Shown here in pieces: positions 1 through 40,956 of a DNA stretch of 40,956 bases (positions are counted from its first letter, which is position 1; each line of letters starts with the position of its first letter). Below the pieces are notes generated by a model. The model had not been told where the DNA came from. It saw only the letters and a program-made list of their open reading frames with translations, and did no database searches. This stretch comes from Candidatus Endomicrobium labiotermitis. GTDB lineage: Bacteria > Elusimicrobiota > Endomicrobiia > Endomicrobiales > Endomicrobiaceae. The position numbers were made by a program, and so were the translations under genes. The stretch lies in contig WRFE01000007.1 in assembly GCA_009778965.1 (NCBI GenBank), positions 1 through 40,956 of the forward strand, given 5' to 3'.

Positions 1-47
1 AACCTCAAAATTATAGCAAAATTTTCGTAACGTAGTTGCCGTTTATT

Positions 48-79
48 TCGTAATTCGTCATTCGTAATTTGTAATTGTC
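48..79. repeat. AT-rich dispersed repeat of the 'attacgaatta' type
   Basis: Built of short related units (taattcgt, cattcgt, aatttgtaatt). Bases 58-76 are identical, as reverse complement, to 19 bases inside the pyrK coding sequence at 19572-19590, so this is a dispersed element and not just low complexity. No gene lies in the first 130 bases of the window. Confidence 0.55.
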
Positions 80-94
80 GCCCTTTATATTTTG

Positions 95-100
95 TATAAT
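95..100 (+). promoter_or_regulatory. Probable -10 box of the DUF362 gene
   Basis: A perfect TATAAT lies 30 bases upstream of the ATG at 131, preceded by TTTG. An upstream TTGTCG at 75-80 is badly spaced, so the -35 element is weak or absent. A transcript starting near 107 would include the AGGAGA ribosome site at 118-123. Confidence 0.45.
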
Positions 101-130
101 ATCAGAAATCTTCATACAGGAGAAATCTTC

Positions 131-1222
131 ATGTCTTCAAAAGTTTACTTTTTGCCTTGGAAAAGAAAAGACGAATTCTACAAATTTCTCAAAAAAGCGC
201 GAGCTTTTGACCACGTTAAAGCAAGAAATTTTATCGCGATTAAAATACATTTCGGTGAAGACGGAAACAAAGGTTATATCAAACCCGAATATGTCGCTCC
301 TGTAGTAAAAATTGCCAGAGAAAAAACCGCTTTTCCTTTTTTGACGGACTGCTCTACTATTTATGTCGGCAAACGTTCCGACGCTTACCATCATTTGCTT
401 TTGGCAAACAAGCACGGGTTTACAATTGAATCCTGCGGATGTCCGATAATAATCGGCGACGGTTTAAAGGGAAACGATAAACAAGACGTCAAAGTAAATT
501 TAAAACATTTTAAAAACGTTTCAATAGGAAGAGATATAATACAAAGCGACAGCTACATTTTTATGAGCCATTTTAAAGGGCATGAAATCTCCGGATTTGG
601 CGGCGCCATAAAAAATGTCGGCATGGGCTGCGCGAATAAAGAAGGGAAATACGCGATGCATAATTCCGCTAAGCCGATCGTAAAAGCCTCTAAATGTACC
701 GCCTGTGGAATTTGTGTTAAGAATTGCTATCAACAGGCTTTATCTCTCGCCCCGGTCGTCATTGCGAGGAAAGACAATGTCTTGACGAAGCAATCCAAGG
801 GAAAAATAGTTATGGACAAAAACAAATGCGTCGGCTGCGGGCAATGTATTGTCTCCTGTGCTTTCGGCGTTTTTGACCTTAAATGGGATGAAGATCCTAA
901 AATTGTTCAGGAAAAAATAGTCGAATATACGGCAGGCGTACTGAAAAACAAAAAAGCGTCATATATAAATTTTTTAAACCATATAAGCAAAGACTGCGAC
1001 TGTTTTTCAATAAAAAATCCGCCTCTTATGGAAGACGTGGGAATAGTAGCCGGGGACGACCCGGTGGCTGTTGATCAGGCAAGTTATGACCTTGTAAACA
1101 AAGCTTACGGCAAAAACTTTTTTAAAAAAGTACATCCGAATATAGATCCGGAAATACAGCTTGAATACGCCGAAAAAATCGGTTTAGGCTCAAGAGATTA
1201 CGAGTTAATAAATTACAAATAA
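131..1222 (+). CDS. DUF362 domain protein with two [4Fe-4S] ferredoxin motifs
   Basis: DUF362 family protein of 363 residues, probably cytoplasmic and an iron-sulfur electron carrier; its partner is unknown. The DUF362 region fills most of the protein (for example SHFKGHEISGFGGAIKNVG near residues 146-164). Two ferredoxin motifs interrupt it: CTACGICVKNC at 189-199 and CVGCGQCIVSC at 233-243. I chose ATG 131 over an in-frame upstream ATG at 92 because AGGAGA at 118-123 sits 7 bases before it. Residues 210-223, between the two cluster motifs, are encoded by a genome repeat (bases 758-799), which lengthens a linker that is usually short. The family call is secure; the physiological role is not known. 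Confidence 0.85.
   Translation: MSSKVYFLPWKRKDEFYKFLKKARAFDHVKARNFIAIKIHFGEDGNKGYIKPEYVAPVVKIAREKTAFPFLTDCSTIYVGKRSDAYHHLLLANKHGFTIESCGCPIIIGDGLKGNDKQDVKVNLKHFKNVSIGRDIIQSDSYIFMSHFKGHEISGFGGAIKNVGMGCANKEGKYAMHNSAKPIVKASKCTACGICVKNCYQQALSLAPVVIARKDNVLTKQSKGKIVMDKNKCVGCGQCIVSCAFGVFDLKWDEDPKIVQEKIVEYTAGVLKNKKASYINFLNHISKDCDCFSIKNPPLMEDVGIVAGDDPVAVDQASYDLVNKAYGKNFFKKVHPNIDPEIQLEYAEKIGLGSRDYELINYK
758..797 (+). repeat. Half-element of the TGTCA palindromic repeat inside a coding sequence
   Basis: It begins GTCATTGCGAG and ends GCAATCCA, like the left arms of the intergenic elements at 2762, 18829, 24059 and 26921. The inner hairpin is AAGAC-aat-GTCTT. It is read through in frame by the DUF362 gene with no stop codon. 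Confidence 0.8.
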
Positions 1223-1249
1223 AATTTTGCTTGAAAGGAGACATCCTGT

Positions 1250-1732
1250 ATGATGGTTTACCACGGCACAAACAAAAGTTTTCGTACGCCAAAGCTTGCG
1301 AATGCGAAAAGTTTCAGAGATTTCGGACCCGGTTATTACACTGTTGTTGAGAAAGAACTTGCAAGACACTGGGCGGAAGCTATGGTGGCAAGATACGGCG
1401 GTGAAGAAATATTCATATACGAATATTATGCCGATGTGTATGAGCCCGGTTTAAAAATAAAAAGATTTGATTTTGTTACTGACGAATATCTTAAACTGCT
1501 GAAAAAAGGACGTACAAAAGAGAATCTTTCCCATGAGTACGATATTGTTATTGCTCCGGTTTGCGACGATAATATAATGAAAATAATTTCCGCTTATGTA
1601 TCGGGAATAGAAAAATCCGCTGCAACTTTGGAAAAATTAAAAAATATTACTACTACGCTTCAAGTATCATTACATACCCCTAAAGCATTAAAACGCTTAA
1701 CCGCAAGAAGGAGAGAAGATTATGCAAAATAA
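1250..1732 (+). CDS. DUF3990 domain protein (ADP-ribosyltransferase-like)
   Basis: A 160-residue protein resembling DUF3990. Visible family features are YHGT at residues 4-7, DFGPGYYTV near 24-32, a following region rich in K/E and RHWA, and the block YDIVIAPVCDD near residue 97. DUF3990 is thought to share the ADP-ribosyltransferase fold, in which the His of YHGT and the Tyr of the GYYT block would contact NAD; I infer activity from this only. AAGGAG at 1235-1240 supports the start. The last 11 bases overlap the next gene, so the two are probably translationally coupled. DUF3990 genes in other bacteria are often next to small DUF3791 genes, and the next protein begins with such a region. Residues beyond about 125 are not conserved family sequence as far as I can tell. 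Confidence 0.7.
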   Translation: MMVYHGTNKSFRTPKLANAKSFRDFGPGYYTVVEKELARHWAEAMVARYGGEEIFIYEYYADVYEPGLKIKRFDFVTDEYLKLLKKGRTKENLSHEYDIVIAPVCDDNIMKIISAYVSGIEKSAATLEKLKNITTTLQVSLHTPKALKRLTARRREDYAK

Positions 1733-2756
1733 ATACATTTATCACGGGCAGGATGTTACCGCTGATACGGAAAAAAAGATAGAAGCCGTAATTTCTCAGA
1801 TAGCAAAAAAAGAATCTAAAGATATAGAAACGGCTCGTAAAGAGTTTTTTGATTCCAACACATATCTGGTATTGCAAAATACGGAATCGCTTTTATGGGC
1901 GGAAAGCGCGGAATTTATAGTAAGCGAATATTACTATGAGAAAAAATCCGGTTCAACCGTTAAATATGTCGCTCCCGTAGTTAAACCTGTTTTTAAGCTT
2001 AAGGAAAAAGAACCTAAGACGCCTAAAAAGGCTGCTCCTAAAGCAGCGGCTGCCGTTATACCTGTTGTAGTCCCAACTGATAACAAAATAAAGTGTTCTA
2101 AATGCGAAGAAAAGTTTGATCCTAAAGACAACAAAGGCGATGCCGAAAAACCAATTTGTCCTGACTGCAAAAAGAAAGGATTTTTTCTTTTGCTACTTTT
2201 ACTTTTGTTGCTTTTACTATTATTAGGATTCCTATTCTTCAAATGCTGCAATAGGGATTATACGGAACAGGCTGAAATTTCTGAAACCGTCCGCGTCTTA
2301 AAATTATCAACGGCTGTAAACGGCACGCCTGATATTGCTTATACCGTAAATGATATTGATTCTTTCAGAAAATACATGGAAAAATCCAAATCAGAAACAA
2401 TAATGATGAGATCATCACAATTAAAAATTGCGACGGCAGGCATTTTATTTACCATAAACGATACCGTTATTCAGGCTAATGAAACCATTTTAATACAAGA
2501 ATTTGCGAAGACCTTTCTTGATACTAACAGACAGTCATACATACTTGTTGAAAGTTATACCTGCGATATAGGTCCTGAAGAAGCAAACGAAATTTTGTCA
2601 AAAGGAAGAGCTGAGTCTGTAGATAAAATTCTTAAAGACTGCGGAGTGCCGGCAAACAAAATAGAAACTAAATTTTACGGAAAATCAATGTACGGCAAAC
2701 TTCCTTACGAAACAAAGGAAGAATACAGAAGAGTAAATATATCGATACAACAATAA
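1722..2756 (+). CDS. Zinc-ribbon, single-TM protein with C-terminal OmpA-like domain
   Basis: A 344-residue mosaic. Residues 14-75 resemble DUF3791 (FFDSNTYLVLQ, then LLWAESAEFIVSEYY). Residues 80-120 are a Lys/Pro/Ala-rich linker. Residues 125-149 form a zinc ribbon (C125xxC128 and C146xxC149). Residues 154-173 are an almost pure leucine transmembrane helix. Residues 235-344 resemble the OmpA C-terminal peptidoglycan-binding domain (ILVESYTCDIG, LSKGRAESV, YRRVNISI). If the helix is inserted normally, the N-terminus is cytoplasmic and the OmpA domain is periplasmic. AAGGAG at 1706-1711 supports the start, and it overlaps the DUF3990 gene by 11 bases, so a functional pair is likely. The DUF3791 assignment is the weakest part. 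Confidence 0.65.
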   Translation: MQNKYIYHGQDVTADTEKKIEAVISQIAKKESKDIETARKEFFDSNTYLVLQNTESLLWAESAEFIVSEYYYEKKSGSTVKYVAPVVKPVFKLKEKEPKTPKKAAPKAAAAVIPVVVPTDNKIKCSKCEEKFDPKDNKGDAEKPICPDCKKKGFFLLLLLLLLLLLLLGFLFFKCCNRDYTEQAEISETVRVLKLSTAVNGTPDIAYTVNDIDSFRKYMEKSKSETIMMRSSQLKIATAGILFTINDTVIQANETILIQEFAKTFLDTNRQSYILVESYTCDIGPEEANEILSKGRAESVDKILKDCGVPANKIETKFYGKSMYGKLPYETKEEYRRVNISIQQ

Positions 2757-2761
2757 TCGCC

Positions 2762-2803
2762 GTCATTGCGAGAAGGAAACGAAGTTTCCGACGCGGCAAT
2801 CCA
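2762..2803 (+). repeat. TGTCA palindromic repeat, left half, in the recX leader
   Basis: GTCATTGCGAG at the left end and GCAATCCA at the right end enclose a hairpin GGAAAC-gaa-GTTTCC. The last base begins an AGG (2803-2805) placed 5 bases before the recX ATG, so the element may supply the ribosome site. Confidence 0.75.
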
Positions 2804-2810
2804 GGTTTTT

Positions 2811-3431
2811 ATGAAAATAACAAAAACAGAAAAAATATTGTCTAAAAAAGATTTCTTTAAAGTGTTTTTCGATAACGGCGAAAATATTTTGCTTTCGGCT
2901 GACATAATAGTCAAATTCGGACTTAATCAAGGCGTTGAGGTATCGGATGATACCTATAAAGAGATTTTAGCCGCAGATAAGGCTTACAGGGTGGTTTTTG
3001 ACGCTTTAACGCTTGTTTCAAGGTGTTCTTACAGCGCGAAATCTTTGTCCGATAAATTACTTCTTAAAGGCTATGAAAAAGATAACATAAAATCCGCCGT
3101 AGCAAGGCTTACCGAACTAGGTTATATAAACGATGAAAAATTTGCTTTAGCCTATGCAAAATACCTGTCCGAAAAAGGAAAAGGGGAATATGCCGTAAAG
3201 CAGGCTCTTGAAGAAAAAGGAATATCAAAAGAGCTGATAAGCAACGCTTTAGATTCGTTAAAAACCGAAGCCGAACCTTACGAACAGATTATAGAAACAA
3301 TAAAACGTAAGTTTAAAGACTTCAATATAAAAGACAAAAACGAAGTACGCAAAATCGCGTCATTTTTTTTAAGAAGAGGCTTTGCTTCGGAAGATATATC
3401 AAAAGCTTTAAGGCTGTATAAAGAAAATTAA
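2811..3431 (+). CDS. recX: RecX family regulator of RecA
   Basis: RecX binds RecA filaments and modulates recombination and SOS activity in the cytoplasm. The 206-residue product has the three-helix repeat pattern of RecX: a repeat beginning [21 protein letters not shown], then [23 protein letters not shown], then the [15 protein letters not shown] type repeat. The N-terminal ~50 residues are not obviously RecX and resemble the extra N-terminal region of other longer RecX proteins. I start it at ATG 2811; the open frame runs further upstream only because the repeat at 2762 has no stop. recA is not in this window. Confidence 0.8.
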
Positions 3432-3459
3432 AATTGTTTTTTTGCATAGAGGGGTAAAA

Positions 3460-4065
3460 ATGATTTTGAAGAACAAATTAAATATTAAGAATCAGGTTGA
3501 ACTAAATAAATCCGAAGAAAAAATCAGCAAGCAAAAAGCAAAGCTGTTTTTTGATAGCGGTAAAATTAATAAAGTAAAAGTCGGGACTTTTGCCGGTCTC
3601 TGCCAGATACACAAGTTTTTATTCGGCAAAATTTACGATTTTGCGGGGAAAATACGAGAGGTAAATATTTCCAAGGGTAATTTTCGCTTTGCGCCGCTGA
3701 TGTATCTTAAACAATCGCTTAAAAATATAGATAAAATGCCGCAAAAGACTTTTGACGAAATTATAGAAAAATATGTTGAAATGAATATTGCCCATCCGTT
3801 CCGTGAAGGCAATGGTCGCGCAACAAGAATTTGGCTGGATTTAATACTCAAAAAGGAATTGAAAAAAGTTATTGATTGGAACAATGTTGACAAGTCCGAC
3901 TATCTTTCAGCAATGAAGCGCAGCCCCATAAAAGATGTTGAGATAAAGCAACTTCTTAAAAATGCCCTTACAGACAAAATAAACGAACGTGAACTTTTTA
4001 TGAAGGGTATAGATGTAAGCTATTACTACGAAGGCTATGACGAATTTAAGATAGAAGATTTATAA
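3460..4065 (+). CDS. fic: Fic protein adenylyltransferase, class III (C-terminal inhibitory motif)
   Basis: Fic enzymes transfer AMP from ATP to hydroxyl side chains of target proteins. The 201-residue protein has the full catalytic motif HPFREGNGR at residues 112-120. Near the C-terminus it has S187-YYY-E191-G192, which matches the (S/T)xxxE(G/N) inhibitory motif. Placement of that motif after the Fic core, and the short length, fit class III proteins such as the Neisseria meningitidis Fic, which self-inhibits by oligomerisation. GAGGGG just upstream is the likely ribosome site; a TTG six codons earlier is a less likely start. The next gene follows 17 bases downstream. The target protein cannot be deduced from sequence. 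Confidence 0.85.
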
Positions 4066-4082
4066 TAAAAAGGAGATTCTAT

Positions 4083-4493
4083 ATGGAATCCTTAAAAGTA
4101 CGATTTCCCGCGCTTGATGTTTCGGTTGCAGACTGGAACAGAGATAATAAAAAAGAAAACGCTCCTGAAATATACCTCAAAGACGAATATTTTCATCACA
4201 ATGAAGAATCGTTCAATAAATATATGGCAGGGCATCTTATAGTTGATTCCGACGGAAATATTTTTAAAATAACCGGAATAGAAAAACTGCATAATTTATC
4301 AGAAATTTTGCCGTTTACGGCAAAATACAAACTTGTTTTTGAACCGGAAAATAGAATAATGACCTTTGAAGAAGTAAAAAGCTATATGCTTGAAAAAATA
4401 TGTCCTGTAAAAGATAAATTTGACGATTATAAATCCGACTGGGTAAAATCCGTAGAAAGCGCCAAAACAATAGAAGATTTGATTTTAACTTAA
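4083..4493 (+). CDS. Hypothetical protein, 136 aa, downstream of Fic
   Basis: I do not recognise this family. It is a soluble, acidic-looking protein with no signal peptide or membrane helix. The N-terminal half has a beta-rich look (HLIVDSDGNIFKITGIEKL near residues 51-69, then YKLVFEPENRIMTF), and the C-terminal third is predicted helical and charged. AAGGAG ends about 7 bases before the ATG. The 17-base gap after the Fic gene suggests co-transcription, so a Fic substrate, modulator or immunity partner is possible, but only position suggests this. Confidence 0.6.
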   Translation: MESLKVRFPALDVSVADWNRDNKKENAPEIYLKDEYFHHNEESFNKYMAGHLIVDSDGNIFKITGIEKLHNLSEILPFTAKYKLVFEPENRIMTFEEVKSYMLEKICPVKDKFDDYKSDWVKSVESAKTIEDLILT

Positions 4494-4496
4494 AAT

Positions 4497-4637
4497 ATGC
4501 TGACTCTGATAACCATAATAATTTTGTTTAAGTTAATCGGCAATATGGTATCAACACCGGTATTAATAACTCTAATCCTTTTAACTTGTGCTTTGATTGG
4601 ATTTATGCTTTGGAAACATAAAAATAGGGGTAATTAA
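4497..4637 (+). CDS. Small two-helix membrane protein, 46 aa
   Basis: A short open frame between the 136-residue protein and the second Fic gene. It encodes two hydrophobic stretches (about residues 2-16 and 21-39) separated by a short polar turn, and ends in a basic tail KHKNRGN. Its stop codon overlaps the next ATG as TAATG, a typical coupling arrangement, and the AGGGG in its last codons (4626-4630) doubles as the ribosome site of the next gene. There is no clear ribosome site for itself, which lowers confidence. I do not recognise a family. Confidence 0.45.
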   Translation: MLTLITIIILFKLIGNMVSTPVLITLILLTCALIGFMLWKHKNRGN

Positions 4638-5704
4638 TGAGCCAAATAAAAAACTTTGAAGAGTATAAAAAACTTGGCGAACCCGATAAAGAGAAAAGAG
4701 CAGAAAACTGGCGAATCGCTATCGGACTTCAACAAGTCGATGGTCTTACACCGTCAAAACACCTAATTAAAATTGCAAAAGAAAATATTGAAGGCAAAAT
4801 TTCAATTGACGATGCGGGAAAGCAGATAGCTCGGTATTATAAAGAAAATCCGGCAAAAACTACAAAAGAAAAAGAGAATAAAGAAGCCGATGAAGTTTCT
4901 TCACGCGCTGCTAAATTATTGAGCAATAATACTTTCGTGTTTAGTCCCGCGGAATACATTGCAATTCATAAGTTTTTATTTATTGATATATTGGATTCTA
5001 TAACAGCGGGAAAAATCCGCGAATATGATATAAGCAAAGACGAACCCATATTAAATTGGGATTCTGTGAGCTATGGCAGAGCAAACAGCATTAGAGAAAC
5101 GCTTGACTATGATTTTGCCCAAGAAAAGGCATTTAGTTATAAAGGTCTGACCAAACAAGAAAAGGTAGAACATATAGTAAAATTTATGTCAGGTATTTGG
5201 CAAATACACCCATTTGGCGAAGGCAACACACGTACAACAGCGGTATTTATAATTAAATATCTACGGACTCTCGGTTTCAAGGCGAATAATGATTTGTTTG
5301 AGGAAAATTCTCTATATTTTCGTAATGCGTTGGTTAGGGCTAATTATAATAATCTTGAAAATGGTATTTATGAAACAATGGAATATCTAAACAGATTTTT
5401 TGGAAATCTGTTGTTGGGAGAAAAAAACGTACTAAATAACCGCGATATGCAAATCAAAATTGGTGACATTGAAAACAAATGCCCAGAAAACACCCAGAAA
5501 ACGCCCAGAAAACATCCAGAAAACGCCCAGAAAATTTTAGATGCTCTGGCAATTAATCCATCCGCAAGCCGCCAAGAATTAGCCAAAACTCTTAGAATGA
5601 CCGAAGATAGGGTAAAGTGGAACATAAATAAACTTCGTGAGGCTGGCACAATCCGGCGTGTTGGACCGGACAAAGGCGGGCATTGGGAAATTATAAAGAA
5701 CTAA
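4637..5704 (+). CDS. fic: Fic adenylyltransferase with VbhA-like N-terminus and C-terminal winged helix
   Basis: A 355-residue protein in three parts. Residues 20-70 (GLQQVDGLTPS, then IEGKISIDDA and YY) resemble the antitoxin VbhA-like region often fused to Fic enzymes; the acidic residue of VDG (D35) is the best candidate for the inhibitory acid, but the canonical Ser/Thr four places before it is Leu. The Fic core has HPFGEGNTR at 191-199 (T in place of the second G, as in other N-type members). Residues about 285-355 look like a winged helix (SRQELAKTLRMTEDRVKWNI, then LREAGTIRRVG), suggesting DNA binding. Core and winged helix are joined by a linker encoded by five 11-bp tandem repeats (5481-5534). 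Confidence 0.85.
   Translation: MSQIKNFEEYKKLGEPDKEKRAENWRIAIGLQQVDGLTPSKHLIKIAKENIEGKISIDDAGKQIARYYKENPAKTTKEKENKEADEVSSRAAKLLSNNTFVFSPAEYIAIHKFLFIDILDSITAGKIREYDISKDEPILNWDSVSYGRANSIRETLDYDFAQEKAFSYKGLTKQEKVEHIVKFMSGIWQIHPFGEGNTRTTAVFIIKYLRTLGFKANNDLFEENSLYFRNALVRANYNNLENGIYETMEYLNRFFGNLLLGEKNVLNNRDMQIKIGDIENKCPENTQKTPRKHPENAQKILDALAINPSASRQELAKTLRMTEDRVKWNINKLREAGTIRRVGPDKGGHWEIIKN
5481..5534 (+). repeat. 11-bp tandem repeat, about five units, inside the Fic gene
   Basis: Units are gcccagaaaac, acccagaaaac, gcccagaaaac, atccagaaaac and gcccagaaaa. Because 11 is not a multiple of 3, the encoded linker cycles through frames, and gain or loss of one unit would shift the frame before the winged-helix domain. 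Confidence 0.9.
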
Positions 5705-5768
5705 TTCAAAAAAACGTGATAAAGTAAGCTATAAAATAATTGAGTTTATAGAGTGAATTTTAAGAAAT

Positions 5769-5777
5769 TGCTACAAT
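5769..5777 (+). promoter_or_regulatory. Extended -10 promoter of the hsd operon
   Basis: TG-C-TACAAT lies about 35 bases before the hsdM ATG, in the only long gap (5705-5811) between the Fic gene and the restriction island. The same TGC-TAxxAT form appears at the tRNA-Val and pyrK promoters. No good -35 box is visible. Confidence 0.45.
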
Positions 5778-5811
5778 ATAAAACATAAACAACATTTTAA
5801 AGAAGGTAAAA

Positions 5812-7356
5812 ATGGATAATAAACAAAAACAGGCTTTATGGAAAACGGCTGATCAGCTTCGTTCTAATATGGATGCGGCGGAATACAAACATGTTGTGTT
5901 AGGTTTAATATTTTTAAAATACATTTCAGATTCTTTTGAATTTCAGTGCGCAAGTCTAAAAAAACGCTTTCAAAATCCGCAAGACCAATATTTTTTAAGC
6001 GAACCATCCGGTATAGAATACGCGCTTGAAGATAAAGATTATTACATAGCAGACAATGTCTTTTGGGTACCAAATAATGCCCGTTGGCAATACATACGCA
6101 ACAATGCCAAGCAAACAGACATAGGCAAAATTATAGATGATGCTATGTATCAAATAGAGAAAGAAAATCCAAAGCTTAAAAACATATTAAACAAAACTTA
6201 TGCAAGGCTTTCGCTTCCGCCTGCAAAACTTGGCGACTTAATAGATACGGTTTCAACAATAGGTTTTAACGAAGATTTTTCAAAATCAAAAGATACTTTA
6301 GGTGAAATTTATGAATATTTCTTAGGAAAATTCGCCAGCGCCGAAGGCAAACGCGGCGGTCAATATTATACGCCTGCTTCCATAGTAAAAACTTTAGTTG
6401 CAATAATGGCTCCGCATAAAGGAAGGGTTTACGACCCGTGCTGCGGTTCCGGCGGTATGTTTGTTCAGTCAGAACTTTTCGTAAAATCGCATCAGGGTGA
6501 TATTTCCAATATATCTATTTATGGGCAAGAATCAAACCCTACAACCTGGCGCTTGGCTGCTATGAATCTAGCCATACGCGGCATAGGTTTTGATTTAGGC
6601 AAAGAAGCAGCTGACACTTTTACAAAAGATCAACATCCGGCATTAAAGGCAGACTATATTTTAGCCAATCCGCCGTTTAATGTTTCCGATTGGGGCGGTG
6701 ATAAACTGCAAGACGACTCACGTTGGAAATACGGCATTCCGCCTGCAGGTAATGCTAACTACGCATGGATACAGCATATGATATCGCATTTAGCGCCAAC
6801 CGGTATTGCCGGCATTGTGCTTGCCAACGGTTCTATGAGTTCCAACACAAGCGGCGAAGGGGAAATAAGAAAAAAACTTATAGAAGCAGACATCGTGGAA
6901 TGTATGGTAGCGCTTCCGGCACAACTGTTTTTTAATACACAAATACCAGCGTGCTTATGGTTTTTAAGAAAGCAAAAGAAAAGAAAAAATGAAATTTTGT
7001 TTATAGACGCCCGCAATATCGGCTTTATGGCAGACAGAGTTTTAAGAGAATTTACAGATAAAGATACTTCTAAAATAGCAGACACTTACCATACTTGGCG
7101 TTTAGATGAAGACGCGCCTAAAGATAAGCAATACAAAGACATAAAAGGCTTTTGTAAATCCGCAAAACTTGAAGAAGTAAAAAATAACGATTATGTACTT
7201 ACACCGGGCAGATATGTAGGGACCGAAGAAGCAGAAGAAGATTCGGAGCCGTTTGAACAAAAATTTGAAAGACTTACAAAAGAATTATTTGCCCAAATGG
7301 AAGAAAGCAAAAAACTTGATGAAAAAATAAAAGATAATCTAAAAAAAGTGTTTTAA
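5812..7356 (+). CDS. hsdM: Type I restriction-modification system, methyltransferase subunit HsdM
   Basis: HsdM transfers a methyl group from S-adenosylmethionine to adenine, as part of M2S and R2M2S complexes. The 514-residue protein has the N-terminal helical HsdM domain ([21 protein letters not shown]), the SAM-binding motif [10 protein letters not shown] starting at D208, and the catalytic NPPF motif at 286-289. Length is normal for the family. AGAAGG at 5801-5806 is the ribosome site. It opens a run of eight closely spaced genes up to about 15.1 kb. Confidence 0.95.
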
Positions 7357-7357
7357 T

Positions 7358-7876
7358 ATGGAAAAATTGATTAAGTATTTGTTTTCTAAGCAGCATCCTT
7401 TTGATATTTTTTTTGTAGGTGCAGGTGTTATAATAGCATTAATCTTGTTTAATAATAAGCCTAATTCTATTTGGTATATATTTGCTTCTGTGTGTATTTT
7501 TTTCGGCATTGCATTTTTTCTTAGGAAAACATATGAGTATGCATATGTTAAAGTAAAATTTAAAAATATATATAATACGTTTTCTGAAGATGAAAAATTT
7601 TATATAAAATGGGTAGTGTTAGATAATACATTAGTTTTCTCATCAATATATGAGAAGAATCCGCCTTCGTTATTATCTTTAACAGAAAAAGGTTTGTGTA
7701 AACAAAAAGACGATAAAACTTTTATTTTTGATAAAGTAAAAATTGATGCAATAAGGCATAGTGTTTTGAAAGAAATAGAGAATAATAGAAAAGTCAGAGA
7801 ACAAAAGAAAATTGAAAGAAAAAAGAAGAGAGAAGAAAAGCTTAAAAAAGAAAATATAAATAAAGAGGGAAAATGA
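7358..7876 (+). CDS. Two-TM membrane protein, possibly SieB-like
   Basis: A 172-residue protein with two membrane helices (about residues 15-31 and 38-55), a cytoplasmic domain, and a very basic K/E/R-rich coiled tail (about 140-172). The middle portion (FSEDEKFYIKWVV, then LLSLTEKGLC) is loosely reminiscent of superinfection-exclusion SieB-type proteins, but the match is weak and I would not assign function on it. It begins one base after the hsdM stop and overlaps the HEPN gene by 4 bases (ATGA), so it belongs to the same operon. Confidence 0.5.
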   Translation: MEKLIKYLFSKQHPFDIFFVGAGVIIALILFNNKPNSIWYIFASVCIFFGIAFFLRKTYEYAYVKVKFKNIYNTFSEDEKFYIKWVVLDNTLVFSSIYEKNPPSLLSLTEKGLCKQKDDKTFIFDKVKIDAIRHSVLKEIENNRKVREQKKIERKKKREEKLKKENINKEGK

Positions 7877-8286
7877 AACTGGATTTATCAAGTTTAAAAA
7901 AAGCTGTATCATCATTAAACAGTGCATTAGAAATGGCAGAAGTTTTAATACAAGGTAAAAATGATAAACAAGATGATTTAGTCCGCGCGGGCGTAATACA
8001 AAACTTTGAATTTACTTACGAACTTTGCTGGAAATTTATGAAACGTTGGTTAGAAGTAAATTATAACCCTGACATTGACGGTTTAACCCGTAAAGAACTT
8101 TTTCGTATAGCTTTTGAAAATAAGCTTATTAAAGATGTTGAAATTTGGCTTAGCTATAACGATGCAAGAAACAAAACTTCTCACACTTATGATAATGAAA
8201 AAGCAAGCAATGTTTTTGAAGTTTCTAAAGAATTTATAACAGACGCAAAAGATTTACTTGCAACATTAGAATCTAAAAATGACTAA
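7873..8286 (+). CDS. hepT: HepT-like HEPN protein (nucleotidyltransferase substrate-binding family)
   Basis: A 137-residue helical protein of the HI0074/HepT family. It carries R99-NKTS-H104-T-Y106, an exact RX4HXY motif. In characterised HepT/MntA systems the Arg and His form the HEPN RNase site, and the Tyr is adenylylated by the MntA nucleotidyltransferase to neutralise it. Other family features are FEFTYELCWKFMKRWL near 45-60 and LIKDVEIWLSYNDARN before the motif. It overlaps the preceding gene by 4 bases and the next gene by 8 bases. The next gene begins with the matching nucleotidyltransferase, so the toxin-antitoxin pair is complete but its second half is fused to HsdS. Toxicity is inferred. 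Confidence 0.8.
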   Translation: MKLDLSSLKKAVSSLNSALEMAEVLIQGKNDKQDDLVRAGVIQNFEFTYELCWKFMKRWLEVNYNPDIDGLTRKELFRIAFENKLIKDVEIWLSYNDARNKTSHTYDNEKASNVFEVSKEFITDAKDLLATLESKND

Positions 8287-9763
8287 ACCTATAGACTTAC
8301 GAGACGATTATTTTAAAATATTAAAAACTATCTTGACTGAGCATTTAGAAGGCTTAAATGCCAGAGTATATACTTTTGGTTCGCGCGCCAAATGGACTGC
8401 CAAAGACACGGCAGATATTGATTTAGCTTTAGATGTTAAAAACATACCTCAAAAACTTATAAGAAATTTAACCGATGCCTTTGAAGAAAGCAACATTCCA
8501 TACAAAGTAGATATTGTGGATTTAAATGCAATAGATGACAGTTTTAGAAATAATATAAAAAATGACTTGGTGGAAATTTTGTATGACTGGGAATATTTAC
8601 AATTAAGTGAAGTTGCATATTATGGAACAGATAAGACATTTGTAGGTGATGTTATGCGTAATTCATATGTATCAACAGATAATATGTTGCCTAACAAACA
8701 AGGAGTTTTTATTGCCGAAAGTATGCCTAAAAGCGGTAAAGTATGTGTTTATAAAAAAGAAGATATTTTAGTTTCTAATATACGCCCATACTTTAAAAAA
8801 ATATGGTTAGCCAATATTGATGGGACTTGTTCTGCTGATGTGTTAGTTTTTAAAACAAATAAAATTGATAAAAAGCTTTTATATTATATACTTTCCAATG
8901 ATGTTTTTTTTGATTATACCATGCAAGGCAGTAAAGGTACTAAAATGCCAAGAGGTGATAAAGATCAGATAATGTTATATCCAATATCATTCCCCTATTA
9001 TGCTGATGAACAAAAAAAGATAGCGGATGTTTTGGGAAGTTTGGATGATAAAATAGAATTGTTGCAGAAACAGAATAAAACTTTAGAAGGTCTTGCCAAA
9101 GCTATTTTCAAAAGCTGGTTTGTGGATTTTGAACCTTTTGGAGGAATTATTCCAGATAATTGGCGTTCGGGAAAATTGTCAGAAATTCTTGATACGATTG
9201 AAAGTGGTTCTCGTCCAAAGGGTGGCGCAGAAAATTTTGGAATTCCAAGTATTGGAGCAGAAAATATAGAAGGTATCGGAATATATGATTACACAAAAGA
9301 AAAATATGTTAATGAAGATTACTTTAACAGCTTAAAAAAAGGAAAAGTAAAATCCGGCGATGTATTGCTTTATAAAGATGGTGCATATACTGGAAAAGTG
9401 TCAATGTCTTTAGGAGACTTTCCTCATAAAGTATGTGCTGTAAACGAGCATGTTTTTATTTTACGAGTAAATGAGCAATTGTCTTCGCAGTTTTTTTTAT
9501 ATTTATTCCTTGCGCAAGATAACATTAAGGAAATTACGTCAACTCTTGCGTCTGCAAAAGCAGCCCAACCAGGATTAAATCAAGCAGATGTGAACTCTGT
9601 GCCGTTGATAATACCAGATATAGCGAGTATTATAAAATTTAATAATATCGTTTCTCCATTGATGTATGCGATTGTAGCCAATGCTACGCAGGCGAGAACT
9701 ATTGCTTCAATTAGAGATTATTTATTGCCAAAACTAATTTCCGGTAAGGTAAGGGTGCAATAA
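8279..9763 (+). CDS. hsdS: MntA-like nucleotidyltransferase fused to type I specificity subunit HsdS
   Basis: A 494-residue fusion. Residues 1-102 are a minimal nucleotidyltransferase: G34-S35-R36 followed by D46-I-D48, and a third acidic site at D78 (KVDIVD), so the catalytic set looks intact. From about residue 103 (WEYLQLSEVA) it is HsdS: first target recognition domain to about 240, a central conserved helix (DEQKKIADVLGSLDDKIELL, with FKSWFVDFEPF at 277-287), a second recognition domain from about 292, and a distal conserved helix ending LLPKLISGKV. HsdS sets the DNA sequence recognised by HsdM and HsdR. There is no stop or ribosome site at the junction, and the linker is almost absent. 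Free MntA proteins adenylylate their HEPN partner, encoded immediately upstream with an 8-base overlap. A plain HsdS is usually near 400 residues, so the extra 100 are accounted for by the added domain. Confidence 0.88.
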   Translation: MTKPIDLRDDYFKILKTILTEHLEGLNARVYTFGSRAKWTAKDTADIDLALDVKNIPQKLIRNLTDAFEESNIPYKVDIVDLNAIDDSFRNNIKNDLVEILYDWEYLQLSEVAYYGTDKTFVGDVMRNSYVSTDNMLPNKQGVFIAESMPKSGKVCVYKKEDILVSNIRPYFKKIWLANIDGTCSADVLVFKTNKIDKKLLYYILSNDVFFDYTMQGSKGTKMPRGDKDQIMLYPISFPYYADEQKKIADVLGSLDDKIELLQKQNKTLEGLAKAIFKSWFVDFEPFGGIIPDNWRSGKLSEILDTIESGSRPKGGAENFGIPSIGAENIEGIGIYDYTKEKYVNEDYFNSLKKGKVKSGDVLLYKDGAYTGKVSMSLGDFPHKVCAVNEHVFILRVNEQLSSQFFLYLFLAQDNIKEITSTLASAKAAQPGLNQADVNSVPLIIPDIASIIKFNNIVSPLMYAIVANATQARTIASIRDYLLPKLISGKVRVQ

Positions 9764-10444
9764 ATGCTTACTAAAAAATGGATTGGTTGTGTTTGTTTTC
9801 TTATAGCAGTAATTTTATATATTTGTGCATATACACTAAATGGACATGCATTTTACTATGACTTGTTTATTGGCATTGCTTCAAGTGCTGTTGTCGTTTT
9901 ATTGGTTTCCATTGTTGAACTGACAGATATGTATAATAAAAATAAAAAGATATTAATTAAAGGTAATAACACTATCTATTATCTCATAGAACAAAACAAG
10001 TTTAATACTAATGACTATATTCACAATAACAAAATTATCACAGAGGCTTTTTATAATTACTTTTCTTCAGAGATTTATAAAAATATAGTATCTATATTAT
10101 ATGTAGATGAGAATTTATTTATATACCCTAATAAAAACAAGATGCTAAAGAGTTACAAAAAGTATCTTGAATCATTGATAAATACAGTAAAAATATTAGA
10201 AACTTCTTATAGAATTGACTTTAATGAAAATAAAATCGCTAAGATAGAGAAAAATTTAGATACGAGAGCAGCTATATTTGCACAGGAAATGAGTGATAGG
10301 TTAAATGAAGGCTTGAAATTATCGGATGAAGTAATTACAAATATAAAAAAATTTAATAAAGACTCTTTTTCGAAAAAAGAATTAAAAGATTTTGATGAAT
10401 TTGTAGATTATATAAGTGTAGGATTTGAAAAATTAAAAAACTAA
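9764..10444 (+). CDS. Two-TM membrane protein of unknown function in the hsd operon
   Basis: A 226-residue protein whose ATG directly follows the hsdS stop codon. Two membrane helices lie at about residues 5-24 and 33-52, followed by a cytoplasmic helical domain of about 170 residues with many Lys, Glu and Asn. I do not recognise the family. Base composition is more AT-rich than the hsd genes, like its 172-residue membrane neighbour, which suggests both were added to the operon separately. An abortive-infection effector anchored to the membrane is one possibility, from position only. Confidence 0.55.
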   Translation: MLTKKWIGCVCFLIAVILYICAYTLNGHAFYYDLFIGIASSAVVVLLVSIVELTDMYNKNKKILIKGNNTIYYLIEQNKFNTNDYIHNNKIITEAFYNYFSSEIYKNIVSILYVDENLFIYPNKNKMLKSYKKYLESLINTVKILETSYRIDFNENKIAKIEKNLDTRAAIFAQEMSDRLNEGLKLSDEVITNIKKFNKDSFSKKELKDFDEFVDYISVGFEKLKN

Positions 10445-10474
10445 TGAAAATAGAGACTATAAATTGAGAATAAT

Positions 10475-11464
10475 ATGGCAATGAAAAGAAATAGAAAAAT
10501 CTTCTCTATAAAAAATACTCTAATTCAAAAATCTTCAGAAGCTGCTTTGGCGGCGGTACAGATATATAACAATCCATTAATAACTTTTAAAACTGAGTCT
10601 TTTATTGTACTTATGATAATTGCGTGGACATATTTACTACATGCATTTTATCGTAACAAGGGAGTGGAATATAGATATATAGATGATGTAAAAAGTACAG
10701 ATAAAAGAAAAATTTATCAAAAAACAAAATATGGTGAATATAAGCATTGGGGATTAGAAAAGTGTTTAGAAATAGAGATTTCTCCAATATCTAAAACAGC
10801 AACCAGAAACTTGTTTTTTCTTATAGGATTACGCCATAAAATAGAACACCAAATGATTCCAGTTATAGATGAAGTTTTTAGTGCAAGATTGCAAGCTTGT
10901 TGCCTAAATTACAATAAATATGTGACTGATTTGTTTGGGGAGGAATGGGCTATAGGAAAACATCTATTGTTTTCTCTCCAGTTCTCAAAATTAAGTAAAG
11001 AACAAAAAGACACACTTGATGAATATAACCTTCCAGACAACATAAAAAGATATGTGAAAACCTTTGATAATGGACTAACTGCAGAAGAATATAACAGTGA
11101 AGAATATGCTACAAGGTACCTCTTTGTACCAAAAAATGCAAATCGGGTTGGACAAGCGGACCGAGTTATAGAATTTGTAAAAGAAAGTTCTGAGATGGCT
11201 AAAGGATTAAATAAAGAATATGTTATGATTAAAGAAACGGAAAAAGAAAAATTCTTACCTGGACAAATTGTTCTAAAGATGATAGGGTTGGGATTTGCCA
11301 AGTTTAACATGGATAAATTTGTCAGACTTTGGCAAGATAAAGATGCTAAAAATCCTAAGTACAACTTTGGCGGTAGAGTAGCAGGAAAGACTTGGTACTG
11401 GTACAAACCATGGGTGGATTTTGTAGAAGAGCATTGTAAGAAAAATAGTTCAATTTATAAATAA
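10475..11464 (+). CDS. DUF3644 domain protein (HEPN-like)
   Basis: A 329-residue protein matching DUF3644: an N-terminal block SSEAALAAVQIYNNPLITFK then SFIVLMIIAWTYLLHAFY, a KHWGLEKCLE block, and GLRHKIEH at 118-125. The last contains R120-x4-H125, the HEPN ribonuclease signature; DUF3644 has been placed among HEPN-like families associated with defence. The C-terminal 70 residues (QIVLKMIGLGFAKFNMDKFVRLW, then TWYWYKPWVDFV) look like a small winged-helix-type domain. It lies between hsdS and hsdR and ends 4 bases before hsdR, so this operon has two separate HEPN-type candidates. No strong ribosome site is visible. RNase activity is inferred. Confidence 0.75.
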   Translation: MAMKRNRKIFSIKNTLIQKSSEAALAAVQIYNNPLITFKTESFIVLMIIAWTYLLHAFYRNKGVEYRYIDDVKSTDKRKIYQKTKYGEYKHWGLEKCLEIEISPISKTATRNLFFLIGLRHKIEHQMIPVIDEVFSARLQACCLNYNKYVTDLFGEEWAIGKHLLFSLQFSKLSKEQKDTLDEYNLPDNIKRYVKTFDNGLTAEEYNSEEYATRYLFVPKNANRVGQADRVIEFVKESSEMAKGLNKEYVMIKETEKEKFLPGQIVLKMIGLGFAKFNMDKFVRLWQDKDAKNPKYNFGGRVAGKTWYWYKPWVDFVEEHCKKNSSIYK

Positions 11465-11468
11465 ACTT

Positions 11469-14400
11469 ATGTTTAAAATAACTGAAAACACATTAGAACA
11501 AGCTTGTATGCAATGGTTTGAAGATATCGGATACCAAACATTTTTTGGTCCTGATGTTTTGCCTGATACCAATACTCCTTTGCGTGCTGACATTAAAGAT
11601 GTTGTTTTAAAAGATAACTTAAAGGCATCGTTAAAAAACATTAACCCGCAAATTGCCGACAATATTTTAAATGAAGCTTTTGATATTATATCTAAGCCCA
11701 ATGAAACATCCATTATTGCTAATAATAAAAAGTTTTATACTTATTTTACCGAAGGCGTAAAAGTCTTGCACAAAAACGACAACGGAGCAGATACGGCAAC
11801 AATAGTAAAACTTTTTGATTTTGAAAATGTTAAAAATAATGAGTTTATAGCGATTAATCAGTTTACCATAGCAGGTAAACAAAACAGACGCCCTGACATA
11901 ATTGTATTTATTAACGGCTTGCCTTTAGCCGTAATAGAGCTTAAAAATCCTGCAGAACCTAAAGCTGACATTCATAACGCATTCAACCAGATACAAACAT
12001 ATAAAAACGATATAGAAGACTTGTTTTATTATAACTTGGCTTGCGTTGTTGCAGACGGCGCGAAAGCAAGGTTAGGTTCTTTAACAGGCAGCATGGAATG
12101 GTTTTTGCCATGGCGTACCATTGCTGGAGAAAGGGAAGAAAATAAAGGCAGGTATGAAGAAGAAGTATTAATAAAAGGTTTTTTTAATAAAGAATTTATT
12201 TTAGACTATATACGCTACTATGTAATATTTGAAGACAGTGGTAAAGATACTATTAAAAAAATTGCAGGTTATCATCAATTTCACGCTGTGCGTAAAGCTG
12301 TAAAAACTACCATACAAGCGTTAAACAAAAAAGACGGTAAAGCAGGCGTTGTGTGGCACACGCAAGGCGCGGGGAAAAGCATTTCTATGTTATGTTTTGC
12401 AAGCAAAATAATGCAAGCGCCTGAAATGGAAAATCCTACAATAGTAGTTGTTACTGACAGGAATGATTTGGACACACAATTGTTCGATGAGTTTGCCAAA
12501 GGAAATAGAAGTTTATCGCCTATACCGGTTGACAGCAGAGAAGATTTGCAAGAAAAATTGACTAATAAGCCGTCCGGCGGCGTATTTTTTACAACCATAC
12601 AGAAGTTTTATTTAGAAGATAATGAAACAACATTCCCTGTTTTATCAAACCGCAAAAACATAGTAGTTATATCGGACGAAGCGCACAGAAGCCATTACGG
12701 ATTTAATGCCAAAATATCTGCAAAAGGGAATATAACATACGGTTATGCAAAATACTTGCGTGATGCATTGCCCAATGCTTGTTTTATAGGGTTTACAGGC
12801 ACGCCTATAGAAACAACAGATAAAGATACCCGCGCGGTTTTTGGCGATTATATAGATATTTACGATATAGTAGATGCCATAAATGACGGCGCGACAGTGC
12901 CGATTTATTATGAAGCGCGGCAAATACCTATAAACACCAAAGACGGCAAGATGCTTGAAATAGACGAACAGATAGAAGAAGTAACAGAAGGTATGGATGA
13001 TAAGGAAAAAGTTAAAACCAGATGGGCAACGGTTGAAGCCTTAATTGATACGGAGCCAAGGCTTAAAACTTTAGCAAAAGACCTTATAGAGCACTTTGAA
13101 GATAGGTGCAGCGTAATAGACGGCAAAGGTTTAATAGTTTGTATAAGCCGTAAAGTAGCGGTTCATTTATACGAAGAAATTGTAAAGCTAAGACCAACTT
13201 GGCACAGCAATGACCCACAAAAAGGCGCAATTAAAGTAGTTATGACAGGTTCTGCAAGCGATCCTTTAAACTTCCAACCGCATTTACATAATAATTTAGT
13301 AAAAAAAGATTTGGAAAAACGCTTCAAAAAATTTGAAGATCCGCTAAAGCTTGTTATTGTTTGCGATATGTGGCTTACAGGGTTTAATGTGCCGTCTTTG
13401 CATACAATGTATATTGATAAGCCTATGAAAGGGCATAGCTTGATGCAGGCGATAGCCAGAGTTAACAGAGTGTTTAGAGATAAACAGGCAGGTCTTATTG
13501 TTGACTATATAGGCATAGCCAGAAATTTAGAAAAAGCGGTTGCAAATTATACGACAAACGGCGGAAGAGGTAATGTAGAAGTTGATATAGAACGCGCTTA
13601 TGAAGAGCTTTTAAAACATATAGAAGTATGCAGAGAGTGTCTTGATAAATTTGATTACAGTGAATTTAAAACAAAAGCTTTTGAATTACTTCCTAATGCT
13701 ATGGATTATATATTATCTAAACAGAAAAGAGATGTTTTTTGCGATTCTGCTTTAAATGCGACAAAAGCATATGGATTGTGTAAGGGTAAAAAAGAGACAA
13801 GAATATATAACGATGAGTTGGCATTTTTTCAGTATATACGTTCTATGCTTATAAAATCTGAATATGGCGATGGCGGAAAAAAATCTACAGACCCTCAGGT
13901 GCAAAGCGTAATAAAAGCTATTATTGACAATGCTATTATAAGCGATAAAGTCGTTGATGTGTTTAAAAGCGTCGGATTAGAAAAGCCTGATATATCGCTT
14001 ATATCTGACGAATTCTTAGAACGCGTTAAAAATATAGAACAGAAAAATTTGGCGGTAGAACTGTTAGAGCGTTTAATAAACGGCGAGATTAAAACTAAGT
14101 TTAGGCTAAATATTGCTTTGCAGCAAAAATTCTCAGATTTGTTAAAAAATGTAATTACAAAATATAACAACGGCACTATTGAAACGGCGCAGGTAATAGA
14201 AGAATTAATTAACACATCTAAAGATATAAATGCGGCCATAAAAGAAGGCGCGGAACTTGGACTTAGCGATGCGGAAAAAGCTTTTTATGACGCGATTATA
14301 AAAAATGAGGCTTCTGTGCGTAGTCTTGGCAATGACACATTAAAACAAATAGCCAGGGAATTAACAGAGTATTTAAGAAAATCTACAAAGGTGGATTGGG

Positions 14401-14546
14401 CTAAAAGAGATAATGTTAGAGCTGCTATAAGAATTGCGATTAAAGGCATTTTAAGAAAATATAAGTATCCGCCGGATGAAGAACTAGGTGCGACTGAACG
14501 TGTTTTAGAACAAGCCGAAAAAATAACTGATGAGATGTTGAAGTAA
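11469..14546 (+). CDS. hsdR: Type I restriction endonuclease subunit HsdR
   Basis: HsdR is the ATP-dependent DNA translocase and nuclease of the type I complex. The 1025-residue protein has a PD-(D/E)xK nuclease site at D143 ... E157-L-K159, a Walker A motif QGAGKS at 299-304, a DEAH box at 403-406 and GFTGTP shortly after it, in the expected order. The later helicase motif region (CDMWLTGFNVPSLHTMYIDKP, then AIARVNR) is also intact. Length is normal. It follows the DUF3644 gene by 4 bases, and the HNH gene follows 15 bases after it. All catalytic motifs are present, so the restriction system looks functional. Confidence 0.95.
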   Translation: MFKITENTLEQACMQWFEDIGYQTFFGPDVLPDTNTPLRADIKDVVLKDNLKASLKNINPQIADNILNEAFDIISKPNETSIIANNKKFYTYFTEGVKVLHKNDNGADTATIVKLFDFENVKNNEFIAINQFTIAGKQNRRPDIIVFINGLPLAVIELKNPAEPKADIHNAFNQIQTYKNDIEDLFYYNLACVVADGAKARLGSLTGSMEWFLPWRTIAGEREENKGRYEEEVLIKGFFNKEFILDYIRYYVIFEDSGKDTIKKIAGYHQFHAVRKAVKTTIQALNKKDGKAGVVWHTQGAGKSISMLCFASKIMQAPEMENPTIVVVTDRNDLDTQLFDEFAKGNRSLSPIPVDSREDLQEKLTNKPSGGVFFTTIQKFYLEDNETTFPVLSNRKNIVVISDEAHRSHYGFNAKISAKGNITYGYAKYLRDALPNACFIGFTGTPIETTDKDTRAVFGDYIDIYDIVDAINDGATVPIYYEARQIPINTKDGKMLEIDEQIEEVTEGMDDKEKVKTRWATVEALIDTEPRLKTLAKDLIEHFEDRCSVIDGKGLIVCISRKVAVHLYEEIVKLRPTWHSNDPQKGAIKVVMTGSASDPLNFQPHLHNNLVKKDLEKRFKKFEDPLKLVIVCDMWLTGFNVPSLHTMYIDKPMKGHSLMQAIARVNRVFRDKQAGLIVDYIGIARNLEKAVANYTTNGGRGNVEVDIERAYEELLKHIEVCRECLDKFDYSEFKTKAFELLPNAMDYILSKQKRDVFCDSALNATKAYGLCKGKKETRIYNDELAFFQYIRSMLIKSEYGDGGKKSTDPQVQSVIKAIIDNAIISDKVVDVFKSVGLEKPDISLISDEFLERVKNIEQKNLAVELLERLINGEIKTKFRLNIALQQKFSDLLKNVITKYNNGTIETAQVIEELINTSKDINAAIKEGAELGLSDAEKAFYDAIIKNEASVRSLGNDTLKQIARELTEYLRKSTKVDWAKRDNVRAAIRIAIKGILRKYKYPPDEELGATERVLEQAEKITDEMLK

Positions 14547-14561
14547 GATAAAGGTAAACAA

Positions 14562-15125
14562 ATGCCTGACAAAGACGTTAAAACCATAAAAGACCAGATA
14601 TTATTTCAATATGCCAAAATAATAGCTAAATCCGCGTTTAACCTGGATAACGGTGTTGATGCTAAAAAAACGCATTATGGTTTTATAAAAGAAACTTTTA
14701 GAAATTTAAAAAGTGGGACTATGTCTTGGTCTGACATTTTACGTGAAGATATGCAGTTTGTTGAAAAAGAAAAAGAGTGCATATACTGCGGAACTAAAGA
14801 TAACTTGCAAAAAGACCATATTGTACCGAAAACTTTACAAGTAAACGAAAGATGTTCTAAATGCAACACAATACAAGCAGTACATAACATTATTTTTGCA
14901 TGTAAGGATTGTAATTTAGGAAAGCTGCAGCAAGGGCTTTATACATATTGGTGCAATAAACACAAAGAGAAGCCAAAAGCATTTGATTATCTGCCAGTTT
15001 TATTGGAAAAGAAATATTTGAAAACGATATATAAATGCCACGAATGTGCCGGAACCTTGGATTTAGCAATAGAAAATATACACCCGACTGACATAGATTG
15101 CGTTGTTGATAAATATATAAAATAA
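14562..15125 (+). CDS. HNH endonuclease-like protein
   Basis: A 187-residue protein with a zinc-bound HNH nuclease motif: CIYCG at about residue 72, KDHIVPKTL at about 85-93, HNIIFACKDCN at about 107-117 and a following K. A second pair of cysteines (CSKC) lies between them, and another CxxC near residue 157 (CHEC) could bind a second zinc. The N-terminal 65 residues are helical and unrecognised. It is the last intact gene of the hsd operon, 15 bases after hsdR, so it is probably an accessory nuclease of the defence island. Confidence 0.75.
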   Translation: MPDKDVKTIKDQILFQYAKIIAKSAFNLDNGVDAKKTHYGFIKETFRNLKSGTMSWSDILREDMQFVEKEKECIYCGTKDNLQKDHIVPKTLQVNERCSKCNTIQAVHNIIFACKDCNLGKLQQGLYTYWCNKHKEKPKAFDYLPVLLEKKYLKTIYKCHECAGTLDLAIENIHPTDIDCVVDKYIK

Positions 15126-15134
15126 GGTTTGATT

Positions 15135-15400
15135 ATGGATAAAAAACAAGAAATGATTATCTATGTTTCCGAAGATGGGCGGACAAAAGTAGAAGTCCGT
15201 GTTGACGGCGATAACGTATGGCTTTCTCAAGCGCAAATGGCTGAACTTTTTCAGACTAGCCCGTAAAACATGACGCTTCATATCAAGAACATCTTTGATG
15301 AAGGTGAACTTGATGAAAAGCCAACCTGTCGGAATTTCCGACAAGTTCAATTATTAAAAGTGGTAAGTTCCATTTTGGAACATACTGCATATAATGCATG
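15135..15400 (+). pseudogene. RhuM-family remnant with premature stop
   Basis: The N-terminal part of a RhuM-family protein is recognisable: IYVSEDGRTKVEVRVDGDNVWLSQAQMAELF, here in 43 codons from ATG 15135, then a TAA at 15264-15266. The same frame continues with NMTLHIKNIFDEGELDEK and VQ, exactly as the family does, so the stop replaces a glutamine-like codon by one substitution. After about 15345 the homology stops and the rest of the gene (normally about 300 residues) is missing. RhuM genes commonly accompany restriction systems. The palindrome TGTCGGAATTTCCGACA lies at 15328-15344. Confidence 0.65.
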
Positions 15401-15431
15401 AGTTTTTGCGGAGATTATAAAAGAAAAATTA

Positions 15432-15461
15432 TAGATTCTGCGACTATCGCGCAGAATGACA
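15432..15461 (+). repeat. TGTCA repeat, right half
   Basis: AGATTCTG ... CAGAATGACA with a small GCG/CGC hairpin matches the right arm of the element at 38111-38231. It follows the RhuM remnant. The gap from 15401 to 15508 holds only this element and the purH leader. Confidence 0.55.
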
Positions 15462-15508
15462 AAATAAATTGAATTTTCAATTAAATTAATAAAACAGGAG
15501 AATTTGTT

Positions 15509-17065
15509 ATGCCTACAGCATTGCTTAGCGTTTCGGACAAAGCCGGTATTTTGGAGTTTGCAAAAGAGTTAAAATCTTTAGGTTGGGACATTATTTCAAG
15601 CGGGGGAACTGCGAAAACGCTTAAAGACAACAAAATAGACTGTACGGAAATATCGGAAGTTACGGGATTTCCTGAAATTCTTGACGGCAGAGTTAAAACT
15701 TTAAACCCTAAAATACACGGCGGGATTTTGGCAATAAGGGACAATGCAGACCACCAAAACCAGCTTAAAAAGCACGGCATAGGCGCGATAGACATTGTTG
15801 CCGTAAACCTTTACCCTTTTGAAGAAACAATCAATAAAATACCTAAACCGGAAGATAAAAAAATAAATCAGGACATAATTGAAAATATAGATATCGGCGG
15901 CGTGGCTTTACTTAGAGCCGCGGCAAAAAACTTTAAAGATGTTTTGGTTATATGCGAACCTGCGGACTATCAAACTGTAATTGACGGTTTAAAAAATAAA
16001 ACTATAACCGATGAAACAAGGCTTGCGCTTGGAGCAAAGGCATTCAGACATACAGCGTATTACGATTCTTTAATTTCAAACTATCTTACTTATGAAAAAT
16101 TTCCTACACAGGCAGCCATACCTTTAAAGAAGCTTTCCGGTATGAGATACGGGGAAAATCCTCATCAGGAAGCTGCTTTGTATGGCAACGGAATAGAAAA
16201 AGATAAACCTGCCGTAATATCGGCAAAACAATTGCACGGCAAAGAGCTTTCATATAACAACTATCTTGATTTAGAAGCGGCGTGGAGGCTTGTAAATGAG
16301 TTTACAGACCCTGCCTGCGCGATAATAAAGCATAATAACCCTTGCGGCTGCGCGGAAGGACAAAACGTAAAAGAAGCCTATTTAAAGGCTTTAGCGTGCG
16401 ACCCTGTAAGCGCTTTCGGCGGAATAATAGCTTTTAACAAGCCTGTTGAAGAAAATGTCGCACATGAACTTGCAAAACTTTTTGTAGAGTGCGTAATAGC
16501 GCCGGATTATTCTAAAACCGCATTAGACATACTTATGCAGAAAAAGAATATCAGGCTTTTAAAACAGGAAATACCTTATAAAGAAGAAAAGAATGCGATG
16601 GAATACAGAATGATGTCTTACGGAATGCTTGTGCAGGACAGAGACAACAGTCTTTCTGCCGAAGTTAAAGATATGACAATGCGTAAACCTACTAAAGCCG
16701 AAAGTGAAGCTTTGGATTTCGCCTGGAAAGTATGCAAGCATGTAAAGTCCAACGCTATTATTTTGGTAAGAGGCAGACAAACTGTCGGAATTGGCGCGGG
16801 ACAGATGAGCCGTATTGATTCTTTACAAATAGCGTTAAAAAAGATGCGTGAAGCAGTAATAGGAATTGACGAAAAAGAATTTAATTTGGTTTTGGCTTCG
16901 GACGCTTTCTTTCCTTTTCCCGACGTTGTTTTGGAATCCGCAAAAGCGGGGATTACGGCTATAGTACAGCCCGGCGGATCCATTAAAGACCAGGATTCAG
17001 TCAATGCCGCAAACGAAAACGGAATTGCAATGGTTGCGACAGGAATGAGGCATTTTAAACATTGA
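15509..17065 (+). CDS. purH: Bifunctional AICAR formyltransferase / IMP cyclohydrolase PurH
   Basis: PurH performs the last two steps of IMP synthesis: formyl transfer from 10-formyl-tetrahydrofolate to AICAR, then ring closure. The 518-residue protein has the N-terminal cyclohydrolase domain (LLSVSDKAGILEFA, then SSGGTAKTL and VTGFPEILDGRVKTLNPKIHGG) and the C-terminal transformylase domain (RYGENPHQEAALY near 213-225, HNNPCGCA near 275, DAFFPFPD near 467). Length is close to the usual 510-530. AGGAG precedes the ATG at 8 bases. It starts a region rich in purine and pyrimidine genes. Confidence 0.96.
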   Translation: MPTALLSVSDKAGILEFAKELKSLGWDIISSGGTAKTLKDNKIDCTEISEVTGFPEILDGRVKTLNPKIHGGILAIRDNADHQNQLKKHGIGAIDIVAVNLYPFEETINKIPKPEDKKINQDIIENIDIGGVALLRAAAKNFKDVLVICEPADYQTVIDGLKNKTITDETRLALGAKAFRHTAYYDSLISNYLTYEKFPTQAAIPLKKLSGMRYGENPHQEAALYGNGIEKDKPAVISAKQLHGKELSYNNYLDLEAAWRLVNEFTDPACAIIKHNNPCGCAEGQNVKEAYLKALACDPVSAFGGIIAFNKPVEENVAHELAKLFVECVIAPDYSKTALDILMQKKNIRLLKQEIPYKEEKNAMEYRMMSYGMLVQDRDNSLSAEVKDMTMRKPTKAESEALDFAWKVCKHVKSNAIILVRGRQTVGIGAGQMSRIDSLQIALKKMREAVIGIDEKEFNLVLASDAFFPFPDVVLESAKAGITAIVQPGGSIKDQDSVNAANENGIAMVATGMRHFKH

Positions 17066-17130
17066 TAATGGCAGAAGATGGGATGATGAGAAGGTGAGAT
17101 GTTGGGTAATGGCAAAGGCAGAGAGACAAG
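17061..17130. repeat. Second repeat family ('gatgatgagaaggtgag'), partial copy
   Basis: Shares gatgatgagaaggtgag with 22197-22215 and a close variant at 25511. Only one end of the inverted repeat is present here. Confidence 0.5.
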
Positions 17131-17161
17131 TAAGGCAATTACGAATTGGTATTATTTGTTT

Positions 17162-17246
17162 TGTCATGTTGAGCGAAACAACGAAGTTGTGTAGTCGAAA
17201 CATCTGCCTTTTAACTGCAGACCCTTCGACTTCGCTCAGGGTGACA
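17162..17246. repeat. TGTCA palindromic repeat, 'gttgagcg' subtype
   Basis: Ends TGTCA and TGACA. The left arm runs through CATGTTGAGCG to CGAAACATCTG and the right arm starts CAGACCCTTCGACTTCGC. The element at 22957-23040 is the same unit in reverse orientation. Confidence 0.75.
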
Positions 17247-17275
17247 ACATAGGGTGACGACAAAAGAGGCATAAT

Positions 17276-17941
17276 ATGAAAAAGTTTTTCATGGTTTTAC
17301 TAAGTGTTTGTTTTATAATTCCATCCTTGGTTTTCGCGCAGAATTCCGGTGATATTCAAGGCATTTCACCGGTGGGTTTTAACAGAGTACCGACCCGTTA
17401 TCATCATTTCGGTGTTTGGCATCCGACATGGACACATCGCAGACATATGTCTATGTGGCGCTACGATCCGTTTTTCCACAGACATCATTTTCAAGTAAGA
17501 CCCGTAGTAAGAGTCGTTAATGTCACGCCTCCGGATCCTTTAAGATATGAACGTGAAAGAGAAAGGCAGGAAGCCGCAAGAGAAGCGCGGAGAAATCTTT
17601 CCGCGATAACCGTATTAAACGAAAGGTTTTCCAGAGTCTTTTCCAGCGCCGCGCCGCCTGCCCCTATGGCTGAAATAACAATTGTAAATAATTCGGATTT
17701 GGCTATATCTAAAATATTTTTCAGGGGAAGAATTGAAACCCATATAACAAACAGAGTTTTAATAGACGATACTTTCAATTTTGTGCTTCCACGGCATCTT
17801 CAGCCGGGGGAACGAGCAAATTACAGAATACCTTTAAGTTCTTTTAGAGGCTGGACAAACGTAAGACCGCCGGACATGGCAAGATTTACAGTTATGGTTA
17901 CGGGAGTAGTAACGTCTTCGGGTGAAAATGTAAGGAATTAA
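17276..17941 (+). CDS. Exported protein of unknown function, paralogue A
   Basis: A 221-residue protein with a signal peptide (basic start, hydrophobic core, cleavage expected after VFA near residue 21). A His-rich, aromatic stretch (YHHFGVWHPTWTHRRHMS near 42-59) is followed by a charged helical segment and a beta-rich C-terminal domain of about 85 residues. The C-terminal domain (AEITIVNNSDLAISKIFFRG, then FVLPRHLQPGE) is clearly shared with the next gene. A GAGG ribosome site precedes the ATG. It is probably periplasmic or surface exposed; I do not recognise a named family. It is unrelated to the purine genes around it. Confidence 0.6.
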   Translation: MKKFFMVLLSVCFIIPSLVFAQNSGDIQGISPVGFNRVPTRYHHFGVWHPTWTHRRHMSMWRYDPFFHRHHFQVRPVVRVVNVTPPDPLRYERERERQEAAREARRNLSAITVLNERFSRVFSSAAPPAPMAEITIVNNSDLAISKIFFRGRIETHITNRVLIDDTFNFVLPRHLQPGERANYRIPLSSFRGWTNVRPPDMARFTVMVTGVVTSSGENVRN

Positions 17942-17945
17942 AAGT

Positions 17946-18024
17946 TGTCATTCCGGACTACGATCCGGAATCCATTTTTAAAAGTAACGTGGATTGCCAC
18001 GGGGCTTTGCCCCTCGCAATGACA
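17946..18024. repeat. TGTCA palindromic repeat, hybrid arms
   Basis: The left arm is of the 'CATTCCGG...CCGGAATCCA' type and the right arm of the 'TGGATTGC...CTCGCAATGACA' type, joined by an AT-rich linker. Hairpins are CCGGA/TCCGG and GGGG/CCCC. This shows that the two arms are exchangeable modules. Confidence 0.8.
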
Positions 18025-18036
18025 GCAAAGGAATTT

Positions 18037-18675
18037 ATGAAAAAAATATTATTTTCTTTATCAGCTTTTTTAATGTTTAACGCGTTTTGTTTTGCCTGGT
18101 GGGATTATGAAGACAGACCTTTTTACGAGGGTTATGACTATTATTATGACGGTCAAGACGGATGGGTAAACGGTTATCCGTGGCCGCCGCCGTCGCGTAT
18201 AGAATATAAAGCCTATTTTCAGCAAAACTCAGGCGATTTAGAGGAAATGTATTCGCTTCAGGCAAGAAAAGCCGCTGAAGACGCATATGATCAGGTTTTG
18301 ACGCTTATAACCGTTCCGAACGCGAAAATCTATTCTGTCAGTAATGCGCCAAAAGCGGAAATAACCGTTAATAATAATTCGCAATATTCCATAAAAAAGG
18401 TTTATTTTATAGGCGCGGTTATATCCAAAAATACTAATAAAATTATCGCGGACGGTTCTTTCAGTTATGTTTTGCCTAATACGCTTTTGCCTTTAAATAA
18501 AGAAATATGTAAAATTCCTTTAGACAAAGCTTTTAATATACAGCATTCCGATATGTTTGATTTTCAAGCGAAAGTCGTCGGGATAGACACGGCAGACGGA
18601 CAGCGCATACAAAGCGGCGCTTTTACTTCAGCAGACGAACAGCAGCTTGAAGAACTTCAAAAAGATTATAGATAA
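18037..18675 (+). CDS. Exported protein of unknown function, paralogue B
   Basis: A 212-residue paralogue of the preceding gene. A signal peptide ends after CFA near residue 20; the mature protein starts with a Trp/Tyr/Asp-rich stretch (WWDYEDRPFYEGYDYYYDG). The C-terminal beta domain (KAEITVNNNSQYSIKKVYFIG, then YVLPNTLLPLNKE) aligns with paralogue A. I chose ATG 18037 because AAAGGA lies just before it; the open frame upstream is the repeat at 17946. The two genes are separated only by that repeat, consistent with tandem duplication followed by divergence of the N-terminal half. Confidence 0.6.
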   Translation: MKKILFSLSAFLMFNAFCFAWWDYEDRPFYEGYDYYYDGQDGWVNGYPWPPPSRIEYKAYFQQNSGDLEEMYSLQARKAAEDAYDQVLTLITVPNAKIYSVSNAPKAEITVNNNSQYSIKKVYFIGAVISKNTNKIIADGSFSYVLPNTLLPLNKEICKIPLDKAFNIQHSDMFDFQAKVVGIDTADGQRIQSGAFTSADEQQLEELQKDYR

Positions 18676-18694
18676 CTAAATTCCTATTTAGTTT

Positions 18695-18736
18695 TGTCAC
18701 CCTCTCCTTACTCCTCTTCCTCGTCAGGGAGAGGGT
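18695..18736. repeat. Intergenic inverted repeat ACCCTCTCC/GGAGAGGGT
   Basis: Starts TGTCA and has 9-bp inverted ends ACCCTCTCC and GGAGAGGGT around a pyrimidine-rich spacer. The gap 18676-19033 contains no gene, only this element, the one at 18758-18790, and the full element at 18829-18928. Confidence 0.55.
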
Positions 18737-18757
18737 TGCCTTTGTCGTTATAAGTTT

Positions 18758-18790
18758 TGTCACTCTGAGCAAAGCCGAAGGGTCGAGTAG
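18758..18790. repeat. TGTCA repeat, 'ctctgagc' half-element
   Basis: TGTCACTCTGAGCAAAGCC followed by GAAGGGTCGAG matches the start of the element at 22957. The right arm is missing. Confidence 0.55.
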
Positions 18791-18828
18791 TTCATATTTT
18801 TAAGCAATTTCAACAACTAGCGCTTCGC

Positions 18829-18928
18829 GTCATTGCGAGGAGATACGAAGTATCGACGCGGCAATCCAAGTTGTCTCTTGAAAAAAATGGATTGCTTCTT
18901 CGCAACTTTCGTTGCTCATCGCAATGAC
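18829..18928. repeat. TGTCA palindromic repeat, full element
   Basis: Left arm GTCATTGCGAG to GCAATCCA with hairpin GATAC-gaa-GTATC; right arm TGGATTGC to GCAATGAC. The AT-rich linker between the arms is about 19 bases. Confidence 0.8.
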
Positions 18929-19016
18929 GGCTAAAGATAACGCAATAGCATACAAAACCGGTTTTAAACAACAACTGCTTATATGCATTCTTTCTTATGA
19001 CTTTTCAATCAGTTTT

Positions 19017-19025
19017 TGCTATAAT
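19017..19025 (+). promoter_or_regulatory. Extended -10 promoter of the pyr operon, possibly leaderless
   Basis: TG-C-TATAAT ends only 8 bases before the pyrK ATG at 19034. A start site 6-8 bases after the -10 box would fall at or next to the ATG, and no ribosome site is present. The nearest -35 candidate (TTATGA, 18995-19000) is weak. Confidence 0.5.
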
Positions 19026-19033
19026 TAACAATT

Positions 19034-19822
19034 ATGGCAAAACGCTTTGATAAAACATACAAAATCATTTCAAATAAAGAATTATGCGCGGACTATTTTG
19101 AGCTGAAAATAAAAGCTGATGCGGAGATAATTAAAGCTTGTAATCCGGGTCAATTTTTTATGATTTCAGCGCCGGGTGTTTTTTTACGCCGTCCGATAAG
19201 CATACACGACGCGAAAAACGGCATTATTTCTTTTTTGTATAAAATTGTGGGAAAAGGCACAAAAATATTGTCCGAGATACAATCGGGTGAAATTTCAATG
19301 CTTGGTCCTTTAGGCAACGGTTATAATGTTTCCGCTGTTTCTAATCCGGTTATAGTTGCAGGCGGCACAGGCATTGCTTCCGTACACTTCTTAGCAGTTA
19401 AGCTAAAAAACAAGGGAACCTTGTATTACGGCGCGAAAACAAAAAAAGATTTGTTATGCTTAGACAAATTCAAAAAAGCTGGCTGGAAAATTATTGTTTC
19501 CACCGAAGATGGTTCAAAAGGTTATAAAGGGTTTATTACAGAAGCATTAAAAGAAAAAATTACGAATTACGAATTACAAATTACGAATGATAAATCAGCG
19601 GCAATACAAAAACCGATTCTATACGTTTGCGGACCGACGCCAATGATGAAAGCGGTTATAAAAATAGCAAAAGAAAAAAATATAAACGGATATGCCTCTC
19701 TTGAAGAAAAAATGGCATGCGGTATAGGCAACTGCCAAGGCTGCGCGGTAAAAGTATCCGGTAAAACCAAAATGACGTGCAAAGACGGTCCTGTATTTAG
19801 AATAGAGGATATTGAGATATGA
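19034..19822 (+). CDS. pyrK: Dihydroorotate dehydrogenase electron transfer subunit PyrK
   Basis: PyrK carries FAD and a [2Fe-2S] cluster and passes electrons from class 1B dihydroorotate dehydrogenase to NAD. The 262-residue protein shows the FAD-binding RRPISIHD region near 52-59, the VAGGTGIAS nucleotide-binding motif near 110-118, and the cluster ligands CGIGNCQGC plus a later Cys (MTCKDGP) in the last 40 residues. A segment near residues 177-187 (ITNYELQITND) is encoded by a dispersed repeat (19559-19590), absent from typical PyrK as I know it. pyrD follows after an intervening Fic gene. Confidence 0.92.
   Translation: MAKRFDKTYKIISNKELCADYFELKIKADAEIIKACNPGQFFMISAPGVFLRRPISIHDAKNGIISFLYKIVGKGTKILSEIQSGEISMLGPLGNGYNVSAVSNPVIVAGGTGIASVHFLAVKLKNKGTLYYGAKTKKDLLCLDKFKKAGWKIIVSTEDGSKGYKGFITEALKEKITNYELQITNDKSAAIQKPILYVCGPTPMMKAVIKIAKEKNINGYASLEEKMACGIGNCQGCAVKVSGKTKMTCKDGPVFRIEDIEI
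19559..19590. repeat. 'attacgaatta' repeat inside pyrK
   Basis: Four tandem variants of attacgaa/attacaa. Bases 19572-19590 are identical, in reverse complement, to 58-76. It is translated in frame between the nucleotide-binding part and the CGPTPMM motif of PyrK. Confidence 0.65.
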
Positions 19823-20538
19823 GTATTCTTTCCAAATTAGCGGAAGAAAAATCCATCAAACTTAAAGGCGGATTATATCATCAGTCTCAAGTAAGATTTT
19901 GTTATAATTCAAACCGTATAGAAGGCAGCCGTTTATCAGAAGAACAAACCCGTTATATATTTGAAACAAATACTATCAACACGGCTTCGGACGATACGGC
20001 AAATGTTGATGATATTATTGAAGCAGCCAGTCATTTCACGTGTTTTGATTATATGATTGACACGGCAAGCAAAGATTTATCGGAAGATATAATTAAAGAG
20101 TTTCACCGCATATTAAAATCTAACACTTCGGATTCGAAAAAAGAATGGTTTAATGTCGGGAATTATAAATCCAAGCCAAATATGGTCGGCGATATGGAAA
20201 CAACTGCGCCGAAAGATACAGCTAAAGCGATTTCCGATTTGCTTGTTTCGTATAACGGCAAGCAGGCTGTTTCTTTTGAAGATATAGTCGAATTTCATTA
20301 CCTGTTTGAAAAGATACATCCGTTTCAAGACGGTAACGGACGCGTCGGCAGGATGATAATGTTTAAAGAGTGCCTAAAGTTTGGCGTTATGCCTTTTATT
20401 ATAGATGAACGACACAAACTTTTTTATTACAGAGGCTTGAAAGAATTTAAAACTGCGCCCGGGTATCTTTTAGACACATGCCGTTCCGCGCAAGACGTAT
20501 ATGAAAAACTTGTGATGTATTTTGAGGATAAGCAATAA
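19819..20538 (+). CDS. fic: Fic adenylyltransferase, class II (N-terminal inhibitory motif), in pyr operon
   Basis: A 239-residue Fic enzyme. The catalytic motif HPFQDGNGRVGR is complete at residues 157-168. The inhibitory motif S31-NRI-E35-G36 precedes the core, which places it in class II, where an N-terminal helix blocks ATP until relieved. The gene overlaps pyrK by 4 bases (ATGA) and ends one base before pyrD, so it is translated as part of the pyr operon. The target is unknown; a role in controlling a nucleotide enzyme is inference from position. Confidence 0.88.
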   Translation: MSILSKLAEEKSIKLKGGLYHQSQVRFCYNSNRIEGSRLSEEQTRYIFETNTINTASDDTANVDDIIEAASHFTCFDYMIDTASKDLSEDIIKEFHRILKSNTSDSKKEWFNVGNYKSKPNMVGDMETTAPKDTAKAISDLLVSYNGKQAVSFEDIVEFHYLFEKIHPFQDGNGRVGRMIMFKECLKFGVMPFIIDERHKLFYYRGLKEFKTAPGYLLDTCRSAQDVYEKLVMYFEDKQ

Positions 20539-20539
20539 A

Positions 20540-21448
20540 ATGAAACCAGATTTAAGCGTTGATTTTGCTGGAATAAAATTAAAAAATCCCGTGCTTACGG
20601 CATCGGGAACTTTCGGGTATGGTTATGAGCTTGCCGATTTGATTCCTTTAAAAAAGCTTGGCGGCATTGTCACAAAAACAATAACGCTTGAGCCTCGCCC
20701 GGGAAATCCTCAGCCAAGAATCGCCGAAGTTGAAAGCGGTATGCTTAACACAATAGGGCTTCAAAATATCGGCGTTAAAGCGTTTGTCGAAGAACCGCTT
20801 GAAAAACTCTCTAAAATCGGCGTCCCGGTATTTGTTAGCGTAGCCGGAGCCTGCCTTTCAGATTATGTTGAAACTGTTCAAATATTAAAAACACACAAGT
20901 GTGTATCGGCAATAGAATTAAACTTGTCCTGCCCGAACTTAAAGAAAAAAATAGTCTGCCACGATTTGCCTTTGATGACAGACGTTATAAAACAGGTCAA
21001 AAGAATTTCAAAAGTGCCGGTAATCGCGAAACTTTCGCCGCTTGTTAACGACATTGCGGAACTTGCTTTGACAGCCCAAAACGCGGGCGCAGACGGAATA
21101 ACTTTAACAAATACTTATCCCGCAATGGCTATAGATATAAAAACATTTAAATCCAAACTTTCTACCGTAAAAGGCGGAATGTCAGGCGCTTGTATAAAGC
21201 CAATGTCCATAAGATGCGTTTATGACGCATATCCTGCCTTAAAAGTTCCGATAATAGGCTGCGGGGGAATAATGACAGGCGAAGACGCGGTTGAATTTAT
21301 ACTTGCGGGAGCAACGGCGGTAAGCGTAGGTACGGCAAGTTTAGTATCGCCTGAAAGCCTGATAAACATTATTAACGGTATTGAAAGTGTTTTAAAAGAA
21401 AAACAGATAAAGTCGGTTAAAGACATTATTGGAATTATCAATAAGTAA
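20540..21448 (+). CDS. pyrD: Dihydroorotate dehydrogenase class 1B catalytic subunit PyrD
   Basis: Oxidises dihydroorotate to orotate with FMN, the fourth step of UMP synthesis, in complex with PyrK. The 302-residue protein has NPVLTASGTFGYG near 18-30, the ELNLSCPN motif near 136-143, a KLSPLVNDI block with the FMN-contacting Lys, and the C-terminal phosphate-binding GCGGIMTGEDAVEF and AGATAVSVGTA segments. I start at ATG 20540 with GAGGAT upstream; an in-frame extension to 20522 overlaps the Fic gene and is unlikely. The pyrK partner upstream supports class 1B. Confidence 0.95.
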   Translation: MKPDLSVDFAGIKLKNPVLTASGTFGYGYELADLIPLKKLGGIVTKTITLEPRPGNPQPRIAEVESGMLNTIGLQNIGVKAFVEEPLEKLSKIGVPVFVSVAGACLSDYVETVQILKTHKCVSAIELNLSCPNLKKKIVCHDLPLMTDVIKQVKRISKVPVIAKLSPLVNDIAELALTAQNAGADGITLTNTYPAMAIDIKTFKSKLSTVKGGMSGACIKPMSIRCVYDAYPALKVPIIGCGGIMTGEDAVEFILAGATAVSVGTASLVSPESLINIINGIESVLKEKQIKSVKDIIGIINK

Positions 21449-21468
21449 CAGATTATAAATATAGGGTT

Positions 21469-21536
21469 TGTCATACCGGTGAAAACCGGCATCCATTTTT
21501 AGTCAACTTGGATTCCGAATCAAGTTCGGAATGACA
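21469..21536. repeat. TGTCA palindromic repeat between pyrD and pyrF
   Basis: TGTCATACCGGT to ATCCA (hairpin CCGGT/ACCGG), linker TTTTTAGTCAACT, then TGGATTCCG to GGAATGACA (hairpin TCCGAA/TTCGGA). Confidence 0.8.
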
Positions 21537-21547
21537 ATACGAAGAGA

Positions 21548-22195
21548 ATGAAAAAGACAATACTTGCATTAGACGTGTATGATTTTGCAAAAGCCGAACA
21601 GCTTGTAAAAGACACTAAGGATTATATTGATATTTACAAAGTCGGTCCGATACTCTTTTTGCAGTCGGGCAAAGAAATAATTAAGATGATAAAATCTTAC
21701 GGTAAAGAAATATTTTTGGATTTGAAATTTCATGATATTCCGGCGACCGTTCAAAGAGCCGTACAGTCTGCAAAAGAACTCGGCGTTTACAGTTTGACCG
21801 TTCATTCAATAGGCGGGGAAGAAATGTTAAAAGCCGCGGTTTCCGTTGAAAACAGACCAAAAATCTGGGCTGTAACTGTGCTTACAAGCCAGGTTACAAC
21901 GCCGGAAGAAGTTATAAAAAGAGCAAAACTTGCCAAAGACTGCGGAGTTGACGGAGTAATCGCATCGCCGCTTGAAGTGGCTCTTATAAAAAAAGAATGC
22001 GGTAAAGATTTTCAGGTTGTAACGCCCGGAATAAGACCTGCAAAAGCTGACGATGATCAAAAAAGAGTGGCTACCCCTGAAAGCGCGGTAAAAGACGGAG
22101 CGGATTTTATAGTTGTGGGAAGACCTATTTTGGAAGCGGCAAATCCCGGAGAAACAGCGAAAAGTATAGATGATGTAATAAAAAATATAAAATAA
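21548..22195 (+). CDS. pyrF: Orotidine 5'-phosphate decarboxylase PyrF
   Basis: Decarboxylates OMP to UMP, the last step of the de novo pathway. The 215-residue protein has LALDVYDF near the start, YKVGPILFL near 30, the catalytic FLDLKFHDIPATV block near 57-69, and the C-terminal GADFIVVGRPI phosphate-binding motif. Length fits the short bacterial family. The start at 21548 has only a weak GAAGAG site. It is separated from pyrD by a palindromic repeat but is probably in the same transcript. Confidence 0.95.
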   Translation: MKKTILALDVYDFAKAEQLVKDTKDYIDIYKVGPILFLQSGKEIIKMIKSYGKEIFLDLKFHDIPATVQRAVQSAKELGVYSLTVHSIGGEEMLKAAVSVENRPKIWAVTVLTSQVTTPEEVIKRAKLAKDCGVDGVIASPLEVALIKKECGKDFQVVTPGIRPAKADDDQKRVATPESAVKDGADFIVVGRPILEAANPGETAKSIDDVIKNIK

Positions 22196-22196
22196 A

Positions 22197-22292
22197 AGAT
22201 GATGAGAAGGTGAGAGTATGAGAGGTTGAGCAACAGATTTGTCTTTGTTTTTACCCAACTTCTCAACATCCCATCATCTAATCTTCTAACAC
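22197..22292. repeat. Second repeat family, full inverted copy
   Basis: Left end AAGATGATGAGAAGGTGAG, right end CTCAACATCCCATCATCT: imperfect inverted ends over about 95 bases. Related copies at 17061 and 25509 have the same ends and a similar centre. Confidence 0.65.
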
Positions 22293-22305
22293 GGAGTGTT
22301 AACAA

Positions 22306-22881
22306 ATGGATCAAAACGAAGTCAAAGAACTATTCAAAAAGAATAACGCGTTGTTAAACGGACATTTCAAACTTTCAAGCGGCTTGCATTCGGACACTTA
22401 CTTTCAGTCGGCATTGATTATACAGCATCCGGCAGAAACCGAAAAACTCGCGAAAGAGCTTGCGAAAAAGATTAAAGAAAGCAACATTAAAGTTGACGCT
22501 GTAGTTTCTCCTGCTATGGGCGGGGTTATTATAGGGCACGAAATGGGCAGAGCCTTAGGCACGCGTGCGGTATTTACCGAAAGAGTTGACGGAGCTGTAA
22601 CGCTTAGAAGAGGTTTTTCAATAGAAAAAGGCGAAAAAGTTGTGGTTGTAGAAGATGTTATTACTACCGGACTTTCCACGCAGGAAGTTATAGACGCTTT
22701 GAAAAAATATGAAGCAGATGTGGTTGCGGTGGTTTCTCTTGTTGACAGAAGCGCCGGAAAAGTTGATTTTGGCGTTCCTAGGTTTTCATTACTGAGCCTT
22801 GATGTGAAAAGTTATAAAGAAGAAGAATGCCCTATGTGCAAAGACGGCGGCACGGCAATAAAACCGGGAAGCAGGAAATAA
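22306..22881 (+). CDS. pyrE: Orotate phosphoribosyltransferase PyrE
   Basis: Joins orotate and PRPP to give OMP. The 191-residue protein has the FKLSSGLHSDTYFQSA start region, the AMGGVIIGHEMGRALG block and the PRPP-binding motif VVVEDVITTGLST near residues 109-121. A C-terminal ECPMCKDGG...PGSRK tail is typical of one bacterial PyrE group. A GGAG site 6 bases upstream supports the ATG. It follows pyrF after the repeat at 22197. Confidence 0.95.
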   Translation: MDQNEVKELFKKNNALLNGHFKLSSGLHSDTYFQSALIIQHPAETEKLAKELAKKIKESNIKVDAVVSPAMGGVIIGHEMGRALGTRAVFTERVDGAVTLRRGFSIEKGEKVVVVEDVITTGLSTQEVIDALKKYEADVVAVVSLVDRSAGKVDFGVPRFSLLSLDVKSYKEEECPMCKDGGTAIKPGSRK

Positions 22882-22883
22882 CG

Positions 22884-22920
22884 GCAATTAACAATTAATA
22901 AATAACAAATAATAATTAAA
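22884..22920. repeat. AT-rich 'caattaacaattaat' repeat
   Basis: Short units attaa/aacaa/aataa, similar to both ends of the element at 36083-36206. Confidence 0.4.
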
Positions 22921-22956
22921 ACAGAATTATTCTTTTTAGATGCAGTTGTCTCAAGT

Positions 22957-23040
22957 TGTCACCCTGAGCGAAGTCGAAGGGTCTGCCGTTGAAATGCAGG
23001 TGTTTCGACTACGCAACTATGTTGCTCCGCTCAACATGAC
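22957..23040. repeat. TGTCA palindromic repeat, 'ccctgagcg' subtype
   Basis: The reverse-orientation counterpart of the element at 17162-17246, starting TGTCACCCTGAGCG and ending CGCTCAACATGAC. Confidence 0.75.
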
Positions 23041-23081
23041 GACTATGCATGTCAGAAGATAATTCCGAAAGGAAAAACAAA

Positions 23082-24044
23082 ATGGCAATTACTTACAAAA
23101 AAGCGGGCGTAAACATTGACGCAGGAAATGAACTTGTTAAAAGAATAAAAAAGAAACTTCCGAAAATCGGCGGTTTCGGCGGATTATTTCCTATTGACGG
23201 GACAAAATATAACCTTGTCAGCTCCACAGACGGCGTTGGGACAAAACTAAAAATCGCTTTTCTTGTAAATAAACACGATACCGTAGGCATAGACCTTGTA
23301 GCTATGAACGTAAACGACCTAATTTGCGTTGGCGCGAAACCGCTTTTCTTCTTAGATTATTTTGCCTGCGGAAAACTTAATGTAGGACAGGCTGAAAACG
23401 TTATAAAAGGAATCGCAAAAGGCTGCGAAATCTCAGGTTCACAGTTAATCGGCGGGGAAACTGCCGAAATGCCGGGTTTTTATAAAGACGGCGAATACGA
23501 TTTGGCGGGATTTTCAGTAGGAATAATTGAAAAAGGCAAAGAAATTACCGGAAAAAATATAAAATCCGGTGACGTTATTATCGGTCTGCCGTCAAGCGGA
23601 CCTCACTCAAACGGATATTCTTTAATAAGAAAAGTTTTTTCAGAAGCGGAACTTAAAAAATACTCTAAAGAATTGCTTGCGCCCACAAAAATTTACGTTA
23701 AAGAAATTCTTGCAGCGTTAAAAAAGTTTAATTCAAAAAAACAAAATATTACGGGTATTGCGCATATAACAGGCGGAAGCTTTTACGATAAAATAGAAAG
23801 AATTTTACCTCAAAACGCAAGAGTTGTAATCGAGAAAAATTCATGGAATGTCCCGAAAGTTTTTAAACTTGTGCAGCAAAAAGGAAATGTCCCTGAAAAA
23901 GATATTTACAGAACACTCAATATGGGCATAGGTATGGTTGTTATAGTCAGACCTGAAGCTGCGCTTGCGGTAAAAAAATCCTTTAAAGGCGCGAAAGCAA
24001 TCGGTTACATTAAAAAAGGCGAACGCGGAGTGGAGATTATTTAG
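23082..24044 (+). CDS. purM: Phosphoribosylformylglycinamidine cyclo-ligase PurM
   Basis: Forms AIR from FGAM with ATP in purine synthesis. The 320-residue protein has the DGVGTKLKIA motif near 50-59, the DLVAMNVNDLICVGAKPLFFLDYFA block near 72-96, GGETAEMPGFY near 124-134 and GLPSSGPHSNGYSL near 164-177. Length is slightly below the usual 340-350. I start at ATG 23082 with AAAGGA upstream; the open frame back to 23049 comes from the repeat and leader sequence. Confidence 0.95.
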   Translation: MAITYKKAGVNIDAGNELVKRIKKKLPKIGGFGGLFPIDGTKYNLVSSTDGVGTKLKIAFLVNKHDTVGIDLVAMNVNDLICVGAKPLFFLDYFACGKLNVGQAENVIKGIAKGCEISGSQLIGGETAEMPGFYKDGEYDLAGFSVGIIEKGKEITGKNIKSGDVIIGLPSSGPHSNGYSLIRKVFSEAELKKYSKELLAPTKIYVKEILAALKKFNSKKQNITGIAHITGGSFYDKIERILPQNARVVIEKNSWNVPKVFKLVQQKGNVPEKDIYRTLNMGIGMVVIVRPEAALAVKKSFKGAKAIGYIKKGERGVEII

Positions 24045-24058
24045 TTTTGTCTTTAGTC

Positions 24059-24135
24059 GTCATTGCGAGCGAAGCGCGGCAATCCACTTTGCTTTTAAAA
24101 TGGATTGCTTCGTCGTTTCACTCCTCGCAATGACA
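24059..24135. repeat. TGTCA palindromic repeat between purM and purN
   Basis: Left arm GTCATTGCGAG to GCAATCCA, 14-base AT-rich linker, right arm TGGATTGCTTCGTCG to CTCGCAATGACA. The right arm is identical in the copy at 26921. Confidence 0.85.
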
Positions 24136-24171
24136 AATTCACAAAATACTTCGTACTTAAATATAGGATAT

Positions 24172-25506
24172 ATGAAAAAAATAGCGATATTAGCATCAGG
24201 CGGCGGTTCAAATATGCAGTCCATTGTGGATTCCGTTAAAAACGGAATTCTCAAAGGACTTGCCGAAGTTGTGCTTGTTATTTCAAATAATGCGAATGCT
24301 TATGCTCTGGATAGAGCGGCAAAAGAAAATATAAAAGCCGTTTGTGTTGAAAGAAAGAAGTTTTCCGATGAAAAATTGTTCAATGCCGAGATTTTAAAAG
24401 AGCTTAAAAACGCAAAAGCAGACATAGTCTGCCTTGCCGGTTATATGAGAATTGTCGGAAAAGACATTATAGACGCATATCCTCACAAGGTTTTAAATAT
24501 TCATCCTGCATTGCTTCCGAAATTCGGCGGCAAAGGAATGTACGGGCATCATGTTCATGCGGCGGTTGTTTCCGCTAAAGAAAAAAAATCAGGCGCAACA
24601 GTTCATTTTGCAGATGAGCATTACGATACGGGGAATATAATACTTCAGAAAGAAGTTCTTGTTCACAAAACTGATACCCCGGAAGACGTCGCAAAACGGG
24701 TTTTGGCAGTTGAACATCAAATTTATCCGGAAGCAATACGGAAAGTAATCAAAAGCCAAGACATAAAAGGCTATATAATTCACGTAAGAGGCGATTCGTT
24801 CCGTGAAAAACATATGAAAGGACAAATCAAAGATATAGGCATATTTTGTGATTTTGTGCTGGACGGAAATCAGGAAGATCTTACAAAAGAAGTTATTGAA
24901 AAAAATTTCGGCGACTGGTTTTTAAAAATTTTAAATCCCGGATGGAAAGACAACCATTTTAATTACGGAACGGCTTCCTGTACTTATAAGCATTTGCTGG
25001 GTTTCAGAGACGTTGTTAATAATAATCTTCCTTACGGAATAGCGTTTGAAAACGACATAATTTTAGACAAAAATTTCACCGAAATCATTTTCAAAGCATT
25101 AGATGAAATCAAAGCCCGTAATTTAAAAAACATCGTTATAAGCCTTGAAGATACCATGTTAAAGTATATCCCGAAAAGCAAAAGGGTAAAAGGGCAGCTT
25201 ATATACAGAAATCCCGGAATGATAAGATTTGCCGGAGCGTATCTGTTTGATTTGGAATTCGCAAAAAATATGATTAATCATGTCGACACAAAAGGCTGCG
25301 ATGATGTAATAGACTGGTATATAAACCGCAGAGACAAAGAAGGACTTATTGATATATACTGGCTTCATCCGACAATAGCCGCCGGCGGATCTGCGACCGG
25401 AGATATAGGTTCATATTTCGGTTTCAGAAGCCATGTCGGATTTTTAAGAAAAATCTCTTTTAAAGTTCAAAGAGCTTATAAAAAATTTTTATGGAATATG
25501 CGGTAA
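24172..25506 (+). CDS. purN: PurN formyltransferase fused to GT25-like glycosyltransferase
   Basis: A 444-residue fusion. Residues 1-192 are a complete glycinamide ribonucleotide formyltransferase: GGGSNMQSIVD near 10-20, and catalytic N109, H111 and D152 in NIHPALLP and HYDTG. This enzyme formylates GAR in step three of purine synthesis. From about residue 198 (GYIIHVRGDSFREKHMKGQ) the sequence resembles GT25-type glycosyltransferases (lipooligosaccharide and related sugar transfer): YGIAFENDIIL near 299-309 matches the acidic EDD-like motif, with a later AGAYLFD block. There is no stop or ribosome site at the junction. ATG 24172 has AGGATAT upstream. Standard PurN proteins end near 190-210, so the extra 245 residues are a true second domain. 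The GT25 call is moderate; the PurN call is strong. Confidence 0.82.
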   Translation: MKKIAILASGGGSNMQSIVDSVKNGILKGLAEVVLVISNNANAYALDRAAKENIKAVCVERKKFSDEKLFNAEILKELKNAKADIVCLAGYMRIVGKDIIDAYPHKVLNIHPALLPKFGGKGMYGHHVHAAVVSAKEKKSGATVHFADEHYDTGNIILQKEVLVHKTDTPEDVAKRVLAVEHQIYPEAIRKVIKSQDIKGYIIHVRGDSFREKHMKGQIKDIGIFCDFVLDGNQEDLTKEVIEKNFGDWFLKILNPGWKDNHFNYGTASCTYKHLLGFRDVVNNNLPYGIAFENDIILDKNFTEIIFKALDEIKARNLKNIVISLEDTMLKYIPKSKRVKGQLIYRNPGMIRFAGAYLFDLEFAKNMINHVDTKGCDDVIDWYINRRDKEGLIDIYWLHPTIAAGGSATGDIGSYFGFRSHVGFLRKISFKVQRAYKKFLWNMR

Positions 25507-25508
25507 TT

Positions 25509-25602
25509 ATAGATGATGAGAGGGTGAGATGATGGGAAGATGGGTAAAAGCAAAGACGGAGTCGTTGCCCAAAATCTCAACATCTATTCATCTCATCTTC
25601 TA
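25509..25602. repeat. Second repeat family, full copy
   Basis: AGATGATGAGAGGGTGAG at the left and CTCAACATCTATTCATC plus TCATCTTCTAAT at the right. Same layout as 22197-22292. Confidence 0.6.
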
Positions 25603-25618
25603 ATATGGGAGTTTGAAA

Positions 25619-26914
25619 ATGATTTCGCGTTATAGCAAACCTGAAATGGCAGCCATTTGGTCGGACGAAAACAGATTTCAAAAAATGCTGGAAGTTGAGA
25701 TTTTTGCCGCGGAAGCTATGTCTAAACTGGGAAAAATTCCTAAAAAGGCGGTTGAAACGGTAAAGAAAAAAGCAAAAATTAACGTAAAAAGAATCGCTGA
25801 AATTGAACTTTTAGTCAAGCATGATGTTATAGCGTTTTTGACCGCGGTTGTTGAAACTACGGGACCTGACGGCAGATTCTTGCATTTGGGCATGACTTCG
25901 TCCGACGTTTTAGACACGGCGACAGGCGCGCAGTTAAAACAATCAACGCAGCTGATAATCTCCGAAACAAAAAAAGTCGCGGATTTACTTGAAAAACTTG
26001 CAAAAAAATATAAAATGACGCCAACAATGGGCAGAACCCACGGGGTTCACGCAGAACCTACTACTTTTGGTTTAAAAGCAGCGGGCTGGTATTGCGAAAT
26101 AAAGCGTTATATTGAAAGACTTAACCAAACCCTTGAAACCGTAAGTTACGGCAAAATTTCGGGCGCTGTGGGCACAATGGCGCATTTAGATCCGAGCGTT
26201 GAAAAATATGTTTGCCAGAAAATGGGTTTAAAACCCGAACCTGTTTCAACGCAGATTGTTCCGCGCGACAGACACTCTGTATATTTTTCAACAATAGCTC
26301 ATTTAGGAGCTGCTCTTGAAAGAATCGCCATTGAAATAAGACATTTGCAAAGAACGGAAGTTTTGGAAGCGGAAGAGCCTTTTACGGAAGGTCAGAAAGG
26401 GTCATCGGCTATGCCTCATAAAAGAAACCCGATAATTTCGGAAAATATTTGCGGTCTTGCAAGGCTTTTAAGAGGTTATGCTATGACAGCTATGGAAAAT
26501 ATAGCTTTGTGGCATGAAAGAGACATAAGCCATTCTTCCACTGAAAGAATTATGTTTCCCGACGCTTCGGCGGTTATTCACTATATGCTTGTAAGAATGC
26601 AGACGCTTCTTTCAGGTCTTAAAGTTTATCCGGAAAATATGCAGGCAAATTTAGATAAAACAAAAGACGTGATATTTTCAGGAACGCTTTTACTTGCTCT
26701 TGTGGATGAAGGTCTTTCAAGAGAAGCAGCTTATGCCATGGTGCAAGCTGCGGCGTTTGACGCAAGAGAAAATAAAACTTCTCTTGAAGAAGCGTGCCTT
26801 AGAAATAAGAATATAACAAAATATCTTACGCCTTTAGATATTAAGAAAAATTTTGACGTCAAATCGCAGTATAAAAATATAGATTACATATTCAAAAGAA
26901 CATTTAAAAAATAA
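25619..26914 (+). CDS. purB: Adenylosuccinate lyase PurB
   Basis: Cleaves SAICAR and adenylosuccinate, releasing fumarate, in purine synthesis. The 431-residue protein begins MISRYSKPEMAAIW as in Bacillus-type PurB, has the FLHLGMTSSDVLDTA block near 83-97, TMGRTHGVHAEPTTFG near 137-152, and the fumarase-superfamily signature GSSAMPHKRNP near 261-271. GGGAG about 8 bases upstream supports ATG 25619; a TTG two codons earlier is less likely. It closes the nucleotide gene block. Confidence 0.96.
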   Translation: MISRYSKPEMAAIWSDENRFQKMLEVEIFAAEAMSKLGKIPKKAVETVKKKAKINVKRIAEIELLVKHDVIAFLTAVVETTGPDGRFLHLGMTSSDVLDTATGAQLKQSTQLIISETKKVADLLEKLAKKYKMTPTMGRTHGVHAEPTTFGLKAAGWYCEIKRYIERLNQTLETVSYGKISGAVGTMAHLDPSVEKYVCQKMGLKPEPVSTQIVPRDRHSVYFSTIAHLGAALERIAIEIRHLQRTEVLEAEEPFTEGQKGSSAMPHKRNPIISENICGLARLLRGYAMTAMENIALWHERDISHSSTERIMFPDASAVIHYMLVRMQTLLSGLKVYPENMQANLDKTKDVIFSGTLLLALVDEGLSREAAYAMVQAAAFDARENKTSLEEACLRNKNITKYLTPLDIKKNFDVKSQYKNIDYIFKRTFKK

Positions 26915-26920
26915 TTAATC

Positions 26921-27005
26921 GTAATTGCGAGACGGTGAAGCCGTCGCGGCAATCCACGTTACTTAAAAAATGGATTGCTTCGTCGTTTCACTCCTCGCAA
27001 TGACA
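26921..27005. repeat. TGTCA palindromic repeat after purB
   Basis: Left arm GTAATTGCGAG (one change from GTCA) to GCAATCCA with hairpin GACGG/CCGTC, linker CGTTACTTAAAAAA, right arm identical to that at 24059-24135. Confidence 0.8.
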
Positions 27006-27026
27006 GGCAATTTAAAAGGATTAGAA

Positions 27027-30000
27027 ATGAACAACAAAAAAGCAAACTATTTTTTGCAGGATGACGGAGCATTCGTAATTGAGAATTACAATAACGCGCC
27101 GGCGTTTTCAAGTTTTTTTCCTGGTATTGCGGGTCTTAAAGGCATTCCTTTATGGGCATTTTATGTAAACAGAGGACAGGGGATAGCTTCGTTTGGCATA
27201 AAAAATAAAAATTATTCCATAATGGAGTTTTATCCTGCTAATACTTCTTACAGCCTTGTTTCAACGTTCGGTTTCAGAACTTTCCTAAAGATAAAGAAGG
27301 GTAAAAAAGTTATCAATTATGAAGCGTTTGCCGTAAACCCAAGCTACGACGTTAAACAAACAATGTATATAACTTCATGCGATATGGCGATTGAAGAAAT
27401 AAATGAAACTCTCGGAATAAAAACAACAGTAAGATATGCTACGCTTCCTAATGAACCGATTGCCGCGATAATAAGAGCCGTAAGCGTTGAAAATATTTCA
27501 AAAGAAAACATCGAAATAGAAATAGCCGACGGTATGCCCAAACTCATACCTTATTATGTTAACCAGTGGGCGCAGAAGTTTATGAGCACGACAATCCAGG
27601 CGTGGACAACCATAGATAATTTTGAGAAAACCGGAAATCCTTTTTTTCGCTTAAAAGTTGATACTGCCGACAGCGCGGAAGTCGTAGAAATCAATGAGGG
27701 GAATTTTTATTTCGGATATAGCTCAAACGGCAAAAAAATTAAGAAAGCCGAAGTTGTTATAAATCCTGATGTTCTTTTCGGAAGCGATTTAAGTTTCGAA
27801 TACCCGAAAGAATTTTTCTCTAATGATAAAAATTTTAAATATCCGAAAAGCCAATTCGCGGAAAACAGATACCCTTGCGCGTTCGGATATTCATCCGAAA
27901 AGCTAAATTCTAAACAGAGTTTCACTTTTTATTCAATGGCAGGACATATCGACAGTACGGATTCTTTAAACTCTTTCGTCAAAAAAGCAGGTTCGGCAAA
28001 ATATTTTGAAGACAAAATAGAAGAAAACAAAAAACTTATAATAAATATTACCGAAAATGTCACTACGAAATCTTCTTTTGTAAATTTTGATAATTACTGC
28101 AAACAAATGTATCTGGACAACGTTTTAAGAGGCGGATACCCGATTACTTTTGAAGATTCGGGGAAAAAGACATCCTATTACGTTTACTCAAGAAAACACG
28201 GCGATTTGGAAAGAGATTATAATGATTTCCAGCTTTCGCCCAATTATTATTCCCAGGGAAACGGAAATTTCCGCGATATCAACCAAAATAGAAGAAAAGA
28301 TATCTTCTTTAATCCGGAAATCGGTTCTAACGCTTTAAAATATTTCTACAATCTTATTCAGATAGACGGAAACAATCCTCTTGTCGTGAAAGGCGCTTAT
28401 TTTGTTATGGACACGGGAAAACCGTACTATAAAGATATTGCAGCGCAGATAGAAGACAAAGCCGGTAAAGCAAAGCTTGAAAAGTTTTTTGCCAAAGGTT
28501 TTGAACCCGGACAGCTTGCGATGTTTTTACTTAAAGAAAAAATCAAAACAAAAATTAAACTTGAAGATTTTGTCGCAAAATGCGTTACTTCCGCTTTGGA
28601 AGTAAACGATGCGGAACACGGCGAAGGTTTCTGGGTTGACCATTGGACATACAATCAGGATTTGCTAGACAGTTTCCTTGCGATATATCCGGAAAAAGAA
28701 AACGAACTCCTTTTTAAAGATAAATCTTTCATATACTTTGACTGCAATCATTACGTTGTTCCGAGAGATCAAAAACATGTTTTATTTGAAGGAAAAGTAA
28801 GAAGATACGGAGCGGTAGCAAAAAGTAATGAAAAAGACGCGTTGATTAAATCGAGAAAAGTTAATCCTAACGCTTTAAGAACAGAAAACGGCAAAGGCGA
28901 AGTATATAAAAACACTTTGGCTTCAAAGTTTTTAGCGATGATAACGATTAAAATGTCAACGCTTGATCCAGACGGAATCGGTATAGAAATGGAATCCGAT
29001 AAACCCGGCTGGTACGATTCGCTTAACGGTTTGCCGGGGATTTTCGGCTCATCAACCTGCGAAACGTTTGAACTTAAACGCTTTGCAATGTATTTCAAGG
29101 ATGTATTAAGTAAAAATCCCGGTGAAAAAATTTCTCTGCCTTCAGAAACTGCTGAATTGCTTTCGGAAATTTCAAAACTCCTTAAATCAAAAATTTCATC
29201 TTTTGACTTCTGGAACAAAGCTTCGGAAATAAAAGAAAAATACAGAGAAAGCGTTGTGATGGGAATAAAAGGCAGCGAAAAAACATTTTCTTCTAAAGAA
29301 GTAATTGAATTTTTGGAAAATGTTTTAAAGAAAATAAACGAAGGCTTAAAAAAAGCTGTTGACGTAAAAACAGGTTTGTACTACACTTACTTCAAGTATG
29401 AAGCTGTGAAATATAAACAGATAAATTCAAAAAATATTAAAGGACTGCCGTGCGTCAGAATAGACTCGTTTAAACGTTTTCCTCTTCCGTTATTTTTAGA
29501 AGGCGAAGTGCATTATATGAGATCGGAAACGGATAAAGAAAAAGTCTTAAAACATATTCAAAATATGAGAAACAGCGGCGTTTATGATAAAAAACTCAAA
29601 ATGTTTAAAGTCAACGAATCTTTAAACAGCGAAAGCCTTGAAATAGGCAGAACAAGAGTTTTTAACCGCGGCTGGCTTGAAAACGAATCCGTATTTTTAC
29701 ACATGGCGTACAAGTATTTGCTTGAAATTCTAAAAGCAGGTCTTTATGACGAGTTTTTTAAAGAGATAAAAACCGGATTTGTGTGTTTTACTGATCCGAA
29801 AATTTATAAAAGAAGCATTCTGGAAAATTCTTCTTTTATATGTTCAAGCGCTTTTCCGGATGCTGACAATCACGGCAGAGGATTTATTGCAAGACTCAGC
29901 GGTTCGACGGTAGAATTTATAGATATGTGGCTCAGAATGACCGTAGGCGCTAAGCCTTTTTCTTATAAAAACGGGGAACTTTGCTTTGAATTAAAACCGG

Positions 30001-30242
30001 TGATAAATTCGGCGTTTTTCGATAAAAGCGGAAATTTTTCGTTTAAATTGTTTAGTAATACGGAAGTTACTTATATAAATCCGTCAAAAAAGAGCACTTA
30101 TTCAAAAGATGCAGAGATTAAAAAAATTGAAATAGTATGGAACAACGGTAAAAAGCAGATTGTTGACGGTAAAGTTATTAAAGGAAGCGACGCTTCAAAA
30201 ATAAGAGAAGTTCAGGCGAAGTCGCTGAAAGTATATTTTTAG
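27027..30242 (+). CDS. Large GH94/cellobiose-phosphorylase-like protein
   Basis: A 1071-residue protein without signal peptide, so probably cytoplasmic. The N-terminal ~370 residues are beta-rich and the rest helical, the layout of GH94-type phosphorylases (beta-sandwich, then (alpha/alpha)6 barrel). The block RKHGDLERDYNDFQLSPNYY near 388-407, followed by GNFRDINQNRRKD, is the part I associate with the COG3459 cellobiose phosphorylase-like group; the FWVDHWTYNQDLLDSFL block near 535 also looks like a barrel active-site wall. I cannot name the catalytic Asp or the substrate. AAAAGGA at 27014-27020 fixes the start. Three exported glycosidases follow, suggesting beta-glucan or cello-oligosaccharide metabolism. 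Confidence 0.6.
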   Translation: MNNKKANYFLQDDGAFVIENYNNAPAFSSFFPGIAGLKGIPLWAFYVNRGQGIASFGIKNKNYSIMEFYPANTSYSLVSTFGFRTFLKIKKGKKVINYEAFAVNPSYDVKQTMYITSCDMAIEEINETLGIKTTVRYATLPNEPIAAIIRAVSVENISKENIEIEIADGMPKLIPYYVNQWAQKFMSTTIQAWTTIDNFEKTGNPFFRLKVDTADSAEVVEINEGNFYFGYSSNGKKIKKAEVVINPDVLFGSDLSFEYPKEFFSNDKNFKYPKSQFAENRYPCAFGYSSEKLNSKQSFTFYSMAGHIDSTDSLNSFVKKAGSAKYFEDKIEENKKLIINITENVTTKSSFVNFDNYCKQMYLDNVLRGGYPITFEDSGKKTSYYVYSRKHGDLERDYNDFQLSPNYYSQGNGNFRDINQNRRKDIFFNPEIGSNALKYFYNLIQIDGNNPLVVKGAYFVMDTGKPYYKDIAAQIEDKAGKAKLEKFFAKGFEPGQLAMFLLKEKIKTKIKLEDFVAKCVTSALEVNDAEHGEGFWVDHWTYNQDLLDSFLAIYPEKENELLFKDKSFIYFDCNHYVVPRDQKHVLFEGKVRRYGAVAKSNEKDALIKSRKVNPNALRTENGKGEVYKNTLASKFLAMITIKMSTLDPDGIGIEMESDKPGWYDSLNGLPGIFGSSTCETFELKRFAMYFKDVLSKNPGEKISLPSETAELLSEISKLLKSKISSFDFWNKASEIKEKYRESVVMGIKGSEKTFSSKEVIEFLENVLKKINEGLKKAVDVKTGLYYTYFKYEAVKYKQINSKNIKGLPCVRIDSFKRFPLPLFLEGEVHYMRSETDKEKVLKHIQNMRNSGVYDKKLKMFKVNESLNSESLEIGRTRVFNRGWLENESVFLHMAYKYLLEILKAGLYDEFFKEIKTGFVCFTDPKIYKRSILENSSFICSSAFPDADNHGRGFIARLSGSTVEFIDMWLRMTVGAKPFSYKNGELCFELKPVINSAFFDKSGNFSFKLFSNTEVTYINPSKKSTYSKDAEIKKIEIVWNNGKKQIVDGKVIKGSDASKIREVQAKSLKVYF

Positions 30243-30260
30243 TTTTATTAGCGTTGGCGC

Positions 30261-30350
30261 TGTCATTGCGGGAAGAGAAACAACGAAGCAAACAAAAAAG
30301 ACAGTTTTATTATCTAGATTGCCACGCCGCTTTTAGCGGCTCGCAATGAC
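30261..30350. repeat. TGTCA palindromic repeat, diverged
   Basis: Ends TGTCATTGCGG and CTCGCAATGAC; the right-arm hairpin is CCGC-tttta-GCGG. The left arm lacks the usual GCAATCCA. Confidence 0.65.
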
Positions 30351-30374
30351 GACTAACGACAAAAAAAGGATTTT

Positions 30375-32366
30375 ATGAGACTATTAAAAATAACAATTAT
30401 TTGCGCGTTATTGTTTTCTTTTTCGCAAGGTTACAGCGCTAACGGCACGGATCCCAGACTTAAAAAAGTCTTGGATACGGCTGAAAAATATAATAATACA
30501 GTTCTTGCTTACGTTCCGCCGCCGCCTTTTGAGATTTGCGATCCCGGAACAGACGAATGGATTGATTATGAAAAATACGGAAAGTTCAGCGGGCTGGGAA
30601 CAGATAAATATGAATATAAAATAACCGATCTTAAAGGTATTATCGATGCGTCCGGAGAGGGAATCTATCCGAATACTAAAAGCGTTTTAAAATCCCGCGC
30701 TTTATCCCAATATTTAAAAGATAACAAAAAACGTAAGCTTTCCGAGTTAAACTCCGTGAAATGGGACGATTATCAGGGAAATTTTTATAAATGGTCTTTG
30801 TATAAAGAAGAACACCCAGGAGTAATTCTTTTTATGACCGCTAATGCCCTTGAAAAATCCGGAAATATTAAACATGCTATAAAAGCATATTATTCCGGTC
30901 TTGTTTTCTTTCCGAAAGCAGTAGGCTGGACGCAATGGGGAACTCCTTGGTACGTAGCTCCCGTATGTCTTGCGAAAATAAAATATCTTACCCGTGAACA
31001 TCCCGAAATAGGCATTAAACTTGAAGGCGAAAGTTTAATAATCAAAAATGGGTTTGACAATGACATTACAAATGATGTGTTTCTTATAAATCCCGGAAAA
31101 CTTGTTCCCGCTACGGAAAAAGATTTTAAAATGAAAACCGAAGATTTATCTAAAATGCCTTTCAAAAGAATAGCAGGAAAAGGAAAAGTCAAACTTATAC
31201 GTTATCAAAACGGTCATTTTGCTTTAACTGTAAATGACAAGCCTTATATTGTAAAAGGGATTTCATACAGTCCCAGCAAAACAGGTCTGTCGCCGGATTT
31301 CGGAACGCTTAATAATTTACGCGACTGGACTTATGACGATTACAACAAAAACGGCAGAATAGACGGACCGTATGACTCATGGGTTGATACAAACAGAAAT
31401 GAAAAACAAGACAAAAACGAGCCTAACATCGGCGATTTTGCCCTTATGAAAGAAATGGGAGTAAATACTTTGAGGATATATCATTTCGACGGGCTTAATA
31501 AAGATCTGCTCAAAGAAGGCTATGAAAAGTACGGTTATATGTATATGATCGGAGATCTTATAGGAATGTATACAATCGATTCCGGCGCGGATTGGTATAT
31601 AGGCACGGATTATACGAATCCGACACAGAAAAAAAATATGCTTGAAAGCGTCAAACGTATGGTTTTGGAATACAAAGATAAACCTTATGTTCTGATGTGG
31701 GTTTTAGGAAATGAGAATAATTACGGCGCCGTAACCGACGGGCATACTCCTGGTTCCGGCTGTCTTGCCCAGGAACAGCCTGAAGACTATTACAGATTCG
31801 TCAACGAATGCGCAAAACTTATAAAAATGCTTGACCCGCATCAAAGACCTGTTGCAATTTCAAACGGCGATACATATCTTTTGGATTATTGCGTAAAATA
31901 TGCTCCCGATATTGATATATTCGGCGCGAATGTTTACAGAGGGGATTACGGCTTTGGTTCTATTTGGAAAGATGTTTTAAGAGAATATTCAAAACCTGTT
32001 TTAATAACCGAATACGGCTGTCCCGCTTACGCGGTAGATTGGAGCACGGCAAGAATAGAACATGAACAGGCCGCCTACCACAAAAACAACTGGATAGACA
32101 TTAGAAATAATACTGCAGGAGTTGTCGGCGGAACAGGGAACGCTTTAGGCGGAGTTATTTTTGAATGGACCGACGAATGGTGGAAATCCGGATATACATT
32201 CAGTCCGCATGAACATACTACAGTTTCCCAATGGCAGGGACCATTTTTAGACGGTCACGCTTATGAAGAATGGTTCGGAATATGTTCTATAGGAGACGGA
32301 GAAGATTCACCCTTTAAAAGACAGCTCCGCAAATCTTATTTTGTTTATAGAAACCTATGGAAATAG
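30375..32366 (+). CDS. Exported clan GH-A glycosidase (GH2 TIM-barrel-like), paralogue 1
   Basis: A 663-residue secreted glycosidase. A signal peptide ends near residue 22 (GYSA). Residues about 30-230 hold an extra domain with a TPR-like segment (GVILFMTANALEKSGNIKHAIKAYY cut at several helices). The catalytic half, from about 265, is a TIM barrel with the acid/base E447 in GNENNYG and the nucleophile E546 in ITEYGCPAY, the clan GH-A pattern. Residues 321-349 carry two calcium-loop-like motifs (DYNKNGRID and DTNRNEKQD). The specific GH family and substrate cannot be stated. A paralogue follows after the tRNA. Confidence 0.75.
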   Translation: MRLLKITIICALLFSFSQGYSANGTDPRLKKVLDTAEKYNNTVLAYVPPPPFEICDPGTDEWIDYEKYGKFSGLGTDKYEYKITDLKGIIDASGEGIYPNTKSVLKSRALSQYLKDNKKRKLSELNSVKWDDYQGNFYKWSLYKEEHPGVILFMTANALEKSGNIKHAIKAYYSGLVFFPKAVGWTQWGTPWYVAPVCLAKIKYLTREHPEIGIKLEGESLIIKNGFDNDITNDVFLINPGKLVPATEKDFKMKTEDLSKMPFKRIAGKGKVKLIRYQNGHFALTVNDKPYIVKGISYSPSKTGLSPDFGTLNNLRDWTYDDYNKNGRIDGPYDSWVDTNRNEKQDKNEPNIGDFALMKEMGVNTLRIYHFDGLNKDLLKEGYEKYGYMYMIGDLIGMYTIDSGADWYIGTDYTNPTQKKNMLESVKRMVLEYKDKPYVLMWVLGNENNYGAVTDGHTPGSGCLAQEQPEDYYRFVNECAKLIKMLDPHQRPVAISNGDTYLLDYCVKYAPDIDIFGANVYRGDYGFGSIWKDVLREYSKPVLITEYGCPAYAVDWSTARIEHEQAAYHKNNWIDIRNNTAGVVGGTGNALGGVIFEWTDEWWKSGYTFSPHEHTTVSQWQGPFLDGHAYEEWFGICSIGDGEDSPFKRQLRKSYFVYRNLWK

Positions 32367-32380
32367 TTTTTTGCTTTATT

Positions 32381-32585
32381 TGCTTTGGCGCTGAATAGCG
32401 TAAGGGGAGCGCTGCGCCTCCCAACCTCTGCCTTACTTTTTCACGAGCAAAAAAGTAAGCAAAACGCCCTGCGCTGACACGCATTCGTTCGCATTTTTTA
32501 GGCGGCTGTGAAACTCGCTTCGCTCAGACAGTCCTCGCCGACTACCCCTAAAAATTGCTCGCTCATAGGCGCGTGTATGCGATAA
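32381..32585. repeat. GC-richer intergenic element before tRNA-Val
   Basis: A 200-base stretch much richer in GC than its surroundings, with several inverted segments (for example GGAGCGCTGCGCCTCC and CGAGCAAAAAAGTAAGC near 32443-32461). It has no credible open frame. It looks like a dispersed repeat, but no second copy is in this window, so that is not proven. Confidence 0.4.
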
Positions 32586-32610
32586 AAACAACAACGACTT
32601 TCAGATTTCT

Positions 32611-32639
32611 TTGACACTAAGAGATAAATTTGCTATTAT
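32611..32639 (+). promoter_or_regulatory. Promoter of tRNA-Val
   Basis: Perfect -35 TTGACA at 32611-32616, 17-base spacer, extended TGC and -10 TATTAT at 32634-32639. Transcription would start near 32646, 12 bases before the tRNA. This is the clearest promoter in the window and supports the TGC-TAxxAT form seen elsewhere. Confidence 0.8.
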
Positions 32640-32657
32640 TTCACAACTTCATATTTC

Positions 32658-32733
32658 GGGCAGTTAGCTCAGCTGGAAGAGCATTTCCCTTACAAGGAAG
32701 GGGTCGGGGGTTCAAGTCCCTCACTGCCCACCA
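32658..32733 (+). tRNA. tRNA-Val (anticodon UAC)
   Basis: Folds as a standard cloverleaf: acceptor GGGCAGT/ACTGCCC, D stem GCTC/GAGC, anticodon stem TTTCC/GGAAG with loop CTTACAA (anticodon TAC), T stem GGGGG...TCCCT region with TTCAAGT loop, discriminator A. The CCA end is encoded (32731-32733). It reads valine GUA codons and likely GUN by wobble. Confidence 0.93.
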
Positions 32734-32767
32734 CAAAAACCACAATAAAAAATCACAGGAGTAAAAA

Positions 32768-34822
32768 ATGACAAAAATGAAATTGGCAGCTCTTCTTGCG
32801 TGCGGCTTTTTCGTTATTTCCTGCGCAGGCTCTAGACCTTCACCAACCAAAACTTCTTCTTTAAATGACGCCGGCGGCGTTATACCTCCTAATTTTGAAT
32901 ACGTTGACTCCGTCATTGCATTAGCCAGAAAATACAACGATTCAATTGTATACATTCCGAAGCCGCATTTTGCCATTGAAGATACGGGAACAGTACAATG
33001 GATTGATTACTCAAAATACGGCGAATTTCAGAATGTCGGAACAAACAAATATAAATACGTAATAACCGATATGCCGGGTTTAAGGCAAGCCTCAGGAACC
33101 GGAATTTACCCTAACACGCAAAGCGTCTATAAAGAATCAGGTTACAAGCAATATGTAAAAGATAAAAAACTTGACGGCGATAAATGGAAGTTTGTAAATT
33201 CTCTCGATTATCAGGCTGATTTTTACAAATGGGCTGTTACGCCGGAAGAACCGGGCGTAAAACTCTTTTATACCGCTCATGCGTTAGATAAAGCAGGAAA
33301 TTACCTGCAGGCAATAAAAGCATATTACGCTATTCTTGTGTTTTTCCCTAAATCAATGGGTTTTACGGAGTGGAATACTCCGTGGTATGTAGCGACCGTA
33401 GCCATAGACAGAATTAATTATTTAACGAAAATGCATCCCGAATTCGGCATAAGGCTTGAAGGCGCAAAAATAACAATAGAAAACAGATACGATAATAATA
33501 AACATAATAAAATATTTCATGTTAATCCCGGAAGACTCGTTCCCGCGACTGCAAAAGATTTTGAAAGAAAATCTTTAGATTTAAGCAAAATCGGAGTCAA
33601 AAAAGTTACGGGAAAAGGTAAAGTCAAACTTATCCAGTACAAAAATAATCATTTCCAGCTTACGGTTGATGACAAACCTTACGTTGTAAGATCAATAGCT
33701 TATTCTCCGACGCCGATAGGTTTAGCTCCCGATAACGGATCCTGGGACGTTAACAAGGACTGGTCATGGTCGGACATTAACAAAAACGGCATTGTAGACG
33801 GACCTTATGAAGCGTGGGTTGACGCCAACAGAAACGACAAACAAGACAAAAACGAACCTAAAGCCGGCGATTTCGCTTTAATGCAAAGAATGGGGATAAA
33901 CTCCATAAGGCTTTATCATTATCCTAACTTTAATAAAGCGGTGTTAAAAGACGGATATGAAACATACGGTTTTATGTATTTGGTAGGAAATATGCTCGGG
34001 ATGTACGGAGTTGATTCAGGAGCTGAATGGTTTAAAGGAACGGATTATACAGACCCTAAACAGAAAGAAAGTATGAAGGCAAGCGTCCGCAGAATGGTTG
34101 AAGAATTTAAAGACGAACCATACGTTCTTATGTGGGTTTTGGGAAATGAAAATAATTACGGAACAGTAGGCGTAGAAGGAAAATTCGCCGGAACCAGCAA
34201 CCAGGCGCAAGTTCATCCTGCCGCGTATTACGCGTTCATCAACGAATGCGCGTTATTAATTAAATCAATTGATCCGCAGCAAAGACCTGTCGCGATATGT
34301 AACGGCGACGTTTATCTTATGGATATTTGCGCTAAAAACGCGCCGGATTTGGATGTTTACGGAGCTAACGCATACAGAGGCGAAGCAGGTTTCGGACCTT
34401 TATGGCAGGATGTTATGGATGTATACCAAAAACCGGTGCTTGTAACCGAATTCGGTTCTCCGGCATACGCTAAAGGCTGGGATATTGCAAGAATTGAAGC
34501 AGGTCAGGCTTCTTATCACGCGGGAAACTGGAACGATATAGAAGATAATCTTGCCGGCATAGCAAACGGCGTAGGCAATGCTTTGGGCGGAGTTATTTTT
34601 GAGTGGGTGGACGAATGGTGGAAAGCAGGACCTCCCCCGGAAAATGATATCTCTACGCACAACACAACGCCCCAATGGTTCGGTCCTTTCATGGACGGCG
34701 GAGCTTACGAAGAATGGTTCGGATTATGTTCTCAGGGCAACGGTAAATTCAGTCCGTTTAAACGCCAGTTAAGAAAAGCGTATTTTACATATTTTGACTT
34801 GTGGGAAAAATACAAAAAATAA
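32768..34822 (+). CDS. Lipoprotein clan GH-A glycosidase, paralogue 2
   Basis: A 684-residue paralogue of the gene at 30375. The N-terminus is a lipoprotein signal with lipobox VIS-C19, so the enzyme is membrane anchored at the cell envelope rather than soluble. It keeps the extra N-terminal domain and the catalytic half, with acid/base E461 in GNENNYG and nucleophile E561 in VTEFGSPAY, and the calcium-loop motifs DINKNGIVD and DANRNDKQD. AGGAG precedes the ATG. Its stop overlaps the next start (TAATG). Different anchoring of near-identical domains suggests division of labour between secreted and cell-bound forms. Confidence 0.75.
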   Translation: MTKMKLAALLACGFFVISCAGSRPSPTKTSSLNDAGGVIPPNFEYVDSVIALARKYNDSIVYIPKPHFAIEDTGTVQWIDYSKYGEFQNVGTNKYKYVITDMPGLRQASGTGIYPNTQSVYKESGYKQYVKDKKLDGDKWKFVNSLDYQADFYKWAVTPEEPGVKLFYTAHALDKAGNYLQAIKAYYAILVFFPKSMGFTEWNTPWYVATVAIDRINYLTKMHPEFGIRLEGAKITIENRYDNNKHNKIFHVNPGRLVPATAKDFERKSLDLSKIGVKKVTGKGKVKLIQYKNNHFQLTVDDKPYVVRSIAYSPTPIGLAPDNGSWDVNKDWSWSDINKNGIVDGPYEAWVDANRNDKQDKNEPKAGDFALMQRMGINSIRLYHYPNFNKAVLKDGYETYGFMYLVGNMLGMYGVDSGAEWFKGTDYTDPKQKESMKASVRRMVEEFKDEPYVLMWVLGNENNYGTVGVEGKFAGTSNQAQVHPAAYYAFINECALLIKSIDPQQRPVAICNGDVYLMDICAKNAPDLDVYGANAYRGEAGFGPLWQDVMDVYQKPVLVTEFGSPAYAKGWDIARIEAGQASYHAGNWNDIEDNLAGIANGVGNALGGVIFEWVDEWWKAGPPPENDISTHNTTPQWFGPFMDGGAYEEWFGLCSQGNGKFSPFKRQLRKAYFTYFDLWEKYKK

Positions 34823-36075
34823 TGAATTTTTTGAATTTAAGATATAAAATAATTGCAATAGCCGTTCTTTTTTCTTTTGCCGTTTCTTTTGCGTATACGG
34901 CAGAGTTTGTTAAAGTTGTACGCAATGAAGAAGGCTCCTGGAAACTTACCGTTGACGGATGGGAGTATTTTGTCAAAGGTCTTGAGTATTCTGCGGATAT
35001 GGTAGGACGCCGTCCTGATGTAAACGAATGGATGTGGAGCGATATAAACAGAAACAGAAAAATTGACGGTCCTTATGATTCCTGGGTTGACGCCGACAGA
35101 GATGATTTTCAGGCCCCAGATGAAAATGATATAGGCGATTTTGCTCTTTTGAAAGCAATGGGCTGTAATACCATAAGAATTTATCATTCCGAAAATATTA
35201 ATAAAGAACTTCTCAGAGATTTATACGAAACCTACGGCATAATGACTATAATGGGCAATTATCTGGGCGCCTATACCCAAGGAAGCGGAGCGAACTGGAG
35301 AGAAGGCACGGATTATAATGATCCCCTACAGCGCGAAAAAATGAAAGAAAGCGTAAGACAGATGATTCTTGACCACAAAGACGAACCTTATGTTCTTATG
35401 TGGATGCTGGGAAACGAAAACGATACGCCCGGTCTGGAAGTAAACTCCACCAAAACAAATACCAATGCGTTGCAATACCCTGAAGTTTACGCGAAATTCG
35501 TAAACGAAGTCGCCATAATGATAAAACAAATTGACGCTAATCATCCGGTAGGAATCTGTAATGCCACGACAGGTTTTCTAAGGCATTACGCGGAGCATTC
35601 TCAGGAAATAGATATTTTGGGATTTAACCAATATACAGGACCTTACGGTTTCGGCACATTATGGGGCAGAGTTAAAGCTACGTTTGACAGACCGGTTCTT
35701 ATAACTGAATTCGGATGCGATTCCTGGAATTCAAAAAAGAAAGCTCCGGACGAACGTTTTCAGGCTCAGTATCACAGAGGAGCGTGGAGAGATATTGAAC
35801 GAAACAGCTATTGGGGAAATAGCGAATCCAAAAACTCTATAGGCGGAGTTATCTACTGTTGGCTCGACAAATGGTGGCTTATAGGTTCTGCAAGAGTCCA
35901 CGACACAGATTTAGGAGCATGGCCGGGTCCCAAAAATTGCGGATATTTTCACGATGAATGGTTTGGAATATCTTCACAGGGCGACGGCAAACAAAGTCCT
36001 TTTAAAAGACAGCTAAAAGAAGTTTATTTTGTATATCAGGAAGAACTTTGGGCAGACGATATAACAAGAAGATAA
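34822..36075 (+). CDS. Exported clan GH-A glycosidase, paralogue 3 (catalytic half only)
   Basis: A 417-residue protein homologous to the C-terminal catalytic half of the two preceding glycosidases; the N-terminal domain is absent. A hydrophobic N-terminal segment (about residues 8-25, ending SFAYTA) is a signal peptide or anchor. Acid/base E199 lies in GNENDT and nucleophile E296 in ITEFGCDSW; the calcium-loop motifs DINRNRKID and DADRDDFQ are kept. ATG 34822 shares a base with the previous stop (TAATG), so translation is coupled. An upstream in-frame GTG at 34801 would overlap the previous gene by 22 bases and is less likely. Confidence 0.72.
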   Translation: MNFLNLRYKIIAIAVLFSFAVSFAYTAEFVKVVRNEEGSWKLTVDGWEYFVKGLEYSADMVGRRPDVNEWMWSDINRNRKIDGPYDSWVDADRDDFQAPDENDIGDFALLKAMGCNTIRIYHSENINKELLRDLYETYGIMTIMGNYLGAYTQGSGANWREGTDYNDPLQREKMKESVRQMILDHKDEPYVLMWMLGNENDTPGLEVNSTKTNTNALQYPEVYAKFVNEVAIMIKQIDANHPVGICNATTGFLRHYAEHSQEIDILGFNQYTGPYGFGTLWGRVKATFDRPVLITEFGCDSWNSKKKAPDERFQAQYHRGAWRDIERNSYWGNSESKNSIGGVIYCWLDKWWLIGSARVHDTDLGAWPGPKNCGYFHDEWFGISSQGDGKQSPFKRQLKEVYFVYQEELWADDITRR

Positions 36076-36082
36076 AACAGAA

Positions 36083-36206
36083 ACAACAATTAATAGATAA
36101 TAAATAAAATAGATAATAATTTTTGAGTTTCGCCTTTGGCGAAACATATTAAAATGTTTTCGCAAAGTGAAAACACAACAATTATTCATTATTAATTAAT
36201 AATTGC
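36083..36206. repeat. AT-rich inverted element with two hairpins upstream of gcvH
   Basis: Ends ACAATTAATAGATAATAAAT and ATTATTAATTAATAATTG are roughly inverted. Inside lie hairpin GTTTCGCC-ttt-GGCGAAAC (36128-36146) and the imperfect GTTTTCGC/GTGAAAAC. There is no T-run after the hairpins. The gap 36076-36225 holds nothing else. Confidence 0.55.
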
Positions 36207-36225
36207 CTTTAAAAGGAGTCTCAAT

Positions 36226-36600
36226 ATGAACATTCCACAGGATTTAAAGTACACAAAAACGCACGAATGGGTAAAAATCGAAGGGAATAAAGCGACAATC
36301 GGCATAACCGATTTCGCCCAGCACGAAATTACCGATGTTGTCCATGTAGAACTTCCGGAAAACGGCAAAAACGTAAAAAAAGCGCAGCCGACAGCTGTTA
36401 TAGAATCCGTTAAATCCGCTTTTGATATATATTCTCCGTTAACCGGTAAAATAACCGCCGTTAATGAGGAAGCATTAGGCGATCCGGGACTTATAAACCA
36501 AGACCCGTACGGCAAAGGCTTTTTGTTTACGGTAGAGTTTTCAGATAACAATGAACTTTCGGATTTACTCAGCGCCGAAGATTATAAACAATTAATTTAA
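36226..36600 (+). CDS. gcvH: Glycine cleavage system H protein
   Basis: The lipoyl carrier that takes aminomethyl from the P protein to the T protein. The 124-residue product has the typical start YTKTHEWVKIEG, the core ITDFAQHEITDVVHVELPE, and the lipoyl-lysine block ESVKSAFDIYSPLTG (K63). Length is normal. AAGGAG lies 10 bases before the ATG. It is the first of three gcv genes; gcvT is not in the window. Confidence 0.95.
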   Translation: MNIPQDLKYTKTHEWVKIEGNKATIGITDFAQHEITDVVHVELPENGKNVKKAQPTAVIESVKSAFDIYSPLTGKITAVNEEALGDPGLINQDPYGKGFLFTVEFSDNNELSDLLSAEDYKQLI

Positions 36601-36606
36601 ATATGT

Positions 36607-36747
36607 TGTCATTCCGTTGAAAAACGGAATCCATTGTTACTCACATACCCCGTCGGCTTCGCCGACACCACTTTATCTTAAAGGGGAATAAACGCAGATA
36701 CCGGCTGGAGTTTATACCGTAGTGTCTAAATACGGTGCCGGATGACA
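36607..36747. repeat. TGTCA repeat with another palindromic element nested inside
   Basis: Left arm TGTCATTCCGTTG...AACGGAATCCA, right end CCGGATGACA. Between them lies a different unit that starts ACCCCGTCGGCTTCGCCGAC (strong GTCGGC-ttc-GCCGAC hairpin) and ends AAAGGGGAAT. One element inserted into another is the simplest reading. Confidence 0.7.
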
Positions 36748-36766
36748 TTGCAATAGGAAAAGTTAA

Positions 36767-38098
36767 ATGGACTATACACCTCAAAATAAACAAGACAGAC
36801 AAAAAATGCTTGAAGCTTTGGGAATAAAAAGCGAAGACGAGCTTTTTGACGCTATTCCCGCGGACGTCAGAGCAAAACATTTAAATATTTCCGGAAATCA
36901 AACCGAACAGGAACTGCTAAAATATTTCAAGAATCTTGCCGCCAAAAATAAAACGCTTACTTCTTTCAGAGGCGCGGGGATTTATGACCATTTTATTCCT
37001 TCTTTAGTAAGCGAAGTCACTTCAAGAAGCGAATTCTGGACAGCATACACCCCGTATCAGGCGGAAGCCAGCCAGGGCACTTTACAGGCAATATTCGAAT
37101 ACCAAAGCATGATTTGCGCTTTAACCGGCATGGACACGTCAAACGCTTCTTTATACGACGGTGCGACGGCTGTTGCCGAAGCGGCGCTTCTTGCAATGCG
37201 CGTCAGCGGAAAAAACAGAATTTTGATTTCTTCAGGGGTTCATCCCGAATACATAAAAACCGTCAAAACATATCTTCAAAATTTAGACGTTAAAATTGTC
37301 CTGCTTGATATATCGCCCAACGGCAGCATAGAAAAAGCGACAGTTGACGCTGCATTGGATGACAATACCGCAGCAGTAATAGTTCAATCACCCAATTATT
37401 TCGGAGTAGTTGAAAATATGCAGGTTTTATCTTCCGCGGCAAAAGAAAATAACGTATTGTTTACCGCGGTTGTAAACCCTTTATCTTTGGCAGTTTTCCA
37501 GGCTCCAGGTGAATACGGGGCAGATATAGCGGTAGGAGAGGGACAGCCTTTAGGCATACCTGCAAGCGCGGGCGGCGCCAATATAGGATTTATGGCGGTA
37601 CGCAAAGGGTTGGAATGGAAAATGCCCGGCCGCATAGTTGGACAAACCATAGACAAAAATGGAAAAAGAGGATTTGTTTTAACTTTACAATCTAGGGAAC
37701 AACACATAAGAAGGGAAAAAGCCACGTCAAATATATGCACAAACGCTTCCTTAAACGCTTTGGCTGCATGCGTTTATTTGTCAGGCTGGGGAAACGAAGG
37801 GTTAAAAAAACTTGCGGATACAAATATGTCAAAAGCCGGATACGCTTTTCATAAAATAAAGAATATCGACGGTTTTAAAGCAAAATTCGAAAATTCGATA
37901 TTTTTCAATGAATTTGTTATAGAAACAACCAAAAACATCAAAAAAATAGACAAAAACTTAATAAAAAACGGCATTTTGGGACCGCTTGATTTGTCAAACC
38001 ATGGAAAACAGTTTAAAAACTGTCTGTTGTTTTGTGTGACGGAGCAAAGAACAAAATCCGAAATAGATAAATTAATAGAACTGTTGGCAAAGGCATAA
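36767..38098 (+). CDS. gcvPA: Glycine dehydrogenase (decarboxylating) subunit 1
   Basis: Half of the split, PLP-dependent P protein that decarboxylates glycine and loads aminomethyl onto GcvH. The 443-residue product has the N-terminal blocks SFRGAGIYDHFIP and YTPYQAEASQGTLQAIFEYQ (near 64-76 and 93-112) and the VAVGEGQPLGIPASAGG block near 244-260, all typical of subunit 1. It lacks the PLP-lysine, which is in gcvPB, as expected. AGGA about 10 bases upstream supports the start. Confidence 0.95.
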   Translation: MDYTPQNKQDRQKMLEALGIKSEDELFDAIPADVRAKHLNISGNQTEQELLKYFKNLAAKNKTLTSFRGAGIYDHFIPSLVSEVTSRSEFWTAYTPYQAEASQGTLQAIFEYQSMICALTGMDTSNASLYDGATAVAEAALLAMRVSGKNRILISSGVHPEYIKTVKTYLQNLDVKIVLLDISPNGSIEKATVDAALDDNTAAVIVQSPNYFGVVENMQVLSSAAKENNVLFTAVVNPLSLAVFQAPGEYGADIAVGEGQPLGIPASAGGANIGFMAVRKGLEWKMPGRIVGQTIDKNGKRGFVLTLQSREQHIRREKATSNICTNASLNALAACVYLSGWGNEGLKKLADTNMSKAGYAFHKIKNIDGFKAKFENSIFFNEFVIETTKNIKKIDKNLIKNGILGPLDLSNHGKQFKNCLLFCVTEQRTKSEIDKLIELLAKA

Positions 38099-38110
38099 TA
38101 TTTCCTATGT

Positions 38111-38231
38111 TGTCATTCCGTTGAAAAACGGAATCCACGTTACTTGTTAAAAACGTAAGGAATAGATTGCGGGTCAAGCCCGCAATGACGATAATAGTGA
38201 AAATAGATTCTGCATCAAGTGCGGAATGACA
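38111..38231. repeat. TGTCA palindromic repeat, two right arms
   Basis: Left arm TGTCATTCCGTTG to GGAATCCA (hairpin CCGTT/AACGG), linker, right arm ATAGATTGCGGG to GCAATGAC (hairpin GCGGG/CCCGC), and then a further right arm ATAGATTCTGCA to GGAATGACA. The extra arm shows units are added one at a time. Confidence 0.75.
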
Positions 38232-38255
38232 ACCAAAAACTATAAGGGAATAAAT

Positions 38256-39680
38256 ATGGAAAAACTTTTAAACGAATTATCGTCGGAATGTAAAGCAGCT
38301 TATGAAATAAACTGTGATATGGAAACCGACGTTTCAATTCCCGATCATTTAAAAAGAAAGTCGGACTTAGGTCTGCCTAATGCTGCCGAAAATGACTTAT
38401 TAAGACACTTTACAAACCTTTCCAGAAAGAATTACGCGCTAAGCACAGCTTTTTATCCGCTCGGCTCCTGCACAATGAAATATAACCCTTTAATAAACGA
38501 AAGAATCGCGAAATTTGAATCGTTTAATATGGCTCACCCGTACCAGCCTGCTGAAACAATGCAGGGAATTCTAGAAATAATGCACGGACTTGAAAGGGAT
38601 TTATGCGAAGTTTCCGGCATGGACGCTTTTTCTTTACAGCCGGCGGCAGGCGCGCACGGGGAATTCGCGGGGCTTTTGATAATAGCCGCTCATTTTAAAG
38701 CCATAAAAGAAAAAAGACATAAAATTATAGTTCCTGACTCCGCGCACGGCACAAACCCTGCTTCCGCGGCTTTTGCAGGGTATGAAACTATTCCTTTAAA
38801 ATCCGAACCGGACGGCAGCATAGACATTGAAAAACTAAAGGAAGTTCTTACGAAAGACGTTGCGGCAATAATGCTTACCGTTCCTAACACGTTGGGCGTT
38901 TTTGAAAAGGAAATAGTTGAAATATCTAAAGTCTGCCATGAAAACGGAACTCTATTATATTATGACGGCGCTAATTTAAACGCCCTTATGGGTTTCGCGC
39001 GTCCGGGCGATTTAGGCTTTGACGTAATGCACATAAATCTCCATAAAACATTTTCTTCACCGCACGGCGGCGGCGGTCCCGGGTCAGGACCTGTAGGCGT
39101 TAAATCATTTTTGGAACAGTTTTTGCCTGTCCCCAGAGTAGAAAAGAAAGATGAAAAATACGTTTTAAATTATAAAAAATCAAAAACTATCGGCTCCGTC
39201 AAAGCGTTTATGGGGAATTTTCCCGTAATTCTGAGAGCGTATATTTACATTAAAGCTTTGGGCGGCGACGGTTTAAAAAATGTGTCTGCTCAGGCTGTAT
39301 TAAACGCAAACTATATGCTTGCGAAATTTAAAGACAAAATAGCCGTTCCCGCGGGCGGCAGATGCATGCACGAGTTCGTTTTATCGCCTAAAGCGGCAAA
39401 CGGCATAAGAACCTTAGATATTGCCAAAAGGCTTCTAGATTACGGCTATTACGCGCCTACGGTGTATTTTCCACTTATCGTAGAAGAAGCAATGATGATA
39501 GAGCCTACTGAAACCGAATCCAAAGAAACATTGGACAAATTTATAGAAATTTTAAACAAGATAATTTTTGAAGAAGCGGTAAACGAACCTCAAAAAGTTA
39601 AAGACGCGCCGGTAAATACGCCGGTAGCCAGATTAAACGAAGTGGAAGCCGCAAGAAAACCGACTCTGAAATGGAAATAA
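38256..39680 (+). CDS. gcvPB: Glycine dehydrogenase (decarboxylating) subunit 2
   Basis: The PLP-binding half of the split P protein. The 474-residue product has the AFYPLGSCTMKYNP block near 69-82, the DSAHGTNPASAAFAGY block near 169-184 and the PLP-lysine motif HKTFSSPHGGGGPGSGPVG near 273-291. Length and order after gcvPA are standard. I start at ATG 38256 with AAGGGA upstream; the open frame back to 38226 is the repeat's right end. Confidence 0.95.
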   Translation: MEKLLNELSSECKAAYEINCDMETDVSIPDHLKRKSDLGLPNAAENDLLRHFTNLSRKNYALSTAFYPLGSCTMKYNPLINERIAKFESFNMAHPYQPAETMQGILEIMHGLERDLCEVSGMDAFSLQPAAGAHGEFAGLLIIAAHFKAIKEKRHKIIVPDSAHGTNPASAAFAGYETIPLKSEPDGSIDIEKLKEVLTKDVAAIMLTVPNTLGVFEKEIVEISKVCHENGTLLYYDGANLNALMGFARPGDLGFDVMHINLHKTFSSPHGGGGPGSGPVGVKSFLEQFLPVPRVEKKDEKYVLNYKKSKTIGSVKAFMGNFPVILRAYIYIKALGGDGLKNVSAQAVLNANYMLAKFKDKIAVPAGGRCMHEFVLSPKAANGIRTLDIAKRLLDYGYYAPTVYFPLIVEEAMMIEPTETESKETLDKFIEILNKIIFEEAVNEPQKVKDAPVNTPVARLNEVEAARKPTLKWK

Positions 39681-39730
39681 TTTTTATATGCGTAAACAGT
39701 TTTTAAATTTTAGTTTACAGACATACGGCT

Positions 39731-40753
39731 ATGAATAAATTAGCATTAAACAACAACTTAATAGAAAATATTTCCGCGCTTGTTAAAAATGCGCGGTATA
39801 GAATAACGTCGTTAATAAATTATACTATGACGACAACCTATTTTGAAATAGGCAGAATGATTGTTGAAGATGAACAGAAAGGAAATAACCGCGCTGAGTA
39901 CGGTGATAAGCTCATATTGGCAATTTCAGAAAGGCTGACGATAGAAAACGGCAAAGGGTTTTCTGAAACCAATATAAAACAAATGAGAAGTTTTTATATT
40001 ACATATCAAAAACAGCAGACACTGTCTGCTAAATCTCAAAAAGGTCAGACACTGTCTGACAAATTCAAACTAAGTTGGTCTCATTACTTGATGTTAATGA
40101 GAATATCTGATGAAAATGAAAGAAAGTTTTACGAAATAGAAGCCATCGAAAATAATTGGAGTTTAAGGGAACTTAAAAGGCAGTATGACTCAGGCTTATA
40201 CTTGCGTCTGTCTCTAAGCAAAAACAAAAAAAAGATTTTAACGCTTGCGACAAAAGGGCTGCTAATAGAAAAGCCGGAAGACGCAATCAAAGACCCATAT
40301 ATTTTAGAATTTGTAGGTTTATCAGAGCAAAACGACTATTCTGAAAACGAACTTGAACAGAAACTTATAGATAAAATAGGAAAATTCTTGCTTGAACTTG
40401 GCAAAGGGTTTTCTTTTGTAGGCAGACAGGTAAGATTTACTTTTAATGAAGAGCATTTTAGAGTAGATTTGGTGTTTTATAACAGATTGTTAAAATGTTT
40501 TATTTTGATAGATTTGAAAATCGGCAAACTGAAACACCAAGACATCGGACAAATGCTGATGTATGTAAATTATTACGATAGAAAGGTAAAAACAAAAGAC
40601 GAAAACAAAACTATAGGCATAATTTTATGCCAAGATAAAGAGGAAGCTGTTGTTGAATATACTTTGCCTAAAAATAATAAACAAATATTTGCAAGCAAAT
40701 ACTTAACCGTATTACCCAAGAAGGAAGACTTAAAGAAGTTGATAGAAAGTTGA
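39731..40753 (+). CDS. PDDEXK nuclease domain protein of the YhcG/DUF1016 family
   Basis: A 340-residue protein with an N-terminal helical DUF1016 domain (YFEIGRMIVEDEQKG, then LSWSHYLMLMRI near 114-125) and a C-terminal PD-(D/E)xK nuclease fold: D246 in FRVDLVFY and D261-L-K263. Such proteins occur with mobile elements and defence loci and are proposed structure-specific or restriction-like nucleases. No Shine-Dalgarno is visible before ATG 39731. Two 13-base palindromes inside the gene (40015-40060) encode a repeated QTLS segment. It stands between gcvPB and a phage-like gene, so it may mark the edge of a mobile region. Confidence 0.8.
   Translation: MNKLALNNNLIENISALVKNARYRITSLINYTMTTTYFEIGRMIVEDEQKGNNRAEYGDKLILAISERLTIENGKGFSETNIKQMRSFYITYQKQQTLSAKSQKGQTLSDKFKLSWSHYLMLMRISDENERKFYEIEAIENNWSLRELKRQYDSGLYLRLSLSKNKKKILTLATKGLLIEKPEDAIKDPYILEFVGLSEQNDYSENELEQKLIDKIGKFLLELGKGFSFVGRQVRFTFNEEHFRVDLVFYNRLLKCFILIDLKIGKLKHQDIGQMLMYVNYYDRKVKTKDENKTIGIILCQDKEEAVVEYTLPKNNKQIFASKYLTVLPKKEDLKKLIES
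40015..40060. repeat. Duplicated palindrome CAGACACTGTCTG inside the YhcG-type gene
   Basis: Two near-perfect palindromes 30 bases apart, at 40015-40029 and 40044-40060. In protein they give QTLSAK and QTLSDK. They could be a short duplication or a binding site. Confidence 0.5.
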
Positions 40754-40807
40754 ATGTAGCGCTTTGTACCCCATAAAACATTTGTTTTAGTTTAGAGAGG
40801 TATCAAT

Positions 40808-40956
40808 ATGTCCATAGGCGTTAAGCTTTACAACTACCTGTTGCAAAATACCGCAATAACAAGTCTGTTGCCAAACAGCATCTACCCTGTACTTGCTCCT
40901 GACGGAGCTCAAAAACCTTACTTAGCATTCCGCGTAGTTTCAGATTTAGCCGAATA
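40808..40956 (+). CDS. Partial phage tail protein, DUF3168-like (runs off the window)
   Basis: The first 49 codons of an open frame that continues past the window end. The peptide begins MSIGVKLYNYLLQNTAITSLL and continues with IYPVLAPDGAQKPYLAFRVV, a pattern I associate with DUF3168-type phage tail proteins (a small protein spanning head-tail connector or tail tube). AGAGAGG at 40794-40800 is a good ribosome site 7 bases before the ATG. If right, a prophage or tail-like module starts here. Confidence 0.55.
   Translation, partial: MSIGVKLYNYLLQNTAITSLLPNSIYPVLAPDGAQKPYLAFRVVSDLAE

Follow-up and report, generated by a model that had tools for sequence, protein, structure and literature searches.

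A minimal nucleotidyltransferase of a HEPN toxin pair is fused to the type I restriction specificity subunit HsdS and may act as an antitoxin tied to it

To our knowledge, guards of restriction enzymes have been well worked out only in PrrC, PARIS, and related cases. In the PrrC/EcoprrI system, an anticodon nuclease is silenced by a type Ic restriction-modification (R-M) enzyme (PMC3710099, PMC3874165), and a guard role for HEPN proteins associated with R-M systems was proposed by Anantharaman et al. 2013 (PMC3710099). Genes embedded in hsd operons are known from TgvAB of Vibrio cholerae (PMC11411939), the rlo genes of Campylobacter (PMC2610378), and prrC (PMC3874165). Another HEPN RNase system is the class I (type VII) HEPN/MNT toxin-antitoxin pair, defined by Yao et al. 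2020 (PMC7641770) as an RX4HXY motif in a HEPN-clan protein beside GSX10DXD in a nucleotidyltransferase (NTase)-clan domain and explicitly including PF08780 pairs. In this class, the minimal nucleotidyltransferase (MNT) inactivates the RNase by putting AMP on the Tyr of RX4HXY (Yao et al. 2020, PMC7641770). The Legionella pair likewise consists of a toxin and an adenylylating antitoxin; its MNT has no helix alpha4, the C-terminal helix with which the MntA proteins of Shewanella and Aphanizomenon enter the HEPN cleft, yet it is functional (PMC11586414).

We analyzed a stretch of 40,956 nucleotides (contig WRFE01000007.1, hereafter the window) from Candidatus Endomicrobium labiotermitis of the phylum Elusimicrobiota, in which a HEPN/NTase pair lies inside a type I R-M operon. 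The operon contains the following features.

5812-7356, + strand: hsdM, type I N6-adenine methyltransferase subunit, 514 aa (PF02384, 386.6 bits; HsdM_N, 86.9; PADLOC MTase_I, 691 bits)
7358-7876, + strand: 172-aa protein of unknown family, no Pfam, NCBIfam, or PADLOC match
7873-8286, + strand: predicted HEPN RNase toxin of the HI0074 family, 137 aa (PF08780, 138 bits; TIGR01987, 98.7 bits)
8279-8590, + strand: HI0073-like MNT, residues 1 to about 102 of the fusion (PF18765, 41.4 bits)
8591-9763, + strand: HsdS part of the fusion, with the first target recognition domain (TRD1), the central conserved helix (LDDKIELLQKQNKTLEGLAKAIFKSWFVDFEP), TRD2, and the C-terminal conserved helix
9764-10444, + strand: 226-aa protein with a hydrophobic N-terminus and no known family, starting one base past the hsdS stop
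10475-11464, + strand: DUF3644 protein, PADLOC PDC-S19 (PF12358, 186.9 bits; PDLC04948, 463.7 bits)
11469-14546, + strand: hsdR, type I restriction/translocase subunit, 1025 aa (TIGR00348, 627 bits; PADLOC REase_I, 1122 bits)

All of these genes lie on the + strand in the order hsdM, 172-aa gene, HEPN, NTase-hsdS, 226-aa gene, DUF3644, and hsdR, with gaps of 0-30 bases, and one operon holds the full type I gene set of hsdM, a two-TRD hsdS, and hsdR. Scans for promoters and terminators did no better than on shuffled sequence. The 172-aa protein is hydrophobic in its N-terminal half, as judged by eye, and has a Lys/Glu-rich tail; the stop codon of its gene overlaps the HEPN start (ATGA). We ruled it out as a conserved third component of the cassette, as it is absent from three fused operons found elsewhere (L044, L049, and L204). 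The HEPN/NTase-HsdS genes are thus flanked on both sides (7358-7876 and 9764-10444) by family-less proteins with hydrophobic N-termini. The DUF3644 protein, whose gene lies between hsdS and hsdR, carries RX4H at residues 120-125 and belongs to a family that Anantharaman et al. 2013 (PMC3710099) assign to the HEPN superfamily, which brings the number of predicted HEPN RNases in the operon to two. Upstream of the operon are a DUF3990 gene (1250-1732) and two Fic-domain genes (3442-4065 and 4637-5704), the second of which matches the PADLOC candidate PDC-S72. The genome also has a second, standalone HI0074/NTase pair that is unlinked to hsd (G000:C2:47806-48512, L052).

The preliminary description of this locus had reported two overlapping genes, a HEPN toxin and an antitoxin-like NTase of about 102 residues at the N-terminus of HsdS, and this architecture held up in every part. 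The open reading frames are 7873-8286 (137 aa) and 8279-9763 (494 aa), sharing 8 bases (8279-8286). RX4HXY was found at residues 99-106 of the HEPN protein (RNKTSHTY; R99, H104, and Y106), GSX10DXD at residues 34-48 of the fusion (GSRAKWTAKDTADID), and the third Asp at position 78 in VDIVD; in composition-preserving shuffles, the two motif sets had p values of 0.0012 and 0.0006, respectively. Pfam placed Polbeta at residues 29-96 and Methylase_S (PF01420) from residue 103, with no stop codon between the two domains of the 494-aa frame, and the PADLOC Specificity_I model matched the HsdS part at 223 bits. The chance of a 494-codon open frame at the composition of the window is about 3e-17.

By its motifs, the pair falls within class I HEPN/MNT as delimited by Yao et al. 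2020 (PMC7641770). The preliminary description called the two HepT-like and MntA-like, but the nearest relatives are HI0074/HI0073 rather than strict HepT/MntA. The HEPN protein scored well above the HI0074 family cutoffs (TIGR01987, 98.7 versus 55.8 bits; PF08780, 138 versus 31.8 bits) and below that of PF01934 (19.2 versus 23.5 bits), and we prefer the HI0074/HI0073 naming because the NTase reached 35.2 bits against a cutoff of 60 for the NCBIfam MntA equivalog (NF047752). Among solved structures, the HEPN protein was closest to HI0074 (1JOG, E=1e-18) and to the HEPN toxin of Legionella (8XDJ, E=7e-14), and the fused NTase was closest to HI0073 (1NO5, E=2e-10). Q43 and E46 of the HEPN protein correspond in alignment to Q44 and E47, two Mg-site residues that are essential in Legionella HEPN (Jin et al. 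2024, PMC11586414). An AlphaFold model of the fusion had a confident HsdS fold but rendered the NTase poorly (pLDDT 30-54), as almost no NTase rows were present in the alignment.

As in the type VII class I systems (Shewanella HepT/MntA, Legionella pneumophila HEPN-MNT, and HI0074/HI0073, 1JOG/1NO5), an RX4HXY HEPN adjoins a GSX10DXD NTase, which is minimal, at about 100 aa, like the Legionella MNT. Unlike in those systems, the putative antitoxin is an N-terminal part of HsdS instead of a free protein, the toxin gene precedes that of the antitoxin, and the pair sits in an hsd operon. The locus also resembles PrrC/EcoprrI in that a type I R-M operon encodes a HEPN-superfamily RNase whose proposed silencer is the R-M complex. 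However, PrrC is an ABC-ATPase fused to HEPN and is held by protein contact, whereas the window HEPN is a small HI0074 protein of 137 aa matching PF08780 only, and its silencing would be enzymatic, through the HsdS-fused NTase. TgvAB and the rlo genes are likewise accessory defense genes within hsd operon intervals, but they act alone and none is fused to an hsd subunit in the papers cited here.

We searched for the NTase across 341 genomes of the phylum, using open-frame length as the test of fusion, and also in plasmids. Four further fused NTase-HsdS genes were found, three in genomes of the phylum (G231/L049, 523 aa; G248/L204, 485 aa; G176/L216, 466 aa) and one on plasmid pZMOB01 of Zymomonas mobilis ATCC 10988 (L044, 527 aa), a complete circular record in which hsdM, HEPN, NTase-hsdS, and hsdR each abut the next. 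The preliminary description had asked whether such a fusion always follows a HepT gene and had named a stop codon or frameshift between NTase and HsdS as one result that would speak against it. All five fused genes directly followed a HEPN gene with intact RX4HXY, and none had a frameshift or stop between the two domains. An origin of the fusion as a frameshift, assembly, or metagenome-assembled genome (MAG) artifact was ruled out by the independent fused genes in other genomes and on the complete plasmid. Among 73 HEPN-NTase pairs, the NTase frame measured 466-527 aa from start to stop in the 5 fused pairs, whereas none of the remaining 68 exceeded 117 aa; HsdS is therefore the only fusion partner found among these pairs. 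The 68 short frames also rule out a general tendency of these NTases to fuse. For the 57 pairs of the phylum, all four embedded in hsd operons were fused, versus none of the 53 others to any neighbor (naive hypergeometric p = 2.5e-6, which is overstated because G248 and G176 share an origin). The catalytic motifs were intact in 14/14 hsd-embedded pairs examined.

No hsd-embedded HEPN/NTase was found in phages, nor in viral contigs, although the latter yielded HsdS relatives and 6 HEPN loci. A contig scan with the fusion N-terminus, for which the patterns were too narrow, matched only one Roizmanbacteria NTase-HEPN pair. One contig of the viral collection (L150, 4711-6915) carries a 735-aa HsdS frame whose first approximately 370 residues matched nothing in Pfam and may represent a further N-terminal fusion to HsdS. 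At another locus (L058, G026:C155, 1331-3019), a HEPN-NTase pair is followed by a second, divergent HEPN gene.

To place the fusions, we built trees on concatenated HEPN and NTase and tested one fused clade by AU. The window pair grouped with solo pairs of its own family, the Zymomonas and Acetobacter pairs grouped together, and G248 and G176 grouped with the unfused solo pair of G260. The G231 pair lay elsewhere, at a position that is uncertain because its branch is long. On this tree, the fused state requires at least four changes, and a single ancient fusion was rejected (AU, p=3e-7; 8e-6 without the long-branch rows; 2e-5 with G248/G176 added). The NTase-HsdS fusion appears to have arisen at least four separate times, an estimate drawn from short proteins and one densely sampled phylum and assuming a shared history of HEPN and NTase.

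On Acetobacter plasmids, the same cassette is present as five genes, hsdM-HEPN-NTase-hsdS-hsdR, in which NTase and hsdS abut, overlap by up to 8 bases, or lie up to about 20 bases apart. HsdM is 91% identical between Zymomonas (fused) and Acetobacter (unfused), and the fused and unfused forms are therefore two states of a single system. In seven Acetobacter plasmids (L045, L071, and L074-L078), nucleotide identity was 82-89% over NTase codons 1-80, 31-50% from NTase codon 83 through TRD1, and 87-97% in the central HsdS helix, and it dropped again in TRD2. In Acetobacter, the TRD1 cassette thus passes from conserved to variable sequence at about codon 83 of the preceding NTase gene rather than at hsdS. 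This identity drop indicates that the NTase tail changes together with TRD1, perhaps because the two are in physical contact, or perhaps only because the recombining block ends there.

The interval between hsdM and hsdS behaved as an effector slot, its content differing in most of the 30 hsdM loci that we retrieved in the phylum. Its occupants were YhcG/DUF1016 nucleases (L189, L190, and L193), ORF6N (L186 and L192), Schlafen AlbA_2 (L187, and by similarity L197 and L202), TIR (L195), PIN (L198), and an AAA/AbiEii-like ATPase (L179), and among the 30 loci, HEPN/NTase was the only one seen fused to HsdS. The slot proteins of L175, L177, L178, L180, and L181-L184 matched no Pfam family convincingly and could be new effectors.

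We consider it probable that a type I R-M system captured a class I HEPN/MNT (type VII) cassette between hsdM and hsdS, that the antitoxin became fused to the HsdS N-terminus, and that toxin silencing came to need HsdS. The RNase toxicity of HEPN and the adenylylation of its Tyr would be as in the characterized relatives; that the cell depends on HsdS to keep the toxin silent, and what would trigger it, is purely inference. The HsdS-borne NTase would transfer AMP to Tyr106 of HEPN and would probably also bind HEPN. In the fusion, HsdS occupies the position of alpha4 and may thus adjoin the HEPN-binding face. Newly made toxin would be silent only for as long as the cell makes and folds HsdS. 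If HsdS were lost or the NTase blocked, by loss of the plasmid or operon, by a broken hsdS, or perhaps by a phage antirestriction protein on the M2S core, new HEPN would remain unmodified and cut RNA. The outcome would be addiction to the R-M system and, possibly, a second-line, PrrC-like defense. More tentatively, HsdS may have been turned repeatedly into a conditional, S-subunit-tethered antitoxin that AMPylates HEPN only with the restriction core present, with HEPN as a guard that fires once HsdS is removed or blocked by phage or plasmid loss, a fuller version that we regard as possible but short of an even prospect.

Such coupling and guarding had been suggested in the preliminary description. 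Repeated independent fusion to the same partner supports the coupling of HsdS and toxin, but the guard part is weakened by the chemistry of AMPylation and by internal starts. AMPylation is covalent, so loss of HsdS alone would not reactivate toxin that is already modified. Without a de-AMPylating enzyme, the trigger is more likely to be a failure to modify fresh toxin than an immediate release, and a phage protein that inhibits M2S would not necessarily block the NTase. In-frame starts near the HsdS N-terminus are present in two fused genes (TTG at codon 101 after GGTGG in the window and ATG at codon 112 in L049), so free HsdS may also be made. HsdS dependence is, moreover, not universal to the cassette, since the Acetobacter NTase is separate and one A. 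pomorum plasmid (L072) keeps HEPN and NTase despite a broken hsdS.

That plasmid also bears on the view that the fusion serves addiction only, linking post-segregational killing to the R-M locus and thereby preventing loss or breakage of hsdS or loss of the plasmid, with no phage sensing. On the L072 plasmid, an IS701-like element interrupts hsdS, and hsdR was not seen, but hsdM, HEPN, and NTase have been kept. Decay of this kind should be costly where the NTase belongs to HsdS, and the fusion would prevent it. The cassette occurs on plasmids, and type I R-M systems by themselves are poor at post-segregational killing, both of which favor this view. On the other hand, the same slot in related operons holds typical defense effectors (TIR, Schlafen AlbA_2, YhcG, PIN, and AAA/AbiEii-like) rather than addiction modules alone, and we find it a serious but somewhat doubtful account of the fusion. 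A neutral fusion, in which the stop was lost between overlapping neighbors and HsdS became a passive C-terminal tail of an unchanged NTase, is unlikely. A single mutation could produce it where the two genes abut or share 1-8 bases, as they do in Acetobacter, and the linkers are very short; however, at least four separate origins and the confinement of fusion to hsd-embedded pairs of the phylum (4/4 versus 0/53) argue against it. That the pair instead acts on R-M, with HEPN as a substrate-binding subunit (as HI0074 was originally annotated) and the NTase, physically in the R-M core and varying in its tail with TRD1 in Acetobacter, adenylylating HsdM, HsdS, HsdR, or another target to switch restriction, is very unlikely, as all embedded HEPNs retain the RNase R and H and the acceptor Tyr, and characterized PF08780/PF01934 pairs with these motifs are toxin-antitoxin systems (PMC7641770, PMC11586414).

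The fusion has been present in databases under another name. The Zymomonas protein (WP_014466389.1) is annotated only as subunit S, and the PADLOC HsdS model PDLC03138 (Specificity_I, 485 positions) is labeled as a type I specificity subunit only, with no mention of an NTase. Its positions from about 2 to 100 match free and fused HI0073-like NTases, with 101 bits for the Zymomonas NTase, 66 bits for the free NTase of Legionella adelaidensis, and 56.5 bits for the window NTase (positions 8-92). The model was therefore evidently built from NTase-HsdS fusions. Free NTases of toxin-antitoxin pairs match it as well and would be miscalled as specificity subunits. Our search of largely open-access literature found no description of an NTase or antitoxin joined to HsdS. 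What is new is the combination of a type VII toxin-antitoxin pair with an R-M-embedded HEPN, where the fusion and its convergence are findings and the guard function is a proposal.

If silencing of the toxin indeed needs HsdS, an antitoxin built into HsdS would be a second, enzymatic way to link an RNase toxin to R-M integrity. It would account for the presence of HEPN/MNT genes in hsd operons and help explain how such operons resist decay. The guard proposal of Anantharaman et al. 2013 becomes directly testable, with small proteins and the natural contrast between Zymomonas (fused) and Acetobacter (unfused). The separate fusions suggest that, time and again, bacteria have made control of the toxin depend on restriction machinery that is intact.

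What the first reader, a model, noticed from the sequence alone, without database searches (positions are those of the whole stretch)
24172..25506. PurN fused in frame to a GT25-like glycosyltransferase
The PurN half keeps all catalytic residues and the gene lies among purine genes, yet 245 residues of glycosyltransferase-like sequence follow without a stop. I know of no standard PurN of this design. Possible meanings are a recent gene fusion tolerated because both parts are needed, or a bifunctional protein linking formyl transfer to sugar modification.
Basis: partly seen in the sequence, partly recalled or inferred. Interest (0 to 1): 0.72.

Follow-up and report, generated by a model that had tools for sequence, protein, structure and literature searches.

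The report
PurN enzyme fused to sugar transferase
In a termite-gut Endomicrobium relative, a purine-making enzyme and a surface-sugar transferase are encoded as one continuous protein; the fusion is real and recurs in a second genus, but it looks like two independent enzymes joined end to end rather than a new kind of chemistry.

Summary
Window 24172-25506 (+) is one open frame of 444 codons: PurN (TIGR00639 194.7 bits, cut-off 150.1) joined directly to a Pfam glycosyltransferase-25 domain (41.2 bits, cut-off 24). It is not a sequencing error: another Endomicrobium genome assigned to a different genus (G004, Im510_bin129) has the same fusion, 69% identical over all 444 residues, with the same gapless junction. 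Among 95 genomes of the class these are the only two fusions. A congener (G003, Ca. Endomicrobium embiratermitis) has the same gene pair split: 5 extra bases exactly at the junction put the two halves in different frames, with an ATG and a GGAGG for the second. The other GT25 relatives found are stand-alone genes. In the two fused genes no good start codon exists for a separate GT25, so one ~50-kDa protein is expected. PurN is the genome's only GAR transformylase; both halves are under purifying selection. Best reading: a GT25 gene landed behind purN, an insertion-prone spot, and lost its own start; the enzymes work independently. A formyl-transfer/sugar link is not supported. New domain architecture, modest interest.

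The parts
24172..25506 (+). purN-GT25 fusion gene, 444 codons plus stop
   Evidence: same architecture in G004
24172..24762 (+). PurN (GAR transformylase) half, residues 1-197; NIHP at 109-112, DTG at 152-154
   Evidence: TIGR00639 194.7 bits over cut-off 150.1; motif positions; alignment to solved GAR transformylases; Foldseek top hits GAR transformylases
24730..24780 (+). junction: PurN C-terminal helix runs straight into GT25 strand 1 (KVIKSQD|IKGYIIHV), no linker; place of the 5-nt length difference seen in G003
24763..25503 (+). GT25 half, residues 198-444
   Evidence: PF01755 41.2 bits over cut-off 24; alignment A1; profile hits GT25 structures 8xc8, 8xlz
23049..24044 (+). purM, upstream neighbour
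   Evidence: TIGR00878 391.9 bits
25613..26914 (+). purB, downstream neighbour
   Evidence: TIGR00928 511.7 bits
15509..17065 (+). purH, separate gene in the same window
   Evidence: TIGR00355 614.5 bits

Best explanation
The gene makes one ~50-kDa polypeptide with two complete and chemically unrelated enzymes. The N-terminal half is the cell's only GAR transformylase (purine step 3). The C-terminal half is a GT25 glycosyltransferase, probably adding a sugar (galactose is the common GT25 donor sugar, recalled) to lipopolysaccharide or another surface glycan. A GT25 gene was inserted directly behind purN, in an operon whose purN flanks repeatedly take up glycosyltransferase genes, and the two were joined head to tail at the natural end of PurN and the natural start of GT25. 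The fused GT25 has no good start of its own and therefore rides on purN translation. The enzymes most likely act independently; the covalent link is tolerated or neutral, as suggested by the split pair in G003, which probably arose from a fused ancestor by a 5-nt tandem duplication at the junction. Shown here: frame, domains, junction, relatives, lack of good internal starts, purifying selection. Inferred: single product in the cell, independent action, LPS role, direction fused-to-split.
For: Both halves over curated cut-offs in window and G004. G004 fused end to end, 69% identity, same junction length. In 1349 aligned columns of three genomes the only indel not a multiple of three is the 5-nt one of G003, exactly between the domains. 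Stand-alone PurNs end at the same place (193-200 residues in the 26 extracted) and stand-alone GT25s begin a few residues before GYIIHV. In-frame ATG/GTG/TTG near the junction: only TTG178 (no clear Shine-Dalgarno) and ATG215 (past strand 1) in the window; none between codons 144 and 250 in G004. dN/dS about 0.1 for PurN and 0.2 for GT25 (NG86). purF, purD, purM, purB, purH present, no purT over cut-off. GT90 gene between pyrF and purN in G002; GT2 and GtrA genes between purN and purB in G017.
Against: No expression or protein data. All assemblies may be MAGs (those named are). The direction fused-to-split is unproven: the GT25 tree is an unresolved three-way star, and G001, G002 and G017 lack the GT25 behind purN, which demands losses or transfer. 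GT25 sites do not repeat the PurN relationship (PurN 105/46/41 against GT25 79/74/68 shared sites for pairs G000-G003/G000-G004/G003-G004), so the GT25 half may have moved on its own. The GT25 models are of low confidence.
Confidence: 0.75

Rival explanations
1. Two products: a separate GT25 is also made by internal initiation or proteolysis, so the in-frame joining has little meaning in the cell.
For: TTG at codon 178 of the window would give a complete GT25 with a 20-residue PurN tail; in G003 the GT25 starts inside purN with GGAGG four bases before its ATG.
Against: TTG178 has no clear Shine-Dalgarno stretch and is TTA in G004, which has no ATG/GTG/TTG between codons 144 and 250. Proteolysis cannot be judged from sequence.
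Confidence: 0.13
2. A truly bifunctional protein: formyl transfer and glycosyl transfer are coupled, for instance by formylating an amino sugar that the GT25 then transfers.
For: Sugar N-formyltransferases share the fold and match weakly (PRK07579, ArnA, PseJ, VioF); the fusion occurs in two genera.
Against: The PurN equivalog cut-off is passed while every sugar formyltransferase model listed is far below its cut-off; it is the only GAR transformylase found, in a purine operon; the pair is split in G003, and stand-alone GT25 and PurN are the rule.
Confidence: 0.05
3. The GT25 tail is a decaying passenger with no enzyme activity.
For: FEND stands where the Bacteroidetes relative L061 has FEDD; patchy distribution; GT25 changes amino acids faster than PurN.
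Against: dN/dS about 0.18-0.25 over all three pairs, indels in multiples of three within the domain, and FEND is invariant in all seven rows of A1, stand-alone relatives included.
Confidence: 0.05
4. Sequencing or assembly error removed a stop or shifted the frame between two genes.
For: The congener G003 has two frames with a stop after PurN.
Against: Independent fused homologue in G004 with the same junction.
Confidence: 0.02

Closest known systems
Bacterial PurN (TIGR00639, GAR transformylase)
   Same: Full-length domain over the equivalog cut-off, motifs kept, purine operon context, sole copy
   Different: Carries a C-terminal GT25 domain; the 26 stand-alone PurNs extracted from relatives stop at 193-200 residues
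Glycosyltransferase family 25 (PF01755; solved 8xc8/8xgx and procollagen galactosyltransferase 1)
   Same: Over Pfam cut-off; profile matches GT25 chains at 3.5e-11; weak fold match to 8xgx at E 4.6e-3 from a low-confidence model
   Different: Lacks its own good start codon and is fused behind PurN; FEND instead of FEDD
PurN-PurH fusions (Halobacteria PurN-PurH1, PMC3261824 passages; other Elusimicrobiota families)
   Same: PurN C-terminus joined in frame to a second enzyme
   Different: There the partner is a purine enzyme using the same folate; here it is a surface-glycan enzyme
Eukaryotic trifunctional GART (PurD-PurM-PurN; PDB chain titles)
   Same: PurN as part of a multi-domain protein
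   Different: PurN is C-terminal there and all partners belong to the purine pathway (recalled)

Membership tests
PurN (GAR transformylase) | TIGR00639 equivalog score over curated cut-off | tested here: met
   194.7 against 150.1 bits
PurN (GAR transformylase) | Catalytic Asn-x-His and the DTG aspartate (roles recalled) | tested here: met
   NIHP 109-112 and DTG 152-154 aligned with 3av3
PurN (GAR transformylase) | Formyl transfer from 10-formyl-THF to GAR | not testable with these tools
   Needs assay or complementation
GT25 | PF01755 over gathering score | tested here: met
   41.2 (window), 48.3 (G004), 68.2 (G003), 51.4 (G002) against 24 bits
GT25 | Acidic EDD/DxD-like donor/metal motif (recalled) | tested here: inconclusive
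   FEND at 292-295, invariant in A1; Glu and last Asp kept, middle residue Asn
GT25 | Predicted fold like solved GT25 | tested here: inconclusive
   Model pLDDT 53.5; best PDB hit 8xgx, E 4.6e-3
GT25 | Transfers a sugar to LPS or another glycan | not testable with these tools
   No donor or acceptor evidence
Purine-enzyme fusions of PurN | Partner is a purine-pathway enzyme | tested here: not met
   Partner is GT25; purH is separate at 15509-17065

The most novel reading that the evidence does not exclude
The fusion is a selected device in termite-gut Endomicrobia that ties the amount (or place) of a surface glycosyltransferase to de novo purine synthesis, and can be switched between one- and two-protein forms by a short length change at the junction, as in G003.
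Probability: 0.06. Interest if true: 0.7.

Novelty: new variant of a known kind. Interest (0 to 1): 0.34.

Why it matters
It is a clear case of a housekeeping enzyme tolerating fusion to an unrelated surface-glycan enzyme, with fused, split and empty states preserved in close relatives, so the birth and undoing of a gene fusion can be followed at base level. It also warns annotators: a PurN label hides a glycosyltransferase. If the coupling were selected, it would link nucleotide synthesis to surface modification in gut symbionts; nothing here shows that.

Tried and rejected
Sequencing error: rejected by G004. Internal start for GT25: no good candidate, none shared by both fused genes. PurN as sugar formyltransferase: models far below cut-offs. 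Fusion or GT25 spread by phage: the viral scan gave 0 relatives among 23 pattern matches. Tree to date the fusion: GT25 star unresolved; a first PurN tree had minus-strand loci read on the wrong strand and was discarded for that, in which a G000+G004 clade (p-AU 0.198) and a G000+G003+G004 clade (p-AU 0.319) are not rejected. Alignment A3 placed GT25-only rows wrongly and was replaced by A4. The GT25-alone model was poor, so its fold search carries little weight. Inverted-repeat pattern for the repeat upstream of purN: 0 matches in the genome, even at the window copy, i.e. badly chosen. Paper searches found no report of a PurN-glycosyltransferase fusion (listings; open-licence PMC library only). 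PMC11257099 on Endomicrobiaceae (abstract, term search, sections 6 and 9 read) has no hit for glycosyltransferase, purine or fusion in its main text. PMC4177761 (passages only) had nothing on such fusions.

Full report
Observation. The stretch 24172-25506 (+) translates without a break into 444 residues. Residues 2-189 match Formyl_trans_N (179.9 bits) and 199-371 match Glyco_transf_25 (41.2 bits, cut-off 24); the PurN equivalog model scores 194.7 bits against a cut-off of 150.1, while deformylase, fmt and sugar formyltransferase models stay far below theirs. The mechanical ORF begins 24 codons earlier, inside a 61-nt repeat with a 93% copy at 26945-27005; homologues begin at the Met of 24172. 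Neighbours are purM upstream and purB downstream, and purH lies separately at 15509-17065.

Is the PurN half needed? In the 1.89-Mb assembly (107 contigs, 99.97% complete) PF00551 gives 2 hits: this gene and a 331-aa frame that I read as fmt. The purT model gives 4 weak hits, none over its cut-off. purD and purF are over cut-off. So the fused gene is the only GAR transformylase found in a genome that has the surrounding pathway genes tested. The genome has 1 PF01755 hit, this gene.

Relatives. In 60 relatives and 95 class genomes, only G000 (window) and G004 match the query end to end. G004 is fused: L033:5061-6404, 447 codons, 69% identity, both domains over cut-off. Its contig length (19391) equals that of JAISLV010000220.1, Endomicrobium sp. 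Im510_bin129, so I equate them; likewise G003 with WQYI01000001.1, Ca. Endomicrobium embiratermitis (411946 bases). G003 is split: purN L034:4435-5034 (199 codons) and GT25 L034:5001-5762 (253 codons), overlapping by 34 nt, with GGAGG four bases before the GT25 ATG. G001 and G002 of the same genus, and G017 of G004's genus, have no GT25 behind purN: in G001 and G002 purB follows directly, in G017 other genes intervene. G001's purN is cut by a contig break (residues 1-119 on C7, 164-199 on C46), and G017's is known only by its tail at a contig end. Of 76 genomes in the family search, 7 have this GT25 type: 2 fused, 1 split and adjacent, 4 elsewhere. A scan of genome contigs gave 7 loci, 6 Elusimicrobiota and 1 Bacteroidetes; the two not already seen, L057 and L061, are stand-alone. 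By my reading of the ORF lists, untested by models, the stand-alone copies in G014 and L057 sit beside heptose/Kdo and dTDP-rhamnose genes, which points to LPS.

Junction. Aligned as DNA, the window and G004 have no gap at the junction and G003 has 5 extra bases there, in a CCAGACCAGACC stretch that looks like a short tandem duplication. In 1349 columns the other indels are 9, 15 and 6 bases, so the one frame change falls exactly between the domains and leaves both whole. Stand-alone PurNs end at the same point (193-200 residues in the 26 extracted), and the stand-alone GT25s of G002, G027, G018 and G014 begin 4 to 7 residues before the conserved GY. The model of the fusion (pLDDT 71.2, pTM 0.62; most PurN blocks 75-94, most GT25 blocks 35-78) runs PurN's last helix (170-195) into GT25's first strand (198-203) with no linker.

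One product or two? In-frame ATG, GTG or TTG near the junction are TTG178 and ATG215 in the window; in G004 none lies between codons 144 and 250. A separate complete GT25 is therefore unlikely in G004 and possible only from a poor TTG in the window.

Selection and history. NG86 gives dN/dS of about 0.10-0.12 for PurN and 0.18-0.25 for GT25 among the three genomes, with dS 0.8-2.1, hence partly saturated. The PurN tree groups G000 with G003, then G001, then G004 (supports 95/74, 89/73, 92/84). The GT25 tree leaves G000, G003 and G004 as an open star. Sites shared by two of three are 105/46/41 in PurN and 79/74/68 in GT25 for the pairs G000-G003, G000-G004 and G003-G004. So the GT25 half either evolved faster after the split or was exchanged between lineages. 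Fused-as-ancestral with a later split in G003 needs the fewest frame changes, but also needs loss of GT25 in G001 and G017 or transfer; I hold it at about 60%.

Setting. The purN flanks take up glycan genes elsewhere: a GT90 gene between pyrF and purN in G002, GT2 and GtrA genes between purN and purB in G017, and in G004 a 378-aa gene of unknown kind between purM and purN. PurN fusions are not strange in this phylum: in 340 genomes many PurN hits sit in frames of 480-1114 codons (best rows only listed); I fetched 7 loci, and 6 of 7 have PurH following in the same frame, the seventh (L069) being an ordinary PurN. PurN-PurH1 fusions are in print for Halobacteria (PMC3261824, passages). In those cases the partner is a purine enzyme; here it is not.

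Mechanism. Most likely two independent enzymes on one chain: GAR formylation by the first half and transfer of a sugar to a surface glycan by the second, with GT25 output tied to purN translation by loss of its own start. The split in G003 and the stand-alone relatives suggest that neither half needs the other. No tool here can show activity or a single product in the cell.

Verdict. The fusion is real, in two genera, not found described in the library searched, and probably without new chemistry.

Noticed in passing
L066-L068, L070-L072 (other Elusimicrobiota families): PurN fused in frame to PurH in 6 of 7 long-frame PurN loci fetched; the phylum-wide list suggests this is common outside the window's class.
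   Followed up: partly
24075-24135 and 26945-27005: 61-nt direct repeat, 93% identical, upstream of purN and downstream of purB; it supplies spurious in-frame starts (MDCFVVSLLAMT) to both following ORFs.
   Followed up: partly
3442-4062, 4637-5701, 19819-20535: Three Fic-domain genes; the third sits in the pyr operon just before pyrD, and a like gene is there in G003.
   Followed up: no
26970-30242: 1090-aa ORF behind purB, with like ORFs behind purB in G001 and G017, has no Pfam hit; it is followed by a GH2-like protein (30375-32366).
   Followed up: no
22306-22881: pyrE of the window is closer to G001 (88.5%) and G004 (82.7%) than to G003 (81.4%), unlike purM, pyrD and PurN: the operon looks mosaic.
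   Followed up: no
L033:3925-5061: 378-aa gene without a family over cut-off inserted between purM and the fused purN in G004.
   Followed up: no
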